Positions 1-64,000 of a DNA stretch of 64,000 nucleotides are shown here, piece after piece. Source of the stretch: Rhodococcus sp. SGAir0479. GTDB lineage: Bacteria; Actinomycetota; Actinomycetes; Mycobacteriales; Mycobacteriaceae. The number at the start of each line of letters is the position of its first letter. Within the stretch, counting starts at the first letter, position 1. Below the pieces are notes generated by a model. That model ran no database searches and was not told where the DNA came from. It saw nothing but the letters and a program-made list of their open reading frames with translations. The stretch spans positions 930,001-994,000 of the forward strand of contig NZ_CP039432.1 in NCBI RefSeq assembly GCF_005484805.1. Reading direction: 5' to 3'. The translations under genes and the position numbers were made by a program.

Positions 1-125
1 CGGGTCTCGATCTCCGGGATGTGGACCACCCACATGGCGAGCAGGTAGCCGTTGATCCCGAAGACGCCGAAGATCGCGGCCCGGGCGGCCCGCAGGGAGG
101 AGGGGGGCTCGGTTCGGGTGTCCAC
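1..125 (-). CDS. MFS transporter, N-terminal fragment (gene runs off the left edge)
   Basis: The complement reads from a GTG at 125 off the left edge. The 41 visible codons give a short polar N-terminus (VDTRTEPPSSLRAARAA) followed by a hydrophobic segment (IFGVFGINGYLLAMWVVHIP). This pattern of an Arg-rich start and a first helix ending in a WVVHIPE-like stretch is typical of one branch of major facilitator transporters. Only the first helix is present, so the family call is an inference and no substrate can be named. Confidence 0.5.
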   Translation of the reverse strand, partial: MDTRTEPPSSLRAARAAIFGVFGINGYLLAMWVVHIPEIET

Positions 126-143
126 GTTCCCCTTTGTACCGAA

Positions 144-204
144 CTCTCGCGAGAGCTGAAGGGTCCCTTCGTACGCTCGCAACCCGTGAAGGGACCCTTC
201 AGCT
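144..204. repeat. Palindrome plus 17-bp inverted repeat
   Basis: A 12-bp palindrome CTCTCGCGAGAG (144-155) runs into a perfect 17-bp inverted repeat, AGCTGAAGGGTCCCTTC (154-170) and GAAGGGACCCTTCAGCT (188-204), with a 17-nt loop. Each arm is itself nearly palindromic. It ends 18 bp before the E2 stop codon at 223, in the tail-to-head gap between the dehydrogenase operon and the MFS gene. It may act as a terminator for the operon, but there is no T-run, so it could also be a copy of a dispersed repeat. Confidence 0.7.
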
Positions 205-222
205 GACGGCGGGAGGTGGGCG

Positions 223-1473
223 TCAGAGCCGGCCGAGCAGCACCGGCACCGGGTCGGTGAGGGCGGCGCCGAGGTCGGCGAGGAAGTTCGACGCCTGCTC
301 GCCGTCGACCAGTCGATGGTCGACGGTGACGCTCAGGGTGGTTACGTCCCGCACCGCGAGCTCGTCGTCCACCACCCACGGCCGCCGGTTGATCGCCCCG
401 AGCGCGACGATCGCCGCCTCGCCCGGATTCAGGATCGGGGTGCCGGTGTCGACGCCGTATACCCCGACGTTGGTGACGGTGATCGTGCCGCCGGTCAGGT
501 CCGCGGGGGTCGCCCGCCCGGCCCGCGCACGGTCGGTGAGCTCGCCGATCGCGCGGCACAGCGCCGGCAACGTCAGGGTCTCGGCGTCCCTGACGTGGGG
601 CACCACCAGCCCGCGTGCGGTCGCGGTGGCGATACCGAGGTCGACGTAGTGCTTGGTGACGATCTCCCCGGTCTCCTCCGACCACGACGCGTTCAGCGAC
701 GGGTGCGCGCGCAGCACCGCCAGCATCGCGCCGGCGACCAGCACCAGCGGCGTGGGATGCAGGTCCGCGAAGGGCGGTGCCGTCCGCAGCCGGGCCAGCA
801 GCTCCACCGTCCCGGTGACGTCGACGGTGAGGAACTCGGTCACGTGCGGCGCGGTGAAGGCGCTTGCGACCATCGCCGACGCGGTCTCCCGGCGCACGCC
901 GCGGATCGGGGTGCGGGTCTCGCGGGCAGCGCCGGACGCGGCGGGGGTGGCGGGGGTGGGCGTGGTCTGCAGCCGGGCCCGGTGGACGTCGTCGACGGTG
1001 ACGGCCCCGCCCGGCCCGGTGCCGACGACGGCCGCGAGGTCGAGGCCCAGCTCGCGGGCGGCGCGGCGGGCGGCCGGGACGGCGTCGACCCCGGGGCCCG
1101 GCGGGTGCGCCGCCGCGGGCCGTCGGCGCCGGCTCGGGACCGGGTCGGAGGGCCCGTACCCGACGAGCACCGCCGTGCGCGCCGGACCGTCGGACGGCCC
1201 GCCGGACGGCTCGGCGGTCCGTTCGTCGGCCGCCGCGGAGGCGATTCGGATCAGCGGCGCCCCCACGGGCACGGTGTCCCCGGGTTCCGCCAGCACCTCC
1301 CGCACCACCCCGGCGAACGGCGACGGCAGTTCCACGAGCGCCTTCGCGGTCTCGACCTCCGCGATGACCTGGTTGAGGGCGACGGTGTCGCCGGCCGCGA
1401 CCGCCCACGCCACGATCTCGGCCTCGGTGAGGCCCTCGCCGAGGTCGGGCAGCCGGAACTCCTCGATGCTCAT
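223..1473 (-). CDS. bkdC: Branched-chain 2-oxoacid dehydrogenase E2, dihydrolipoamide acyltransferase
   Basis: This is the E2 core of a 2-oxoacid dehydrogenase complex. It accepts the acyl group from E1 on a swinging lipoyl arm and passes it to CoA. The protein is 416 residues: one lipoyl domain (residues 4-78, lipoylated Lys44 in VETAKA), a peripheral-subunit-binding domain (about 125-165, VPAARRAARELGLDLAAVVG), and a catalytic domain ending with the active-site motif DHRLVDGE. The ATG at 1473 lies in an ATGA overlap with the E1beta stop. An upstream extension of the frame overlaps E1beta and is rejected. E3 is not encoded nearby and is probably shared from elsewhere. One lipoyl domain and the Lrp-type neighbour favour the branched-chain rather than the pyruvate complex. 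Confidence 0.9.
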   Translation of the reverse strand: MSIEEFRLPDLGEGLTEAEIVAWAVAAGDTVALNQVIAEVETAKALVELPSPFAGVVREVLAEPGDTVPVGAPLIRIASAAADERTAEPSGGPSDGPARTAVLVGYGPSDPVPSRRRRPAAAHPPGPGVDAVPAARRAARELGLDLAAVVGTGPGGAVTVDDVHRARLQTTPTPATPAASGAARETRTPIRGVRRETASAMVASAFTAPHVTEFLTVDVTGTVELLARLRTAPPFADLHPTPLVLVAGAMLAVLRAHPSLNASWSEETGEIVTKHYVDLGIATATARGLVVPHVRDAETLTLPALCRAIGELTDRARAGRATPADLTGGTITVTNVGVYGVDTGTPILNPGEAAIVALGAINRRPWVVDDELAVRDVTTLSVTVDHRLVDGEQASNFLADLGAALTDPVPVLLGRL

Positions 1474-2453
1474 GCCGCCAACACCTCGTCGACGGCGTCC
1501 AGGATCCGGTCGGCGTCCGGCACGTGGTGCTTCTCGAGCCGGGCCGGCGGGTACGGGATGTCGAAGCCGCCGACCCGGCGGACGGGCGCCTCGAGCCGGT
1601 AGAAGCAGCGTTCGGCGACCCGCGCGGCGATCTCGGCGCCCAGCCCCACGAACACGGGTGCCTCGTGCACCACCACGAGGCGGCCGGTGCGCCGGACCGA
1701 GCTCTCGACGGTGGCGAAGTCGACGGGGGACAGCGACCGCAGGTCCACCACCTCGAGCGAGGTGCCCTCGCCGACGGCGACGTCGGCGGCCTGCAGCGCG
1801 GTCGGCACCATCGCCCCGTACGCGACCACGGTGGCGTCGGTGCCGGCGCGCACGATGCGTGCCGCGTCGGCCGGCAGGTCGGGCGGCGCGTCCACGTCCA
1901 CCGGGCCGCGATCCCAGTACCGGCGCTTGGGTTCCAGGAACACCACCGGGTCGTCGAGCGCGATCGCCTGCCGGATCATCGCGAACGCGTCCGCGGGCGT
2001 GGCGGGCGCCATCACCCGCAGCCCGGCGGTGTGCGCGAAGTACGCCTCCGGGGACTCCGAATGGTGCTCGACGGCGCCGATCCCGCCGCCGTACGGGATG
2101 CGAATCGTCAACGGCGCCTTCACCTGTCCGCGGGTGCGGTAGTGGATCTTGGCCACCTGCGAGACGATCTGGTCGAACGCGGGGTAGACGAACCCGTCGA
2201 ACTGGATCTCGCACACCGGCCGGTAGCCGCGGAGCGCGAGCCCGAAAGCCGTTCCCACGATGCCGGATTCGGCGAGCGGGGTGTCGATGACGCGGGCCGG
2301 ACCGAAATCCTTCTGCAACGCGTCGGTGATCCGGAAGACGCCACCGAGCCGGCCGACGTCCTCGCCCATGAGCAGCACCGTGGGGTCGTCCTCGAGCGCG
2401 CGGCGCAGACCGGCGTTGAGTGCGGCGCCCAGCGTGAGCGTGGTCGTGGTCAT
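1470..2453 (-). CDS. bkdB: Branched-chain 2-oxoacid dehydrogenase E1 beta subunit
   Basis: This 327-residue protein is the beta half of the thiamine-diphosphate E1 component that decarboxylates branched-chain 2-oxoacids derived from Val, Leu and Ile. The N-terminus (VLLMGEDVGRLGGVFRITDAL) and the stretch PLAESGIVGTAFGLALRG are diagnostic of transketolase-like pyrimidine-binding domains. A transketolase C-terminal domain follows from about residue 195. The ATG at 2453 overlaps the E1alpha stop by 4 bp, and its own stop overlaps the E2 start by 4 bp. The three subunits should therefore be translationally coupled in one operon. Confidence 0.92.
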   Translation of the reverse strand: MTTTTLTLGAALNAGLRRALEDDPTVLLMGEDVGRLGGVFRITDALQKDFGPARVIDTPLAESGIVGTAFGLALRGYRPVCEIQFDGFVYPAFDQIVSQVAKIHYRTRGQVKAPLTIRIPYGGGIGAVEHHSESPEAYFAHTAGLRVMAPATPADAFAMIRQAIALDDPVVFLEPKRRYWDRGPVDVDAPPDLPADAARIVRAGTDATVVAYGAMVPTALQAADVAVGEGTSLEVVDLRSLSPVDFATVESSVRRTGRLVVVHEAPVFVGLGAEIAARVAERCFYRLEAPVRRVGGFDIPYPPARLEKHHVPDADRILDAVDEVLAA

Positions 2454-3547
2454 GGCAGGGCCTCCTCGCCGGTGTCGACGCGGTCGAGGTACGCCCGGTA
2501 GGCGGCGCGTTCCTCGGCGATCAGCGGGTGGTCGGTGGCGTAGACGTGGTCGAACAGCTCGTCGGGCCCGGGGTCCGGGGCGTCGAGGGTCCCGGACCGC
2601 AACCGGGCGGCTACGGCGTCGGCGCGGGCCTCCACCCGCGCGGTCAGTGCGTCGTCGAACAGCCCCTCCCGCCCGAGGAGCCGGCGCAACCGGTCGATCG
2701 GATCGCGGGCCCGCCACACCTCGTCCTCGGCCGCCGTCCGGTACCGGGTGGGATCGTCCGCCGTGGTGTGCGGGCCCATCCGGTACGTGATGGCCTCGAC
2801 GAACACCGGTCCGCCGCCGTCGCGGACGCGCCGGGCGGCCTGACGGGTGACGGCCAGCACCGCGAGCACGTCGTTGCCGTCCACCCGGACGGCGGGCATG
2901 CCGAACCCCGCCGCGCGGGCCGCGATGGGGCTGGGACTTTGCAACTCCACCGGTTCGCTGATGGCCCACTGGTTGTTCTGGCAGAAGAACAGCACCGGCG
3001 CGGCGAAGCTGACCGCGAAGCCCAGCGCCTCCGAGATGTCGCCCTGGCTGGTGGCACCGTCACCGAAGTAGACGACGGTCGCGATCTCCGCGCCGTCGAG
3101 GTGCACGCCCATCGCATACCCCGTGGCGTGCAACCCCTGCGCGCCCACCACGATGGCCGGGTTGGTCAGGTTCACCGTCGCGGGATCCCAGCCGGAGTAT
3201 GCGCAGCCGCGCCACAGGCGGGTGAGCACCGCCGGGTCCACGCCCCGGCAGTACGCGACCGCGTGCTCGCGGTAGCTGGTGAAGATGTAGTCGTCGGGTT
3301 CGAGTGCCCGCACCGAACCGACCTGGGCGGCCTCCTGACCCAGCAGTGGGGCCCAGATGCCGAGCCGGCCCTGTCGCTGCAGGGCGGTGGCCTCGGCGTC
3401 GATGCGACGCGCGACCACCATGTCCTCGTACAGGTTCCGCAGCTCGTCCGGGCCCACGTCGGCCGCGAGGGCCGCGAGGTCCGGTCGGTGTACGCGCCGT
3501 CCGTCGGGTTGGACGAGCTGCACCGGAAAGTCACTTCTGTCGGCCAT
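2450..3547 (-). CDS. bkdA: Branched-chain 2-oxoacid dehydrogenase E1 alpha subunit
   Basis: This 365-residue protein is the alpha half of E1 and binds thiamine diphosphate. The cofactor motif is present as GDGATSQGDISEAL followed about 20 residues later by CQNNQWAIS. LGQEAAQVGS and the phosphorylation-loop-like YRMGPHTTADDPTRYR are also typical of E1alpha. It is the first gene of the operon, facing the Lrp-type regulator at 3715 across a 167-bp gap. The gene order alpha-beta-E2 without E3 is common for the branched-chain complex in actinomycetes. The complex feeds isobutyryl-CoA to the valine genes at 17412-22938. Confidence 0.92.
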   Translation of the reverse strand: MADRSDFPVQLVQPDGRRVHRPDLAALAADVGPDELRNLYEDMVVARRIDAEATALQRQGRLGIWAPLLGQEAAQVGSVRALEPDDYIFTSYREHAVAYCRGVDPAVLTRLWRGCAYSGWDPATVNLTNPAIVVGAQGLHATGYAMGVHLDGAEIATVVYFGDGATSQGDISEALGFAVSFAAPVLFFCQNNQWAISEPVELQSPSPIAARAAGFGMPAVRVDGNDVLAVLAVTRQAARRVRDGGGPVFVEAITYRMGPHTTADDPTRYRTAAEDEVWRARDPIDRLRRLLGREGLFDDALTARVEARADAVAARLRSGTLDAPDPGPDELFDHVYATDHPLIAEERAAYRAYLDRVDTGEEALP

Positions 3548-3714
3548 GGGTCACCTCGCCGGCTCGGCCGTCCGGCGGTCGCCTCGTGAGCGGATGCCGG
3601 GCGGGTGTGCTCTACCTCACAGCATCCGCGTTTTCGCGATCTGCGCAAGCGGCAAGGTCACGATCGAGCACGATGCACGGTTTCCGGGGTGCTTCAGCGC
3701 GCATACTGCGGAAT
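3548..3714. promoter_or_regulatory. Divergent control region between the bkd operon and its regulator
   Basis: This 167-bp gap must hold both outward promoters. A -10-like CATACT at 3702-3707 ends 7 nt before the regulator ATG at 3715, so that transcript may be leaderless. A small palindrome CGCG-TTTT-CGCG (3627-3638) is a candidate operator. I see no clear -35 elements. Confidence 0.4.
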
Positions 3715-4185
3715 ATGACCACTCTCGATGCCACCGACGCCCGGCTCCTGCTCGAGTTGTCCCGTAGCCCGCGGGCCACCGGGGTGGAGCTTGCCAACCG
3801 TCTGTCTCTGTCCCGCAACACCGTTCAGTCGCGCCTGGCCCGCTGGGAAGGGGCCGGGGTCCTCGCCGGCTTCGACCGCCTGGTGGACCCACGCGCGCTC
3901 GGGTATCCGCTCGCGGCCTTCGTCGCGACGCGGGTGGACCAGCACCGGTTGGACGACGTCGTCGCCGCCCTCACCGGCATCCCCGAGGTGGTGGAGGTGT
4001 ACGGGATGACCGGACTGACCGATCTGTCCGTGAAGGTGGTGGCCACCGACGCCGACGACCTGTACCGGCTGGCCGAGCGGATCCTCGAGATCCCCGGCGT
4101 CGAACGCACCAACATGGCGCTGGTGATGCGGGAGCTCGTCGGTCCGCGCACCGCACCACTGCTCGAGCGGGCGGCCGGCCGGTGA
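3715..4185 (+). CDS. Lrp/AsnC-family transcriptional regulator, probable bkd regulator
   Basis: The protein is 156 residues, the usual Lrp/AsnC size. Residues 1-60 form a winged helix-turn-helix (LANRLSLSRNTVQSRLARWE). From about 65 a RAM/AsnC effector domain follows, with the characteristic VVEVYGMTGLTDLSVKVVA. Proteins of this family bind amino acids or 2-oxoacids, and divergent Lrp-type genes control bkd operons in many bacteria. Control of the bkd operon by this protein is inferred from position. The start at 3715 is chosen because the HTH begins there. The upstream open frame overlaps the divergent gene and has no family match. Confidence 0.85.
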   Translation: MTTLDATDARLLLELSRSPRATGVELANRLSLSRNTVQSRLARWEGAGVLAGFDRLVDPRALGYPLAAFVATRVDQHRLDDVVAALTGIPEVVEVYGMTGLTDLSVKVVATDADDLYRLAERILEIPGVERTNMALVMRELVGPRTAPLLERAAGR

Positions 4186-4337
4186 GTACCCCGGAGCTCC
4201 GCGTAATGCCCGCGGGGCGGCTTTCCGGCGACTAGCATCGGCGGACGGGCGCCGGGGGGCGACGGCCCCGCATCGTGAATCGGTCGTTTCCACCGTTCGG
4301 ACGAAAACAACGAGGCACGTCAGGGGAGTGAGGCGAA

Positions 4338-5366
4338 ATGGGTGTTGTCGGCCTGGACGAGGACGCCGTCGCGACCTGGATCACGGGGCTCGGAGTCGGT
4401 GCGCTGGCGCCGCTGTCGTTCGAGCGCATCGGCGGTGGGCAGTCCAATTTGACGTTCGCAGTGCGCGATTCGGGCGGCGGCCACTGGGTGTTGCGGCGTC
4501 CGCCGCTGGGGCGGCTGCTGGCCTCCGCGCACGACATCGAGCGCGAGTACCGGATCCTGTCGGCGCTGCAGGGCACCGGCGTCCCGGTCCCGAAGATGCT
4601 GGCCATCACCGCGGATCCCGCGATCACCGACGCCCCGCTGGTGCTGATGAGTTACGTCGACGGCATCGTCATCGACGACGAGGCGGTGGCCGAACAGTTG
4701 CCGCCCGAGCGGCGCCGCGCGATCGGGCTGTCGTTGCCGAAGGCGCTCGCGAGCATCCACCGGGTGGACCTCGAGAGCGCCGAGTTGCTCGATCTGTCGA
4801 GTACCAAGCCGTATGCCGCGCGCCAACTCAAGCGGTGGACGGCCCAGTGGGATCAGTCCAAGACGCACGATCTGCCCGAGATCGAATCCCTGGCCGAGCG
4901 GATGGGCCGCAACATCCCGGAGCAGACGGAAACCACGTTGGTGCACGGCGACTTCCACCTCAGCAACGTCATCACCTCGCCGGAGGACGGCCGGGTGGTC
5001 GCGGTGCTCGACTGGGAGCTGTGCACGCTCGGCGATCCGCTCGCCGACCTCGGCGGTCTGCTCGCGTACTGGCCGCAGCGCGACGACGGCGTGCGCGGCC
5101 CGTTCATGGCGTCGACGCTCGAGGGGTTCCCCACCCGGGACGAACTGGTCGAGGTGTACGTGCACGAGACCAATCGGGACGTCTCGGCGGTGGGATTCTG
5201 GCACGTGCTGGCGCTGTGGAAGCTCGCGATCATCGCCGAGGGAGTGCTGCGCCGCACCACCGACGACCCGCGTAACCGCGCCGAGCGGGGCGGTCCGACG
5301 GCCGAACTCATCGACGGCATCGTCCGCCGCGCCGTGACGACGGCGGATGCGGTGGGGCTGTCGTGA
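4338..5366 (+). CDS. Aminoglycoside-phosphotransferase-like kinase (ACAD10/11-type phosphotransferase family)
   Basis: A 342-residue soluble kinase-fold protein. It has the glycine-rich nucleotide loop region (FERIGGGQSNLTFAVRD, residues 24-40), the catalytic Brenner-type motif LVHGDFHLSNVI (about 197-208) and the metal-binding DWELCTLGDPLADLG (about 222-236). In actinomycetes this subfamily sits among acyl-CoA dehydrogenase and thioesterase genes, and eukaryotic homologues phosphorylate 4-hydroxyacyl-CoAs. A role in acyl-CoA metabolism is more likely than antibiotic resistance. The ATG at 4338 has a purine-rich GGGGAGTGAGG upstream. The convergent neighbour is a thioesterase. Confidence 0.8.
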   Translation: MGVVGLDEDAVATWITGLGVGALAPLSFERIGGGQSNLTFAVRDSGGGHWVLRRPPLGRLLASAHDIEREYRILSALQGTGVPVPKMLAITADPAITDAPLVLMSYVDGIVIDDEAVAEQLPPERRRAIGLSLPKALASIHRVDLESAELLDLSSTKPYAARQLKRWTAQWDQSKTHDLPEIESLAERMGRNIPEQTETTLVHGDFHLSNVITSPEDGRVVAVLDWELCTLGDPLADLGGLLAYWPQRDDGVRGPFMASTLEGFPTRDELVEVYVHETNRDVSAVGFWHVLALWKLAIIAEGVLRRTTDDPRNRAERGGPTAELIDGIVRRAVTTADAVGLS

Positions 5367-5433
5367 GGTCGGCGGGATACTGACAGCCGGCGCCGCGTGG
5401 TCTCAGGGCCACCAGAGTGCACCGACCGGCCGG

Positions 5434-5892
5434 CTAGTCCTCGGCGACGACGAGCAGGCTTGCGGCACTGCGAATCTCGGGCGGCATGGGAACCGGCCGG
5501 CGGGTCTCGGGGTCGACGAAGACGTACACGAACCGGCCGGTGGCGGCCAGCACCAGCAGGTCGTCGGGATCCTCACGGAAGACCGCGAGCGTGAACACGA
5601 CGCTGCTGGTGCCGAGGTGGTCGACGGACAGCCCCACGTGCAGCTGGTCCGGGAACGACAGCTCGCGCACGAAGCGGCACGAGGCTTCGGCGACGATCCC
5701 GATCGACGGCAGCTCGCGAATGTCGAGTCCGGTACTGGCCATGAGCCAGCCGCTGACGGCGGTGTCGAAGTACGCGTAGTACCCGGCCCCGTTCACGTGT
5801 CCGTAGTCGTCGTTGTCGGCCCACCGGGTCGGCACCGGCCACAGCGCCGGGAACGCCTCGGCGCGCGGCTCGGGCTCGTCGCGGGTGGCCAT
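5434..5892 (-). CDS. Acyl-CoA thioesterase, hot-dog fold (4HBT type)
   Basis: This 152-residue protein matches single hot-dog-domain thioesterases that hydrolyse acyl-CoA. The motif RWADNDDYGHVNGAGYYAYF (residues 22-41) corresponds to the YgbC/4-hydroxybenzoyl-CoA thioesterase active-site stretch, with the Asp and the HVN helix start. The substrate is unknown. It converges with the phosphotransferase gene and may act with it on the same acyl-CoA. The 67-bp gap between the two stops shows no strong terminator. Confidence 0.8.
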   Translation of the reverse strand: MATRDEPEPRAEAFPALWPVPTRWADNDDYGHVNGAGYYAYFDTAVSGWLMASTGLDIRELPSIGIVAEASCRFVRELSFPDQLHVGLSVDHLGTSSVVFTLAVFREDPDDLLVLAATGRFVYVFVDPETRRPVPMPPEIRSAASLLVVAED

Positions 5893-5921
5893 GGGATCAG
5901 ACGATAATGCCTCGTCGGCGG

Positions 5922-6407
5922 CTACCGCAGCTCATCGTCGCGGCGCAACAACAGCGGAACGACGAACCACACGGTGCCGAACACCGCGGCGGTGCCGCCA
6001 CCGATGACCTTCGCGGCCCAACCGCCGACGGCGATCTCGGCGACGATCAGCACCGTGCCCACCATCGCCGCCGCCAGGAACACCGAGCCGGCCAGCGCGC
6101 ACCGCGTGGCCTGGCGCAGGATGTCCTCGCGGCGACGGTGCCGGAACAGCATCCGGTGCCACACCGCGGGCGCGATCAGCAGTGCCGACGACATCGCCGC
6201 GCACAGGACGGTGATCAGGTGCAGCGTCCGCACGTACGAGGACTGTTCGGCGTAGACGTCGGTGAAGACGATCGTGAGCAGGAACGCGAACAGGATCTGC
6301 ACACCGGCCTGCTGCACCCGCAGTTCCTGCAGCAGCTCACTGAAGTTGCGGGCGAGACGCGTGCTGTGCGACTCGTCCGGGGTCCGGGAGGGCAGCTCGG
6401 TGGTCAT
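5922..6407 (-). CDS. Four-helix membrane protein of the DUF6328 type
   Basis: This 161-residue protein has a polar N-terminal 28 residues, a conserved-looking amphipathic stretch (NFSELLQELRVQQAGVQILFAF) and four hydrophobic segments at about 42-60, 66-86, 108-130 and 133-153. The composition and the LLQELRVQQ motif match small actinobacterial membrane proteins of unknown function (DUF6328). The stop lies next to the thioesterase start at 5892, and its start abuts the stop of the next gene at 6408, so these minus-strand genes may be cotranscribed. No function is known. Confidence 0.7.
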   Translation of the reverse strand: MTTELPSRTPDESHSTRLARNFSELLQELRVQQAGVQILFAFLLTIVFTDVYAEQSSYVRTLHLITVLCAAMSSALLIAPAVWHRMLFRHRRREDILRQATRCALAGSVFLAAAMVGTVLIVAEIAVGGWAAKVIGGGTAAVFGTVWFVVPLLLRRDDELR

Positions 6408-7238
6408 CTACGACCTCGAGAACTCCGAGGCTCGGCGGATCTGGTCGTCGGTGGGACGCACGCCGGTGTAGAGCACGAACTGCTCGGCCGCCTGCAGGGC
6501 GATCACCTCGGCGCCCGTGACGACCGTCAGGCCGCGGGCGGTGGCGGCGCGCACCAGCGGCGTGTCCGGCGGCATCGCGACCACGTCGAACACCGCCTCG
6601 GCCGCGTCGATCGCCGCCTCGGGGAACGGCAGCGCCTCGGCGTCGGGGCCGCCGGACATCCCGATCGGAGTGGCGTTGACCAGCAGCTGCGGGTGGGCCG
6701 CGCCGAGGTCGGGCTGCCACTCGAAACCGTAGGTCTGTGCCAGCGCGGCACCCGTCTCGCGGTTGCGGGCGACGACGGTGACCGTCTCGAAGCCGCTGTC
6801 TCGCAGCGCGGCCACCACCGCCTTGGCCATGCCGCCGCTGCCGGCGACCGCGACCGTCAGCTCGGGCCGCAGCTGTGCGCGGTGCAGCAGATCGGCCACG
6901 GCCTGGTAGTCGGTGTTGTAGGCGTGCAGCTCGCCGTTCTCGTTGACGATCGTGTTCACCGAGTCGATCGCCGACGCCGACGGGTGCACCACGTCGACGT
7001 GCTCGATGCAGGCCTCCTTGAACGGCATCGACACCCCGCACCCGCGGATGCCGAGGGCGCGGATGCCGGCGATCGCGGTCGGCAGGTCGGTGGTGGTGAA
7101 CGCCTTGTAGACGAAGTCGAGCCCGAGCTCGTCGTAGAGGTAGTTGTGGAAGCGGGTGCCGATGTTGCTGGGCCGGCCCGACAGCGAGATGCACAGGCGG
7201 GTATCCCGGGTGACGGTGTCGATGATCGTGCGGCTCAC
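6408..7238 (-). CDS. Shikimate 5-dehydrogenase-like protein
   Basis: This 276-residue protein has the two-domain layout of shikimate/quinate dehydrogenases. The substrate-domain Lys is in VSMPFKEACIEHVD (about residue 75) and the Asp in AYNTDYQAV (about 112). A Rossmann domain follows with GSGGMAKAVVAAL. It starts with GTG at 7238. It differs from canonical AroE, having CGVSMPFKE where AroE has NVTxPxK, and lies outside any aro cluster, so it may be a paralogue acting on a different hydroxy acid. Shikimate activity is a family-level guess. Confidence 0.75.
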   Translation of the reverse strand: MSRTIIDTVTRDTRLCISLSGRPSNIGTRFHNYLYDELGLDFVYKAFTTTDLPTAIAGIRALGIRGCGVSMPFKEACIEHVDVVHPSASAIDSVNTIVNENGELHAYNTDYQAVADLLHRAQLRPELTVAVAGSGGMAKAVVAALRDSGFETVTVVARNRETGAALAQTYGFEWQPDLGAAHPQLLVNATPIGMSGGPDAEALPFPEAAIDAAEAVFDVVAMPPDTPLVRAATARGLTVVTGAEVIALQAAEQFVLYTGVRPTDDQIRRASEFSRS

Positions 7239-7274
7239 CCGTCCACGCTAACCGGCGGTCCGGGCCGGCGCCGG

Positions 7275-7985
7275 TCACTCCTGCGGACAGGTCTGCGCGA
7301 CGGCGGCCAGCGCGTCGCGGTCGGTCGCGGTGACCGGCAGGTGGTACCGGACGGCGACGCCGAGGTATTTACCGACGTAGAAGCAGCGGTAGGCGGGGTC
7401 CGGCGGCAACCAGTCCGCCGGAGTCCCGTCCCGTTTCGCCTGATTCTCCGGTCCGCTCACCGCCAGCAGGTTGTAGGTGACATCGTTCGCGAAATCGCGG
7501 CGCCGCTCGGGTGACCACGCGGCGGCGCCCATGTCCCACGCCGCGGCGAGCGGATAGACGTGGTCGATCTGTACCGCCCCCGCGTCCCGCTTGGCGAAGG
7601 CGACGGTCCGCCCCGAGTACGGGTCGGCGAGAGTGCCCGCCAGCACGACGCAGTCGCGGGTGCCTTCCCGATACTCGACGTCGGTCAGGGTGGCGGCGAG
7701 GACGTTGTTGCGGGTGTCGCAGCCGTCGTGGCCGCCGGGGCCGGAGTGGTCGTCGGACCAGGCCGGTCCGAACACGCAGCCCTCCCCGGACCCGCAACCC
7801 CGCTCGTAACCGGCGACGTCGGGCCGGGATGCGACCACCTCGACGCGGGCCAGCAGCTGTTCGACCGCGGCGCGCGCGGGACTGCCCGGCACGGACCGTC
7901 CACCGTCGGGCGCGAGACCGCACGCCGCCACCGCCCACACCGCCGTGGCCGCCACCGCGCCCACCACAATCCGACCCTGCTTCAC
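7275..7985 (-). CDS. Secreted HNH endonuclease-fold lipoprotein (DUF1524 / GmrSD C-terminal type)
   Basis: A 236-residue exported protein starting with GTG at 7985. The N-terminus is a lipoprotein-type signal (GAVAATAVWAVAACGL, candidate lipidated Cys at about 22). The mature part carries an HNH/His-Me-finger core: DHVYPLAAAWDMGA, then NLLAVSGPENQAKRDGTPADWLPP. Similar small secreted proteins are widespread in actinomycetes and are assumed to be extracellular nucleases. Two pairs of cysteines (GCGSGEGC, CFY and CPQE) suggest disulfides. The fold is supported by the motifs, while nuclease activity is inferred. Confidence 0.78.
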   Translation of the reverse strand: MKQGRIVVGAVAATAVWAVAACGLAPDGGRSVPGSPARAAVEQLLARVEVVASRPDVAGYERGCGSGEGCVFGPAWSDDHSGPGGHDGCDTRNNVLAATLTDVEYREGTRDCVVLAGTLADPYSGRTVAFAKRDAGAVQIDHVYPLAAAWDMGAAAWSPERRRDFANDVTYNLLAVSGPENQAKRDGTPADWLPPDPAYRCFYVGKYLGVAVRYHLPVTATDRDALAAVAQTCPQE

Positions 7986-8050
7986 CGCTGCCCCTCCCCG
8001 GACGGCCTCGTGTCGGGGTCAGTGTGCCCGGCGGTGCCGACAGCGGTCGG

Positions 8051-8368
8051 TCAGGAATGCGGGAACTTGGCGGCGTGGACGGTGCCGACGTCGACGCCGT
8101 CGTGCCCGATCAGCCACGAGCCGCCGTTCCGCCGGCACTCGGCGATCTTGCCGAACACGGCCAGGAGGAAACCGATCGCCTGCTCCGGGGACGCGGTGGT
8201 GGCCAGGCGGTGGGATTCGCCGTGCTTGGTGACGTCGAGCCACACCCCGGACTGCCCGTCGAGGCGCATCGCGACGATGTGGTCGGCATCGACGAAGGCG
8301 ACCTTGCGCTGCTGCCACGGCGTTGCGGGCGAGTACACCTGTTCGAAGACCTGAAGCATGATCGTCAT
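8051..8368 (-). CDS. Hypothetical protein, 105 residues
   Basis: A small soluble protein, MTIMLQVFEQ at the start and GTVHAAKFPHS at the end, with no membrane segment or recognised domain. It appears to be a compact alpha/beta protein (AFVDADHIVAMRLDGQSGVWLDVTKHG). Two in-frame ATGs lie at 8368 and 8359. The first is used here, but the second (MLQVFEQ) is equally possible. It is divergent from the helicase gene across about 87 bp. I do not recognise the family. Confidence 0.6.
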   Translation of the reverse strand: MTIMLQVFEQVYSPATPWQQRKVAFVDADHIVAMRLDGQSGVWLDVTKHGESHRLATTASPEQAIGFLLAVFGKIAECRRNGGSWLIGHDGVDVGTVHAAKFPHS

Positions 8369-8455
8369 GGGCGCCGACCTTCCCTCTGCGCCCAGTATGG
8401 CCTGGTCCCGGGGCGGAAGCCAGGCGTGTCGGTGCGGGCTGGTTGGATGGATCGC

Positions 8456-11257
8456 ATGCTGCACGGGCTCTGGTCGCCGGGCGCGGGCCTCATGCTCTGG
8501 CGGGGCCCGCACGCCGAGCTGCCCGAGCTGCCCGAGCCCCTCGCCCGGGTCCTGCGGCGGCGCTTCCGGCGGCACCACACGGTGCAGGTCCCGGACGCGG
8601 TGGGAGTGCGGCCCGAGCGGGTCCCGGTCCTCGCGCTCGCGCCGCCCGAGGCCGCCGACGTGCTGCTCGCGGTCCCCGACGACGCACCCGGTATCGCGGG
8701 CGACCTGCGTTACCTGGCGCACGTCGCCCGCGGCGTCGAACGATGGGCGCGGGCCGGACGCGTCGTGCCCGAGCTGTACCGGGCCGAGGGGCACTGGTGG
8801 CCGCGGTGGCGGTTGCTCGGCGGGGAACGGCAGCGGGCGTGGCTGGCCGAGCTGGCCGCTGCGATGCCACCGGTGCAGCGGTACGAGGGCACGCCGCGGG
8901 AAGTCCTCGACGATTTCGTGGCCGAGCTGACCGACGCCGTCGTTCGTGATCTGCTCGGCGACCGGGACGCCGCCCACCCGTTGCTGCGCGCGCTGCTGCG
9001 CGGTGAGCCGTACGACGGCGGCAACCACAAGATGGCCACCGGTCTCGACGCGTGGCGCGAGAGTCTCACCGTCGACGAACCGGAACTGGTGCTGCGGCTA
9101 CTCGAGCCGGAGGGCGACGAGGAGGCCGATCTCGCCGACGACGCGCTGTGGCGCCTGCAGGTGTGTCTGCGTACCGAGGGGGAGGCGCCCACCCCGATCC
9201 TGTTGCACCGCACGGAGGCCCGGCTGCTCGAGATCGGGGTCCGGAAGCTGGGGGCCGCCGTCGCCGCCTATCCGCGGCTGCGGGACCTGCCCACCGATCC
9301 GGACAGCCTCGATCTGCTGCTGCCGACCGCGGTGGTGACCGACCTGGTGCTGCACGGGGCGCGTGCGTTGCAGCACGCCGGGATCGCGCTGCTGCTGCCG
9401 CGCGCGTGGGCGGCGGTGTCGCCGTCGCTGCGGGTACGGGTGTCGTCGCCGCCGGTCCCCGCGGCCGCCGAGGACCGGGCGGTCGGCATGAACGAGATCG
9501 TCGGCTACGACTGGGAACTGGCGCTCGGGGACGCCGTCCTCACCCCCGACGAGCTGACCCGTCTCGCCGACACCAAGGGCGACCTGATCCGGTTGCGCGG
9601 ACAGTGGGTGCAGGCCGACGCCGCCGTCCTGGCGCAAGCGGCGCGCTATGTGACGCAACGCAATTCCGAGGAGGAGGGCACACTCGGCGGTCTGCTGGCG
9701 CAGCTCACCGAGGCCGAGCGGCCCCCGGTGCCGGTCGAGGACGTGCAGGCCTCCGGCTGGGTGGGCACGCTGCTCGACGGCACCCTCGAGCCCACCCCGG
9801 TGCCCCCGCCGCCGGGACTGCGGGCGGAGTTGCGGCACTACCAGCAGCGCGGCCTGGACTGGCTGGCGTTCATGAGCGAGACCGGTCTGGGAGCGGTGCT
9901 CGCCGACGACATGGGACTCGGCAAGACCCTGCAGCTGCTGGCGCTGCTGGCGCACGAACGTGCCGACACCCCGACGCTGCTGGTGTGCCCGATGTCGGTG
10001 GTGGGCAACTGGCAACGCGAGGCCGCCCGGTTCGTGCCCGACCTGCGAGTGCACGTCCACCACGGCGCGGACCGCAGTCGCGGCGACGACCTCACCGCCG
10101 CGGTCCGGGAAAGCGACCTGGTCGTCACCACGTACTCGCTGCTGGCGCGTGACGTCGAGGCGTTGGGCGCGCAGTCGTGGCGGCGGGTGGTGCTCGACGA
10201 GGCGCAGCACATCAAGAACGCCGCGACCGCGCAGGCCCGCGCGGCCCGCGCGATTCCCGCCGAGCACCGCGTCGCGCTGACCGGGACGCCGGTGGAGAAC
10301 CGGCTCGACGAGCTGCGGTCCATCCTCGACTTCGTCAATCGCGGAATGCTCGGCAGCCCACAGGCTTTCCGCGCCCGGTTCGCCGTGCCCATCGAGCGCG
10401 AGCACGACGAGGCCGCGATCACCCGGCTACGGGCGGTGACGTCGCCGTTCATCCTGCGGCGCGTCAAGACCGATCCGGCCGTGATCTCCGACCTGCCCGA
10501 GAAGCAGGAGATGACGATGCGCGCGAACCTGACCGTCGAGCAGGCCGCGCTGTACCGGGCGGTGGTCGACGACATGTTGAAGAAGATCAAGGACACCGAG
10601 GGCATGCAGCGCAAGGGCGCGGTGCTCTCGGCGCTCACCCGGCTCAAGCAGGTGTGCAACCATCCCGCGCACTTCCTCGGCGACGGGTCCGGCGTGCTGC
10701 GACGCGGGCGGCACCGCTCCGGCAAGCTCGGGCTGGTGGAGGACATCCTCGAGTCGGTGACCGCCGACGGGGAACGGGCCCTGCTGTTCACCCAGTTCCG
10801 GGAGTTCGGTGAGCTGGTCGTGCCGTACCTCGAGGAGCGGTTCGGTACCGACGTGCCGTTCCTGCACGGCGGTGTCCCCAAGGCCCGCCGGGACCGGATG
10901 GTGGAGCGGTTCCAGGGTCCGGACGGTCCGCCGATCATGCTGCTGTCGCTCAAGGCCGGCGGCACCGGTCTGAACCTGACCGCCGCCAACCACGTCGTGC
11001 ATCTGGATCGGTGGTGGAACCCGGCGGTCGAGAACCAGGCCACCGACCGGGCCTTCCGGATCGGGCAACGCCGTGACGTGCAGGTCCGCAAGCTCGTGTG
11101 CGTCGGCACCCTCGAGGAGCGGATCGATGCGATGATCTCCGACAAGCAGGAACTCGCGGACCTCGCGATCGGCACCGGGGAGCGGTGGATCACCGAGATG
11201 GACACCGACCAGCTGCACGATCTGCTGACCCTCGGCGACGAGGCGGTGGGCGAATGA
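8456..11257 (+). CDS. SNF2/HelZ-family DEAD/DEAH ATPase
   Basis: A 933-residue Swi2/Snf2-type ATPase resembling mycobacterial HelZ. The N-terminal half (1-480) is the bacterial SNF2-associated region. The motor has Walker A DDMGLGKTLQ (about 485), the DEAH-box variant DEAQHIKN (about 580), GTPVENRLDEL, and helicase C motifs LLSLKAGGTGLNLTAANHVVHLDRWWNP and ATDRAFRIGQ. The start is set at MLHGLWSPG because HelZ homologues begin with this motif. An ATG at 8447 is also possible, but the roughly 300 residues upstream overlap other genes. It ends in an ATGA overlap with a SWIM-domain gene, a recurring pairing in bacteria. It probably remodels protein-DNA or RNA complexes; the true substrate is unknown. 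Confidence 0.85.
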   Translation: MLHGLWSPGAGLMLWRGPHAELPELPEPLARVLRRRFRRHHTVQVPDAVGVRPERVPVLALAPPEAADVLLAVPDDAPGIAGDLRYLAHVARGVERWARAGRVVPELYRAEGHWWPRWRLLGGERQRAWLAELAAAMPPVQRYEGTPREVLDDFVAELTDAVVRDLLGDRDAAHPLLRALLRGEPYDGGNHKMATGLDAWRESLTVDEPELVLRLLEPEGDEEADLADDALWRLQVCLRTEGEAPTPILLHRTEARLLEIGVRKLGAAVAAYPRLRDLPTDPDSLDLLLPTAVVTDLVLHGARALQHAGIALLLPRAWAAVSPSLRVRVSSPPVPAAAEDRAVGMNEIVGYDWELALGDAVLTPDELTRLADTKGDLIRLRGQWVQADAAVLAQAARYVTQRNSEEEGTLGGLLAQLTEAERPPVPVEDVQASGWVGTLLDGTLEPTPVPPPPGLRAELRHYQQRGLDWLAFMSETGLGAVLADDMGLGKTLQLLALLAHERADTPTLLVCPMSVVGNWQREAARFVPDLRVHVHHGADRSRGDDLTAAVRESDLVVTTYSLLARDVEALGAQSWRRVVLDEAQHIKNAATAQARAARAIPAEHRVALTGTPVENRLDELRSILDFVNRGMLGSPQAFRARFAVPIEREHDEAAITRLRAVTSPFILRRVKTDPAVISDLPEKQEMTMRANLTVEQAALYRAVVDDMLKKIKDTEGMQRKGAVLSALTRLKQVCNHPAHFLGDGSGVLRRGRHRSGKLGLVEDILESVTADGERALLFTQFREFGELVVPYLEERFGTDVPFLHGGVPKARRDRMVERFQGPDGPPIMLLSLKAGGTGLNLTAANHVVHLDRWWNPAVENQATDRAFRIGQRRDVQVRKLVCVGTLEERIDAMISDKQELADLAIGTGERWITEMDTDQLHDLLTLGDEAVGE

Positions 11258-12057
11258 GTCCGCAGCGCGGCCGGCCGGATTTCAGCACGTTCGGCAAACG
11301 GCACCCCGTGGTCGGTGGTGTGGAGGCGTCGTCCAAACGCGGCGCGTTCGCGCGCGGCTGGTGGGGGCGTGCGTTGATCGACGCGCTCGAGCAGGTGGGC
11401 GACACCGGCCGGCTCAGCAGGGGCCGCACGTACGCCCGCGGCGGCCAGGTGGTCGCGCTGCACATCGCGCCCGGCCGCGTCACCGGTGAGGTGCAGGGCA
11501 GCCAGCCCGCGCCGTTCACCGCGGAGCTGACCGTGGGCACGCTGGACGACGAGCACACCGCCGAACTGGTCGAGAAGATCCGCGCCACCCCGGGCACCCT
11601 GGCCGCGCTCGCTGCCGGCGCCGTGCCGCAGGAGTTGGCGCCGATGCTGCTCCCGGACGGCGGCCGGGAACTGGACTTCGACTGCACGTGCCCCGATCCC
11701 GGCTGGCCCTGCAAGCACGTCGCCGCGGTGGCCTACCTGCTGGCCGAGCGCGTCGACCGCGAGCCGCTGACGATGCTGACCGTGCGGGGCCTCGACCTGG
11801 ACGCGCTGATGCGCGCGGTCGGCGGAGACGAGGACGATTCCGGCCCCGCCGCCGGCGACGACCACTTCGGCGACCGTGCCCGCTACGAGCAGTTGCCCCA
11901 GGTCGACTTCGTCGCCGCCCCGGACGATCTCGACGCGCTGCTGCTGCGCAAGGTGCTGCGCGCGGGCGCCGAGGACGAGTCGGACGTGGCGCAGGCTCTG
12001 CGCGATCTCGACGAGTGCTACCGCGCGCTGGGGAGCGGTTACCGGCGGCGACGTTGA
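11254..12057 (+). CDS. SWIM zinc-finger protein, partner of the SNF2 ATPase
   Basis: A 267-residue protein with a SWIM zinc finger (CxCx(n)CxH) at about residues 148-163: FDCTCPDPGWPCKHVAAVAY. The N-terminal 140 residues are typical of actinobacterial SWIM proteins (FARGWWGRALIDALE, SRGRTYARGGQV). The C-terminus is acidic and then helical. The ATG at 11254 overlaps the helicase stop by 4 bp, implying translational coupling and probably a physical complex. SWIM domains bind nucleic acid or protein; no biochemical role is established for this pair. Confidence 0.85.
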   Translation: MSPQRGRPDFSTFGKRHPVVGGVEASSKRGAFARGWWGRALIDALEQVGDTGRLSRGRTYARGGQVVALHIAPGRVTGEVQGSQPAPFTAELTVGTLDDEHTAELVEKIRATPGTLAALAAGAVPQELAPMLLPDGGRELDFDCTCPDPGWPCKHVAAVAYLLAERVDREPLTMLTVRGLDLDALMRAVGGDEDDSGPAAGDDHFGDRARYEQLPQVDFVAAPDDLDALLLRKVLRAGAEDESDVAQALRDLDECYRALGSGYRRRR

Positions 12058-12064
12058 GCGTCGG

Positions 12065-13087
12065 CTACGGCCGCAGGAGGGTCTTGATCGCGCGGCGCTC
12101 GTCCATCGCTCGGTAGCCCTCGGCGGCGTCTTCGAGCGGCAGCGCCAGGTCGAACACCTTGCCCGGGTCGATCTGCCGGTTCCACACGAGATCGATCAGC
12201 TCGGGCAGGAAGCGGCGGACCGGGGCGGGCCCGCCGTGCAGATGCACCGCGGAGAAGAACAGCTCGTTGCCGGGCAGGTTCACGTCGTGCGAGACCCCGA
12301 CGTACCCGACGTGGCCGCCCGCCCGGGTGGACCGGATCGCCTGCATCATCGATTCCTGCGTGCCGACCGCCTCGATCACCCCGTGGGCGCCGAGCCCGCC
12401 GGTGAGTTCCCTGACCCGCTCGATTCCGGCGTCGCCGCGCTCCGCCACGATGTCGGTGGCCCCGAACTCCTCGGCCAGTCGTTGCCGGGATTCGTGCCGG
12501 CTCATCGCGATGATCCGTTTGGCCCCGAGGGTCTTGGCGGCCAGTACACCGAGAAGCCCGACGGCCCCGTCACCGACGACGGCGATGGTCTTGCCCGGCC
12601 CAGCCTCGGCGGCGACCGCCCCGAACCAGCCGGTGCCGAGCACGTCGGACGCGGCCAGCAGGCTCGGCACCAAGCTCTCGTCCGGCAACCCGGGCGTCGG
12701 GACGAGGGTGCCGTCGGCGAGCGGGATCCGGGCGTACTGGGACTGGGTGCCGATCCCGCCGATCGGCACGCTGTGGAAGCACCGGCTCTGGTACCCGGCG
12801 CGGCAGATCTCGCAGGTGTTGTCGGAGGCGAAGAACGATCCGACCACGAACTGCCCGGGTCGGATCGTGCGGACCTCGGCGCCGACCTCCTCGACGATCC
12901 CGACGTATTCGTGTCCCATCACCGCCGGTCCGTGCACGTCCTCGATGCCGCGATACGGCCACAGGTCCGACCCGCACACGCACGTCGCCGTCAACCGGAT
13001 GACGGCGTCGGTCTGCTCGACGACGACCGGATCCTCCCGGTCGACCACCTGCACGTCGCCCGGCGCGTTCAGGACGACACCACGCAT
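12065..13087 (-). CDS. Zinc-dependent alcohol dehydrogenase (MDR family)
   Basis: A 340-residue medium-chain dehydrogenase. The catalytic zinc ligand Cys is in CVCGSDLWPYRG and the proton relay in GHEYVGIVEEVG. The structural zinc loop reads SDNTCEICRAGYQSRC: three of the usual four cysteines are present and an Asp or Asn takes the first place. The Rossmann motif is VVGDGAVGLLGVLAAK. The start is the ATG at 13087 (MRGVVLNAPGDVQVV), with the upstream frame left out. The substrate is unknown; the sequence resembles glutathione-independent formaldehyde- or threonine-dehydrogenase-like enzymes. Confidence 0.82.
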   Translation of the reverse strand: MRGVVLNAPGDVQVVDREDPVVVEQTDAVIRLTATCVCGSDLWPYRGIEDVHGPAVMGHEYVGIVEEVGAEVRTIRPGQFVVGSFFASDNTCEICRAGYQSRCFHSVPIGGIGTQSQYARIPLADGTLVPTPGLPDESLVPSLLAASDVLGTGWFGAVAAEAGPGKTIAVVGDGAVGLLGVLAAKTLGAKRIIAMSRHESRQRLAEEFGATDIVAERGDAGIERVRELTGGLGAHGVIEAVGTQESMMQAIRSTRAGGHVGYVGVSHDVNLPGNELFFSAVHLHGGPAPVRRFLPELIDLVWNRQIDPGKVFDLALPLEDAAEGYRAMDERRAIKTLLRP

Positions 13088-13206
13088 GGTCAGAACCTCC
13101 TCGCGTCTCGTCGGTTCCCGCCGGTCGGATTCCGCCCGCAGGACCACTCGACATCGACCCTACCGAGACGGCGGCAGCGCGACCGGGATCCAGTACCGTC
13201 CCGTCC

Positions 13207-13563
13207 ATGGCCTGGTTGGTGCTCGGCGTGCTGGGGTTCGTCGCGGTGACGGCTGCCGTGGTCGGGCCCCGGCGCGCCCGGCTCCGGCGGGCGCCGGGCT
13301 TCCCCTGGTTCTGGGTGGTCCTTCCCGCCACGGCCGTCGCCGTCGCCGCGGCGGTCGGCGTGTTCGCGTGGCCACAGGCGGTGACCGGCGCGGGCAGCTT
13401 CTGGTGGGATCGCCCCTGGTCGGGACCGTCGACGCTGCAGTTCCTGTCGCACGAGCAGTATCAGCGGCTGGTGACGCTGCGCCGGCTGCGATGGGTGCTG
13501 CCCCCGGCGTCGGTTCTCGGCGTCGCTTCGTGCGTGTGGGCTTGGCGGCAACGCCGCGTGTGA
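13207..13563 (+). CDS. Small membrane protein, unknown function
   Basis: This 118-residue protein has an N-terminal helix (2-20), a second at about 33-53, a soluble loop (FWWDRPWSGPSTLQFLSHEQYQRL) and a C-terminal helix (about 94-112) ending in basic residues. No family is recognised. It sits between the alcohol dehydrogenase (divergent) and an SRPBCC gene 66 bp downstream. Confidence 0.6.
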   Translation: MAWLVLGVLGFVAVTAAVVGPRRARLRRAPGFPWFWVVLPATAVAVAAAVGVFAWPQAVTGAGSFWWDRPWSGPSTLQFLSHEQYQRLVTLRRLRWVLPPASVLGVASCVWAWRQRRV

Positions 13564-13629
13564 GCGGGCCCGTCGCCTAGCATCGCCACGAACACCACCG
13601 TCGATTTCCCGAGCGAACAGGAGCCGTTC

Positions 13630-14127
13630 ATGCGTCTGCGCGACAACCCCACCGTCGAGGTCTCCGAGCATCTGGCGTGCAGCCCCGAGCAGGCGTGGGC
13701 TCTGGTCACCGACATCGAACTGCCCACCCGCACCGACGGCGAACTGCAGCGGGTCGAATGGCTGGACGGCGTAACCGAAGTGGCGGTCGGCGCCCGATTC
13801 CGCGGGTACAACGCCAGCACGCAGATGGGGCAGTGGCACACCGAGCCGGAGATCATCGAGGTCGAGCAGGGGCGGCGCTGGGTGTGGTGTGTGGGCTCGG
13901 TGGACGATCCTGTGGCCGTCTGGGGCTTCGAGGTCGACCCCGACGGTGACGGTGCCGTCGTCCGGCAGTGGGCGAAGGCCGGCACGGGCCGATCCCCGCT
14001 GGCCGAGTTCGTCGAGCTGCACCCCGACAAGGAAGGCGCGATCGTCGCCCACCGGTTGGCGGTGTGGCGCGACGGGATGGCGGCCAACCTCGCGATGCTC
14101 GCGAAGTCGGCCGCCGCACCCGTCTGA
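13630..14127 (+). CDS. SRPBCC-family protein (polyketide cyclase/START-like)
   Basis: A 165-residue single-domain protein that binds a hydrophobic ligand in a helix-grip fold. The N-terminus VEVSEHLACSPEQAWALVTDIE, the central strand GQWHTEPEIIEVEQGRRWVW and the long C-terminal helix are the family's hallmarks. Mycobacteria and rhodococci carry many such proteins of unknown ligand. The start has AGGAG seven nt upstream of the ATG. It converges with the DUF1330 gene 5 bp away. Confidence 0.75.
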   Translation: MRLRDNPTVEVSEHLACSPEQAWALVTDIELPTRTDGELQRVEWLDGVTEVAVGARFRGYNASTQMGQWHTEPEIIEVEQGRRWVWCVGSVDDPVAVWGFEVDPDGDGAVVRQWAKAGTGRSPLAEFVELHPDKEGAIVAHRLAVWRDGMAANLAMLAKSAAAPV

Positions 14128-14132
14128 CGGGC

Positions 14133-14462
14133 CTACGGCGCCGCCGCAATGACGTCGGTCGCCCGGTGGGGGTGGGCGACCTCGTCGACGACGAGCACCG
14201 TGCTGTCGGAGTTCTCGGTGCGCAGGCCCACGATCTTCTGGTAGGCGTCCGAGCGGTACCACTGCAGTGCGCGTGCCCGGTCCGGGAACTCGATGACGAC
14301 GAGGTCTCCCACCCAGTCACCCTCGAGGACGGTCTTCTCGGAGCCGTGCACGACGAAGCGCCCCGCGAACGGTGCGAGCGTGGCGTCGATGCGCTCGAGG
14401 TACTCGACGATGTCGGCACCGAAGTCGACCGAGCGCAGATGGCCGATGGCGAAGGCGGACAT
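14133..14462 (-). CDS. DUF1330 family protein
   Basis: This 109-residue protein has a ferredoxin-like dimeric alpha/beta-barrel fold. FVVHGSEKTVLEGDWVGDLVVIEFPD and ALQWYRSDAYQKI are the DUF1330 signature. The start has a strong GAGGAG about 6 nt upstream. It is followed (in transcription order preceded) by the SnoaL-like gene 27 bp away, so the two probably form an operon. Biochemical function is unknown. Confidence 0.8.
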   Translation of the reverse strand: MSAFAIGHLRSVDFGADIVEYLERIDATLAPFAGRFVVHGSEKTVLEGDWVGDLVVIEFPDRARALQWYRSDAYQKIVGLRTENSDSTVLVVDEVAHPHRATDVIAAAP

Positions 14463-14489
14463 GTTTTCTCCTCGGTGTGATCGGGGTGG

Positions 14490-14855
14490 TCAGGCGGTGG
14501 GCACCTTGTCGAGGAACCCGAGAACGGTGCGCACCTTGCCGCCGGGAGCCCGTTCGAGGACGTCGAAGCCGACGACCAGCGGCTCCGCCCCGGCCGGCCC
14601 GAGTGCCCACGCGAAGCGGGCCTGGTCGTGGTGGGCGTCCACGTCTCCGGCGAGTTCGAAGCGCATGCCCTCGAACTGTTGCTGCACCGCCCCGACGAGG
14701 GCGTTGATCGCGGTGTGCCCCTCGGCGCTGCCGATCGGGTCGACGTAGCGTCCGTCCTCGGCCCACAACTCCGCGACGAGGGCGGCCCGCTTGTCGGCGT
14801 CGGTCTCGTTCCAGGTGTCCAGGTAGTTCCGAACCACGGTGTCGAAGTCGTTCAC
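14490..14855 (-). CDS. NTF2/SnoaL-like protein
   Basis: A 121-residue SnoaL-like cone-shaped protein. The motif LWAEDGRYVDPIGSAEGHTAINALVGAVQQQF is typical. The start is the GTG at 14855, preceded by AAAGGGG. No upstream ATG gives a sensible N-terminus. It is the first gene of a two-gene unit with the DUF1330 protein and is divergent from the MmyB-like regulator, which probably controls it. Substrate unknown. Confidence 0.75.
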   Translation of the reverse strand: MNDFDTVVRNYLDTWNETDADKRAALVAELWAEDGRYVDPIGSAEGHTAINALVGAVQQQFEGMRFELAGDVDAHHDQARFAWALGPAGAEPLVVGFDVLERAPGGKVRTVLGFLDKVPTA

Positions 14856-14930
14856 GGCGAACCCCTTTCGAAGTCGGCCGCCCGGTGCGGCCGTCGGAAA
14901 CGAGCCTGCGCCGTCGGGGTCACCCGGTCG

Positions 14931-14947
14931 ATTACCCCGAAGGTAAT
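14931..14947. promoter_or_regulatory. Candidate operator between the SnoaL-like gene and the MmyB-like regulator
   Basis: An inverted repeat ATTACC-CCGAA-GGTAAT lies between the divergent genes starting at 14855 and 14983. Its A/T-rich arms stand out in this GC-rich gap. MmyB-type regulators usually repress a divergent neighbour, so this is a plausible binding site. Confidence 0.45.
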
Positions 14948-14982
14948 GGGACTCGTTCCCGCCGCGTTCTAGGGTCGAGGGC

Positions 14983-15759
14983 ATGACGCGAGCACAGCAG
15001 TCGGTCGGCGACCAGATCCGGTGGTGGCGTGGACATCGCCGGATGACGCAGCTCGATCTCGCGAACCGCGCCGAGGTCTCGACCCGGCACGTCAGCTTCC
15101 TCGAGACGGGCCGTTCGCGTCCCACCCGCGCGATGCTGCTGCGGCTCGGGGAGCATCTCGACATCCCGCTGCGGGAGCGTAATTCGATGCTGCTCGCGGC
15201 GGGGTTCGCGCCGGCCTACCCGGAACATGCGCTGACCGACGTGCCGATGGCGATCGTCTCCGACGCGATCCGCACCATCCTGGCCGCGCACGCCCCGATG
15301 CCGGCGCTGGTGGTCGACCGGCACTGGCACCTGGTGGACGCCAACGAGACCGTGGCGCTGTTGACCGACGGCGCGGCCGCGTGGCTGCTGGAACCGCCGG
15401 TGAACGTGCTGCGCCTGAGTCTGCATCCGGAGGGCATGGCGCCGCGAATCACCAACCTCGCTCAGTGGCGTGCCCACGTGTTGCACCGGCTCGACCGGCA
15501 GATCGACGCGACCGACGACACCGACCTCCGACGCCTGCGGACCGAGCTCACCGGCTACCCCGGCGGTGTCGACGCCGCCGAGGCGGGGCCGGCGCTGGTG
15601 GTGCCGTTGCGGGTCCGGGTGGGGGAGCGGGAACTGTCGTTCCTCAGCACGACCACCGTGTTCGGCACGCCGCTCGACGTCGCGGTGTCCGAGCTCGCGA
15701 TCGAGACGTTCTTCCCGGCCGACGCGGCGACGGCCGCGTTCCTGGGCACCCGGCAATAG
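14983..15759 (+). CDS. XRE-family regulator with MmyB-like ligand-binding domain
   Basis: This 258-residue regulator has an N-terminal helix-turn-helix (residues 10-63, MTQLDLANRAEVSTRHVSFL). A MmyB-like PAS-type domain follows from about 95 (MPALVVDRHWHLVDANETVALL, then LHPEGMAPRITNLAQW). In characterised relatives this domain binds a fatty acid, and the protein regulates a divergently transcribed short-chain dehydrogenase or similar enzyme. Here the divergent unit is SnoaL-like plus DUF1330. Confidence 0.85.
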   Translation: MTRAQQSVGDQIRWWRGHRRMTQLDLANRAEVSTRHVSFLETGRSRPTRAMLLRLGEHLDIPLRERNSMLLAAGFAPAYPEHALTDVPMAIVSDAIRTILAAHAPMPALVVDRHWHLVDANETVALLTDGAAAWLLEPPVNVLRLSLHPEGMAPRITNLAQWRAHVLHRLDRQIDATDDTDLRRLRTELTGYPGGVDAAEAGPALVVPLRVRVGERELSFLSTTTVFGTPLDVAVSELAIETFFPADAATAAFLGTRQ

Positions 15760-15806
15760 GGCGCGGACCAGGCGCCCTGCCGACCGCCTCTACCGTGGAG
15801 GCTGGC

Positions 15807-17162
15807 ATGCGTGGCGGCGAAGGGACTGCGGTGGGGCTACGGCGACGAGCGACGGCGGTGGTGGGCGTCGCGGCGCTCGCGGCCGCCGCCGTCGCGGGCT
15901 GCGGCAGCTCCACCCGGCAGGGCTCGGACGGCGTCGCGTGGGAGCCGTGCACGGACCTGGCGGCGTATGTCGGCGACCTCGGCGTGGACAGCGCGGTGGT
16001 CGACCGCCTGCAGTGCGCCGTACTCGACGTCCCGCTCGACTACGCCGATCCTGCCGGCCGGACCGTCGAGCTCGCCCTCAGCCGCGTCGTCGGTACGGAT
16101 CCGGCGGCGCCGCCGGTGTTCGTCAACCCCGGCGGCCCGGGAGTCGAGGGGCGCAGTATGGCCGCCACCGTCGCCTCCGAGTTGGGGCTCGGCGCCACCG
16201 TGGTCGGGATCGATCTGCGCGGCACCGGGTACTCGTCGCGCCTCGACTGCACCGGACCGGACGAGCCGGACACCCGTGACGACGCCGGCCTCACGGCGTA
16301 CGCCGACGCGATCGCCGTTGCCAACCGGGACTGCGTCGACGCCGACCCGGCCTTCCTCGCGAGCCTCACGACGGCCACGGCCGCGCGCGATCTCGACACG
16401 GTCCGCCGGGCCCTCGGTCTCGACGTCGTCGACTTCCTCGGGGTGTCGTGGGGCACGGTGCTGGGCGCCGAGCTGCAGACCCGGTACCCGCAGCACCTGC
16501 ACCGCGTCGTCCTCGACAGCATGGACTACACCGGAACATCCGGGGCCGACGCGCTGCGCACCCTCGCGACGGCCGACCCGGACGTCCCGCCGGATCTCCT
16601 GCCCGAGCCCGCCGACCTGGCGGCCCCGGTGGACGGCGGAGCCGCCCCCGACGAGCCCGACGTTCCGCCGGGGGACGCCCCCGGACCCGAGGACGACGAC
16701 GCGCCGCTCGACCCCGACACCGCCGAATTCCTCGAGCGTTCGTTCGACGCGTGGGCCGGTACCGGATACATCTGCAACAGCCTCGACCCGGTGGGCGACG
16801 GCGCCGCCCAGCTCGCGGAGCACCGCGCCCTCAGCACCGAGCTGGGGCGTGACCCGCAGCGGCGCATCGAATTTCCCGCCGATTCCGCCGTGCCGGGGGT
16901 GAGCCTGTGCAGCGGCTGGCCGCTGCCGGCCGAGGGCACGGCCGTCGCGAACACCGGGACGGATCTGCTGATCATCGGGCACCGCGACGAGTACGTCACC
17001 CCGTACGTGTGGGCGCTGGACGCGCGTACCGCCATGGGCGGCCAATTGCTCACGATCGAGGACGGGATCCACGGGTCCACGGTCGGGTCACGCTGCGGCG
17101 CCCTGGTGACGGAGTTTCTCGGTTCCGGCCGGCTCTCGGAGCAGACCTGCGACCCGCACTGA
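15807..17162 (+). CDS. Secreted alpha/beta hydrolase with TAP-like C-terminus (lipoprotein)
   Basis: A 451-residue exported hydrolase of the tripeptidyl-aminopeptidase-like (Streptomyces SlpD/E) family. The signal peptide ends with the lipobox-like AAVAGCGSS (Cys at about 27). FVNPGGPGVEGRS is the oxyanion region. The nucleophile is in FLGVSWGTVLGAE (Ser at about 214), and the TAP-like C-terminal domain has IIGHRDEYVTPY and the catalytic His in DGIHGST. The acidic, Pro-rich segment between about 265 and 300 replaces part of the usual lid. It probably cleaves peptides or esters outside the membrane. Upstream extension of the frame lacks a signal peptide, so the ATG at 15807 is used. Confidence 0.82.
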   Translation: MRGGEGTAVGLRRRATAVVGVAALAAAAVAGCGSSTRQGSDGVAWEPCTDLAAYVGDLGVDSAVVDRLQCAVLDVPLDYADPAGRTVELALSRVVGTDPAAPPVFVNPGGPGVEGRSMAATVASELGLGATVVGIDLRGTGYSSRLDCTGPDEPDTRDDAGLTAYADAIAVANRDCVDADPAFLASLTTATAARDLDTVRRALGLDVVDFLGVSWGTVLGAELQTRYPQHLHRVVLDSMDYTGTSGADALRTLATADPDVPPDLLPEPADLAAPVDGGAAPDEPDVPPGDAPGPEDDDAPLDPDTAEFLERSFDAWAGTGYICNSLDPVGDGAAQLAEHRALSTELGRDPQRRIEFPADSAVPGVSLCSGWPLPAEGTAVANTGTDLLIIGHRDEYVTPYVWALDARTAMGGQLLTIEDGIHGSTVGSRCGALVTEFLGSGRLSEQTCDPH

Positions 17163-17307
17163 CCGTTCGGGCATCGAGCAGCGGTGCGCGCAGGGTGTCC
17201 ATCGGCTGATCTCCGTCCGGGAAGCGATCGCCAGGCGGCAGGAAGGCCGGTCTGTCCGGCGTTTCACCCGGCTACCTGCGGTTCGGGGAAATGGCGGGAT
17301 ACCACCC

Positions 17308-17336
17308 CTGGACTTGCGTGGACATCCAACTATAGG
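17308..17336 (+). promoter_or_regulatory. Predicted promoter of the mmsA operon
   Basis: CTGGAC (17308-17313) and TATAGG (17331-17336) are spaced by exactly 17 bp, about 76 bp upstream of the mmsA ATG. The rest of the 249-bp gap 17163-17411 shows no gene; AAAGGAC near 17395 is the likely ribosome binding site. Confidence 0.5.
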
Positions 17337-17411
17337 ATGAGCGAAGAACGCCGGAGGTGACGCACGTCTCCTCCGGGCTCCGCGACGACCAGCAAAGGAC
17401 GGGTTCGGACA

Positions 17412-18920
17412 ATGAGCGTTCGAGAGCTCTCCCATTTCATCGGCGGCAAGCGCATCCCCGGTGCGTCCGGCAGATTCGCCGACGTCTTCGACCCCAACAC
17501 CGGCCGGGTGCAGGCCCGCGTCCCCCTTGCCGACCGGTCCGAGACCGAGGCGGCGATCGCCGACGCGGCCGAGGCGCAGAAGGAGTGGGCGTCGTGGAAC
17601 CCGCAGCGCCGCGCCCGCGTACTGATGCGGTTCCTGCAGCTCATCCAGGACGAGATGGACCCGCTGGCCCGCCTGCTGTCGTCCGAGCACGGCAAGACGA
17701 TTCCGGACGCCAAGGGTGACATCCAGCGAGGCCTCGAGGTGGTCGAGTTCGCGACCGGCATCCCGCACCTGCTCAAGGGCGAGTACACCGAGGGCGCCGG
17801 GTCCGGCATCGACGTCTTCTCGATGCGGCAGCCGCTCGGCGTCGTCGCCGGCATCACCCCGTTCAACTTCCCGGCCATGATCCCGTTGTGGAAGGCGGCG
17901 CCCGCGCTCGCGTGCGGAAACGCCTTCGTGCTCAAGCCCTCCGAGCGGGACCCGTCGGTGCCGCTGCGCCTGGCCGAGCTGTTCCTCGAGGCCGGTCTGC
18001 CGCCGGGAGTGTTCAACGTCGTCAACGGTGACAAGGGCGCCGTCGACACCCTGCTCACCGATCCGCGAATCAAGGCCGTCGGCTTCGTCGGCTCCACCCC
18101 GATCGCGCAGTACATCTACGAGACTGCCGCCGCGCACGGCAAGCGCGCCCAGTGCTTCGGCGGCGCCAAGAACCACGCCATCGTCATGCCCGACGCGGAT
18201 CTCGACCAGGTGGCCGACGCCCTCGTCGGTGCCGGCTACGGCTCCGCCGGTGAGCGCTGCATGGCCATCTCGGTCGCGGTGCCGGTGGGCGAGGAGACTG
18301 CGGACGCGCTGGTCGCGAAGCTCTCCGAACGTGTCGCGAAGCTGCGGATCGGTCGCTCGGACGACGAGACCGCCGACTTCGGGCCGGTGGTCAGCAAGGA
18401 CGCCCTCGACCGCGTGAACGGCTACGTCCAGATCGGTGTCGACGAGGGCGCCGAACTCGTCGTCGACGGCCGCGGCTTCACCCTCGAGGGGAACGAGGAC
18501 GGTTTCTTCGCCGGCGCAACGCTGTTCGATCGCGTCACCCCGGACATGCGGATCTACAAGGAGGAGATCTTCGGTCCCGTCCTGCAGGTGGTGCGTGCAC
18601 CCGACTACGAGGAGGCGCTGCGGCTGCCGTCCGAGCACGAGTACGGCAACGGTGTCGCGATCTTCACCCGCGACGGCGACACCGCCCGCGACTTCTGCGC
18701 GCGCGTCGACACCGGCATGGTCGGGGTCAACGTCCCGATTCCGGTGCCGATCGCTTACCACACCTTCGGCGGCTGGAAGCGCTCCGGCTTCGGCGACCTC
18801 AACCAGCACGGCCCGGACTCGATCCGCTTCTACACCAAGACCAAGACGGTCACCCAGCGCTGGCCGTCGGGCGCGAAGGAAGCCGCGTCGAATCACTTCG
18901 TCATCCCGACGATGGACTAG
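17412..18920 (+). CDS. mmsA: CoA-acylating methylmalonate-semialdehyde dehydrogenase
   Basis: A 502-residue aldehyde dehydrogenase that converts methylmalonate semialdehyde plus CoA and NAD+ to propionyl-CoA, the last step of valine catabolism. ITPFNFPAMIPLW, FVGSTPIAQYIY and the catalytic Cys283 in GSAGERCMAIS match the MMSDH subgroup. GKTIPDAKGDIQRGLEVVE is a further MMSDH marker. Length and motifs are full. It heads a five-gene operon of valine degradation enzymes with very short spacings. Confidence 0.95.
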   Translation: MSVRELSHFIGGKRIPGASGRFADVFDPNTGRVQARVPLADRSETEAAIADAAEAQKEWASWNPQRRARVLMRFLQLIQDEMDPLARLLSSEHGKTIPDAKGDIQRGLEVVEFATGIPHLLKGEYTEGAGSGIDVFSMRQPLGVVAGITPFNFPAMIPLWKAAPALACGNAFVLKPSERDPSVPLRLAELFLEAGLPPGVFNVVNGDKGAVDTLLTDPRIKAVGFVGSTPIAQYIYETAAAHGKRAQCFGGAKNHAIVMPDADLDQVADALVGAGYGSAGERCMAISVAVPVGEETADALVAKLSERVAKLRIGRSDDETADFGPVVSKDALDRVNGYVQIGVDEGAELVVDGRGFTLEGNEDGFFAGATLFDRVTPDMRIYKEEIFGPVLQVVRAPDYEEALRLPSEHEYGNGVAIFTRDGDTARDFCARVDTGMVGVNVPIPVPIAYHTFGGWKRSGFGDLNQHGPDSIRFYTKTKTVTQRWPSGAKEAASNHFVIPTMD

Positions 18921-18933
18921 GGGAGCGGGCAAA

Positions 18934-20082
18934 GTGTTCATCCTCACCGACGACGAGCGCGCGATCAGCGACACCGCCCGCGACTTCGCCGCCGAGTACC
19001 TGGCGCCCCACGCGGTCGAGTGGGATCAGACCAAACACTTCCCGGTGGACGTGCTGCGCAAGGCCGGGGCACTCGGCATGGGCGGCATCTACATTCGCGA
19101 GGACGTGGGCGGCTCCGGTCTCTCCCGCCTCGACGGGGTGCGAATCTTCGAGCAACTCGCCACCGGCTGTCCGTCGATCGCCGCGTACGTCTCCATCCAC
19201 AACATGGTCACGTGGATGATCGACGAGTTCGGCGACGACGCGCAGCGGCGGCAGTGGGTGCCCGGGCTGGCGTCGATGGAGCAGCTCGGCAGTTACTGCC
19301 TCACCGAGCCGGGCGCCGGATCGGACGCCGCGGCGTTGTCCACCAAGGCCGTTCGCGACGGCGACGACTACGTGCTCACCGGGGTCAAGCAGTTCATCTC
19401 CGGGGCCGGGACGTCCGACGTGTACGTCGTCATGGCACGCACCGGCGGGACGGGCGCGCGGGGTGTCTCGGCGTTCATCGTGCCGAAGGACTCGCCGGGA
19501 CTGTCGTTCGGCGCCAACGAGAAGAAGATGGGCTGGAACGCCCAGCCCACGCGGCAGGTGATCCTCGACGCGGTGCGGGTGCCCGCGGCGAACCTGCTCG
19601 GCGGCGAGGGCGAGGGCTTCCGGATCGCGATGAGAGGTCTCAACGGCGGCCGCCTCAACATCGCCGCGTGTTCGGTGGGCGGCGCGCAGGCCGCGCTGGG
19701 CAAGGCCGTCTCGTACCTGACGGAACGGAAGGCCTTCGGGTCCGCGCTGGTGGAATCGCAGGCGCTGCAGTTCCGGTTGGCCGACATGCGGATCGAACTC
19801 GAGGCCGCCCGCACGCTGCTGTGGCGGGCGGCGGCCGCGTTGGACGGCGCTGCCGCCGACGCGGTCGAACTGTGCGCGATGGCGAAGCGATTCGCCACCG
19901 ACACCGGCTTCACGGTGGCGAACGAGGCGCTGCAATTGCACGGCGGTTACGGCTATCTGGCGGAATACGGATTGGAGAAGATCGTGCGTGATCTGCGGGT
20001 ACACCAGATCCTGGAGGGCACCAACGAGATCATGCGGGTCGTCGTGGCCCGCGCGGTGGTCGGATCGGCGGGTGCGGCGTGA
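18934..20082 (+). CDS. Acyl-CoA dehydrogenase, probable isobutyryl-CoA dehydrogenase
   Basis: This 382-residue FAD flavoenzyme probably oxidises isobutyryl-CoA to methacrylyl-CoA. Family signatures are GSYCLTEPGAGSDAAAL (residues 121-137), the flavin/substrate stretch MGWNAQPTRQVILDAVRVP, RKAFGSALVESQALQF and the C-terminal LHGGYGYLAEYGLEKIVRD followed by LEGTNEIMR, which holds the catalytic-base region. The start is a GTG at 18934 with GGGGAGCGGG upstream, 13 bp after the mmsA stop. The specific substrate is inferred from the operon. Confidence 0.88.
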   Translation: MFILTDDERAISDTARDFAAEYLAPHAVEWDQTKHFPVDVLRKAGALGMGGIYIREDVGGSGLSRLDGVRIFEQLATGCPSIAAYVSIHNMVTWMIDEFGDDAQRRQWVPGLASMEQLGSYCLTEPGAGSDAAALSTKAVRDGDDYVLTGVKQFISGAGTSDVYVVMARTGGTGARGVSAFIVPKDSPGLSFGANEKKMGWNAQPTRQVILDAVRVPAANLLGGEGEGFRIAMRGLNGGRLNIAACSVGGAQAALGKAVSYLTERKAFGSALVESQALQFRLADMRIELEAARTLLWRAAAALDGAAADAVELCAMAKRFATDTGFTVANEALQLHGGYGYLAEYGLEKIVRDLRVHQILEGTNEIMRVVVARAVVGSAGAA

Positions 20083-20228
20083 GCGCGGCCGACGAACCCG
20101 TCCAGCGCACCAGCGTGAGCGAGGCGAACGACGCCGTCCAGCACCCGAACGTGAGCAGGTCGAACGAGGCCGCGGTCCCGCGCAGCGGCGTGAGCGAGCC
20201 GGAGGTGGTCGTCGAGCGGGCCGGCACG
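20079..20228 (+). repeat. In-frame GTGAGC repeats at the start of the hydratase-family gene
   Basis: Four units begin with GTGAGC at 20079, 20115, 20151 and 20190, with periods of 36, 36 and 39 nt. All are in frame and encode a degenerate 12-13-residue repeat ([47 protein letters not shown]). Each GTG is a possible start codon. The last one (20190) gives a protein of ordinary family length, so the first three units are an added N-terminal tail or untranslated. Confidence 0.7.
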
Positions 20229-21257
20229 CTGGGCCGGATCGTCCTCAACCGTCCCCGGGCGATCAACGCCCTCAACCACGCGATGGTGCAGACCATCGCG
20301 GCCACGCTGCTCGAATGGGCGGACGACGACTCCGTGCACGCGGTGCTGCTCACCGGCGCCGGTGAACGCGGGCTGTGCGCCGGCGGTGACATCGTCTCGA
20401 TCTACCACGACGCCCGCGAGGGCGGCAGCGGGTCGGCGGACTTCTGGCGCGACGAGTACGTGCTCAACGCCGCGATCGCGCGCTACCGGAAGCCGTACGT
20501 GGCCATCATGGACGGCATCGTGATGGGCGGCGGTGTCGGCGTGTCCGCACACGGCGGGATCCGGGTCGTCACCGAACGGTCGACCATCGGCATGCCCGAG
20601 GTGGGCATCGGTTTCGTCCCCGACGTGGGCGGCACCTACCTGCTCTCGCGGGCGCCGGGCGAACTCGGCACGCATGTCGCGCTGACGACGGCGCGGATGA
20701 GTGCGGGTGACGCCATCGCCTGCGGGTTCGCCGACCACTTCGTGCCCTCGGACCGGCTACCGGAGTTCGAGGAGGCACTGGCCGGCGGTTCGGTGGAGGA
20801 CGCGATCGCCCGATTCGCCCGGCCCGCACCGGATTCGGAGCTCGCCGCGGAGCGGAGCTGGATCGACGCGGCCTACGCTGCCGACAGCGTCGAAGAGATC
20901 GTCGCGAACCTCCGTGACAGTGGAGTGCCGGAGGCCGCGGCGGCGGCCGAACAGATCCTGGGGAAGTCCCCGACCGCGGCCAAGGTGACGTTGCGGGCGC
21001 TACGACGGGCCCGCGGGCTCGACACCCTCGAGGCCGTCCTCGACGAGGAGTACCGGGTCTCCCTGGCGTGCCTGCAATCCCGTGATCTGGTGGAGGGCAT
21101 CCGCGCCCAGGTGGTAGAGAAGGACCGTAACCCCGCGTGGTCGCCCCCGACCCTCGAGGAGGTCACCGCCGAACATGTCGATCGCTTCTTCGAACCCCTC
21201 GGTGACGCCGAGCTCGGTCTCGGGGCGGCACTGGTCAGTGGGGAGGAACAGCGATGA
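20079..21257 (+). CDS. Enoyl-CoA hydratase/isomerase family, probable 3-hydroxyisobutyryl-CoA hydrolase
   Basis: A 392-residue (355 from the GTG at 20190) crotonase-fold enzyme expected to hydrolyse 3-hydroxyisobutyryl-CoA. [40 protein letters not shown] and the oxyanion stretch [16 protein letters not shown] match the HIBCH subfamily. So do [24 protein letters not shown] and the long C-terminal region with [21 protein letters not shown]. The first GTG overlaps the dehydrogenase stop by 4 bp. The N-terminus is unusual: about 37 residues of degenerate repeat precede the conserved fold. Confidence 0.88.
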
Positions 21258-22165
21258 GCACAACCGACATCACCGTCGGATTCGTCGGGCTCGGCCACAT
21301 GGGCGGGCCGATGGCGGCCAACCTCGTGAAGGCCGGCTACGCCGTGCGGGGGTTCGACCTCGTCCCGGCGGCACTGGAACAGGCACGCCGGGACGGTCTC
21401 ACCGTCGTGGAGTCCGCCGTCGACGCGGCCACCGACGCCGACGTCGTGATCACGATGCTGCCCAGTGGACGGCACGTGCTCGACCTCTACCAGGGCGGCC
21501 TGCTCTCGGCGGCACGCCACGGCACCCTGTTCGTCGACTGCTCCACCATCGACGTCGCGGATGCCCGTGCCGCCCACGAACTGGTCGATCAGGCCGGGCA
21601 CCGCGGCGTCGACGCGCCGGTGTCGGGCGGCGTGATGGGCGCGGCGGCGGGCACCCTCGCGTTCATGGTCGGCGGCGCCGACGAGGACGTCGAGGCGGTG
21701 CGCCCACTGCTCGAGGTGATGGGCCGCAAGGTCGTGCACTGCGGTGGGCCCGGGGTGGGGCAGGCCGCCAAGATCTGCAACAACATGATCCTCGGGGTTT
21801 CGATGATCGCGATCAGCGAGGCGTTCGTGCTCGGGGAGAAGCTGGGTCTGAGCAACGAGGCGCTGTTCGACGTCGCATCCAACGCGTCCGGGCAGTGCTG
21901 GGCGCTCACCACCAACTGCCCGGTGCCGGGGCCGGTGCCGACGAGCCCGGCGAACAACGACTACCAGCCGGGGTTCGCGGCCGCGCTCATGGACAAGGAC
22001 CTCGGGCTCGCCGCGAACGCACTGCGCACCAACGGCGTCGACGGGGAGCTGGGACTGCGCGCCGCAGAACTGTACCGCCGGTTCCACGAGACCGGGCACG
22101 GCGGCGAAGACTTCTCGGCGATCATCAGGGACATCAGAGACAGGTCGAACGGAGAGACTCGATGA
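21254..22165 (+). CDS. mmsB: 3-hydroxyisobutyrate dehydrogenase
   Basis: This 303-residue beta-hydroxyacid dehydrogenase oxidises 3-hydroxyisobutyrate to methylmalonate semialdehyde using NAD+. Signatures are [21 protein letters not shown] (nucleotide fold), [13 protein letters not shown], the substrate motif [22 protein letters not shown] and the catalytic Lys in [15 protein letters not shown]. It overlaps the neighbours on both sides by ATGA junctions, consistent with tight translational coupling. Confidence 0.94.
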
Positions 22166-22938
22166 CGGATTACCAGACCATCCAGGTCGGACGCACCGGC
22201 CGCGTGGGCATGATCACGCTCAACCGCCCCGAGGCGCTCAACGCCCTCAACTCGCAGCTGATGTCGGAGATGGTCCAGGCCGTCGACGAATTCGAGAGGG
22301 ACCGCGGCATCGGCGCGATCCTCGTCACCGGATCCGAGCGTGCGTTCGCGGCCGGCGCCGACATCAAGGAGATGCAGAGCAAGTCGTTCATGGACATGTA
22401 CCTGGACGACTGGTTCTCGGCGTGGGACCGAATCGCCACCGCCCGCAAGCCCATCGTGGCCGCGGTGGCCGGGTACGCACTCGGCGGCGGCTGCGAGCTC
22501 GCGATGATGTGTGACGTGCTGATCGCCGCCGACTCGGCCAAGTTCGGCCAGCCGGAAATCAAGCTGGGAGTGCTGCCCGGAATCGGCGGGTCGCAGCGGC
22601 TCACGCGCGCCATCGGCAAAGCCAAGGCGATGGACCTGTGCCTCACCGGTCGCACGATGGATGCCGAGGAGGCGGAGCGCGCCGGACTGGTGTCGCGCGT
22701 CGTCCCCGCGATCGACCTGCTCGACGACGCCATCGCGACCGCGTCGAAGATCGCCGACATGTCGCTGCCGATCGCGATGATGGTCAAGGAATCGGTCAAC
22801 CGGGCGTTCGAGTCGACGCTGTCGGAGGGCGTGCGGTTCGAGCGCCGGGTGTTCCACTCCGCCTTCGCGACCCAGGACCAGAAGGAAGGCATGGCCGCGT
22901 TCAGCGAGAAGCGCGAGCCCAACTTCGGTCACCGGTAG
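22162..22938 (+). CDS. echA8: Enoyl-CoA hydratase (methacrylyl-CoA hydration)
   Basis: A 258-residue crotonase, full length, highly similar in motif to mycobacterial EchA8. [39 protein letters not shown] (oxyanion Gly) and [23 protein letters not shown] contain both catalytic glutamates. As the last gene of the valine operon it probably hydrates methacrylyl-CoA to 3-hydroxyisobutyryl-CoA, and may serve general beta-oxidation too. The ATG at 22162 overlaps the mmsB stop. A terminator hairpin follows. Confidence 0.9.
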
Positions 22939-22945
22939 GCGCGGC

Positions 22946-22977
22946 GCGGGCCGCAGTCGCACTCGGCTGCGGCCCGC
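22946..22977. terminator. Hairpin terminator between convergent operons
   Basis: A perfect 11-bp stem GCGGGCCGCAG / CTGCGGCCCGC with a 10-nt loop follows the echA8 stop by 7 bp and touches the stop codon of the opposite-strand gene at 22977. There is no T-tract. It may serve both strands. Confidence 0.7.
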
Positions 22978-24920
22978 TAACCGAACGCGGCCTGGACCTC
23001 CGCCGGAAGCGCGCCGTCCGGGGCCGTCGGACGCCAGCCCGTGCTCTCGTCCAGGTAGACCGGGCCGGCGGCCGAGGACAGCCACAACTGGTCGGCTCCG
23101 GACAGCCAGTGCATCCGGGTGTCCGGCGTCGCCGCAGTGCGCGTCACCTCGGCGCCGGAGCCGTCGACCACGACGACCCACCACTGGCCGTCCTGTACCA
23201 GCCGCGCCTGTCGTCCACCCTCCGACGTGGCGGTGGTCAGCGCGGTGACGGGCGGCGGGGGCGTGGTGGTCTCGGCAGTTGCGGACGTCGGGCCGGCCGG
23301 AGGCGTCGACACCGTGTCCGACGGGGGAGTACCGAGATCCGCGGGCGTCGTGGTCGCCGACGCCCCGGTGGGCGATGCGCCACCTGTCGGCGCTCCGGTC
23401 GCCGGCGCGGTGTCCGAGGTCGGTGTCGGCTGCGCCTGTGCGGTGGTCGAGGAGCTTCCGGAGACCGGCGCGGTGGTCGTCGCCGCGTCGGGGGCCGATC
23501 TCGCGAGCGCCGTGGCCGCGCAGGCAGTCGCGGTCTTGCCGACGGTGAGCCGCTGGGTCACGAACCCCGCGGATTCCGCACCGCCGTTGACGGTCCGGAT
23601 CTCCGCGATCGCGGTGGTGCCGGAGAGCACTCCGGAGTCCAGGTCGGAGCCGAGCACGGTGGTGCTGACGGGTTGACCGGCCTGTGCGGGTACCGACGTC
23701 ACCGTCCGCCGGAGCACGATGTTGCGGTTGTTCTCGTTGCGGACCGAGACGTTGTACGTGTACGGCGATCCCAGATGTGGCCACGACAGCACCGCGCGAG
23801 CCGGCTGCGTTCCGGCCGGCTGCGACACACACGTCACCGACGTCGGGGGCGGCACGTACGCCGCCGAACCGCTCTGCTCGCCGCGGGTGGTACTGCAGTA
23901 CAGATCCTCGTTACCGAGCTGGATGTGCTGTGAGACGCCGATGCCGCGCCAGTCGGTGGAGACCGCCCCCGAGGAGGTGGGCGGGCCGGGGAGCATCGTG
24001 TGGATCTCGGCGTCGTACCGCCAGATGGCTGCGTGCGAGGGCATGCCGGTGCCGTCGATGGCGAAAGACACCGGGTCGCCGGTCTTTCCGCTCGTCGGGG
24101 TGACGTCCCAGGTCCGCCAGATCATCCCGTCCAGGTCCCGCAGGATGATGCGGTACCGGTACGGGGCGCCCAGATGCGACCACGTCAGGGTCACCGGGTC
24201 GGGCCCCGAGACACTCTTGTCGCTGCAGGTGACGTAGCTGGATCCGCTGACGTACCGGTCGATGCGGGGCACGAAGGCCGCCTTCGTCACGAGTCCGCCG
24301 GTGACTCCGGTCGCGGTGTCGGTATAGGCCGCCGCCGTGGACGGCACGCGCACGGTGCTCACGAGGGCCAGTGCCGCGACCGCGACCGCGGTGCCCGCCG
24401 TCAGCCGCGCACCGCTGCCGCCCTCGTCGGACGCGTCTTCGCGGCGGTCGAGCCAGCCCGGCCGCACGGCCACCGCCACCAGCAGACCCACGAGGACCCC
24501 GCCGGCGAACACGGCCTGCGGGCCCGACAACCACACCACCGCGTAGCCGAGCTTCTCGACGTGGAACAATACCCTGCCCGCGGTCTCGACGTGGTACGGC
24601 TGCGCGTCCTCGTCGGCGTTCGCATCGCCCTTCAGTCGCAGCGTGGCGGTGCTGCCGGCGACCGCGTCGACAGCCACGACACGGTGTGTGATCCGTTGCC
24701 CTGTCTGGTCTTCCACGCACGCCACGTCGCCCGGGCGGAGGTCCGAGGCGGGCACCGTGCGGGTGAAGGCGAGCGCGCCGGTGCCGATGTCGGGTTCCAT
24801 GGATCCGGACCGGAAGATCAGTGGCTTGATCCCGAACGCCAGCGCCGCCACTGTGGCGACGATGCACACACTGCCGAACACCGCGCCCACCCACAGTGCG
24901 ATGCGGACCATCCGTCTCAT
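22977..24920 (-). CDS. SipW-type signal peptidase fused to a large exported region
   Basis: A 647-residue membrane protein of unusual architecture. Residues 1-155 are a signal peptidase I of the Ser/His (SipW, archaeal/ER) type: N-terminal helix 8-30, catalytic Ser40 in RSGSMEPD, His79 in RITHRVV, the GDAN motif (98-101), and a second helix at about 128-152. After a charged linker, residues 173-190 form a third hydrophobic segment followed by PSTAAAYTDTATG (193-205). This resembles the SipW-type signal end seen in the three neighbouring exported proteins. Two related repeats follow (VTLTWSHLGAPYRYRI near 242 and AVLSWPHLGSPYTYNV near 370), then a Thr/Ala/Pro-rich stretch (about 480-570) and a C-terminal domain. 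The peptidase may cut its own downstream part free; that is an inference. It is the last gene of the operon, overlapping the previous one by 4 bp. Confidence 0.8.
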   Translation of the reverse strand: MRRMVRIALWVGAVFGSVCIVATVAALAFGIKPLIFRSGSMEPDIGTGALAFTRTVPASDLRPGDVACVEDQTGQRITHRVVAVDAVAGSTATLRLKGDANADEDAQPYHVETAGRVLFHVEKLGYAVVWLSGPQAVFAGGVLVGLLVAVAVRPGWLDRREDASDEGGSGARLTAGTAVAVAALALVSTVRVPSTAAAYTDTATGVTGGLVTKAAFVPRIDRYVSGSSYVTCSDKSVSGPDPVTLTWSHLGAPYRYRIILRDLDGMIWRTWDVTPTSGKTGDPVSFAIDGTGMPSHAAIWRYDAEIHTMLPGPPTSSGAVSTDWRGIGVSQHIQLGNEDLYCSTTRGEQSGSAAYVPPPTSVTCVSQPAGTQPARAVLSWPHLGSPYTYNVSVRNENNRNIVLRRTVTSVPAQAGQPVSTTVLGSDLDSGVLSGTTAIAEIRTVNGGAESAGFVTQRLTVGKTATACAATALARSAPDAATTTAPVSGSSSTTAQAQPTPTSDTAPATGAPTGGASPTGASATTTPADLGTPPSDTVSTPPAGPTSATAETTTPPPPVTALTTATSEGGRQARLVQDGQWWVVVVDGSGAEVTRTAATPDTRMHWLSGADQLWLSSAAGPVYLDESTGWRPTAPDGALPAEVQAAFG

Positions 24921-25528
24921 GACTGCCTCCCGGCGGTGGCCGTGAACACCAGGCGCACCGTGCTGAGGGTTTGGTTCTGGACATTCACCGGGGCCGATGC
25001 GGCCAGGCGCACCGACACGCAGAGCAACTCCGTTCCGGTTCGCGCGACCACCGGCCGCGGCGTGGCGATCACCGGAACCGATCCGGCGGCCGCGAGTGGG
25101 GCCTCGGCGACCTTCGTCCCCGAACAGGAACCCGATCGCAGGCCCGCGGTCGTGGTGTTGGTGGCGGTGCCACCGGAGTGCGTGGCGACGAACAGTTGCG
25201 AGGCCACCGGCGGACTCCCGGTCGGGGTGGTCGCTGCCATCGTGTAGGTGAGCGGCAGCGTGCCCTTGTTCTGCACGGTCACCATGGCTGCCACGCTCTC
25301 ACCGGGCAGCAGATTCGTCGCCGCCAACGTGTTCATCGCGAGGGTCTTCGTGTTGTCGAGTTGAAGGGTGATGGTGCCGGTGCCGAAGGTGCCCGAGGTG
25401 GCGGTCGCCTTCTCGTTCCACGCGGCCAGAGTGCCCACCGCCCCGATACCGAGAATCCCACCGAGACAGAGCAGGGCGCGCACCCGGACGCCGGTCCGGT
25501 GCCTGCGCAGAACGGGGGCGAGGCGCAT
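24917..25528 (-). CDS. SipW-type signal-containing exported protein (third in operon)
   Basis: This 203-residue protein has a basic N-terminus (MRLAPVLRRHRTGVRVR), a hydrophobic helix (18-34) and then GTLAAWNEKATATSGTFGTGTI. That is the pattern of SipW/TasA-camelysin-type signals, where cleavage occurs shortly after the helix and the mature chain begins with a conserved beta-strand. The mature part is beta-rich (LLPGESVAAMVTVQNKGTLPLTYTM) and has two cysteines. It lies between the two signal peptidase genes (3-bp gap and 4-bp overlap). It is a likely surface or matrix protein; whether it forms fibres is unknown. Confidence 0.78.
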   Translation of the reverse strand: MRLAPVLRRHRTGVRVRALLCLGGILGIGAVGTLAAWNEKATATSGTFGTGTITLQLDNTKTLAMNTLAATNLLPGESVAAMVTVQNKGTLPLTYTMAATTPTGSPPVASQLFVATHSGGTATNTTTAGLRSGSCSGTKVAEAPLAAAGSVPVIATPRPVVARTGTELLCVSVRLAASAPVNVQNQTLSTVRLVFTATAGRQS

Positions 25529-25531
25529 TGC

Positions 25532-26077
25532 TCACTTCTTCCGACGGTTGCGGGCGTCCTGGACCACGTTGTAGAGGGCGTAGCCGACGAGTACCACGAT
25601 CACGACCGCCACGGTCAGGGCGCGTTTCTGCCCGGACAGCCAGTTGTTGACGTGTCCCAGATACGGGATGCTGTACCAGACCTCGCCGCGGACCTGTTCC
25701 GCCCGTACCGGTTTCGGGTCCGGGCTGTCGTTGGCATCGCCCTGCGTCACGAACGAGACCTCGCCCTTGGCGTTGTGGCGCACCGCGATGATGCGATGCG
25801 TCACCACTTCGGGTCGTCCCGATTCCAGTTGGTAGGTGATCGGGATTCCGATCGCGAGGTCGTCGACCTCGGCGGGTCGCACGACGACGAGTGTGCCGGG
25901 CGGATACGTGGGGCGCATCGATCCGGTGAGGACTGTGAAACGCTCCGCTCCGGCCACGGCCGGGACCACGATCGTGGCCGCCAGCAGCGCGAACATCGCC
26001 AGCAGCGCCGTCCAGCCGAGAACGGTCCGGAGCCACCATGTGCGGCCGTCGGTGTCGGCCCGCGCCGGCGCGCTCAT
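25532..26077 (-). CDS. Signal peptidase I, SipW/archaeal type
   Basis: A 181-residue membrane protease with an N-terminal helix (about 20-42), the catalytic Ser53 in VLTGSMRPTYPPG, the catalytic His94 in VVTHRIIAV, the GDAND motif, and a C-terminal helix (about 153-172) followed by a basic tail. His in place of the bacterial Lys marks it as the ER/SipW (S26B) type that processes alternative-type signals. The ATG at 26077 overlaps the upstream exported-protein stop by 4 bp. It is expected to cleave the three exported neighbours. Confidence 0.85.
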   Translation of the reverse strand: MSAPARADTDGRTWWLRTVLGWTALLAMFALLAATIVVPAVAGAERFTVLTGSMRPTYPPGTLVVVRPAEVDDLAIGIPITYQLESGRPEVVTHRIIAVRHNAKGEVSFVTQGDANDSPDPKPVRAEQVRGEVWYSIPYLGHVNNWLSGQKRALTVAVVIVVLVGYALYNVVQDARNRRKK

Positions 26078-26634
26078 ACCGAGCTCGCTGCGAAATCGAG
26101 GGTCACCGCGGTGGTCGTGTTGGGGGAGGCGTCGGCGCCCACCGTGGCACGGAAGCACCAGACCATCGTCTCCTGCGGGTGCAGCACCGGTGCCCACTGG
26201 GGCGCGGTCGGCGCCTGCGCGGCCGGGAGCGGCCCGTCGTAGAGCGCGGCACCGGCGGGCGGTGAGGATGTGGGGCACCCACCCTCGGTCGCCACCGTCC
26301 ACACCCCGAGCGTGAGCGGCAGCGCCGCGGAACTCTGCCGCGCCGACTGCAACCGATACCGCATATCGACGTCGCCTGCGTTCCGTACGGTCAGCGCGCG
26401 CTGCACCACCGAACCCGGTGCCAGGTCGGCGCCCCCGAATCCGGTGAACTGGTAGTTCTGCACCTGCGTCTGGGGAGCCGCACCTCCGACCCGCAGCGCG
26501 AGCGTGCCGGACCGGATGGTGCCGCCGTCGATCCTCGTCTCACCGCGCCAGAGCGCACCCGTCTGCTCGGCCGCCCCGAGCGCCACGAACGCCACCGCCG
26601 CACCGGCGACCGCCACCCACCTCGCCCCACGCAT
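26074..26634 (-). CDS. SipW-type signal-containing exported protein (second in operon)
   Basis: This 186-residue protein has a short basic N-terminus, a hydrophobic helix (5-22) and GALWRGETRIDGGTIRSGTLAL, again the alternative signal pattern. The mature chain shares the GGTIxSGTLAL motif with the first protein of the operon. It has a beta-sandwich look (LAPGSVVQRALTVRNAGDVDMRYRL) and a pair of cysteines (GGCPTSSP, VWCFRA). It lies 15 bp after the first protein and overlaps the signal peptidase start. Confidence 0.78.
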   Translation of the reverse strand: MRGARWVAVAGAAVAFVALGAAEQTGALWRGETRIDGGTIRSGTLALRVGGAAPQTQVQNYQFTGFGGADLAPGSVVQRALTVRNAGDVDMRYRLQSARQSSAALPLTLGVWTVATEGGCPTSSPPAGAALYDGPLPAAQAPTAPQWAPVLHPQETMVWCFRATVGADASPNTTTAVTLDFAASSV

Positions 26635-26649
26635 CAGGACCCCCGGAAC

Positions 26650-27213
26650 TCATACCGGACTGAGGTTCTGGGTGAGTGTGATCAGGACGTTGTTCAGCGT
26701 GACGCTGGTGCCCTGCGCGATCGTGCCCGACGTCGCCGGGTCGAAGGTCAGCCGGGCTGCGATCGTGATCGTCTCCCCGTCGTTCTCGTCGGTCACCCGG
26801 GCGTTCGGCAGCGTCTCGCCGCTACTGGTCTTGGCGGTCAGCGACGTGTCCACCAGTTGGGCCCGCAGCGCCGGATCACTGACCCCGGAGAACATCTCGG
26901 AGGTGTCGGCAGCCAGTGTCGCCGACAGGTTCGTGCCGCTGGCCGTGACCGTGCTAGTGCACGAGTACTCCAGCGTGTCGCCGGGCACGATCCGGAAGTC
27001 CGGCAGATCGATGGCGACGGACTGACCGCCGGTCACATCGCGCCAGCCCGACCCCGACGTCGGCGTGCACTCGCTGAGCGCGAGCGTGCCGGAGGTGATG
27101 GTGCCCCCGCCCGACTCCGTCTGGTCCTGCCAGAACGCGAACGTTCCGGCCCCGCCCAACAGCAGTACTGCTGCGGCACCGGCGGCCAACGCGGCCTTTG
27201 CTTTCCGATTCAT
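26650..27213 (-). CDS. Alternative-type signal exported protein, first in operon (RER_14450-like)
   Basis: A 187-residue protein with a Lys-rich start (MNRKAKAALAAG), a helix (about 8-25) and GTFAFWQDQTESGGGTITSGTLALS. This is the motif used to define the SipW-cognate, alternate-type signal families, one of which was named from a Rhodococcus erythropolis locus. Two cysteines (SECTPTS, EYSCTST) may pair. The ATG at 27213 is preferred over the in-frame GTG at 27222 because AAGGGG lies 8 nt upstream of it. It heads the five-gene export operon. Confidence 0.8.
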   Translation of the reverse strand: MNRKAKAALAAGAAAVLLLGGAGTFAFWQDQTESGGGTITSGTLALSECTPTSGSGWRDVTGGQSVAIDLPDFRIVPGDTLEYSCTSTVTASGTNLSATLAADTSEMFSGVSDPALRAQLVDTSLTAKTSSGETLPNARVTDENDGETITIAARLTFDPATSGTIAQGTSVTLNNVLITLTQNLSPV

Positions 27214-27366
27214 CGTATCCACCCCTTGCGATCCGCCCCCGACTGGGCGATGGCTCCTTATCGGACTTATCCCTCATACCCAAACCAAGCGTTCGGTACG
27301 CGCGGCGTTACCGAATCGTGAAGTTCGGGTCCTTTCGGAGTGAGCCCCGTCGGCGATGGAGGCCGC

Positions 27367-27903
27367 TCAGTGCCACCGGCCGGGCTGGTCCCCGGTGTCG
27401 AAATCGCCCGCCTGGTGGCGCAGTTCGGTGAGCAGCCGGATGAGGGCGTCCAGCTTGTCCGGTGCCAGCCCCGGTGCGGCGAACACCTTGTCGTTGAGCG
27501 CCTCGGTCGCCCGGCGCGAGATGTCCCGGCCGTCGTCGGTGATCTCGATGAGTGTGGCGCGACGGTCGGTGGGATGGGGGACGCGGCGTACCAGCCCGGC
27601 ACGCTCGAGGCGGTCGACGGCGTTGGTGACGCTGGTGGGATGGACCTGGAGTCGGGCACTGGCCTTCGCCATCGGTAGGGCGCCGGTGCGGGTGAACGTC
27701 AGCAGCGTGAGAAGTTCGTAGCGCGAGAACGTGAGCCCGAAGGGCTTGAGCGCCTCGTCGACCCGCGCCATCATGATCTGCTGCGCGCGCACCACCGACG
27801 TCACCGCGGCCATCCCGTCCGCCACCGCGCCCCAGCCGTGCTCGGTCCACTGGCGGTGCGCTTCCTCGATCGGATCCAACGGCAGCGGTGACGGCGACGG
27901 CAT
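27367..27903 (-). CDS. MarR-family transcriptional regulator
   Basis: A 178-residue MarR-type winged-helix protein. The DNA-binding part spans about 60-125, with MAKASARLQVHPTSVTNAVD as recognition region and the wing RVPHPTDRRATLIEITDDGR. Dimerisation helices flank it. It is divergent from an MFS transporter gene at 28014 and probably represses it, in the classic MarR/efflux arrangement. The ligand is unknown. Confidence 0.87.
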   Translation of the reverse strand: MPSPSPLPLDPIEEAHRQWTEHGWGAVADGMAAVTSVVRAQQIMMARVDEALKPFGLTFSRYELLTLLTFTRTGALPMAKASARLQVHPTSVTNAVDRLERAGLVRRVPHPTDRRATLIEITDDGRDISRRATEALNDKVFAAPGLAPDKLDALIRLLTELRHQAGDFDTGDQPGRWH

Positions 27904-28013
27904 GCCCCGATCATCCCATGAGGCCCGGATCGGTCCGCACTACCGGCGCGGTTCTTCCGGTGATCGGGTTCCGGGTTCCCGGGCGACCCTGACCGGGGCT
28001 AACGTTCGGTGTC

Positions 28014-29231
28014 ATGGCGCACACGACGGAACTCGAGACTGCTCGCTCCCAGTCGGTGCCCACCCGCACGCCGTGGGGCCAGCACGCGCTGCTGCACGCC
28101 GTGTTCTTCCTCATGGGCGGCGAACTGTTCCTCATCTCGCCACTCCTGCCGACCATCGCGGACGACTTCGGCACGAGTATTCCGGCGACGGCTCTGGTCG
28201 TCACCGCGTACGGCCTGACCTACGCCGCCGCGAGCCCGATACTCGGGGCACTCGCCGAGCACGTGGCGCGACGCCGCGTGATCCTGCTCGGCGTCGCGGT
28301 CATGGTCGTCGGCGAGATTTTGTGCGCGCTGGCACCCAACCTGCCGTTGATGGTGGTGGCGCGCATGGTCGGCGGGATGGGCGGCGCGTTGATGGGCCCG
28401 GCCATCTGGGCGTTCCTGGCCGAGACTGCCGTGCCTCACGAGCGCGGCCGGGCGATCTCCCGCGGCGCCGCGGCCTACGCGGGCGGGCAGATAGTCGGTG
28501 TGCCGCTGGGCACGCTCGTCGCGGCGAGCTTCGACTGGCGGTGGGCGTTCGCCGGGGTCGCGCTCGTGCTGGCCGCGGTCGGCGCGTCGATTGCGATCCG
28601 GCTCCGCGAACCCGACCGGGTTGTCGTGCGACCGGCGCGGGCCGCCACCGCTCTCGCCTCGTCGTTCCGGCTGTGGACGCTTCGCACCTTCCGTCTGATC
28701 ATGCTGGGAAACCTGTGCGCACAGGCGGCGCGCCTGGGGACCTACGCCTTCGCGGGCGCGCTTTTCTCGACGCGGTTCGGGTTGAGTACCGAAACCCTCG
28801 GCCTCGTCGGCGCGCTCGTGGGCATCGGGTCGTTCACCGGCTCCCTGCTCGCCGGGCCGGTGATCGACCGGTGGCGTGCCGCGGGACGACGCGAACCGGT
28901 GCTGTGTATCGGCTGGGGCGGATTGCTCGCGGCGGCACTGGCGCTCGCGGTGCTGGCGCCCACGAGTTGGGTGAGCATCGTCGGCTTCATGCTCGCATTC
29001 GCGGCCGGCTCGGCGTTCTTCAGTACCGGACAGGTCTTCCTGACGACGGAACTGGCCGAGCGCCGGTCCGCCGCGGTCTCGTGGAACAACTCGGCGATGT
29101 ACATCGGAACCGCCGTCGGCACGGCGGTTCTCGGCGCCCTCGGATACGGCAGCACGGGATTCGCAATCGGGGCCGTCGTGTTCGCCGTTGCTGCCACCAC
29201 GTGCAGCGCGCTGCTGGCGACACGGCGCTGA
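28014..29231 (+). CDS. MFS transporter (drug or metabolite efflux type)
   Basis: This 405-residue protein has 12 predicted hydrophobic helices in two groups of six. The loop 2-3 motif appears as GALAEHVARRRVILLG and motif C-like glycines occur in the fifth helix (GGQIVGVPLGTLVA). Length and topology fit DHA1-type proton-coupled exporters such as the Ara/Cml group. The MarR neighbour suggests inducible efflux; no substrate is deducible. The downstream hairpin at 29255-29296 is its terminator. Confidence 0.87.
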   Translation: MAHTTELETARSQSVPTRTPWGQHALLHAVFFLMGGELFLISPLLPTIADDFGTSIPATALVVTAYGLTYAAASPILGALAEHVARRRVILLGVAVMVVGEILCALAPNLPLMVVARMVGGMGGALMGPAIWAFLAETAVPHERGRAISRGAAAYAGGQIVGVPLGTLVAASFDWRWAFAGVALVLAAVGASIAIRLREPDRVVVRPARAATALASSFRLWTLRTFRLIMLGNLCAQAARLGTYAFAGALFSTRFGLSTETLGLVGALVGIGSFTGSLLAGPVIDRWRAAGRREPVLCIGWGGLLAAALALAVLAPTSWVSIVGFMLAFAAGSAFFSTGQVFLTTELAERRSAAVSWNNSAMYIGTAVGTAVLGALGYGSTGFAIGAVVFAVAATTCSALLATRR

Positions 29232-29254
29232 CGGGTACGCAGCGTGGACCCGGA

Positions 29255-29296
29255 CGACGTCGGGCCGGGCTCCTCGTGGAGTCCGGCCCGACGTCG
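29255..29296. terminator. Strong bidirectional terminator
   Basis: A 14-bp perfect stem CGACGTCGGGCCGG / CCGGCCCGACGTCG extends inwards by five more pairs, one a G-T wobble, to a TCGT tetraloop, giving 19 pairs in all. It lies between the convergent MFS gene (stop 29231) and the small peptide gene (stop 29307). Confidence 0.85.
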
Positions 29297-29306
29297 AGTA
29301 GGGGAA

Positions 29307-29393
29307 TCAGCTCATGGAGCTGAGCTGCTGAATGAGCGGCATGACGGTCTTGACGATGTCGATGACGGCGCTGATGGTGCTGAAGGAACCCAT
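29307..29393 (-). CDS. 28-residue hydrophobic peptide, unannotated small gene
   Basis: The ATG at 29393 opens a 28-codon frame: MGSFSTISAVIDIVKTVMP followed by LIQQLSSMS. AAAGGA lies 7 nt upstream of the ATG. A plausible sigma-A promoter sits about 55-85 bp upstream and the strong hairpin at 29255-29296 follows the stop by 10 bp, so the unit is complete. The peptide has one Asp and one Lys, no cleavable signal, and a predicted amphipathic helix over residues 5-25. In size and character it recalls leaderless membrane-active peptides (phenol-soluble modulins) and the small porins of Corynebacteriales (PorA/PorH), but I cannot assign it to either. Confidence 0.65.
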   Translation of the reverse strand: MGSFSTISAVIDIVKTVMPLIQQLSSMS

Positions 29394-29446
29394 ATTTCAG
29401 TCCTTTGACGTGATCCGGTGAATGTGGCCCGTCGCCACTGGCGGTA

Positions 29447-29477
29447 AAGCTAGCAGTCACGCGGGAGAATTGCGCAA
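29447..29477 (-). promoter_or_regulatory. Predicted promoter of the small peptide gene
   Basis: On the minus strand, TTGCGC (29477-29472) is followed after 19 bp by TAGCTT (29452-29447). Transcription would start about 45 nt upstream of the ATG at 29393. The spacer is slightly long, so this is a moderate prediction. Confidence 0.45.
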
Positions 29478-29545
29478 GTTACACCAAACGGTCGAACGAT
29501 TGTTCCGACGGTGCCGGGCGGGCCGGCCGAACCTGCCGAAGGCGG

Positions 29546-30939
29546 TCACCGCCTCGCGCGTGCCGCGGTGACCAGCGCGCGAGCGTCCTCGAATCGAACG
29601 AAGCCCGCGGCCACGGCGCGGTCGGTGGCTTCGGTGAACCGTGCGACGTAGGCGTCGTGGTCGGGATACAGGGCGGCGATCGTCTCGGGCGGCAACGCCA
29701 CCGTCGCACCGTTGTTGGGGACGTGCACGGTCTCGCCGGTCAACGTGGCGACCGGGACGTCCACGTGCGGGGTGCGGACGCCGCCGCGCGCGTTCCCGAA
29801 CTCGTCGCGGACGATGCCGGTGTCGGTGGTCTCGATGGGCGCCGCGGACGGGGGAGGGGTGCCGCCGGCCACCCACGTGTCGAGCCGGCGCAGCGCCGCG
29901 GACACCACCGCCGCCTGCGGACCGTCGTTGACGACCGGGATCGCGGCACGCAGATCCTTGACGGTGCCGAACTGGGCGGTGTACTGCGGATACAGGATCC
30001 GCAGAGCGTGGGCGTCGGAATGCGCCGTGCCCGCGATCTCCCAGGTGCAGATCCGCGCGGTGTCCGGCTGGCGCGCCGCGACGAACGCCCGGGGCCGGGA
30101 CCGCCGCCGAGTTCGAACAGTTCCGTCTCGGTGACCACCTGGAACACCGGGGTGTCGAGGTCCGTCCGGACCCGCGCCGGCGCGACCACGTCCGGTCCGT
30201 CCGGCCCGTCGAGTTGCGGTAGCCCGGTGCCGGCCCCGAGCGGCGCCCCGAAGCCCGCACGGCTGTGGACGAAGAAGCCGTCGAAGACCCGGGCCTCGGA
30301 GTGGATCGCGTTGACATACGTGAGCAAGCGCATCGCGGACTGGGACTGACCGACCGCGAGCAGCCGCTCGACGGTCAGGCCGGCGAGCGGGTTCGATCCC
30401 CGCGGCGCGCGGAGCGCGGCGCCCGCCTGCGTGAAGATGTCGTATGCGTAGGCGTCGCCCGGGTGGTGCAGCGGACCGTACCGCTGCGGGTCCCACGCCT
30501 TGAGCCCCACCACTTTCGGGCCCATTGGGCTGCCCCCGGTGCTGTTGACACCGGCCGCCTGTGCGGAGACACCCACCCAGACGTACCCCTGCAGCAGCTC
30601 GGCGTGCATGTAGCCGAAGTCGACGTCCACGTCGACGTTCCCGCTCACGTTGAGCCACTCGACCACGACCGTGCCGTTGCACCGGCTGCGGTCCGCCGGC
30701 GCCCGCACCAGTAGCCGCGTCCGGTACGGGGCCTGCCCCGCCTGCGCGACCGGCCAGTGGCCGTCCGAATCCCACGGACCGTCCTCGCGGAACGCCGTCG
30801 CGGTGCCGCTCAGGAAGTACTCCTGCTCGGTGTATCCCGCGGCGGCGAGGTCGAGGGCGGTCGCTGTTCCGGGCGAGCTGCGCATGCCCTCCGGAAGCCG
30901 GTCCTGATCGGTGTCGAATCGTCTTGCGTGCAGGAACAT
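29546..30939 (-). pseudogene. Alpha/beta hydrolase-domain protein (Abhydrolase_10 type), frameshifted
   Basis: Two overlapping frames encode one 464-residue protein. The first (from ATG 30939) runs from MFLHARRFDTDQDRLPEG through the nucleophile region LLAVGQSQSAMRLLTYVNAI to VVTETELFELGGG. The second resumes with RAFVAARQPDTARICTWEIAGTAHSD and continues to the stop at 29546. The switch lies in a C/G run at about 30088-30099, and one extra base would restore the frame. This is either a real inactivating deletion or a sequencing error in a GC homopolymer. The family is a secreted or cytosolic alpha/beta hydrolase of unknown substrate found widely in mycolata. It lies next to the sulfotransferase operon on the same strand. 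Confidence 0.75.
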
Positions 30940-30960
30940 TCGGATCGAGCCTCTCTGACA

Positions 30961-30984
30961 GGGGACTGCGCCGTTGCAGTCCCC
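30961..30984. promoter_or_regulatory. Inverted repeat upstream of the hydrolase gene
   Basis: A perfect inverted repeat GGGGACTGC-GCCGTT-GCAGTCCCC lies 21 bp upstream of the hydrolase ATG (30939). It could be an operator or the terminator hairpin of the sulfotransferase operon (stop 31057). Confidence 0.45.
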
Positions 30985-31056
30985 ATGGAAAGAAACCTAG
31001 CCCGGAATGTGGCGACAATCACACAAAGGTCTCGTTGGGTGAGACTCTTTCTCGGT

Positions 31057-32217
31057 TCAGCCGCCCGCGTAGTCGCCGAACCGCTCGTCGACCTCCTCCG
31101 CGGTCAACCCGTACTCCTCGAGGGTGTACTTGTGCGCCGGCTTGCGGCTGCCCGAGCGGCTCTCGGCGTGCATGTCCTCCATCGCCCGGTGTGCCTCCGG
31201 GGTCAGCGGAATCGAGAAGTGCGAGTAGATCTTCTCCACCGTGCCGAGGGGGTCGCCGACGAAGTCGGTGTAGTCGACGTCGATGAACTGCGCCGGGTCG
31301 TACTTCGCGCGGGCGGCGGTGAAGTCCTCGAGGCCACGCGCCCACAGGTCCAGTTGGCTGCGGCCGATCACCTGACCACGGAACTTTTCGGACCAGCCTT
31401 CGGTGGCCTGCTCGGCGAGGCTGCACACCGACGGCACGATGGTGCGCGGCGGGCGGTGAGTCTGGATGACCAGGGCGTCCGGGTACACCGCCATCAGTTC
31501 GTCGAGTGCGAACAGGTGGCTGGGGTTCTTGAGCACCCACCGCCGATCCCGATCCGGCAGGCCGATGAGCTGCAGGTTCTTCTTGTGCCGCGCGTAGGCG
31601 TTGGTCCAGTCCTGCTTCTCGAGCCACGCCGAGTAGGTCGGCAGGTGGGCCAGGCACTCGTACGACACGGACTTGAACGTCTGCCGCAGCAGCTGCCAAC
31701 ACTCCTCGACCTCGCCGGCCGACATGTAGTGCACGCCCATGAACTCGGGATGCTCGATGTGGTGCTTGCTGAACTGCTGTTCGATGGCCTGGAACACCGG
31801 GTCGGACTCCCAGGTGTCGCGGGGCGGGCGCGGTTGCGGCATCTCGGTCAGCCACATCTCGAGGCCCTGGTGGCCGGGGTCCACGGTGAGCAGCCGGTGC
31901 AGTGCGGTGGTGCCGGTCCGTGGCAGGCCGGTCACGAAGACGGGCCGCTCGATCGGGACGTCCGCGTGTTCGGGGTGCTGCTTCCACGCGGCCTCGCTCA
32001 GCAGGCGCGCGACCAGCGCGCCGCGCAAAAACACTCGGGAGATCTTGCTGCCGAACGGCGTCAGCTGCTCGTCCCTCGCGTACGAGTCGAGGAGAACCCC
32101 GAGAGCCTCGGTGTAGTCGTCGGTACCGAAGTCGTCGAGTCCGGTCATCCGGGTCGCGGACGCGTGCAGGTCCTCGACAGTGCCGACCGACGTGCGGTCG
32201 GAGCTGCGGTCAGTCAT
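31057..32217 (-). CDS. PAPS-dependent sulfotransferase family protein
   Basis: This 386-residue soluble protein matches the bacterial sulfotransferase family (Sulfotransfer_3 type) common in mycobacteria and rhodococci. The 5'-phosphosulfate loop is FVTGLPRTGTTALHRLL (about residues 94-110). A probable 3'-phosphate-binding region is LVIQTHRPPRTIVPSVCSLA (about 248-267), and RWVLKNPSHLFALDEL precedes it. It would transfer sulfate from PAPS to an unknown acceptor. It lies downstream of the SDR and DUF1214 genes, divergent from cysD-cysNC-cysQ, which make PAPS and degrade PAP. That context strengthens the call. Confidence 0.83.
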   Translation of the reverse strand: MTDRSSDRTSVGTVEDLHASATRMTGLDDFGTDDYTEALGVLLDSYARDEQLTPFGSKISRVFLRGALVARLLSEAAWKQHPEHADVPIERPVFVTGLPRTGTTALHRLLTVDPGHQGLEMWLTEMPQPRPPRDTWESDPVFQAIEQQFSKHHIEHPEFMGVHYMSAGEVEECWQLLRQTFKSVSYECLAHLPTYSAWLEKQDWTNAYARHKKNLQLIGLPDRDRRWVLKNPSHLFALDELMAVYPDALVIQTHRPPRTIVPSVCSLAEQATEGWSEKFRGQVIGRSQLDLWARGLEDFTAARAKYDPAQFIDVDYTDFVGDPLGTVEKIYSHFSIPLTPEAHRAMEDMHAESRSGSRKPAHKYTLEEYGLTAEEVDERFGDYAGG

Positions 32218-32239
32218 CGTGCTCCTTACGATTCGTGCG

Positions 32240-33037
32240 CTAGTGGTGGAACTCGCCGCAGTTGACGTCGATGCACTGTCCGGTGATCGCGCTCGCCATG
32301 GGGGAGGCCAGGAAGATCACGGCGTCGGCGATCTCCTCGGTGGTCGGCAACCGTTTGAGGTCGCTGTTGGCGGCCGTGTGCTCGTAGATCTGCTCCACGG
32401 TGATACCGAATTTCTCGGCCTGGTGCTCGAAGTACTTCTTCAGGGTGTCGCCCCAGATGTAGCCGGGGGCAACGGAGTTGACACGAATACCCTGCGGGCC
32501 CAGCTCGGTCGCGAGCGACTGCGACATCGCGAGCAGGGCCGACTTGGCCAGCTTGTAGCTGCCGTAGCGCTCCTGCGAGTGCCGCAGCACCATCGAGTTC
32601 ACGTTCACGACGGCGCCCTTCGACTCCGCCAGCGCCGGCGTGAACAACTGGGTCAGACGCAGCGCGCCCAGCACGGTCAGTTCGATCGCGTCCCGGATGT
32701 GCTGGAAGTCGGTGCGGGCGAACGGCTTCATCGACGGCACGGTGAACGCGTTGTTGATCAGACCGTCCACCCGGCCGTACGCGTCGGTGGTGGCGGCCAG
32801 CAGGTGCGCGGCCGACGCGTCGTCGGTGATGTCGGTCGACACGGTCACCGCGCGCCGGCCCAGGTCGGTCACCTCTTTGGCGACCTCGTCCAGCCGGGAC
32901 TGGGTGCGGGCGGCGAGCACCAGGTCGGCACCGGCCTCGGCGCAGCGCAGCGCGAGTGTGCGGCCGAGTGCGGGGCCCACACCCGAAATGACGATCACCT
33001 TGTTCTCGAGAAGTGCGGACTGCAGCGTCTTCGTCAT
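32240..33037 (-). CDS. Short-chain dehydrogenase/reductase (SDR)
   Basis: This 265-residue classical SDR has a nucleotide-binding N-terminus ISGVGPALGRTLALRCAEAG, with GVGPALG in place of the usual TGxxxGIG. It also has LINNAF (NNAG region), the catalytic Ser in NVNSMVLRHS and YGSYKLAK (Tyr and Lys), and RVNSVAPGYIWGDTL. SDRs of this type often act on steroid or other alicyclic hydroxyl or keto groups, which would suit an upstream sulfation substrate. It starts 2 bp after the DUF1214 stop codon at 33040. Confidence 0.87.
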   Translation of the reverse strand: MTKTLQSALLENKVIVISGVGPALGRTLALRCAEAGADLVLAARTQSRLDEVAKEVTDLGRRAVTVSTDITDDASAAHLLAATTDAYGRVDGLINNAFTVPSMKPFARTDFQHIRDAIELTVLGALRLTQLFTPALAESKGAVVNVNSMVLRHSQERYGSYKLAKSALLAMSQSLATELGPQGIRVNSVAPGYIWGDTLKKYFEHQAEKFGITVEQIYEHTAANSDLKRLPTTEEIADAVIFLASPMASAITGQCIDVNCGEFHH

Positions 33038-33039
33038 CG

Positions 33040-34206
33040 TTACCCCAGCATCCGGTCGGCGACGGCGGCCTGGCGCTCCCCGATGCGGGCGGCGAAGTCC
33101 TCCGGCGTGATCTTGTTGTGTTCGTGGAACGGCAGTTTCGCGGGGATCTCGTCGAACTTGACCACCTCCACGGTGGGACCGTCCGCGGGGGTGAACTCCC
33201 GCGACGTGCGCTGCCACCGGAACTGCAGGTAGCCGCGTGGGTGGCCGAGGGCCTCGAGCCAGTTGGTGACGCCCGGGTTCCGTTCGCTGAGCACCATCCG
33301 GATGTTGCCGTCGGGATCGACCTGGGCCTGGGCGTTGTTGAGCGACGTCTGATGATTGATGTAGTCGAGCGAGATGTACCAGAGGCTGCCCAGCTGGAAG
33401 CCCTGGTACGGCGCGTCGGACTGGGGCACGGTGATGATCATGGCCTCGTCGTCGGCCAGCTCGTAGTGGCCCACCGACGAGTACTGCGTCGCGAGTCCGC
33501 CCGGCGTCAGCCGCGGAGCGGTCATGGTGTTGAGCGGCAGATCGTCGTAGAACCACTGCGGGAACTGCAGCCACGTCTTGACGCGGCTCACCAGTGCCCG
33601 GCCGGCGCGGGCGAACCGCTTCTCGGTCTCCTCGCGCGTCAACGCCGCCGTCGGCACTCCGCGGCGATCGGCGCGTTCGATCCGAATGGTGCCGCGCTGC
33701 TGGCTCCAGTCGCTGTAGACCTCCCGGACCACCAGCTGCGACGAGCCCGGCGCGAGCGTGTAGTGGTTGCGGCGCCCGTCCGCCGGACCGGGACCGAAAG
33801 TGACGACGAACCTGCCGTCGTCGTCGATGTCGAGTTCGCGGTCGTCGAACGCGATCTCGCTGCCGGGCACGTTCGAGTTCGTGTAGTTGCCGCTGAGAAC
33901 CTGGAAGCTGAGGTCGGCGGTGGTGCCGCGGGTGCCGGTGACGATGTACTCGGCGTCGTCGTCGATGCGCGCACCGAAGTACAGCGTGTCCGGGTTGTCG
34001 AGACCCATCTTGGTGAACGGCCCGGTGCCCTGGATGAAGTTCGGATGCGTCTTCTCGGTGGCCCAGGCCGCATGGACGGTCGCCAGGATGCCGCCGGCGA
34101 GGTACTGCATGCCCTCCAGCAGGTCCTGTTCCGTCCGGATGTGGTGGGCACTCTCGACGAGCTTCTCGGCTTCGGCGATGGCCTCGGCCAGGGGATCCGT
34201 CAGCAC
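33040..34206 (-). CDS. DUF1214-domain protein
   Basis: This 388-residue protein has a DUF1214 beta-sandwich region at about 270-380 (NAQAQVDPDGNIRMVLSERNPGVTNWLEALG, then QFRWQRTSREF). The N-terminal half is rich in DNPDTLYFGARID-type strands. The family is widespread in mycobacteria and rhodococci, often next to SDRs and sulfotransferases, but has no established biochemistry. It starts with GTG at 34206 with AAGGAG six nt upstream. It is first in the operon, so its promoter carries the control sites at 34227-34299. Confidence 0.8.
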   Translation of the reverse strand: MLTDPLAEAIAEAEKLVESAHHIRTEQDLLEGMQYLAGGILATVHAAWATEKTHPNFIQGTGPFTKMGLDNPDTLYFGARIDDDAEYIVTGTRGTTADLSFQVLSGNYTNSNVPGSEIAFDDRELDIDDDGRFVVTFGPGPADGRRNHYTLAPGSSQLVVREVYSDWSQQRGTIRIERADRRGVPTAALTREETEKRFARAGRALVSRVKTWLQFPQWFYDDLPLNTMTAPRLTPGGLATQYSSVGHYELADDEAMIITVPQSDAPYQGFQLGSLWYISLDYINHQTSLNNAQAQVDPDGNIRMVLSERNPGVTNWLEALGHPRGYLQFRWQRTSREFTPADGPTVEVVKFDEIPAKLPFHEHNKITPEDFAARIGERQAAVADRMLG

Positions 34207-34226
34207 ACCTTGCTCCTTCGGTCCAT

Positions 34227-34244
34227 GGGTACAAATATGTACCC
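34227..34244. promoter_or_regulatory. Palindromic operator, copy 1 (probable IclR-type site)
   Basis: GGGTACA-AATA-TGTACCC is an inverted repeat with 7-bp arms. The 16-bp core GGTACAAATATGTACC recurs exactly at 35366-35381 in front of cysD. It lies between the DUF1214 start (34206) and its promoter. The adjacent IclR regulator is the obvious candidate binder. Confidence 0.75.
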
Positions 34245-34269
34245 CGCTGGTAGAACATGCGTCGAGCCG

Positions 34270-34299
34270 ACGATAGAACGTGTTTCAAGGAGTGGTCAA
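34270..34299 (-). promoter_or_regulatory. Predicted promoter of the DUF1214-SDR-sulfotransferase operon
   Basis: On the minus strand, TTGACC (34299-34294) is followed after 18 bp by TATCGT (34275-34270). The start site would be at about 34262, upstream of the palindrome at 34227-34244. The spacer contains the KstR-like box. Confidence 0.55.
34274..34287. promoter_or_regulatory. KstR-like box, copy 1
   Basis: TAGAACGTGTTTCA fits the consensus TnnAACnnGTTnnA reported for KstR, the TetR repressor of sterol catabolism in mycobacteria and rhodococci. All eight fixed positions match. It sits between -35 and -10 of the operon promoter and 12 bp upstream of the IclR ATG, so it could repress both. 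A half-site TAGAACATG lies at 34251-34259. Confidence 0.6.
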
Positions 34300-35237
34300 T
34301 GACTTCAGTGGAAGCCGAGTCCGCCGAGGCCGGGGGGCGGCGCTCTCCGCCGACCGCCCGAGTCGTCCAGATCCTCGACTTTCTCGTCGCCCGCGACGAG
34401 CAGCGATTCGGGTTGTCCGAGCTGGCGCGGGCGCTGTCGATCAGCAAACCGACGTGCCTGGGGATTCTGTCCGAGCTGGTGGCCGGAGGGTATCTCACCC
34501 GGGATCCGGCGTCGAAGTCCTACGGGCTGGGCCCCGCGCTCATCGCCGCGGGCCGAGCGGCCCAGCGCGGCTTCGCGGTAGGGCCCATCGCCCGTGCCCA
34601 CCTGGACGAGATCGCTGCCGAGTTCGGTGCGGTGTGCACGGCGTCCGCCGTGGTGGGCGACCAGGTCATGATCCTCGAGACGGTCGCGCCGCCGGGAGTG
34701 ACGCTGGGGCGCACCGCCGCCCGGGTGGGACAGGCCTACCCCTTCGCGCCGCCCGTGGGCCTCATGTACGTGATCTGGGACGGGGACGAGGACCTCGAGG
34801 CGTGGCTGCGGCGCGAACCGGCGCTGCCCGTCGTGCTCGACCGCGACCTGCTGCGGCGCGTCGTCGAGGACTGCCGGGACGTCGGGTACCTCGTCGAGCG
34901 ACTCACCCCGGTGGGGCGCAAACTCTTCTCCCTCATGGCCGGGGTCGCCGGGCGCGGGCTGCCGACCGAACTGCGTGAGCTGATCGGGGAGATGGTCTCG
35001 AGTCTCGGGGAGCGCGTCTACCTGCACAGCGAGACCGAGGCCGACGCCGAGTATCCGGTCAGTCTCATCGCGGCACCGGTCTATGACGCCGACGGACACC
35101 AGTCGCTGGTGCTGACGCTGGACGTGGGCGGCTCGATCAGCGGCGCGGAGATCGCCCGCCGCGGCGCCGCCCTGGTCGCGGCCGCGGATGCGGTGACTGC
35201 GCAGGTCGGCGGGCGGGCGCCGGTTCGCCACCCCTGA
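34299..35237 (+). CDS. IclR-family transcriptional regulator
   Basis: A 312-residue IclR-type protein. The N-terminal winged helix (about residues 22-75) contains FGLSELARALSISKPTCLGI. The effector domain from about 90 includes GPIARAHLDEIAAEFG and ends with the family-typical EYPVSLIAAPVYDADGHQSLVLTL. The ATG at 34299 has AAGGAG six nt upstream, and an in-frame ATG at 34257 lies within the control region and is rejected. It is divergent from the sulfotransferase operon and upstream of cysD. The shared palindrome suggests it controls both sides and itself. Ligand unknown. Confidence 0.88.
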   Translation: MTSVEAESAEAGGRRSPPTARVVQILDFLVARDEQRFGLSELARALSISKPTCLGILSELVAGGYLTRDPASKSYGLGPALIAAGRAAQRGFAVGPIARAHLDEIAAEFGAVCTASAVVGDQVMILETVAPPGVTLGRTAARVGQAYPFAPPVGLMYVIWDGDEDLEAWLRREPALPVVLDRDLLRRVVEDCRDVGYLVERLTPVGRKLFSLMAGVAGRGLPTELRELIGEMVSSLGERVYLHSETEADAEYPVSLIAAPVYDADGHQSLVLTLDVGGSISGAEIARRGAALVAAADAVTAQVGGRAPVRHP

Positions 35238-35239
35238 CC

Positions 35240-35292
35240 TGGCCGAATGTCACATGCGTTCAGTTGGACTGAACCGATGTGACATTCGGCCA
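35240..35292. repeat. 53-bp nested inverted repeat (long hairpin)
   Basis: A perfect 16-bp outer stem TGGCCGAATGTCACAT (35240-35255) / ATGTGACATTCGGCCA (35277-35292) encloses, after a 2x2 internal loop, a 7-bp inner stem GTTCAGT / ACTGAAC with a TGG loop. It begins 3 bp after the IclR stop. It has no T-run. It may terminate IclR transcription or be a copy of a mobile or dispersed palindromic element. Confidence 0.8.
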
Positions 35293-35307
35293 ACGCGGGG
35301 CGAGCCA

Positions 35308-35336
35308 TTGACCGCATCTGTAACAGGTTCTACTCT
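35308..35336 (+). promoter_or_regulatory. Predicted promoter of cysD-cysNC-cysQ
   Basis: TTGACC (35308-35313) and TACTCT (35331-35336) are separated by 17 bp. Transcription would begin near 35343, about 60 nt before the cysD start. The -35 is identical to that of the divergent sulfotransferase operon. Confidence 0.65.
35319..35332. promoter_or_regulatory. KstR-like box, copy 2
   Basis: TGTAACAGGTTCTA matches all fixed positions of TnnAACnnGTTnnA and overlaps the first bases of the cysD -10 box. Binding here would block RNA polymerase. Confidence 0.6.
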
Positions 35337-35364
35337 CGGGCCAGAGTCAGTTTGCGAACCGAGT

Positions 35365-35382
35365 CGGTACAAATATGTACCG
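35365..35382. promoter_or_regulatory. Palindromic operator, copy 2 (probable IclR-type site)
   Basis: CGGTACA-AATA-TGTACCG has the same 16-bp core as the site at 34227-34244. It lies about 22-40 bp downstream of the predicted cysD transcription start and 20 bp before the GTG start codon, a roadblock-type position. Confidence 0.75.
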
Positions 35383-35401
35383 AGAGATCGAGGAGCCGCG
35401 C

Positions 35402-36328
35402 GTGACACCCCTGGCATCCCCGTCCACCTACGAGCTGTCACATCTGCAGGCGCTCGAGGCCGAGGCGGTCCACATCTTCCGCGAGGTCGCCGCGACCTTC
35501 GAGCGGCCCGTCCTGCTGTTCTCCGGCGGCAAGGACTCGGTGGTGATGCTGCACGTCGCCACCAAGGCGTTCTGGCCGGCGCCGCTGCCGTTTCCGGTGA
35601 TGCACGTCGACACCGGCCACAACTTCGACGAGGTGATCGAGTTCCGCGACACCACGGTCGAGCGTCTGGGCCTGCGGTTGGTGGTCGCGAGCGTCGAGGA
35701 CGACATCGCGGCGGGCCGGGTGGTCGACGAGACCGGCCCGCGGGCGAGCCGCAACCGGCTGCAGACGCACTCGCTCCTGCGCGGCATTCGGGAGAACCGT
35801 TTCGACGCGGTGTTCGGCGGCGCCCGCCGCGACGAGGAGAAGGCCCGCGCCAAGGAGCGGGTCTTCAGCTTCCGGGACGAGTTCGGGCAGTGGGATCCCA
35901 AGGCGCAGCGGCCCGAACTGTGGAACCTCTACAACGGTCGGCACCGCCGCGGTGAGCACATCCGGGTGTTCCCGCTGTCCAACTGGACCGAACTCGACAT
36001 CTGGCAGTACATCGCCTCGGAGGAGATCGAGCTGCCGTCGATCTACTACGCGCACCGCCGCCCGGTCGTCGAACGCGACGGAATGCTGTTGGCGCGCACC
36101 CGGTTCCTGACGCTTCTCCCCGGTGAGGAAGCGCGCGAGGAGCTCGTGCGGTTCCGCACCGTCGGCGACGCGACGTGCACCGGCTGCGTCGAGTCGTCCG
36201 CCGCCACCGCAGCCGAGGTCGTCACCGAGGTCGCGGCCAGCCGCATCACCGAGCGCGGTGCCACCCGCGCCGACGACCGGATCTCCGAGGCCGGCATGGA
36301 AGACCGCAAGAAGGAGGGGTACTTCTGA
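35402..36328 (+). CDS. cysD: Sulfate adenylyltransferase subunit 2
   Basis: This 308-residue PP-loop ATP pyrophosphatase forms adenosine 5'-phosphosulfate (APS) from sulfate and ATP together with the GTPase CysN. The PP-loop is [20 protein letters not shown] (residues 39-58). [29 protein letters not shown] and the C-terminal [15 protein letters not shown] are also diagnostic. The GTG at 35402 with GAGGAG upstream is preferred; an in-frame ATG at 35375 lies inside the palindromic operator and has no ribosome binding site. Confidence 0.93.
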
Positions 36329-38181
36329 TGGCCCACACCCAGCAACTCCTCCGCGTCGCCACTGCGGGCAGCGTCGACGACGGCAAGTCCACACTGATCG
36401 GGCGCCTGCTGTACGACTCGAAGTCGATTTTCGAGGACCAGCTCGAGGCGGTCGAGCGCAGCAGCCGCGAGCGCGGCACCGAGTACACGGATCTGGCGCT
36501 GCTCACCGACGGCCTCCGCGCCGAGCGCGAGCAGGGCATCACGATCGACGTGGCGCACCGCTACTTCGCGACGCCGCAGCGCAAGTTCATCATCGCCGAC
36601 ACCCCCGGGCACGAGCAGTACACCCGCAACATGGTCACCGGCGCCTCCACCGCCGACCTCGCGCTGATCCTCGTCGACGCCCGCAAGGGCGTGCTCGAAC
36701 AGACCCGCCGGCACGCGTTCCTGTCGACGCTGCTCGGGATCCCGCACCTGGTGCTGTGCGTCAACAAGATGGATCTCGTGGACTGGTCGCAGGAGCGTTT
36801 CGAGGAGATCAAGGACGAGTTCGGGCAGTTCGCGACCAAGCTCGACGTGCACGACCTCACGTTCATTCCGGTCTCGGCGCTCAAGGGCGACAACATCGTC
36901 ACCCGCACCGAGAACATGCCGTGGTACGGGGGTTCGTCGCTGCTGCACCATCTCGAGGACGTGCACATCGCATCCGACCGCAACCTCATCGACGCGCGGC
37001 TGCCCGTCCAGTACGTGATCCGGCCGCAGCGGCAGACCGACGCCGACCTGCACGACTTCCGCGGCTACGCGGGCACCGTCGCCAGCGGAGTGTTCAAGCC
37101 GGGCGACGAGGTGGTCGCGCTGCCGTCGGGATTCACGTCGACGATCTCCGCGATCTGGGGGCCCGGCGGGGAGGAGGTCAAGGAGGCCTTCGCGCCGTCC
37201 GCGGTGTGCGTGCAACTCGCCGACGACCTCGACGTCAGCCGCGGCGACACCCTGTGCAGGCCGAACAACCGACCACTCGTCGGTCAGGAGCTCGACGCGA
37301 TGATCTGCTGGTTCACCGAGCAGTCGTCGCTGAGCCCGGACGCGCGGTACACGGTCCTGCACACCACCCGCGCGACGAAGGCGCAGGTGGTGCGGCTCGG
37401 CTACCGCCTCGACGTCAACACCCTGCACCGGGACGAGACCGCCCAGTCGTTGACGCTCAACGAGATCGGGCGCGTCCAGCTGCGCACCCAGCAGCCACTG
37501 CTGTTCGACCCGTACCGCCGCAACCGGGTGACCGGCAGCTTCATCCTCGTCGACGACACCACCGGCAACACCGTCGCCGCCGGGATGATCACCGGGCCCA
37601 CCCTCAAGGAATCGAAGGTGGTGTGGCACTCGGCGGCCGTGTCCCGCGACGAGCGCGCGACCCGCGGCTCGACGGTGTGGCTCACCGGGCTGTCGGCGTC
37701 CGGGAAATCCACGGTCGCGGTGGAACTCGAACGACGTCTGGTTGCCGCCGGAATTCCCGCGTATCGGCTCGACGGCGACAACCTGCGACACGGTCTCAAC
37801 GCAGACCTCGGGTTCAGCGCCGAGGATCGGGCGGAGAACGTCCGGCGCGTCGGAGCCGTCGCGCAGCTGCTCGCCGACGCCGGCATGGTCGCGGTCGCCT
37901 CGCTCATCAGCCCGTACGCCGCGGATCGCGACCGCGTGCGCCGACTGCACGAGGAGGCCGGCCTGCCGTTCGTCGAGGTGTTCGTCGACACCCCGATCGA
38001 ACAGTGCGAGGCGCGCGACCCCAAGGGGATGTACGCCAAGGCCCGGGCGGGGGAGATCACCGGCTTCACCGGCGTCGACGACCCGTACGAGGCGCCCGAA
38101 CGAGCCGAACTGGTGCTGCGGCCGGAGGACGGCGACCCGGTCGCCCAGGCCGCCAAGATCATGGAGTATCTGAACCTGTGA
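36328..38181 (+). CDS. cysNC: Bifunctional sulfate adenylyltransferase subunit 1 / APS kinase
   Basis: This 617-residue fusion makes PAPS. The CysN part (1-430) is an EF-Tu-like GTPase: P-loop [10 protein letters not shown] (15-24), [20 protein letters not shown], followed by two beta-barrel domains. The CysC part (about 445-617) is APS kinase: [31 protein letters not shown], and the phospho-Ser region [14 protein letters not shown]. The ATG at 36328 shares one base with the cysD stop and has AAGGAGGGG upstream. Fusion of CysN and CysC is normal in mycobacteria and rhodococci. Confidence 0.95.
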
Positions 38182-39296
38182 GCACCGACGCCGAACTGGC
38201 CGCCGACCTCGCCACCCGCGCGGGCGACCTCCTGCTCGACATCCGGGCCCGCGAGCTGGGGGACACCCCGCTCGACACGGCCGCCGCGAAAGAGTTGGGC
38301 AGACGCGGTGACAAGGCGGCGAACGCGCTCCTGCTGGAAGCGCTGACCGCCGCACGCCCGCTCGACGCCGTGCTGTCCGAGGAATCCGCCGACGACGCTG
38401 CCCGCCTCGACAACGAGCGCGTCTGGATCGTCGACCCGCTCGACGGGTCCCGCGAGTACGGCCTGGCCGGACGGGCCGATTGGGCCGTGCACGTCGCGCT
38501 GTGGGAGCGGGACGCGGGTATCACCGCGGCGGCCGTGGCACAGCCCGCACGCGGCGAGGTGTACGTGGGGGGAGCGGCCCGCGCGGCGACGCCGGACCGC
38601 GAACGTCCCCGAATCCTGGTGAGCGACAGCCGTCCTCCCGAGTTCGTGGCCGCGCTGGCGCAACGCGTCGGCGGCACGGTCGCGTCGATGGGCTCCGCCG
38701 GCGCCAAGGCCATGGCGGTCCTACGCGGTGACGCCGACGCGTACGTGCATGCCGGTGGGCAGTGGGAGTGGGACTCGGCGGCGCCGGTCGGTGTCGCCCT
38801 CGCGGCCGGGCTGCACTGTTCCCGGATCGACGGCACACCGCTGCGGTACAACCAACCGCACCCTTACCTGCCGGATCTGCTGATCTGTCGCCGGGAGCTC
38901 GCGGTGCCGCTGCTCGCCGGGATCGCCGAGCTGACCGCCGCGGCGGCCCAGGACAGTCCGCGGGTCGCGATGGCACGCGAGTACATCGCCTCGCTCGTCT
39001 CACACGATGCGAGCAAGGTGCGGCTCGCGCGCCGCTGCCACCGCTACGAAAACGGTCAGCGCACGGGCGATTCCGGTGACGAGATCCGTGGACTGCTCGA
39101 GACCGGCGGGCAGTACCGGCCGATCAGCGCGGTGCGCGACCTGCAATTCCGGGAATGGGGCAGCGACGTCGTCGCCCGGTTCCTGCTCGACATCACCGCC
39201 GGGCGCGACACCCTGACCGTCGCCGTCACCGAGCACTTCTCGATACCCGGTGCCGAGATCGATGCGATCACCGCGGTCATCGAACCGCACCCGTGA
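38178..39296 (+). CDS. cysQ: CysQ-type 3'(2'),5'-bisphosphate nucleotidase fused to an NTF2-like domain
   Basis: This 372-residue protein begins at a GTG overlapping the cysNC stop. Residues 1-262 match mycobacterial CysQ, an inositol-monophosphatase-fold enzyme that turns PAP into AMP. They carry the metal ligands in VLSEESADD and [16 protein letters not shown] and the C-terminal metal motif [20 protein letters not shown]. Residues 265-372 form an extra NTF2/SnoaL-like domain ([48 protein letters not shown]), normally a free-standing protein in mycolata. No stop separates the two. An ATG at 38970 (residue 265) could also give the second domain on its own. Confidence 0.88.
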
Positions 39297-39299
39297 CGG

Positions 39300-39773
39300 T
39301 CAGGCCTCGGCGACGTCTCTCGTCAGAGCCGCTCCGAGGGCATCGAGCAGCAGCTCGGTGCCCTCCTTGCGGCCCCCGGCGTCGTCGTGACCGTCGAGGA
39401 ACGCGCCCTGTTCCGTCATCACCAGACGAGTGCCGCGCTCGTCGGGAAAGAACTCGATGGTCGCGAGCGAGACCGACGTCCGGACGTCGTCCATGTGCAT
39501 CTCGTACGTGTACACGATCCGTTCGTTCGGCACGATGTCCAGGTAGATCGACGAGAACGAATGCACGGGACCGCCTTTCGGTCCGCCGCTGACGGTCTCG
39601 CGCCCGCCGACGCGGAAATCCATCGAGCCCTCGTCCGACACCCACTCGTCGGGATGAGTGAACCAGCGCGCCTTCGCATCGGGATCGGCGAACGCGTGGA
39701 ACACCCGTGCGGGACTTGCCTCGTAGATGCGTTCGACGACGAATGTGGAATGAACGACCGATCGGGTGGTCAT
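39300..39773 (-). CDS. SRPBCC / AHSA1-like protein
   Basis: This 157-residue protein has the Aha1/CalC-like helix-grip fold: VVERIYEASPARVFHAFADPDAKARWF, VGGRETVSGGPKGG, FSSIYLDIVPNERIVYTYEM and the C-terminal helix. The start at 39773 is in an ATGA overlap with the ArsR regulator. ArsR plus AHSA1 pairs are very common in actinomycetes; the bound ligand is unknown. Confidence 0.87.
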   Translation of the reverse strand: MTTRSVVHSTFVVERIYEASPARVFHAFADPDAKARWFTHPDEWVSDEGSMDFRVGGRETVSGGPKGGPVHSFSSIYLDIVPNERIVYTYEMHMDDVRTSVSLATIEFFPDERGTRLVMTEQGAFLDGHDDAGGRKEGTELLLDALGAALTRDVAEA

Positions 39774-40123
39774 GGTGACTCCTCGACTCGTGTGACTTGG
39801 TCGGTCTCGGCGAGGTACTCGCCGAGTCGGTCGAGACGGCGCTCCACGTTCGTGCGCCGCTGGGCGATCCACTGCCCGGCACCGTCGAGCGCGTCCGGAA
39901 CCAGATGGCAGGTGCGGGTGCGTCCGACCTTCTCGGTGCGCACCAGTCCGCTGGCCTCGAGAACCTGGAGATGCTGGACGACGGCGGGCAGTGACATGTC
40001 GAGCGGGGCCGCCAGCTCGCTGACCGAGGCCGGGCCGCGACCGAGTCGCTCGACCATTCCGCGCCGGCTCGGATCCGACAAGGCGTGGAACACCTGATCG
40101 AGCGGTGCAGAATACTTAAGCAC
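39770..40123 (-). CDS. ArsR/SmtB-family regulator
   Basis: This 117-residue winged-helix repressor has FHALSDPSRRGMVERLGRGPASVSELA and the recognition helix SLPAVVQHLQVLEASGLV. It lacks the classic metal-binding CxC motif of ArsR and SmtB, so it probably senses something other than metal, as do most ArsR partners of AHSA1 genes. The start is the GTG at 40123, which lies inside an inverted repeat and implies tight autorepression and a very short or absent leader. Confidence 0.87.
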   Translation of the reverse strand: MLKYSAPLDQVFHALSDPSRRGMVERLGRGPASVSELAAPLDMSLPAVVQHLQVLEASGLVRTEKVGRTRTCHLVPDALDGAGQWIAQRRTNVERRLDRLGEYLAETDQVTRVEESP

Positions 40124-40134
40124 ATTCTTAAGTA
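40113..40134. promoter_or_regulatory. Operator over the ArsR start codon
   Basis: TACTTAAG-CACATT-CTTAAGTA is a perfect 8-bp inverted repeat with a 6-bp spacer. The ArsR GTG start codon (40123-40121) is in the spacer. AT-rich and palindromic, it is a good candidate autoregulatory site. Confidence 0.7.
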
Positions 40135-40192
40135 TCGCTGCGCCGGTCGAGAAGTCAAGCGGTGAAGGCGAAAACGCCGGACCGCGTGAGTG

Positions 40193-43100
40193 TCAGTAGT
40201 GCAGCGTCATCGGCCCCGGGTTCCACAGCCCGGACCGGCGTTCGGTCACGGTGTCGATCTCGGCGGGCACCGCCGAGCGGTCCCGCGGGGTGAACTGCTC
40301 GATCTGTCCCCAGTCGCGCCGCCAGTCGTGGTTCAGGTACGACGGGATGGTGCGGGCGGTCAGCAGCTGGTCGGTCCAGCCCAGCGGCCCGCCGCCGGCG
40401 TGGTCCTGCCACAGATTGGTCGAGACGGCGCCGCCCCGGTCCGGAAGGATCCGGTACTGCGGCACCTCCGCGACGCCGTTGCGGTGCGAGAACGGCTGCT
40501 GGCACGGGAACTGGAGTCCCACCGCCCAGTCCGCGAGCACCGGGGTGTCGGAACCGACCACGTCGTCGAGGGTCCGCGTCTGCGGCACGCGCGGCGGCGT
40601 GAACGCCAGCCACTGGTCGGGGTCGCGGTTGTCGTCGGAGGCGACCAGCCGGACGGCGTCGGCCTCGAGGGGCAGCTGGTCCAGCGGCACCCGCACGTTT
40701 CGCCACGACGGCGCGGGACCGATGTCGAGCGGCAGCGCGCGACCGAGAGCGGTGACCGAGCCGTCCGATTGCCGGGCGCCGTACTCGAGTTCGAGGTCCC
40801 GGCCCGGGGTCTCGACGCCGTCGGGATCGACGCTCCGGATCCGTCCGGCCACCGCGATCGCGACGAGGTCGCCGCGGGTCCCGTCGGCGCCGACACCCGG
40901 CAGCCCGTACCACCCGCTGGTCAGGGCGGCGTCCGTCTGCTCGGTGCGGCTGTAGCTGCCCAACACGGGCGTGGTGGCCGGGTCGAGACCGTAGGGGAGC
41001 GCGACGGTGCTGCCACCCACGCCGGTCTCACCCTCGCCGCCGCCCGTGCCTGCGGTCGCGTCGGTGGACGTCGGCGCCCCGTCGGTGTCGGTATCGACCA
41101 GATTGGCCGCCCCGGTCTTGGCGGTGTCGGCATCCGCGCTCAGGTCGGATGCGACACCGTCGGGCGTGAACCCGGTGGACCCGTCGCCGGCGAGCGCCGT
41201 CGCGACGTCCCCGGAAAGCGGTTGCAGCATGGACGCGTCGGGGTCCATCTCGAGCAGGACATCGCGCGCGAGTCCGCAGTTCTGTCCGCGCAACGCGTCC
41301 ACGTTGGAGCGCGCCAGCGAGTACGCCGGATACTGCGTGACGGCGCCCTTGGCGAGCGAGAGCACCTCGAACAGCACCATCGCGGCCGCGGCGATCGTGA
41401 GCGGTGGCAGCGCCCAGAGCGGGCGGAGGCGGGAGCCGGGAACGGGAGCGCGGGAATCGCGCAGATGACACCACGCCGCGACCGCGAGCGACAGCAGCGC
41501 GCCACCGAAAAGCACGGTCGCGGCGCCGGTGCCGGCGGTCGAGGGCGGCTTGTCCCACCACGGCACACCCCACGCCGAGACGTACCAGTAGTTGTTGGTC
41601 CCGATGAACGTCATGGCCAGCAGGAACAGCACCCCGGCCGCGAACAGCGCGCGGTTGCGGGGAGAGCGCAGCACGGCCGTGCCGACGGCGACGGCGGTGA
41701 GCACCGCCAGCGCGCCGGCCAGCCCGGCGAACACGCCGAGATGGTGCGTCCACTTGGTGGGGGTGAACATCATCAGCGCGACAGCGCCGAACGTCACCCC
41801 GATGATCCGGCGCGACGGCCCGGCCGCGGTGCCGGGGATCCGCCCGCTCCTGCGCACCATCGCCAGCGTGCACACCGCGATCCCCAGGAACATCACGAAG
41901 ATGCCGAATCGGCGCGCGAGCGAGCCGTCGGCGGTGTCGTTGAGCAGCCACTGGTAGCGCAGATTCTCGCTGAACCACTTCTCGTCGGGGCCGGCGGCGA
42001 CGTGGGCGTCCTGCATCACGGGGACCGAGGCGAGGGTCTGGTCGGCGAACACCGCGACCAGGATCGCGGTCCCCGACGCGATCATCGGCAGCAGCAGCGC
42101 CGGGTAGCCGACGCTCTCCGCGCGGGCCACGACGATCCGGTACAGCGGACGGGCCCCGGCGAGCAGCGCCGCGAAACAGATGATGCCGGAAGGCCCGACC
42201 GAGAGAGTGGCGGCGGCGACGACGATCGCGACGGCCGCCGGCAGCAGCCGTCGGGTCGCGATGGCCCGCTCGACCGAACACCACGTCAACAGCACGCCGG
42301 CCGCCACCACGGGCTCCGGACGCAGCCCGTTGTTGTACGGCAGCCACACCGCCAGGAAGCCGAGCGCGCCGGTCCACAGCGCGACCCGGCTGGTGCGGGC
42401 CGCGGCACCGAGCCGGGGAACGACCTCGCGGCTGAGCACCATCCACGTGACGATGCCGGCGAGGAGGGCGGGCAGGCGGACCCAGATGCTCGCGTTCCAG
42501 ATGTCGTCGAGCAGGCCGAACAGGTAGTAGTACGGCGTCCCGAACGGGGTCTCGGGAACCCCGAAGTAGCGGAAGTAGTTCGACATGTAGCCGGACGACT
42601 GCGCCGACCGGGCCATCGTGTACTGGTAGCCGTCGTCGGCGGTGGTCGCGCCGATGAAGTGCCACAGCACCAGCGTGCCGACCACGACGGCGTCGGTCAC
42701 ACCGAAACGCCACCAGCGGGCGGGCAGGAACCGTCGCGCACGGCGGCCGTCGGAACCGTCGAGGCTGTGCAGCGCAACCAGACTCGCGAGCGTCGCGAGG
42801 ACTGCCACGATCATCGCGACGACCTTGACCGGCGCGGGCGACGACGAGAACCGCGAATCGAGTTCGGCCCGCACCTGGAGTCCGGCGGGCGCGGCGCCGT
42901 CGATGTCGCTGAAGATGCCGACGATCTGGGGGCGGTGGTCGCCGTCGAGTGTCTTCGCCGGAAGGGGCTGCGCGCCCGTACGTCCGGTCACCTCCAGCGT
43001 GGTGCGGGTGGCGTCCGACGAGACGGTCACGGCGCAGTCGGGTCCGGTCAGCTCGGGCAGGGGCACGGACAGCAGTGCGGTGTCGCGCAGGATCACGTCC

Positions 43101-43492
43101 AGGCGCGCCGGAGAGTCCGCGGACGCGGCAGTGGTCTTGGCGACGAAACCGTACTGCTCCGTGCCGGGCGCCCCGGACGGGATGGTCGCGGCCACGAACC
43201 CGCCCGAATCGAGTTCTCGCGCTGCGGTGCACGGGATGCGCGCGTCGAAGCTCTGCGGGGCGTAGGACACCAGCGGTGCCTCGACGCTCGTGGCGACGCC
43301 GTTCTGCGGCCACGACACGGACGCCTGCTGCTGGTCGACGGGCAGCAGCGGTATCGCGACGGCCGCGAGCACCCCGATCAGCGCGGCGACGATCGCGATC
43401 AGCCGCGGCCGGGTCGGTCCCCGCCTCGTCGGGGCCGCCGGGGCCGTGCGCCGAGGCGGCACCTTCGCGGATACCGACCCCGTCCCCACCAT
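40193..43492 (-). CDS. embC: Membrane arabinosyltransferase, Emb family
   Basis: A 1099-residue GT-C glycosyltransferase that adds arabinose from decaprenylphosphoryl-arabinose to cell-wall arabinan. The N-terminal helix (about 33-50) precedes a lectin-like extracellular domain (about 55-210). Multiple helices follow; the GT-C catalytic acidic loop is IGATTADDGYQYTM (about 285). The C-terminal carbohydrate-binding domain starts near 760 and includes ALPYGLDPATTPVLGSYS. A GTG 12 nt upstream (43504) is an alternative start. It is a single emb gene, not the mycobacterial embCAB trio. Mycobacterial Emb proteins are the targets of ethambutol. Confidence 0.9.
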   Translation of the reverse strand: MVGTGSVSAKVPPRRTAPAAPTRRGPTRPRLIAIVAALIGVLAAVAIPLLPVDQQQASVSWPQNGVATSVEAPLVSYAPQSFDARIPCTAARELDSGGFVAATIPSGAPGTEQYGFVAKTTAASADSPARLDVILRDTALLSVPLPELTGPDCAVTVSSDATRTTLEVTGRTGAQPLPAKTLDGDHRPQIVGIFSDIDGAAPAGLQVRAELDSRFSSSPAPVKVVAMIVAVLATLASLVALHSLDGSDGRRARRFLPARWWRFGVTDAVVVGTLVLWHFIGATTADDGYQYTMARSAQSSGYMSNYFRYFGVPETPFGTPYYYLFGLLDDIWNASIWVRLPALLAGIVTWMVLSREVVPRLGAAARTSRVALWTGALGFLAVWLPYNNGLRPEPVVAAGVLLTWCSVERAIATRRLLPAAVAIVVAAATLSVGPSGIICFAALLAGARPLYRIVVARAESVGYPALLLPMIASGTAILVAVFADQTLASVPVMQDAHVAAGPDEKWFSENLRYQWLLNDTADGSLARRFGIFVMFLGIAVCTLAMVRRSGRIPGTAAGPSRRIIGVTFGAVALMMFTPTKWTHHLGVFAGLAGALAVLTAVAVGTAVLRSPRNRALFAAGVLFLLAMTFIGTNNYWYVSAWGVPWWDKPPSTAGTGAATVLFGGALLSLAVAAWCHLRDSRAPVPGSRLRPLWALPPLTIAAAAMVLFEVLSLAKGAVTQYPAYSLARSNVDALRGQNCGLARDVLLEMDPDASMLQPLSGDVATALAGDGSTGFTPDGVASDLSADADTAKTGAANLVDTDTDGAPTSTDATAGTGGGEGETGVGGSTVALPYGLDPATTPVLGSYSRTEQTDAALTSGWYGLPGVGADGTRGDLVAIAVAGRIRSVDPDGVETPGRDLELEYGARQSDGSVTALGRALPLDIGPAPSWRNVRVPLDQLPLEADAVRLVASDDNRDPDQWLAFTPPRVPQTRTLDDVVGSDTPVLADWAVGLQFPCQQPFSHRNGVAEVPQYRILPDRGGAVSTNLWQDHAGGGPLGWTDQLLTARTIPSYLNHDWRRDWGQIEQFTPRDRSAVPAEIDTVTERRSGLWNPGPMTLHY

Positions 43493-43592
43493 GCTGTCGA
43501 CCACGAGAAGGCATCGTAACCGCACGAGAGCCGGTTTCGGCCGACTTGCGTGCCGTCGCCGAATCCGGCAATTCGCCGGGTAGAACGGACGG

Positions 43593-44618
43593 ATGAAGGT
43601 ATTCACCGGAACCGATGCCGCGATCGATCCGGCGGCGGTGGCCGGGTTCGCCCGTCGTGCGGAGGCCGCCGGGTACGACGGGCTGCACGTGTCCGAGACC
43701 GTGCACGACCCGTTCCTGCTGGCGCTCCTGGCGTTGCAGGCGACGGAGCGGATCGTCGTACGCACCTCGGTCGCATTGGCATTCGTCCGCAGCCCGCTGC
43801 TGACGGCGTACACCGCGTGGGACCTGTCGAGGATGTCGGGTGGACGGTTCCACCTCGGGCTGGGCAGCCAGATCCGCCAGAACATCGAGGAGCGGTACGC
43901 GATGGAGTGGTCCGCGCCGGCCGCGCGCATGCGCGACTACGTCGGGGTGGTCCGTGCCGCGTTCGAGTCGTTCCGCACGGGCGAACTCGTCCCGTACGAG
44001 GGGGAGCGGTACCGGTTCACCCGGATGCAGCCCTACTTCAATCCCGGTCCCGACCAGGACACGGTGACGCCGCCGATCTACCTGGGTGCCGTGGGCCGGC
44101 GGATGCTCGCGGTCGCGGGGGCGACGGCCGACGGCCTGATCACCCACCCCACCAATTCCGACCCGCAGTTCCTGTTCGACGAATGCCGGCCGGCACTCGC
44201 GGAGGGCGCCGCCGCGGCGGGACGCTCGCTCGACGGGTTCGACGTGGTCGCGGGACTGCAGGTGATCACCGGGGCCACCGACGCGGACGTCGCCGCCGAA
44301 CGTGACCGCCGGCGTCGACTGTTCGCGTTCCTGTACTCCACTCCGGCCTATCGGGGTGCGCTCGTACGGCACGGGTTTCCCGACCTGCAGGCGAAACTGG
44401 CCGACCGCGTCCGGTGCGACGACTGGGAAAGGCTCGAGGACATCGTTACCGACGAAGTCCTCGCCACCATCGTGCCGACGGCCCGGTACGACGCGCTCGC
44501 CGGCGCGGTCCGTGAGCGCCTGGACGGTATCGCGCAGAGTGTCACGCTGGCGCTCCCCGAGAACGCTGATCAGGATCGCTGCATGGCCGACGTGATCGCC
44601 GAACTACACGCCGGATAG
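43593..44618 (+). CDS. LLM-class F420-dependent oxidoreductase (TIGR03617-like)
   Basis: This 341-residue TIM-barrel protein is of the luciferase-like monooxygenase superfamily. The cis-peptide region RTSVALAFVRSPLLTAYTAWDL and LGLGSQIRQNIEERYAMEW are characteristic of the F420-type subgroup with reduced or absent TIM-barrel insert. PPIYLGAVGRRMLAVAGATADGL is the phosphate-binding end. It probably uses coenzyme F420; substrate unknown. It is divergent from embC. Confidence 0.85.
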   Translation: MKVFTGTDAAIDPAAVAGFARRAEAAGYDGLHVSETVHDPFLLALLALQATERIVVRTSVALAFVRSPLLTAYTAWDLSRMSGGRFHLGLGSQIRQNIEERYAMEWSAPAARMRDYVGVVRAAFESFRTGELVPYEGERYRFTRMQPYFNPGPDQDTVTPPIYLGAVGRRMLAVAGATADGLITHPTNSDPQFLFDECRPALAEGAAAAGRSLDGFDVVAGLQVITGATDADVAAERDRRRRLFAFLYSTPAYRGALVRHGFPDLQAKLADRVRCDDWERLEDIVTDEVLATIVPTARYDALAGAVRERLDGIAQSVTLALPENADQDRCMADVIAELHAG

Positions 44619-44643
44619 CTTCGCGAAAGGTGCAGGAAGAGGA

Positions 44644-45918
44644 ATGAGTCGTCTCGCCCGGATCGTGCCCTTGCTCGCCGCGCTGGTGTGCGGCGCGCTC
44701 GCCGGTCGCGTGCTGTCGTCCCCGGTGCCCGAGCACTATCTCTGGGCCGAGAGTGCGCTGCCGGCGGCCCTCGTCACGAACGGTGCAGGCGTCGCGGCCG
44801 CGGCTGTCGTGGCGGTGCTGGTCACTGTGGTGCTCGTCCGGCGGCGATCGGTGACCCTACTGACAGCGGCTGTCGTGGCCGGGCTGCTGCTCCTCGCGTT
44901 GCCGGACGTGCTGGGCTACCCGGACGAGCCTGCGGTGCTCCTGTACTCGAATGCCGTTGCCGCAGGGGTGATTCTCGGTGCGGTTTCGCCTCTGGCCGCG
45001 CGCGAGCTGAGCGCGCAGGTGGCGCTCGCGGTGGGTGCCGTAGGTGCCTTCCTGCTGTCGGGGGCGGTGGCCGACGTGAATCGAGGTGGTACGGCGGACT
45101 TCGGTTGGACCGCGTATACCCCGCTGACCTCGCACCCGGTCGAGCGCTCAGGCGTGGTGGGTCTGTGGCCCGCCGTCGTCGCGGCGGTGCTCGTCGTCCT
45201 GGCGGCCGTGCTCGACCGCAGGACGTCGTGGGTCGCGCGTGTCGACACCCGCTGGTTGGCGGTCGCCGCCGCGCTGCCCGTCGCGGCCTTCGGTGCCGTC
45301 CAGATCCTCACGGAGTCAGCGGAACTGCTGCAGCCGCAGTGGTGGTACCCCTACGCCGGTCTGGCGACGGTGCTCGTGGCGTGGCTCGCGTGGCAGCTAC
45401 CCGGGCGCGACGGGCAGCTGATTTTCGCCGGAGCGGCGATTCTCGCTGCAGCGGCTGTGAGAACACCCTGGACGAGCGGCGAGTGGTGGGCGCTCGCCGT
45501 CCCCGCCGTACTGATCGTGGCCGGTGCCGCGGTGGGACTGCGGTGGCCCGTCCCGGCGGCCGGGTTCGGCCTCTTGGCGGCGGCGGTCGCAGTTTCCCTT
45601 GTCGGTTTCGACCACTCGGACGTCTCTGCCTTCGTCTACGCGATCGCGCTGCCCGCCGGGGTTGGGTACGTCGTCGGCTCGTGCCTGCCGACGTCGGCGC
45701 CGGCGACGACGGTCGGACTGTCACTGCCGTTCACGATCGGCGTTCCGGCGGCCCTGTCCACGGCGTGGGCGACCGAGACCCGGTACGCGGACTACGCGCC
45801 CGCGCCGTTCGACTCGCCGGAGGCTGTTCCGACGGCCGTCGCGCTTACGTCCGTCGCCGTGATCGTGGTGTGCGCCGTCGGCGCCTGGGGGCTGGACCTG
45901 CGGTCCGGGCCGCGCTGA
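44644..45918 (+). CDS. Polytopic membrane protein, unknown function
   Basis: A 424-residue protein with roughly eleven hydrophobic segments starting with a short signal-anchor (residues 5-25). Aromatic loops such as HYLWAESALP and LQPQWWYPYAG occur between helices. The composition is Ala/Val/Leu-rich with very few charged residues. I recognise no conserved motif. The start has GGAAGAGGA upstream and follows the F420-type gene by 25 bp, so they may be cotranscribed. The terminator at 45939 follows. Confidence 0.7.
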   Translation: MSRLARIVPLLAALVCGALAGRVLSSPVPEHYLWAESALPAALVTNGAGVAAAAVVAVLVTVVLVRRRSVTLLTAAVVAGLLLLALPDVLGYPDEPAVLLYSNAVAAGVILGAVSPLAARELSAQVALAVGAVGAFLLSGAVADVNRGGTADFGWTAYTPLTSHPVERSGVVGLWPAVVAAVLVVLAAVLDRRTSWVARVDTRWLAVAAALPVAAFGAVQILTESAELLQPQWWYPYAGLATVLVAWLAWQLPGRDGQLIFAGAAILAAAAVRTPWTSGEWWALAVPAVLIVAGAAVGLRWPVPAAGFGLLAAAVAVSLVGFDHSDVSAFVYAIALPAGVGYVVGSCLPTSAPATTVGLSLPFTIGVPAALSTAWATETRYADYAPAPFDSPEAVPTAVALTSVAVIVVCAVGAWGLDLRSGPR

Positions 45919-45938
45919 CGAACGACCCGGAAACGGCC

Positions 45939-45970
45939 GAAGGCCCCACTCTCGAAAGAGTGGGGCCTTC
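45939..45970 (+). terminator. Perfect 14-bp terminator hairpin
   Basis: GAAGGCCCCACTCT-CGAA-AGAGTGGGGCCTTC follows the membrane protein stop by 20 bp and abuts the 3' end of the tRNA gene on the other strand, so it probably ends both transcripts. Confidence 0.9.
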
Positions 45971-45975
45971 TCGGG

Positions 45976-46048
45976 TGCCCCCGGCAGGATTCGAACCTGC
46001 GGCCTTTCGCTCCGGAGGCGAACGCTCTATCCCCTGAGCTACGGGGGC
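45976..46048 (-). tRNA. tRNA-Arg, anticodon CCG
   Basis: The complement folds into a 73-nt cloverleaf: acceptor GCCCCCG / CGGGGGC, D stem GCTC/GAGC, anticodon stem TTCGC/GCGAA with loop CTCCGGA (anticodon CCG), T arm GCAGG-TTCGAAT-CCTGC and discriminator A. It reads the CGG arginine codon, which is frequent in this GC-rich genome. The genome must add CCA, or encodes only part of it (the next base is C). Confidence 0.95.
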
Positions 46049-46049
46049 G

Positions 46050-46067
46050 CACCGGAATTCTCCGGTG
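46050..46067. repeat. Short palindrome at the tRNA 5' end
   Basis: CACCGGA-ATTC-TCCGGTG lies 2 bp upstream of the tRNA 5' nucleotide. It could form a hairpin in the precursor and affect RNase P processing. Nothing else is seen up to the next terminator. Confidence 0.5.
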
Positions 46068-46164
46068 TGCCAGTGGGCGGAGTTAGCGTAGCGCATTGTC
46101 GGCGATCATCCACATCCGCTGGTAGATCGACGTTTTTCGGATCGGATCCTCGGCCGGAACGAGT

Positions 46165-46197
46165 CCGGGCGGCGCATCCGTGGGATGCGCCGCCCGG
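46165..46197 (-). terminator. Terminator of the DUF3105-DUF305 operon
   Basis: CCGGGCGGCGCATCC / GGATGCGCCGCCCGG, a perfect 15-bp stem with a 3-nt loop, begins 29 bp after the DUF305 stop codon (46226) on the minus strand. Confidence 0.85.
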
Positions 46198-46225
46198 GGC
46201 AACTCTCGCTATCGAGGCGATCGGT

Positions 46226-46948
46226 TCAGTTCATGGGAAGCGGTGAGGCGTTCCGCTCGGCGAGCATGCTCGTGATGAGCGTGGCCTCGCTCTGCTGGGT
46301 GGCCACCATGGTCTGCGACAGATTGCGCACCGCCGGGACGTCGGCGTACTGCTGCGCGTACTCCATCATCGGCAGGCCGCCCTGGTGGTGCCGCAGCATC
46401 AACTGCAGGAACATCACGTCCAGCGCGGGCCCGGACGCCCGGCCCAGAGCCGACATCTCCTCGGCCGAGGCCATACCCGGCATCGCGCTGCTGTCGTGCG
46501 CCGCCGGCGCGTCGGCCGCGCCCGCGGCGTGCCCGGAGTGCCCGTGGCCCCCGTCCTCCGTCATCCACGTCATGTACCCGCCGGTGGGCAACGGCGCCTG
46601 ATCCCACAGCGCCAGCCAGCCCTGCATCTGGCCGACCTGGTTCTGCTGCGTGGTGAGGATGTCGTACGCCAGGTTCTTCACCGCCGGATCGGAGGACTTG
46701 GTGAGCGTGATCGTGGACATGTCGATCGCCTGGTTGTGATGCGCCGTCATGTCCTGGGAGAAGCCGACGTCGACCGAATCGGCGGCCGGGATCGGCGAGC
46801 CCTTGTCCTGGAACGGGAGCCGCGCGAAGAAGCCGAGCGCGAACCCGATCGCCAGGACGCCGACGAGACCGACGACCGCCAGCGCGGTCCGCTGGCTGCG
46901 GCTGCTCGGCGCCGTCGGTGACGGGGGGGTCGATTCGGTGTCGGTCAT
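46226..46948 (-). CDS. DUF305 family protein, membrane-anchored
   Basis: This 240-residue protein has an N-terminal anchor helix (about 23-43) and a DUF305 helical domain outside. The two hallmark His/Met motifs are DMTAHHNQAIDMS and LMLRHHQGGLPMMEYA. The spacer is rich in His (HGHSGHAAG). DUF305 proteins are associated with copper handling in some bacteria, and the His/Met content would allow metal binding, but no copper genes lie nearby. It follows the DUF3105 gene by 7 bp. Confidence 0.85.
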   Translation of the reverse strand: MTDTESTPPSPTAPSSRSQRTALAVVGLVGVLAIGFALGFFARLPFQDKGSPIPAADSVDVGFSQDMTAHHNQAIDMSTITLTKSSDPAVKNLAYDILTTQQNQVGQMQGWLALWDQAPLPTGGYMTWMTEDGGHGHSGHAAGAADAPAAHDSSAMPGMASAEEMSALGRASGPALDVMFLQLMLRHHQGGLPMMEYAQQYADVPAVRNLSQTMVATQQSEATLITSMLAERNASPLPMN

Positions 46949-46955
46949 GGTTGCC

Positions 46956-47864
46956 TCAGCCGTTTCCGCCGGTCGCCGGTGCCTGCTGGCCCGCGCCCGC
47001 GGGCAGCTGCATGTCGGTCGGCAGACCCGTCGCGCCACCGAGCTCGGAGGTGTCGGGCTCGATGTTGCCGCCGTCCATCGGGACGGCGTCGGGGCCGGGT
47101 GCGGTCGCATCGAACGGCGGCGGGTTGGCCGGATCGAACGAGTCCGGGATGGTCGAGCAGCTGGCGCCGACCTCGGGGTAGGCGTAGCGGTTGAGGCGCA
47201 GCGCCTTGATGAACTGGTCGATGCGCTCGTCGTCGGCGCTGTCGACCTTGAGCTGGTGGCCCCACGACTGCAGCGAGACGGGCGTGTCCAGACCCGGGTA
47301 CGGCGACATCAGCATGTAGCCGCTCTCCTTCGAGACCCGGTCCGCGAGCTGCTGGCGCTGCGTGTCGTCGACCTTGTCCGGGTTGTAGGCGATCCAGATC
47401 GCGCCGTGCTCGAGCGAGTGGACGGCGTTCTCGGAGCGGATCGCGTCCTGGTACACGGTGCCGGTGCACGTCGCCCACACCGCGTCGTGCGGACCGCCGA
47501 ACGGCGGGGACTGGTCGTACGCGACGCGCTGCGTCGCCTGGACGTGCACACCGGCGGGGTAGTCGACCTTGACGACGCCGTCGATCCCCGTCGAGGGATC
47601 CTGATTGGATTCCGACGGCGTGAACTTGGCGACGGCCTGCTGGTCCTGGTACTTGGGCACCAGGTTGACGGCCAGGACGGCGATGAGCGCGACCACGGCG
47701 ACGACGGCGCCGATCGTCAGCCACGGCAGCTGGCGACCTCCGCCGCTCCGGGTGGACGACGGCACGCCACCCTGCTTCTTCTTGTTGATCGCTTTGATCG
47801 CCTTGGCTGACTTCGCCCCCGTGTTCTTACTGCCGGGGCCGCGATTTTCCGAACCGCTGGGCAT
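46956..47864 (-). CDS. DUF3105 family membrane protein
   Basis: This 302-residue protein has a basic N-terminus, an anchor helix (about 50-70) and an exported DUF3105 domain. The family signature [16 protein letters not shown], then [14 protein letters not shown] and [15 protein letters not shown], is clear. Conserved His residues suggest metal binding. DUF3105 and DUF305 genes are commonly adjacent in actinomycetes and probably act together. The ATG at 47864 has AAAGAG upstream; longer frames overlap argS upstream sequence. Confidence 0.85.
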
Positions 47865-48028
47865 CGATGAGTGCTCTTTCGGTGATTGGACAAGGGCGCC
47901 CTCGAGGGGTAGTGAGCTTCCCAGGCTCCCCTCAGGCTCCATCACTGTACGTTCCGACCCTGAGGGAAAGCTTGGAGAGGCGGGAACGGGTAATCGGCAC
48001 TGGTTATCCACCCACACGGTGCACGCAA

Positions 48029-48034
48029 TAAGAT
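48029..48034 (+). promoter_or_regulatory. -10 element giving a probable leaderless argS transcript
   Basis: TAAGAT ends 8 nt before the GTG start of argS at 48043, the normal distance to a transcription start. No ribosome binding site precedes the GTG. The mRNA is therefore predicted to begin at or next to the start codon, as is common in actinomycetes. Confidence 0.6.
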
Positions 48035-48042
48035 GGACTCCT

Positions 48043-49695
48043 GTGACTCCAGCCGACCTTGCCGAACTGCTCCGAGGGACCGCCGCGAAGGTGCTCGCAG
48101 AGCACGGCCTCGACGTTTCCGTACTGCCTGCGACACTCACGGTCGAGCGTCCCCGCAACCCCGAGCACGGTGACTACGCCACCAACGTGGCGATGCAGGT
48201 CGCCAAGAAGGCCGGCACCAATCCCCGCGACCTGGCGACGTGGCTCGCGGCCGCGCTGACCGCCGCGGAGGGCATCGAGTCCGCGGAGGTTGCCGGGCCG
48301 GGGTTCCTCAACATCCGCCTTGCCGCCGACGCGCAGGGCGCGATCGTCGCCAAGGCCCTCGAGGCCGGCGCCGCCTTCGGGTCCGGCGACGCGCTCGCCG
48401 GCAAGCGCATCAACCTCGAGTTCGTGTCCGCGAACCCCACCGGGCCCATTCACCTCGGTGGTACCCGCTGGGCGGCGGTCGGTGACGCGCTCGGTCGCAT
48501 CCTGTCGATGCAGGGCGCCGACGTGACGCGGGAGTACTACTTCAACGACCACGGCGCCCAGATCGACCGCTTCACCCGGTCGCTCATCGCCGCAGCGAAC
48601 GGCGAACCCGCTCCCGAGGACGGCTACGCCGGCGCGTACATCGCCGACATCGCGGCCGAGGTGCAGAAGCAGGCGCCCGGCGCGCTCGGGCAGCCCGAGG
48701 CCGAGCGTCACGAGACGTTCCGGTCCATCGGCGTCGAGCTGATGTTCGCCCACATCAAGCGGACCCTGCACGAATTCGGCGTCGATTTCGACGTCTACTT
48801 CCACGAGAACTCGCTGTTCGAATCCGGTGCGGTGGAGAAGGCCGTCGAGACCCTCAAGGAATCCGGCAACCTGTACCACGAGGACGGCGCGTGGTGGCTC
48901 AAGAGCACCGATTTCGGTGACGACAAGGACCGGGTCGTCATCAAGTCCGACGGCAACGCCGCGTACATTGCCGGCGACATCGCCTACTTCCAGGACAAGC
49001 GCTCTCGCGGCTTCGACCTGTGCATCTACATGCTCGGCGCCGACCATCACGGGTACATCGGCCGCCTCAAGGCCGCCGCGGCCGCGTTCGGCGACGACCC
49101 GGACACCGTCGAGGTCATGATCGGCCAGATGGTCAACCTCGTCCGCGGCGGCGTCGCGGTGAAGATGAGCAAGCGGGCCGGCACCGTGATCACCCTCGAC
49201 GACCTGGTCGAGGCGATCGGTGTCGACGCGGCCCGCTACTCGCTGGTGCGCTCGTCGGTGGACCAGAGCATCGACATCGATCTCGAGCTGTGGGCGAGCA
49301 CCACCAACGAGAACCCGGTGTACTACGTGCAGTACGCGCACGCCCGGCTCTGCTCGATCGCCCGCAACGCCGCCGACCTGGGCCTGAGCGCCGAGAACCC
49401 GGACCTGGCGCTGCTGACCCACGACCGCGAGGGCGACCTGATCCGCACGATCGGCGAGTACCCGCGCGTCGTCGCCAAGGCCGCCGACCTGCGCGAGCCG
49501 CACCGCATCGCGCGGTACCTCGAGGAGCTCGCCGGCACCTACCACCGCTTCTACGACGCGTGCCGCATCCTGCCGCAGGGCGACGAGGACGCCACCGAGC
49601 TGCACACCGCGCGGCTGGCGCTGTGCGACGCGTCGCGGCAGGTCCTCGCCAACGGGCTCGAGCTGCTGGGCGTGAGCGCTCCGGAGCGGATGTGA
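48043..49695 (+). CDS. argS: Arginyl-tRNA synthetase
   Basis: This 550-residue class I synthetase charges tRNA-Arg, such as the one at 45976. It has the N-terminal ArgRS domain ([19 protein letters not shown]), the HIGH-type signature in [27 protein letters not shown] as the KMSKS-type loop, and the C-terminal DALR anticodon domain ([15 protein letters not shown]). It is the first gene of an operon with lysA, hom, thrC and thrB, the usual actinobacterial order. Confidence 0.96.
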
Positions 49696-51113
49696 ACGCG
49701 CACCCGGCCGGACCCCGGCACGCTGAGATCCAGCACGCCCCGGGCCTGCCGCCGCGGCCCGCGGCGGCGTCGGACATGACCGCGCTGCCGCCGCAGGTGT
49801 GGCCGCGTGGTGCCCGCCGCGGCGACGACGGCGTCGTGACCCTCGCCGGTGTCCCGGTGACCGAGCTCGCGGAGAAGTACGGCACCCCGCTGTTCGTCGT
49901 CGACGAGGACGACTTCCGGTCCCGCTGCCGCGAGATGGCCCGCGCCTTCGGCGGCGCCGATCGAGTGCACTACGCGTCCAAGGCGTTCCTGTCGGCCGAG
50001 ATCGCGCGCTGGGTGCGCGACGAGGGCCTGTCGATGGACGTCGCCTCCGGCGGTGAGCTGGCCGTCGCGCTGCACGCCGGCTTTCCTGCCGAGCGCATCA
50101 CGATGCACGGCAACAACAAGTCGGTGGGGGAACTCGAGACCGCGGTGTCGGCGGGAGTCGGGCACGTCGTGTTGGACTCGATGCTCGAGATCGAACGGCT
50201 CGACGAGGTCGCGGGCCGGCTCGGTGCGGTCCAGGACGTCCTGATCCGCATCACGGTCGGCGTCGAGGCCCACACCCACGAGTTCATCGCGACCGCGCAC
50301 GAGGACCAGAAGTTCGGGTTCTCGCTGTCCGGTGGCAAGGCCATGGACGCGGTCGCCCGCGTCTTCGCGACCGACAACCTGCGCCTGGTGGGGCTGCACA
50401 GCCACATCGGTTCGCAGATCTTCGAGGTCGACGGCTTCGAACTCGCCGCGCACCGGGTGATCGGACTGATGCGTGAGATCGTCGACCGCTTCGGTGCCGA
50501 GAAGACGTCGCAACTGTCGGTCGTCGATCTCGGTGGCGGCCTCGGTATCTCGTACCTGCCCAGCGACAACCCGCCCCCGGTCGAGGAACTCGCGGCCAAG
50601 CTCACGCACATCGTCGCGACCGAGTCGGCGGCCGCGGGTCTGCCCGCGCCGACGCTCATGGTCGAGCCGGGCCGCGCCATCGCCGGCCCCGGCACCGTCA
50701 CGCTGTACGAGGTGGGCACCATCAAGGACGTCACCCTCGACGCGGGCGCCACCCGGCGCTACGTCAGCGTCGACGGCGGTATGAGCGACAACATCCGGAC
50801 GTCGCTCTACCAGGCCGAATACGACGCGCGTCTGGTCTCCCGCGACAGCGACGGCGGGCCCGTCGTGGCCCGGGTCGTGGGCAAGCACTGCGAGAGCGGC
50901 GACATCGTCATCCGCGACGCCTGGATGCCGGACGACCTCGGTCCCGGCGACTTGCTCGCGGTGGCCGCCACGGGCGCATACTGCTATTCGATGTCCAGCC
51001 GGTACAACCTGCTCACCCGCCCCGCGGTGGTGGCAGTACGGGACGGCGCCTCACGCCTAATCTTGCGTAGGGAAACTGTGGAAGATCTGCTCAGCTTGGA
51101 GGTTTCGGAGTGA
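49692..51113 (+). CDS. lysA: Diaminopimelate decarboxylase
   Basis: This 473-residue PLP enzyme makes lysine from meso-diaminopimelate. The PLP Lys is Lys97 in [55 protein letters not shown] and the C-terminal [11 protein letters not shown], where the Cys completes the active site of the partner subunit, are all present. The GTG at 49692 overlaps the argS stop by 4 bp. Confidence 0.95.
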
Positions 51114-52419
51114 CCAGCGAATCGGCGCAGCGCGCCATCGGGGTGGCTGTTCTCGGCCTCGGGACGGTGGGCAGCGAGGTGGCTCGCATCATCCGCGAGC
51201 ACGCGGCCGACCTGGAGGCCCGGGTCGGCGCACGCTTGGAGTTGCGAGGTGTCGCGGTGCGGCGCCTCGACGGCGACCGCGGCGTGCCGTCGGAACTGCT
51301 CACGACCGACGCCGAGTCGCTGGTGACCCGTGACGACGTCGACGTCGTGGTGGAGGTCATCGGGGGCATCGAGCTGCCGCGCAAGCTGGTGCTCGCGGCG
51401 CTCAACGCCGGCAAGTCCGTCGTCACCGCGAACAAGGCCCTGCTGGCCGAGTACACCGGCGAGCTTGCCGAGGCCGCCGAGCGGCAGCGGGTGGACCTGT
51501 ACTTCGAGGCCGCGGTGGCCGGCGCGATCCCGGTGATCCGCCCGCTGACCCAGTCGCTCGCCGGGGACCGCGTCGACCGCGTGCTCGGCATCGTGAACGG
51601 CACCACCAACTTCATCCTCTCCGCGATGGACGAGACCGGTGCCGACTACGCCGAGACGCTCGCCGAGGCCGGCCGGCTCGGGTACGCCGAGGCCGACCCC
51701 ACCGCCGACGTCGAGGGCTTCGACGCCGCGTCGAAGGCGGCGATCCTCGCCTCGATCGCGTTCCACACGCGCGTCACCGCGGCCGACGTCTACCGCGAGG
51801 GCATCTCGAACATCACCTCCGCCGACCTCGACGCCGCCAAGGCCCTGGACTGCACGATCAAGCTGCTCTCGATCTGCGAGCGGATCGTCTCCGCGGACGG
51901 GCGCGAGCGCGTGTCGGCGCGTGTGTACCCGGCGCTGGTGCCGCGCGAGCATCCGCTGGCCGGGGTCAACGGTGCCTACAACGCCGTGGTGGTCGAATCC
52001 GCCAACGCCGGTCGACTGATGTTCTACGGCCAGGGCGCCGGCGGCGCCCCCACCGCGTCCGCCGTCATGGGCGACCTGGTGATGGCCGCGCGCAACAAGG
52101 TGCACGGTGGCCGGGGACCGCGCGAGTCGCGGTACGCGAAGCTGCCGATCGCCCCCATGGGCGACATCCCGACCCGCTACTACGTGAACATGCAGGTCGC
52201 CGATCGCGCGGGCGTGCTGTCGGCGGTGTCCGCCGAATTCGCCAAGCGCGGCGTCAGCATCTCCACCGTCCGGCAGGAAGGCGCCGGTGACGGCGCGCGT
52301 CTGGTGGTCGTCACCCACCTCGCCAGCGACGCGGCACTCTCGGAAACGGTTGCCGCCCTTGCCGAACTCGAATCCGTAACCGCTGTGACCAGCGTGCTCC
52401 GACTGGAAGGTACCTCCGA

Positions 52420-52423
<4 letters not shown>
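51110..52423 (+). CDS. hom: Homoserine dehydrogenase
   Basis: A 437-residue monofunctional enzyme that reduces aspartate semialdehyde to homoserine. It has the nucleotide fold [14 protein letters not shown], the NKALLAEY loop, the catalytic-domain signature [19 protein letters not shown] with [11 protein letters not shown] and a C-terminal ACT domain (residues about 350-430), the usual site of threonine feedback control. It overlaps lysA by 4 bp (GTGA) and thrC by 4 bp (ATGA). Confidence 0.96.
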
Positions 52424-54491
<2,068 letters not shown>

Positions 54492-54821
54492 TCGGGTGGA
54501 CACGCTCAGGGCCGGTTACTCACCGGTTCTTGCCGAGTAGGGCATTCGCCGCTATCCTGAGCGTGTCCTTCCATCGTGCGCTTCAGACGCCGGTGCTTCA
54601 CCAGGGCAATCGCTCCAATTCTCGGGGTATACCTGGCGTGATCCTCACGCAATTCGTTGTGCGTTGATCGATCGACAGCACTCGCCTTCTCGGGTGATGT
54701 GATGGGGGACAAGCCGACATTCCATCCAGCGGATACGGCACATCCGAGTTCAGTTGTCGACTGGACTGCGGGACGAACCCTCGGCTTTGCGCAGCGCGAG
54801 CGAGGGAAGGAAAGGACCTCC
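54492..54821 (+). promoter_or_regulatory. rho promoter and long leader
   Basis: This 330-bp gap holds the rho promoter, with TTGCCG at 54530-54535 and TATCCT at 54553-54558 spaced by 17 bp. The predicted start is near 54565, giving a 5' leader of about 255 nt. Long rho leaders with autogenous control are known in other bacteria. An inverted repeat CACGCTCAGG (54501-54510) / CCTGAGCGTG (54556-54565) brackets the promoter. No other gene is seen. Confidence 0.6.
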
Positions 54822-56918
54822 GTGACCGATACGGACCTGATTGCCACGCCCGTTCAAGATTCCCCGGCCGAGGCCGCGGGTGCCCGGGCGGGCAATTCTG
54901 CACAGACCTCCGACGCTGCACCGCGCGAGGGTGCCGTGGCAGCGTCCACCAAGCGCGCCGAGTCCAGGCGTGGAGCCGGACTCTCCGGCATGGTGCTGGC
55001 CGAGCTGCGCTCGCTCGCGGGTGAACTCGGTATCAAGGGCACCTCGGGTATGCGCAAGGGCGATCTGATCGCCGCCATCAAGGAGCGACAGGGCGGCGGC
55101 GCCCCCAAGGCCGCGAACGCCGAGTCGTCGTCCCCGGCCGCCGATGCGCCGGCCGCCGAGCAGGCCCCGCGCAAGGAGCGGACGGCCACCGAGCCCGCCG
55201 CGTCCGAGAGCCAGGACGACGCCACCGCCGAGCAGGCGCCGCGTCGCAGTCGTCAGCGCCGCGGATCCTCCCGCCGGGCCGGTGCTCCGGAGCAGGCCGG
55301 TTCGGACACCGAGACCGCTGCCGCCGACGGCACCTCCGAGGCTCGCACCGCCGAGCCCAAGGAGAAGGACGGGGCCGCGAAGGACGGCGACGCCAAGCAG
55401 GCCGACACCCGCGACCAGAACCGTGACCAGGCCAAGGACCAGCAGTCCGACGACCGTGGTGAGCGTGGCGGCCGGCGCGAGCGTGGTGACCGGGGCGAGC
55501 GGGGCCAGGGCGAGCGCGGTGACCGTGGCGAGCGCGGTGACCGTGGCGAGCGCGGTGACCGTGGCGAGCGCGGTGACCGTGGCGAGCGCGGTGACCGTGG
55601 CGACCGGGGCCAGGGCGGCAACGGTCCGCGCGGCGAGGGCCGCGGGGAGCGCCGCGACGCGGACGACGAAGAGGGCGGCCGCGGTCGCCGGGGGCGTCGC
55701 TTCCGCGAGCGTCGCCGTGGACGTGACCGTGGCGAAGGCGGCGAGGGTCGCGAGCCCGAGATCCGCGAGGACGACGTCCTGCAGCCGGTCGCCGGCATCC
55801 TCGACGTACTGGACAACTACGCGTTCGTCCGCACGTCCGGATACCTGGCCGGCCCGAACGACGTGTACGTGTCGATGAACCTGATCCGCAAGAACGGTCT
55901 GCGCCGCGGCGACGCCATCACCGGTGCCGTCCGCGTCGCCCGCGAGGGTGAGCAGAGCAACCAGCGGCAGAAGTTCAACCCGCTGGTGCGTCTCGACACC
56001 GTCAACGGGCACGAGCCCGAGGCGGCGCGCAAGCGCCCCGAGTTCAACAAGCTGACGCCGCTGTACCCGAACCAGCGTCTGCGCCTCGAGACCACGCCGA
56101 ACATCCTGACGACCCGCGTGATCGACCTGATCATGCCGATCGGCAAAGGGCAGCGTGCGCTCATCGTGTCGCCGCCGAAGGCCGGTAAGACGACGGTCCT
56201 GCAGGACATCGCGAACGCGATCTCGGTGAACAACCCCGAGTGCTACCTGATGGTCGTCCTCGTGGACGAGCGTCCGGAAGAGGTCACCGACATGCAGCGT
56301 TCGGTGAACGGCGAGGTCATCGCCTCGACGTTCGACCGCCCGCCGTCAGATCACACGTCGGTCGCCGAACTCGCGATCGAGCGGGCCAAGCGCCTGGTCG
56401 AGCAGGGCCGCGACGTCGTCGTGCTGCTCGACTCGATCACCCGTCTCGGCCGCGCGTACAACAACTCGTCGCCGGCGTCCGGACGCATCCTGTCCGGTGG
56501 TGTCGACTCGACCGCGCTGTACCCGCCGAAGCGTTTCCTCGGTGCCGCGCGCAACATCGAGAACGGCGGGTCGCTGACGATCATCGCGACCGCGATGGTC
56601 GAGACCGGCTCCACCGGCGACACCGTGATCTTCGAGGAGTTCAAGGGCACCGGCAACGCCGAGCTCAAGCTCGATCGCAAGATCGCGGAGCGTCGTGTGT
56701 TCCCGGCGGTCGACGTCAACCCGTCGGGCACCCGCAAGGACGAGCTCCTGATGAGCCCCGACGAGTTCGCCGTCGTGCACAAGCTGCGGCGCGTGCTCTC
56801 CGGGCTGGATTCGCATCAGGCGATCGACCTGCTGATCGACCGCCTCAAGAAGAGCAAGAGCAACGTCGAGTTCCTGCTGCAGGTCTCGAAGACCGCTCCG
56901 GGCGCGCTCGAGGACTGA
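54822..56918 (+). CDS. rho: Transcription termination factor Rho
   Basis: This 698-residue RNA-dependent helicase ends transcription. The Rho_N region (about residues 55-95, GMVLAELRSLAGELGIKGTSGMRKGDLIAAIKE, read in parts) is followed by a long disordered insert (about 95-310). That insert carries the GDRGER repeats and is typical of actinobacterial Rho. The RNA-binding domain comes next, then the ATPase with Walker A PPKAGKTTVLQDIA, Walker B RDVVVLLDSITR and the Q/R loops (SGGVDSTALYPPKR). The GTG at 54822 has AAGGAAAGGA upstream. In-frame sequence further upstream is leader. Confidence 0.96.
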   Translation: MTDTDLIATPVQDSPAEAAGARAGNSAQTSDAAPREGAVAASTKRAESRRGAGLSGMVLAELRSLAGELGIKGTSGMRKGDLIAAIKERQGGGAPKAANAESSSPAADAPAAEQAPRKERTATEPAASESQDDATAEQAPRRSRQRRGSSRRAGAPEQAGSDTETAAADGTSEARTAEPKEKDGAAKDGDAKQADTRDQNRDQAKDQQSDDRGERGGRRERGDRGERGQGERGDRGERGDRGERGDRGERGDRGERGDRGDRGQGGNGPRGEGRGERRDADDEEGGRGRRGRRFRERRRGRDRGEGGEGREPEIREDDVLQPVAGILDVLDNYAFVRTSGYLAGPNDVYVSMNLIRKNGLRRGDAITGAVRVAREGEQSNQRQKFNPLVRLDTVNGHEPEAARKRPEFNKLTPLYPNQRLRLETTPNILTTRVIDLIMPIGKGQRALIVSPPKAGKTTVLQDIANAISVNNPECYLMVVLVDERPEEVTDMQRSVNGEVIASTFDRPPSDHTSVAELAIERAKRLVEQGRDVVVLLDSITRLGRAYNNSSPASGRILSGGVDSTALYPPKRFLGAARNIENGGSLTIIATAMVETGSTGDTVIFEEFKGTGNAELKLDRKIAERRVFPAVDVNPSGTRKDELLMSPDEFAVVHKLRRVLSGLDSHQAIDLLIDRLKKSKSNVEFLLQVSKTAPGALED
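55512..55601 (+). repeat. Five perfect 18-bp tandem repeats inside rho
   Basis: GAGCGCGGTGACCGTGGC is repeated five times without change, encoding (ERGDRG)5 in the disordered RNA-binding insert. Degenerate copies flank it. Such perfect repeats are prone to copy-number change. Confidence 0.9.
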
Positions 56919-56924
56919 CGTCGC

Positions 56925-56958
56925 CGACACCGGGCGGGAATCAACTCGCCCGGTGTCG
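56925..56958 (+). terminator. rho terminator hairpin
   Basis: CGACACCGGGCG / CGCCCGGTGTCG, a perfect 12-bp stem with a 10-nt loop, starts 6 bp after the rho stop codon. Confidence 0.8.
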
Positions 56959-56985
56959 TGTTGACAGGATCGCGTCGCCGAGATT

Positions 56986-57035
56986 GTCGACCGGATCGCA
57001 CCGCGATCGTGTCGACGAGATCGCACCGCGATCGT
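56986..57035. repeat. 25-bp tandem duplication upstream of rpmE
   Basis: Two adjacent 25-bp units each consist of GTCGAC plus two variable bases and GATCGCACCGCGATCGT. Within each, GATCGC-ACC-GCGATC is a palindrome. They lie 116 bp before the rpmE start, in the promoter region. The remainder of the gap 56959-57150 has no gene; TTGACA at 56961 and CAGAAT at 57061 are promoter-like hexamers but are not spaced with each other. Confidence 0.7.
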
Positions 57036-57150
57036 TTAGGAGAAAGCGCCGGCGATCTGGCAGAATGATCGACCGCGTGACAACTATGTCCGGTTCCGGT
57101 TCACGGCCTCGAGTGGCGAGGTCGACCCGGCGGCCATCGAAAGGGACACC

Positions 57151-57384
57151 ATGAAGGCTGGAATTCACCCCGAGTACGTTGCGACGACCGTCGTGTGCGG
57201 TTGCGGCAACACGTTCGAGACCCACAGCACCGCTCAGAGCGGACGGATCAACGTCGAAGTTTGCTCGCAGTGCCACCCGTTCTACACCGGTAAGCAGAAG
57301 ATTCTGGACACCGGCGGACGCGTTGCTCGCTTCGAGGCGCGCTACGGCAAGCGTGCTCCGAAGAAGGCCGCTGCCGACCAGTAG
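57151..57384 (+). CDS. rpmE: 50S ribosomal protein L31, zinc-binding type
   Basis: This 77-residue ribosomal protein has [20 protein letters not shown] at the start. The zinc ligands Cys16, Cys18, Cys38 and Cys41 are all present, so this is the zinc-containing C+ form. [20 protein letters not shown] completes the family signature. It lies between rho and prfA, as in other actinomycetes. AAAGGG lies 8 nt upstream of the ATG. Confidence 0.96.
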
Positions 57385-57390
57385 CTGCCC

Positions 57391-57438
57391 CGCCGACGCC
57401 CGTCCTGCGAAATCTGCAGGCCGGGCGTCGGCGTTTTT
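57391..57438 (+). terminator. Intrinsic terminator with T-run after rpmE
   Basis: CGCCGACGCCCG / CGGGCGTCGGCG (12 bp) with an inner CCTGC/GCAGG stem is followed directly by TTTTT (57434-57438). It is the clearest classical terminator in the window. Confidence 0.92.
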
Positions 57439-57482
57439 GTGGCCCGTTCCGGGCCGCAGCGCCGTCCCCGATCCCGCGTTTT

Positions 57483-57529
57483 GCGCACTTGCCGCGGTTC
57501 GGAGGCCTCGACAACACCGACAAGTGCGC
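57483..57529 (+). repeat. Inverted repeat in the prfA leader
   Basis: GCGCACTTG (57483-57491) and CAAGTGCGC (57521-57529) are a perfect 9-bp inverted repeat with a 29-nt loop, 25 bp before the prfA start. It may be a leader hairpin or an operator. Confidence 0.5.
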
Positions 57530-57553
57530 GAATCGCGAAAGCAGGAGCGAACC

Positions 57554-58633
57554 ATGGCAGGGACGACGAAGCCGTCGGCGATCGACGACATCCTGGCCGA
57601 GCACGCGGGCCTGGAGCAGCAGCTGGCCGATCCGGCGTTGCACAACGATCCGGCGGCGGCACGCAAGGCGGGCAAGCGGTTCGCCGAGCTCGCGCCTGTC
57701 ATGGCCACGTACGCCAAGCTCGAGGCCGCTCAGGAGGATCTGGAGGCGGCGCGCGAGCTGGGCGCCGACGATGCCGCCTTCGCCGCCGAGATCCCCGCGC
57801 TCGAGGCGCAGGTGGCCGAGCTCGACAAGACGCTCACCGACCTGCTCGCGCCTCGCGATCCGCACGACGGCGACGACGTCGTGCTCGAGCTCAAGTCCGG
57901 TGAGGGCGGTGAGGAGTCGGCGCTGTTCGCGTCCGACCTCGCACGCATGTACGTCCGCTACGCCGAGCGCGCCGGGTGGCGCGTCGAGATCCTGGACGCG
58001 ACCGTCTCCGACCTCGGCGGTTACAAGGACGCGACGATCTCGATCAAGTCGAAGGGCGACGTCCGTGACGGAGTGTGGTCCCGGCTCAAGTTCGAGGGCG
58101 GCGTCCACCGCGTGCAGCGAGTTCCCGTGACCGAGTCGCAGGGCCGCGTCCACACCTCGGCGGCGGGAGTGCTGATCTACCCCGAGCCGGAGGAAGTCGA
58201 GGAGGTGCAGATCGACGAGTCCGATCTGCGCATCGACGTCTACCGCTCGTCGGGCAAGGGCGGACAGGGCGTCAACACCACCGACTCCGCGGTCCGGATC
58301 ACGCACCTGCCGACCGGTATCGTCGTGACCTGCCAGAACGAGCGCTCGCAGCTGCAGAACAAGGCGCGTGCGATGCAGGTGCTGGCCGCCCGACTGCAGG
58401 CGGCGGCGGAGGAGGCCGCGGACGCGGAGGCGTCGGCCGGCCGCCAGAGCCAGATCCGCACGGTCGACCGTTCCGAGCGCATCCGCACGTACAACTTCCC
58501 CGAGAACCGCATCACCGATCACCGCATCGGGTTCAAGGCGCACAACCTCGACGCCGTGCTCGACGGCGAGATGGGCGCTCTCCTCGACGCGCTGGGGCAG
58601 GCCGACCGTGAGGCCCGTCTCGCGGCCGAATGA
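57554..58633 (+). CDS. prfA: Peptide chain release factor 1
   Basis: This 359-residue factor terminates translation at UAA and UAG. The GGQ loop is [17 protein letters not shown], and the codon-reading motif is PVT in [14 protein letters not shown], where RF1 has PxT. The N-terminal helical PCRF domain and a C-terminal basic tail are complete. It is followed by the methyltransferase gene that modifies the GGQ glutamine. AGGAG lies 8 nt before the ATG. Confidence 0.97.
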
Positions 58634-58710
58634 GGACCGGGACGGCCTGAGGCCGGTCGCGTGGCACCTGTCCGTGCCGTGTCGATGACCGGCGTGGCAG
58701 TCTGTATCGC

Positions 58711-59604
58711 GTGAGTCGACAACCTCTCCGCCTGGCCATCATCGACGCCGCCGCCGAGTTGGAACGGGCGGGGGTTCCCTCCGCCCGCGTGGACGCCGAG
58801 TTGCTCGCCGCCCACCTCCTGGGAGTCGAACGCACCCGGCTCGGGCTCGTGCCGCTCGTCGATCCGGCCGTGATCGACGAGTACCGGGCGCTGGTTGCGC
58901 GCCGCGCCGAGCGAGTTCCGTTGCAGCACATCGTCGGTTCCACCGCGATGGGCAACGTCACGCTCGAGGTGGGGCCCGGTGTGTTCGTGCCGCGTCCCGA
59001 GACCGAGTTGCTGCTCGCGTGGGCGTTGGCGCACCTGGAGGCCTCGGGCCTACGCGCCCCCGTCGTGCTGGACCTGTGCACCGGTTCGGGAGCGCTGGCG
59101 CTCGCCATCGCGCACGCACGTCCGGACGCGGCGGTGCATGCCGTCGAACTCGAGCCGCAGGCGCTCGCGTGGGCCCGCCGGAACGCGGACCGTCGCCGCG
59201 AGGCGGGGGACACCCCGATCACACTGGTGCGGGGCGACGTCACCGACCGCGGCCTGCTCACCGACCTCGAGGGCGCGGTCGACCTGGTCGTCTCCAACCC
59301 GCCGTACATCCCGGAGGGCGCGGTACTCGAGCCCGAGGTCGGCGAGCACGATCCGCACTCGGCACTGTTCGGTGGTGCCGACGGACTGTCGGTGATCAAA
59401 CCGATGATCAACAACATCGCGCGGTGGCTGCGGATCGGGGGAGCGGTCGGCGTCGAGCACGACGACACCAACGGCGGCCAGGTCGCCGAGCTGTTCCGGG
59501 CCCGTCGGGTCTTCGATCACGTCGCCGAGCACCCGGACCTCGCGGGCCGCCCGCGCTTCGTCGTCGCCGAACGCGTCGCGACCGAGACGGAGGCGGCACG
59601 ATGA
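58711..59604 (+). CDS. prmC: Release factor glutamine methyltransferase
   Basis: This 297-residue SAM-dependent enzyme methylates the Gln of the GGQ motif in RF1 and RF2. It has a helical N-terminal domain (1-85), the SAM loop VLDLCTGSGALALAIAH, the catalytic NPPY in VSNPPYIPEGA and LFGGADGLSVIKPMI. The start is a GTG at 58711. It is the usual neighbour of prfA. Confidence 0.95.
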   Translation: MSRQPLRLAIIDAAAELERAGVPSARVDAELLAAHLLGVERTRLGLVPLVDPAVIDEYRALVARRAERVPLQHIVGSTAMGNVTLEVGPGVFVPRPETELLLAWALAHLEASGLRAPVVLDLCTGSGALALAIAHARPDAAVHAVELEPQALAWARRNADRRREAGDTPITLVRGDVTDRGLLTDLEGAVDLVVSNPPYIPEGAVLEPEVGEHDPHSALFGGADGLSVIKPMINNIARWLRIGGAVGVEHDDTNGGQVAELFRARRVFDHVAEHPDLAGRPRFVVAERVATETEAAR

Positions 59605-59637
59605 CGGCGGCACCGACGCGGGTGAAAGGATAGGGGA

Positions 59638-60300
59638 GTGAGCACTGTCTACGACTGCAAGGATCCCGGCAACCGCGAAGCAGGCCTGACCGCCGCGAAG
59701 AACTCGCTCAAGGCCGGTCGCCTCGTCGTTCTCCCCACCGACACCGTCTACGGGCTGGGCGCCGACGCCTTCGACGGTGAGGCCGTCGCCAGCCTGCTGC
59801 GCGCCAAGGGCCGCGGCCGCGACATGCCGGTGCCGGTGCTGGTCGGGTCGTGGACCACGATCGACGGGCTCGTGTACTCGGTGCGTCCGCAGGCCCGCGA
59901 TCTGATCAAGGCGTTCTGGCCCGGTGGCCTCAGTATCGTTGTGCAGCAAGCTCCCTCACTCGCGTGGGACCTCGGTGACAGCCGCGGCACCGTGATGCTG
60001 CGGATGCCGTTGCACCCGGTCGCGCTCGAACTGCTGCGCGAGGTCGGCCCGATGGCGGTGTCGAGCGCCAACATCTCCGGCCGCCCCCCGGCGACCACGG
60101 TCGACGAGGCCCGGGACCAGCTCGGCGGCGCCGCCAGCGTCTACCTCGACGGTGGTCCGGCCACCCATGCGGTCGCGTCCACGATCGTCGACCTCACCGC
60201 GGACGAGCCGCGCATCCTCCGGGACGGTGCCGTCCCGGCGGCCGACGTCGCCGAGGTGCTCGGAACGACCGTCGAGACCCTCCTGCGGGCGGGGGCGTGA
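59638..60300 (+). CDS. tsaC: L-threonylcarbamoyladenylate synthase
   Basis: This 220-residue YrdC/Sua5-fold enzyme makes threonylcarbamoyl-AMP for the t6A37 modification of tRNAs. LVVLPTDTVYGLGADAFDGEAV (N-terminal ATP/Thr region), the Lys-rich KGRGRDMPVPVLVG and MLRMPLHPVALELLREVGPMAVSSANISG are diagnostic. It lacks the C-terminal Sua5 domain, so it is the short type. The start is a GTG at 59638 with AGGGGA upstream. Confidence 0.95.
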   Translation: MSTVYDCKDPGNREAGLTAAKNSLKAGRLVVLPTDTVYGLGADAFDGEAVASLLRAKGRGRDMPVPVLVGSWTTIDGLVYSVRPQARDLIKAFWPGGLSIVVQQAPSLAWDLGDSRGTVMLRMPLHPVALELLREVGPMAVSSANISGRPPATTVDEARDQLGGAASVYLDGGPATHAVASTIVDLTADEPRILRDGAVPAADVAEVLGTTVETLLRAGA

Positions 60301-60365
60301 CCGGTGAGCGGACTCGTCGTCGGTAGGTCCCGTTCGCGGGCGGACGTGCCGGTAGCGTCGTCGAG

Positions 60366-61547
60366 GTGAGTTCTGCGGATACGGCGTTGCTGGCGCTCGC
60401 CCAGGAAGGAAGCAACGGGGCGGGTGTGCCGCTGCGCGAGCTGCTCCTGGTACTTCTCACCGCCGCGGTCGTGACCTTCCTCGGCACCGGCGCCGTCCGA
60501 CTGATCGCGCTCCGGTTCGGTGCGGTGGCGATCCCACGCGATCGTGACGTCCACGTCCAGCCCACCCCGCGTCTCGGCGGCGTGGGGATGTACCTGGGCA
60601 TGCTGGTGGCGCTGCTGTTCGCCGGGCAGCTTCCGGCCCTGACGCGGGGCTTCGAGTTCTCCAGTGACATCACGGCCGTGCTGGTCGCGGGCTTCGTGAT
60701 CGTCCTGGTGGGGATCATCGACGACCGCTGGGGACTGGATGCGCTCACCAAGTTCGTCGGTCAGGTCACGGCCGCGGGAATCCTCGCGGTCATGGGCGTC
60801 AGTTGGTACATCATCTACCAACCGTTCGGTGACACCACGGTGATCCTGGACCAGCTCCAGGCCGGTCTCGTCACCGTCGCGGTCGCGGTCGTCATGATCA
60901 ACGCGATGAACTTCGTCGACGGACTCGACGGGCTCGCCGCCGGGCTGGGACTGATCGCGTCCCTGGCGATCTGCGCGTTCTCGGTGGGGCTGCTGCACGA
61001 CCAGGGCGGCGACGTGAGCGCCTACCCGCCCGCGATGATCGCGGCCGCGCTCGCCGGCGCGTGCCTGGGATTTCTCCCACACAACTTCCAGCCGGCCCGC
61101 ATCTTCATGGGCGACTCCGGTTCGATGCTGATCGGTCTCACGCTCGCTGCCGTGTCGACCAGTGCGTCGGGGCGGATCAGCTTGAGCGCGTACGGCTCCC
61201 GCGATCTGCTCGGTCTGCTTTCGCCGCTGCTGCTGGTGGGTGCGGTCATGTTCATCCCGATCCTCGACCTGCTGTTGGCGATCGTGCGCCGGACCCGCGC
61301 CGGCGTGAGCCCCTTCAGCCCCGACAAGATGCACCTGCATCATCGGCTGCTGCAGATCGGCCACTCCCACCGCCGCGTGGTGCTGCTGATCTACTTGTGG
61401 GTCGCGATCCTCGCGTTCGGTGCCGTCGGGTCGGCGATCATCGACCGCCGGGTCGTGGTGCTGCTCGTCGCCGGCGGTCTGGTCTTCGCCCTCGTCGTCA
61501 CGGCGGTGCCGTCGTGGCGCGGGCTGCAGGAGGACCGGCGCCGGTAG
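60366..61547 (+). CDS. wecA: Polyprenyl-phosphate GlcNAc-1-phosphate transferase (WecA/Rfe type)
   Basis: This 393-residue integral membrane enzyme starts cell-wall arabinogalactan linker synthesis by moving GlcNAc-1-P to decaprenyl phosphate. About eleven helices are predicted. The conserved acidic loops are GIIDDRWGLDALTKF and NFVDGLDGLAAGLG; the C-terminal signature FMGDSGSMLIGLTLA and the His-rich FSPDKMHLHHRLLQIGHSH follow. The start is a GTG at 60366. Its place between tsaC and atpI matches mycobacterial gene order. Confidence 0.93.
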   Translation: MSSADTALLALAQEGSNGAGVPLRELLLVLLTAAVVTFLGTGAVRLIALRFGAVAIPRDRDVHVQPTPRLGGVGMYLGMLVALLFAGQLPALTRGFEFSSDITAVLVAGFVIVLVGIIDDRWGLDALTKFVGQVTAAGILAVMGVSWYIIYQPFGDTTVILDQLQAGLVTVAVAVVMINAMNFVDGLDGLAAGLGLIASLAICAFSVGLLHDQGGDVSAYPPAMIAAALAGACLGFLPHNFQPARIFMGDSGSMLIGLTLAAVSTSASGRISLSAYGSRDLLGLLSPLLLVGAVMFIPILDLLLAIVRRTRAGVSPFSPDKMHLHHRLLQIGHSHRRVVLLIYLWVAILAFGAVGSAIIDRRVVVLLVAGGLVFALVVTAVPSWRGLQEDRRR

Positions 61548-61596
61548 CGGAGGCACGGCAGCCGCCCTCTCCCGGCGTTCCTCTAACCTGGGGTGC

Positions 61597-62049
61597 GTGA
61601 CTTCGACCCCAGCGCCGTTCTCCACCGATCCCACCGCAGCTCTCCGCCGAGGAATCCGCTACGGCGTGCTCGGCCTGCTCGTCCTCGCTGTCGGCGGCGC
61701 GATCGTCGCGAGCCTGTTCGCCGGCACCGCGGGACTGTGGGGCGCTCTGATCGGGGCCGCCGTGGGCGGCGGATTCATCCTGTGCACCGCGCTGGCGGTG
61801 CTGCTGACGGCCAAGTTGCCCGCGGTCACCGCCGGTGCGGTCCTGCTGGGCAGCTGGCTGCTGAAGATGATCCTGGCCATCGTGGTGCTGGCCCTCCTCG
61901 ACCCTCTCGATTTCTACAATCGTGAGGCGATGGTGATCGTCATCGTGATGTCGCTCGTCGTGGTGCTCGGTGCCGAGACGTACGGCGTCGTGCAGACGCG
62001 GGTGCCGTACGTGACTCCGGAGGCGGAAGGGGACCGTGGGACCAACTGA
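61597..62049 (+). CDS. atpI: AtpI-like ATP synthase accessory membrane protein
   Basis: This 150-residue protein has four hydrophobic segments at about 24-44, 48-70, 76-98 and 108-128. It lies immediately upstream of atpB, the position of AtpI, a factor for c-ring assembly or ion supply. Sequence conservation is low in this family, so the name rests mainly on topology and place. The start is a GTG at 61597, with no strong ribosome binding site. Confidence 0.75.
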   Translation: MTSTPAPFSTDPTAALRRGIRYGVLGLLVLAVGGAIVASLFAGTAGLWGALIGAAVGGGFILCTALAVLLTAKLPAVTAGAVLLGSWLLKMILAIVVLALLDPLDFYNREAMVIVIVMSLVVVLGAETYGVVQTRVPYVTPEAEGDRGTN

Positions 62050-62436
62050 GCACGGTCCGGAGCCGTCCCTGGAACCGGTTGCAGGTTTCCGGGGACCCCG
62101 TCTACACAACGTCGTAGATGTCTTGATAGTCTCTGGGCCAAGCGAGTGCGCCGACGACCGGAAAGTCCAGATCACTGGTTGTCCCGGTGGCGCTTGCAGG
62201 CAGCAAGGGCTGTCGGAGTTGCCCGAATTCGAGATTCGGGCGGAGCCGCCCTCGAGTTGCCGAGTCGACGACAGTCGCCGACACCGACAGACGCCAGGAC
62301 CGGTTCGCCCGAGTCTTCAGCTGCTGACGAATAAGCGAGCCGACCTGGTCGACTTGTTAGTTCGTCAATGTCCGATCGAACCGCAGACAGCGATGCCTGC
62401 GGCCGACTACGGGAGAGACCGCTGAGCGTCACCTTC
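62050..62436 (+). promoter_or_regulatory. Gap between atpI and atpB with hairpin and possible promoter
   Basis: This 387-bp stretch has an imperfect hairpin, GTCCCTGGAACC pairing with GGTTTCCGGGGAC at 62065-62096, and a small TCTAC/GTAGA inverted repeat (62101-62118). A -10-like TAGTCT lies at 62127-62132. It may hold a separate promoter for atpB and the rest of the operon with a leader of almost 300 nt. I see no convincing gene in it. Confidence 0.4.
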
Positions 62437-63216
62437 ATGGCCGCGGGTGAATACCATCCGCCGTCACTCGATGATTTCTACCCGCCCGCAGTGCTGTTCG
62501 AGGGCACCCCCTTCGAACTCGACCGTCTGATGCTGATCCGTCTCCTGATGTCGGCAGTGGTTGCACTGTTCTTCATCATCGCGATGCGCAGCCCGAAGAT
62601 CGTTCCGCGCGGTGTCCAGAATGTCGCCGAGTACGCGCTCGATTTCGTTCGGATCAACATCGCGGAGGAGATCCTCGGCAAGGAGCAGGGCAAGCGCTTC
62701 CTGCCGATCATCACGACGATCTTCTTCATCGTGCTGGCAAGCAACGTGGCGAGCATCATTCCTTTCCTGAACATCTCGCCGAACGCGCGAATCGGTATGC
62801 CACTCGTCCTCGCGGCGCTGGCATACATCACGTTCAATTACGTGGGTATCAAGAAGTACGGCTTCTTCAAGTACGTGAAGTCGAGCATCGTCGTCCCCGG
62901 CGTGCCGCCGGCGCTGCACGTGCTGCTGATCCCGATCGAGTTCCTCTCGACGTTCGTGCTCCGGCCGTTCACGCTGATGGTCCGACTCATGGCCAACATG
63001 CTGGCCGGGCACATCCTGCTGGTGCTGTTCTTCGGTGCCACGCAGTACTTCTTCTTCACCTCCGGTGGGTTCCAGGCGATCTTCGGCGTGCCGTCGATCA
63101 TCGCCGGCGTCGCGATGACGTTCTTCGAACTCCTGGTGATCGGCCTGCAGGCTTACGTCTTCGCACTGCTCACCGCGGTGTACATCGACCTGGCCCTGCA
63201 CGCCGACTCTCACTGA
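62437..63216 (+). CDS. atpB: ATP synthase F0 subunit a
   Basis: A 259-residue membrane subunit forming the proton half-channels next to the c-ring. The essential Arg is in FTLMVRLMANMLAGHILL. The last helix (MTFFELLVIGLQAYVFALLTAVYIDLALH) is the family signature. Start choice is unclear: the ATG at 62437 (MAAGEYHPPS) has no ribosome binding site, whereas GGGAG sits 6-8 nt upstream of an in-frame CTG at 62422 (LSVTFMAAGEY), so the true start may be this CTG. An ATG at 62368 is also in frame. Confidence 0.93.
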   Translation: MAAGEYHPPSLDDFYPPAVLFEGTPFELDRLMLIRLLMSAVVALFFIIAMRSPKIVPRGVQNVAEYALDFVRINIAEEILGKEQGKRFLPIITTIFFIVLASNVASIIPFLNISPNARIGMPLVLAALAYITFNYVGIKKYGFFKYVKSSIVVPGVPPALHVLLIPIEFLSTFVLRPFTLMVRLMANMLAGHILLVLFFGATQYFFFTSGGFQAIFGVPSIIAGVAMTFFELLVIGLQAYVFALLTAVYIDLALHADSH

Positions 63217-63238
63217 CCACTCACATCGATAGACCTGA

Positions 63239-63538
<300 letters not shown>

Positions 63539-63547
63539 GAACACACC

Positions 63548-64000
63548 ATGTCAACCACCATTGCATTGCTCGCGGCCGAGGGGGAGGATCACAACCCCCT
63601 CCTGCCCGCGACGTATGACATCACTTGGTCGATCGTTGCCCTGGTGGTCGTCGGGTTCGTCTTCTGGAAGTTTGTTCTTCCGATGTTCCAGAAGGTTCTC
63701 GCCGAGCGCACCGAGCAGATCGACGGCGGCATCAAGCGTGCCGAAGAGGCTCAGTCCGAGGCCAAGGCCGCGCTGGAGCAGTACCACGCCCAGCTCGCCG
63801 AGGCTCGTACCGAGGCCGCCCAGATCCGCGAGGAAGCACGTACCCAGGGCCAGCAGATCATCGCCGAGATGAAGGCTCAGGCTCAGGAGGAGAGCGACCG
63901 CATCGTCGCCGCCGGTCACAGCCAGCTGGTCGCACAGCGTCAGCAGATCGTGACCGAGCTGCGGGCCGACCTCGGTAAGACCGCGGTCGACCTGGCCGAG
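63548..64000 (+). CDS. atpF: ATP synthase F0 subunit b, 3' end outside the window
   Basis: The first 151 codons of the peripheral stalk subunit are visible. The N-terminus [20 protein letters not shown] is periplasmic, a single helix spans about 26-47 ([19 protein letters not shown]), and a long charged coiled coil follows ([18 protein letters not shown] onwards). The ATG follows the atpE stop by 9 bp. The reading frame is open to the window edge. Confidence 0.95.

Follow-up and report, generated by a model that had tools for sequence, protein, structure and literature searches.

In Rhodococcus sp. SGAir0479, two promoters that flank an iclR-family gene are built alike: each has a KstR-type box at its -10 region and the same palindrome downstream of its predicted start. 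One of them stands before an operon ending in a sulfotransferase gene and the other before cysD-cysNC-cysQ. We propose that KstR and the local IclR protein probably gate the supply of PAPS together with the sulfotransferase operon, so that the locus would form a sulfation module with twin promoters. Joint control by the two regulators had been predicted in a preliminary description of this DNA, and as a prediction it is supported by the motifs, their conservation, the encoded KstR and the IclR-like form of the operator. The window referred to below is the whole stretch of DNA analysed, 64,000 nucleotides of contig NZ_CP039432.1 (930,001 to 994,000). The genome has 4,974,457 bp (4.97-Mb), and the source genus is the Prescottella group of Rhodococcus.

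Anatomy of the two promoters

Are the two promoters really alike? They had been described as sharing TTGACC, a KstR-type box at the -10 and a palindrome downstream, and each of these elements was found at both (Table 1). The box pattern TNNAACNNGTTNNA is matched exactly in the two cases. Aligned on the box, promoter A reads TTGACC, 18 bp, TATCGT, and promoter B reads TTGACC, 17 bp, TACTCT. The box occupies the end of the spacer in both promoters, its last 2 bases being the first 2 of the -10, and the palindrome starts 30 bp past the box in A and 33 bp past it in B. Because its -35 reaches into the iclR start codon, promoter A is divergent from iclR. Promoter A would drive the DUF1214-like, short-chain dehydrogenase/reductase (SDR) and sulfotransferase genes. 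The DUF1214 label had been given to the first of these on a similarity that is indeed seen (E 0.0018), but its 19.2 bits are lower than the Pfam cut-off of 25. In the IclR protein, the HTH_IclR domain scores 32.9 bits against a cut-off of 22, and the effector domain IclR_C 22.9 bits against a cut-off of 24.

Table 1. Predicted promoter elements and genes of the locus, in window positions (contig positions where marked).
Feature	Position	Strand	Evidence or remark
Sulfotransferase, last gene of operon A	31057..32217	-	PF13469 4.5e-59, 200.8 bits; PDB 2zq5 E 1e-173
Short-chain dehydrogenase/reductase	32240..33037	-	PF13561 3.3e-50; NF005909 6.4e-129; PDB 3ucx 6.1e-122
Operon A first gene, weak DUF1214 similarity	33040..34206	-	GTG start; PDB 6ans E 1.3e-31
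Palindrome (predicted IclR operator), A	34228..34243	-	Between predicted start and first gene; conserved
Third half-site ACC, A	34249..34251	-	5 bp upstream of palindrome (operon A direction); extended match contig 964228-964251
-10 TATCGT, promoter A	34270..34275	-	2-bp overlap with box; sequence and alignment
KstR-type box, promoter A	34274..34287	-	TGAAACACGTTCTA in operon A direction; score 23.9
-35 TTGACC, promoter A	34294..34299	-	1-bp overlap with iclR start codon; sequence and alignment
IclR-family regulator gene, between both promoters	34299..35237	+	PF09339 5.6e-8, above cut-off
-35 TTGACC, promoter B	35308..35313	+	Sequence and alignment
KstR-type box, promoter B	35319..35332	+	TGTAACAGGTTCTA; score 21.3
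-10 TACTCT, promoter B	35331..35336	+	Sequence and alignment
Third half-site ACC, B	35358..35360	+	5 bp upstream of palindrome; extended match contig 965358-965381
Palindrome (predicted IclR operator), B	35366..35381	+	Conserved
cysD, sulfate adenylyltransferase small subunit	35402..36328	+	TIGR02039 5.5e-140
cysNC, sulfate adenylyltransferase large subunit fused to APS kinase	36325..38181	+	NF004035 1e-294; PF01583
cysQ-like phosphatase	38178..39000 (end approximate)	+	PF00459 3.4e-29; TIGR01331 8.4e-24, under its cut-off

A KstR weight matrix was built on the 47 published sites of Kendall et al. 2007 (PMC1995591, Table 3), which under their own matrix have a median score of 24.0 and a range of 13.2-27.0. 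Boxes A and B are the top of the window, the next best 14-mers scoring 13.5, and none of 20 shuffled windows held a 14-mer reaching 21.3, the score of the weaker box, B. The boxes had been called rare by chance, and for the matrix scores this holds. It does not hold for the bare pattern, which occurs at 50 genomic places, compared with 11 of the reversed control, and is weak evidence by itself. Nor is the pattern limited to the two promoters within the window, as had been thought, for a third exact copy lies at 62070-62083. This copy was rejected as a further KstR member; its score of 13.5 is near the bottom of the published sites and we take it as chance. An ORF that by eye resembles ATP synthase subunit a follows at a distance of about 285 bp.

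KstR and its published targets

The genome encodes one KstR above the curated cut-off (4714418-4714963; NF033703, 335.7 bits against 280), and the protein is near solved KstR chains. The box TAGAACACGTTCTA lies between kstR and a divergent ORF of 727 residues resembling an acyl-CoA dehydrogenase, which we infer to be fadE34; such a kstR/fadE34 arrangement was described by Kendall et al. (PMC1995591). Another strong box is found elsewhere, between a steroid thiolase gene (above cut-off) and a P450 gene. The TnnAACnnGTTnnA box by which promoters of the KstR regulon are recognised is exact at both A and B, and an overlap of the box with the -10 region is stated for the kstR promoter (PMC1995591).

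What corresponds to operon A in mycobacteria? Judging from the match of the sulfotransferase to PDB 2zq5, which we take to be M. tuberculosis Stf1/Rv3529c, and from mycobacterial gene names and order as we presume them to be, the DUF1214-like gene would stand opposite Rv3531c and MSMEG_5932. KstR binds the Rv3531c/Rv3532 box, and MSMEG_5932, given as an orthologous gene, shows 6-fold derepression without kstR (PMC1995591). KstR control of the A-side operon is already known in mycobacteria. The available text of PMC6429209 only lists Rv3529c-Rv3531c as cholesterol-related genes; the main text of the M. smegmatis sterol transcriptome (PMC4881515) contains none of MSMEG_5930 to 5933, sulfotransferase or cysD; and in the accessible part of PMC7846781 KstR and cysD both occur, with no link between them. 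We predict with high confidence that KstR controls promoter A, and with slightly lower confidence that it controls promoter B.

Conservation in related genomes

Are the motifs kept in relatives? The sample was 62 loci of 14 genera, one per genome, drawn from 178 genomes, out of 401 in the family, whose iclR match has an E value of 1e-30 or better; the weakest of these matches may be paralogues. The loci were picked mostly among the better iclR matches, so the rates given here hold for the sample, and rows within a genus are related and non-independent. Promoter B was counted in 45 loci; L125, L126 and L137, where cysD abuts iclR and there is no promoter B, are outside them. L170 and L174, which lack a DUF-like neighbour, and L182, which duplicates the locus in G074, stand outside the 62, and L182 is counted among the 63 A and 46 B rows of the promoter and palindrome alignments. 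This second copy has a diverged palindrome and no exact box.

At promoter A, 55 of the 62 loci have the exact box, 56 if one mismatch is allowed, and 57 have the palindrome with at most three mismatches. The corresponding numbers for the 45 loci at promoter B are 27, 42 and 33. Shuffling gives means of 0.07 exact boxes, 1.8-2.0 one-mismatch boxes and 0.03 palindromes. Counting genera with at least one such locus, promoter A has its box in 12 of 14 and its palindrome in 13 of 14, and promoter B has them in 8 of 8 and 7 of 8, respectively. The fixed box positions in the spacer are near invariant (59-62 of 63 rows in A, 43-46 of 46 in B), which is partly by construction since rows were aligned on the best box match; the shuffles are the real control. 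Absence of the motifs from orthologous loci, which would count against the proposal, is not observed: they are retained in most sampled loci, and the gene order sulfotransferase-SDR-DUF / iclR / cysD-cysNC recurs in most fetched loci. Within the source genus, the palindrome is present with at most two mismatches in 14 of 14 genomes and is paired, 1062-1147 bp apart, in 13 of them, while both promoters have exact boxes in 11 of 14; two of these genomes, G006 and G012, were covered as 3-kb loci only.

One may suspect that the KstR-like boxes are chance matches or just conserved promoter sequence, and the background of the pattern (11 matches of the control across the genome, and the weak third copy within the window) agrees with such a suspicion. 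Set against it are the 0.07 exact boxes per set of shuffled promoters, to be compared with the 55 and 27 seen, and the binding of the orthologous A site by KstR (PMC1995591). Chance occurrence of the motifs is ruled out by the genome counts and shuffles, and we regard this explanation as a whole as extremely improbable.

There are exceptions. The A box is lost in six of the 62 loci (L117, L145, L146, L153, L171 and L173), the B box is lost in G011 and G013, and it has 2 mismatches in G002. More than three mismatches in the A palindrome are seen in four of seven g29 loci and also in g12, and the A side of g13 retains the palindrome only. The A-side box of g30 lies, by eye, downstream of the likely -10 and is still retained in 4 of 4 loci. 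Two of the genera, g29 and g22, are at a guess Mycobacterium and Nocardia. Does the presence of KstR account for that of the box? Exactly one KstR above the cut-off is found in each of the 29 genomes tested, and genomes with a boxless A promoter (G052, G025, G070 (g13), G284, G024 and G058) have it as well; KstR presence is therefore no predictor of the box and the correlation is uninformative.

A predicted operator of the IclR protein

Both copies of the 16-mer GGTACAAATATGTACC are exact, as first described. Across the whole genome it occurs with at most two mismatches at these two places only, both flanking iclR, so it is not scattered over unrelated sites; at 3 mismatches there is one extra place, and the reversed control likewise has one. 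The first description as a 16-bp site needs to be extended, for both promoters have a third half-site, ACC, which precedes the palindrome by 5 bp. An alignable palindrome is present in 61 of the 63 sequences for A and 33 of the 46 for B, and among these ACC stands at this offset (-8) in 58 of 61 A and all 33 B sites; it was found at offsets -15 to -9 in neither set. The three A sites without it are g29 loci (L148-L150). The half-site is a repeat of the palindrome's right half at a distance of 21 bp, or two helix turns. The extended pattern ACCN5GGTNCAN4TGNACC has 2 matches in this genome, at the two promoters. A match is present in 162 of 401 family genomes, with the reversed control matching too. 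Some of the matches listed look chance-like by eye.

Which protein would bind such a site? For IclR-family regulators, three-box sites have been predicted for 32 regulator groups and tandem sites 18-22 nt apart for 94 (PMC8222616). Half-sites in such operators alternate in direction or lie 18-22 nt apart, and the present site, at 21 bp, fits this form. Its fit to the group 1 consensus GKTYCRYW3-4RYGRAMC is loose: the palindrome agrees with it at G, K, T, C and at G, A, M, C, its Y/R positions are mostly A and T, and the site has 16 bp. It is supported, as far as comparison of sites goes, that the palindrome with its extra half-site has the form predicted for IclR-family operators. The iclR homologues in other settings bear on the same question. 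In G070, a homologue with no DUF-like operon in the 10 kb covered (L174) is preceded by ACC-N5 with a palindrome of diverged sequence, and 0 of 300 resampled regions were as good; this speaks for IclR as the likely regulator of the palindrome. Operator sites were found also at L153 and, weakly, at L182 (11 of 300 resampled regions as good). No convincing operator site was seen at L170, an iclR homologue in G249 (26 of 300), or at L171 (127 of 300). In g13 the palindrome is retained beside iclR in 3 of 3 loci, where cysD is not adjacent.

Another regulator, for example of sulfur or redox state, might use the palindrome, with iclR adjoining it by chance. The response of M. tuberculosis cysDNC to sulfur supply, redox stress and SigH (PMC3141025) is in line with this possibility. 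However, both genome copies flank iclR and the pair recurs in 13 of the 14 genomes of the genus, the order of the half-sites and their 21-bp spacing are of the IclR type, and the palindrome stays beside iclR without cysD in g13 and, in diverged form, without the DUF-like operon at L174. We judge another regulator to be very unlikely, and predict the IclR protein on the palindrome almost as firmly as KstR on promoter A. When the HTH was compared with the operator changes, the stretch SKPTCLGI / AKPTCLGI was nearly constant, so no contact could be assigned. The conserved TACC in A could belong to the iclR promoter; B argues against this.

Sulfation or sulfate assimilation

There is a further question, whether cysD-cysNC-cysQ serves sulfation at all. 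Many bacteria use CysD and CysN for assimilation, and three CysD genes are present here, so that the operon might serve general sulfate assimilation with its KstR box being incidental. The CysH of this genome adds to this argument, since it is above the cut-off of an NCBIfam model named phosphoadenylyl-sulfate (PAPS) reductase. Against this, cysH lies elsewhere in a separate cysH-cysD-cysN set that is kinase-free: its cysN has 431 residues and no kinase part, and no APS kinase match was found at the set. CysH also carries the motifs CCALRKVAPL, SIGCAPCT and KTECGLH, and such motifs are signatures of APS reductase, lacking where the activity is PAPS reductase (PMC8557817). Its scores are 233.2 against 235.3 for the APS reductase model (2 bits under) and 156.4 against a cut-off of 254.2 for the PAPS reductase model TIGR02057. 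On these scores, APS use rests on the signature residues; if these are valid, APS is drawn off before PAPS. The names would speak mildly against a pure sulfation role of cysD-cysNC-cysQ.

A second cysD-cysNC is found at about 4260.7-4263.7 kb of the genome. In the 18-kb stretch around it, the 4.7 kb leading up to these genes are free of exact boxes, and the single one present is 8 kb past them. Going by coordinates, cysNC is at the present locus in 20 of 27 genomes, with G120 having it about 6 kb past iclR. No other APS kinase match exceeds 200 bits in 11 of these 20, and each of the 11 has, away from the locus, two neighbouring PF01507 genes that are taken as cysH-cysD from the analogous set of the present genome; this again counts against an assimilatory role, as does the position of cysNC-cysQ next to a sulfotransferase, which fits PAPS use. 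General assimilation is on these grounds a highly improbable function for the operon. CysNC makes PAPS and CysQ clears PAP (PMC3141025). By analogy the genes driven from promoter B, cysD-cysNC-cysQ, would make PAPS and clear the by-product.

A proposed model of control by two signals

How might the two sites act together? KstR would lie across the junction of spacer and -10 and would block initiation until an intermediate of sterol breakdown releases it. IclR would bind the three-half-site operator ACC-N5-GGTACN6GTACC about 21-39 bp past the start (taken as 7 bp after the -10) as a second lock, and both operons would open only when both signals agree. A costly donor and the enzyme that uses it would then be made only in the presence of both a sterol intermediate and a second signal, which might be the substrate.

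An alternative is that KstR alone provides sterol control and the IclR palindrome is autoregulatory or an activator site for an unrelated signal, such as sulfur status or an aromatic, the two inputs being independent. IclR regulons are mainly for aromatics, also for sugars (PMC8222616), which is compatible with this. The B palindrome is lost in G002 and in 11 of 11 g22 loci; in the latter the cysD side keeps its box, with one mismatch in all 11, which favours independent inputs. In g29, cysD is non-adjacent in 7 of 7 loci. In three of these seven the palindrome lies upstream of the -35, where a roadblock is impossible, and this likewise favours independent inputs. On the other hand, in the 31 B promoters keeping both motifs the palindrome starts 27-35 bp past the box, downstream of the predicted start, and this position suits repression better than activation. 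We consider independent inputs rather unlikely.

As for the parts of the proposal, it is somewhat probable that KstR and IclR act as a joint lock, whereas a sterol-derived sulfated substrate is about as likely as not. The widest scenario, which we put forward tentatively and rate a little lower still, is a sterol-triggered sulfation in a large part of the family, in which KstR and IclR form a two-key lock on the sulfotransferase and the PAPS enzymes and a sterol-derived molecule is sulfated. The cell would then make PAPS only during sterol breakdown, since the locus holds the only strong APS kinase in about half of the genomes checked.

If the model holds, it gives a candidate function, sulfation during sterol growth, to the Rv3531c-side operon, which has been in the KstR regulon since 2007 with no function stated in the available text of that report. 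It further predicts a sulfated metabolite, names a second sensor, and would provide a natural two-input promoter retained over many genera. In the open-licence literature we found no report of KstR control of cysDNC or PAPS synthesis, of an IclR operator shared in this way, or of the three-box site described here.

Comparison with known systems

Among the closest systems is the mycobacterial KstR regulon (PMC1995591), with which the locus shares the box sequence, the -10 overlap and the Rv3531c-side operon as target. The main text of that paper, in the form available, contains neither 'cysd' nor 'sulfate' and has no second regulator site, unlike the locus here. The operator resembles the three-box or tandem operators of the IclR-family regulators PcaU, PobR and HmgR (Suvorova and Gelfand 2021, PMC8222616) in its palindrome with an outer half-site, its repeat of about two turns and the regulator gene alongside. 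It differs from the systems covered there in its predicted targets, namely sulfate activation and a sulfotransferase, in sharing them with KstR, and in its half-sites, which are GGTAC and not GKTYC. A steroid-responsive setting with an IclR-type gene is also seen for SRTF2, an IclR-family member whose gene steroids induce, but this gene neighbours a ketosteroid dehydrogenase and is subject to a different regulator of the TetR type, SRTF1 (PMC7062782).

On the metabolic side, the predicted pathway is the same as the sulfation branch of M. tuberculosis, where APS is the branch point, CysNC makes PAPS, CysQ clears PAP and sulfotransferases use PAPS (PMC3141025). The cysDNC operon there responds to stress, sulfur supply and SigH, and the words 'cholesterol' and 'kstr' are absent from the available text. 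Finally, CysN2C-D2 of Rhodococcus qingshengii IGTS8 is likewise a second ATP sulfurylase-APS kinase fusion that lies beside a sulfotransferase and apart from the assimilation set, but it differs in its gene order, in the sulfotransferase, which is Stf0, and in its context, with dibenzothiophene as sulfur source (PMC8557817).

Further KstR-type boxes

Where else in the genome do boxes of the sterol-repressor type occur? The third exact box in the window, with its weak score, is probably a chance match. A strong box, TAGAACACGTTCTA, lies about 145 bp beyond the end of the mycofactocin methyltransferase gene mftM (L191:3155; G000:C1:3021154), and it possibly stands in front of the gene that follows. 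Another strong box, TAGAACCTGTTCTA, is found at a divergent gene pair (L193:2894; G000:C1:1302393), of which one gene encodes a wax ester synthase and the other an esterase resembling LipQ, the esterase match being below the cut-off. Its placement at this pair gives a hint that KstR is connected with storage lipids.

Coordinates of the further box, the inverted repeat and the second cysD-cysNC
Feature	Location	Context	Score
Third exact KstR-type box, TNNAACNNGTTNNA	window 62070-62083	upstream of ATP synthase subunit a-like ORF	weak
Inverted repeat, long and near-perfect	window 35240-35292	directly after iclR stop	folding -39.2 kcal/mol, z -6.8
Second cysD-cysNC	L186:4701-7669	G000	

The inverted repeat and the second cysD-cysNC

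The inverted repeat may be a terminator insulating promoter B, which drives cysD-cysNC-cysQ. Its arm CCGAATGTCACAT has no further copy within the window at one mismatch, and pieces resembling the repeat, as judged by eye, precede cysD in some relatives. Beside the second cysD-cysNC of the genome, one neighbouring ORF was scanned and gave no match.

Sites in relatives

One relative, G074, carries the whole locus as a second, diverged copy (L182), from which the exact KstR box is absent and in which a weak ACC-N5-palindrome is present. In G070, an iclR homologue (L174) that has no sulfotransferase operon in its vicinity is accompanied by a three-box site of its own, diverged in sequence. In three loci of the genus g29 (L148, L149 and L150) the palindrome is located upstream of the -35 and not downstream of the start, a position that would suit activation there.
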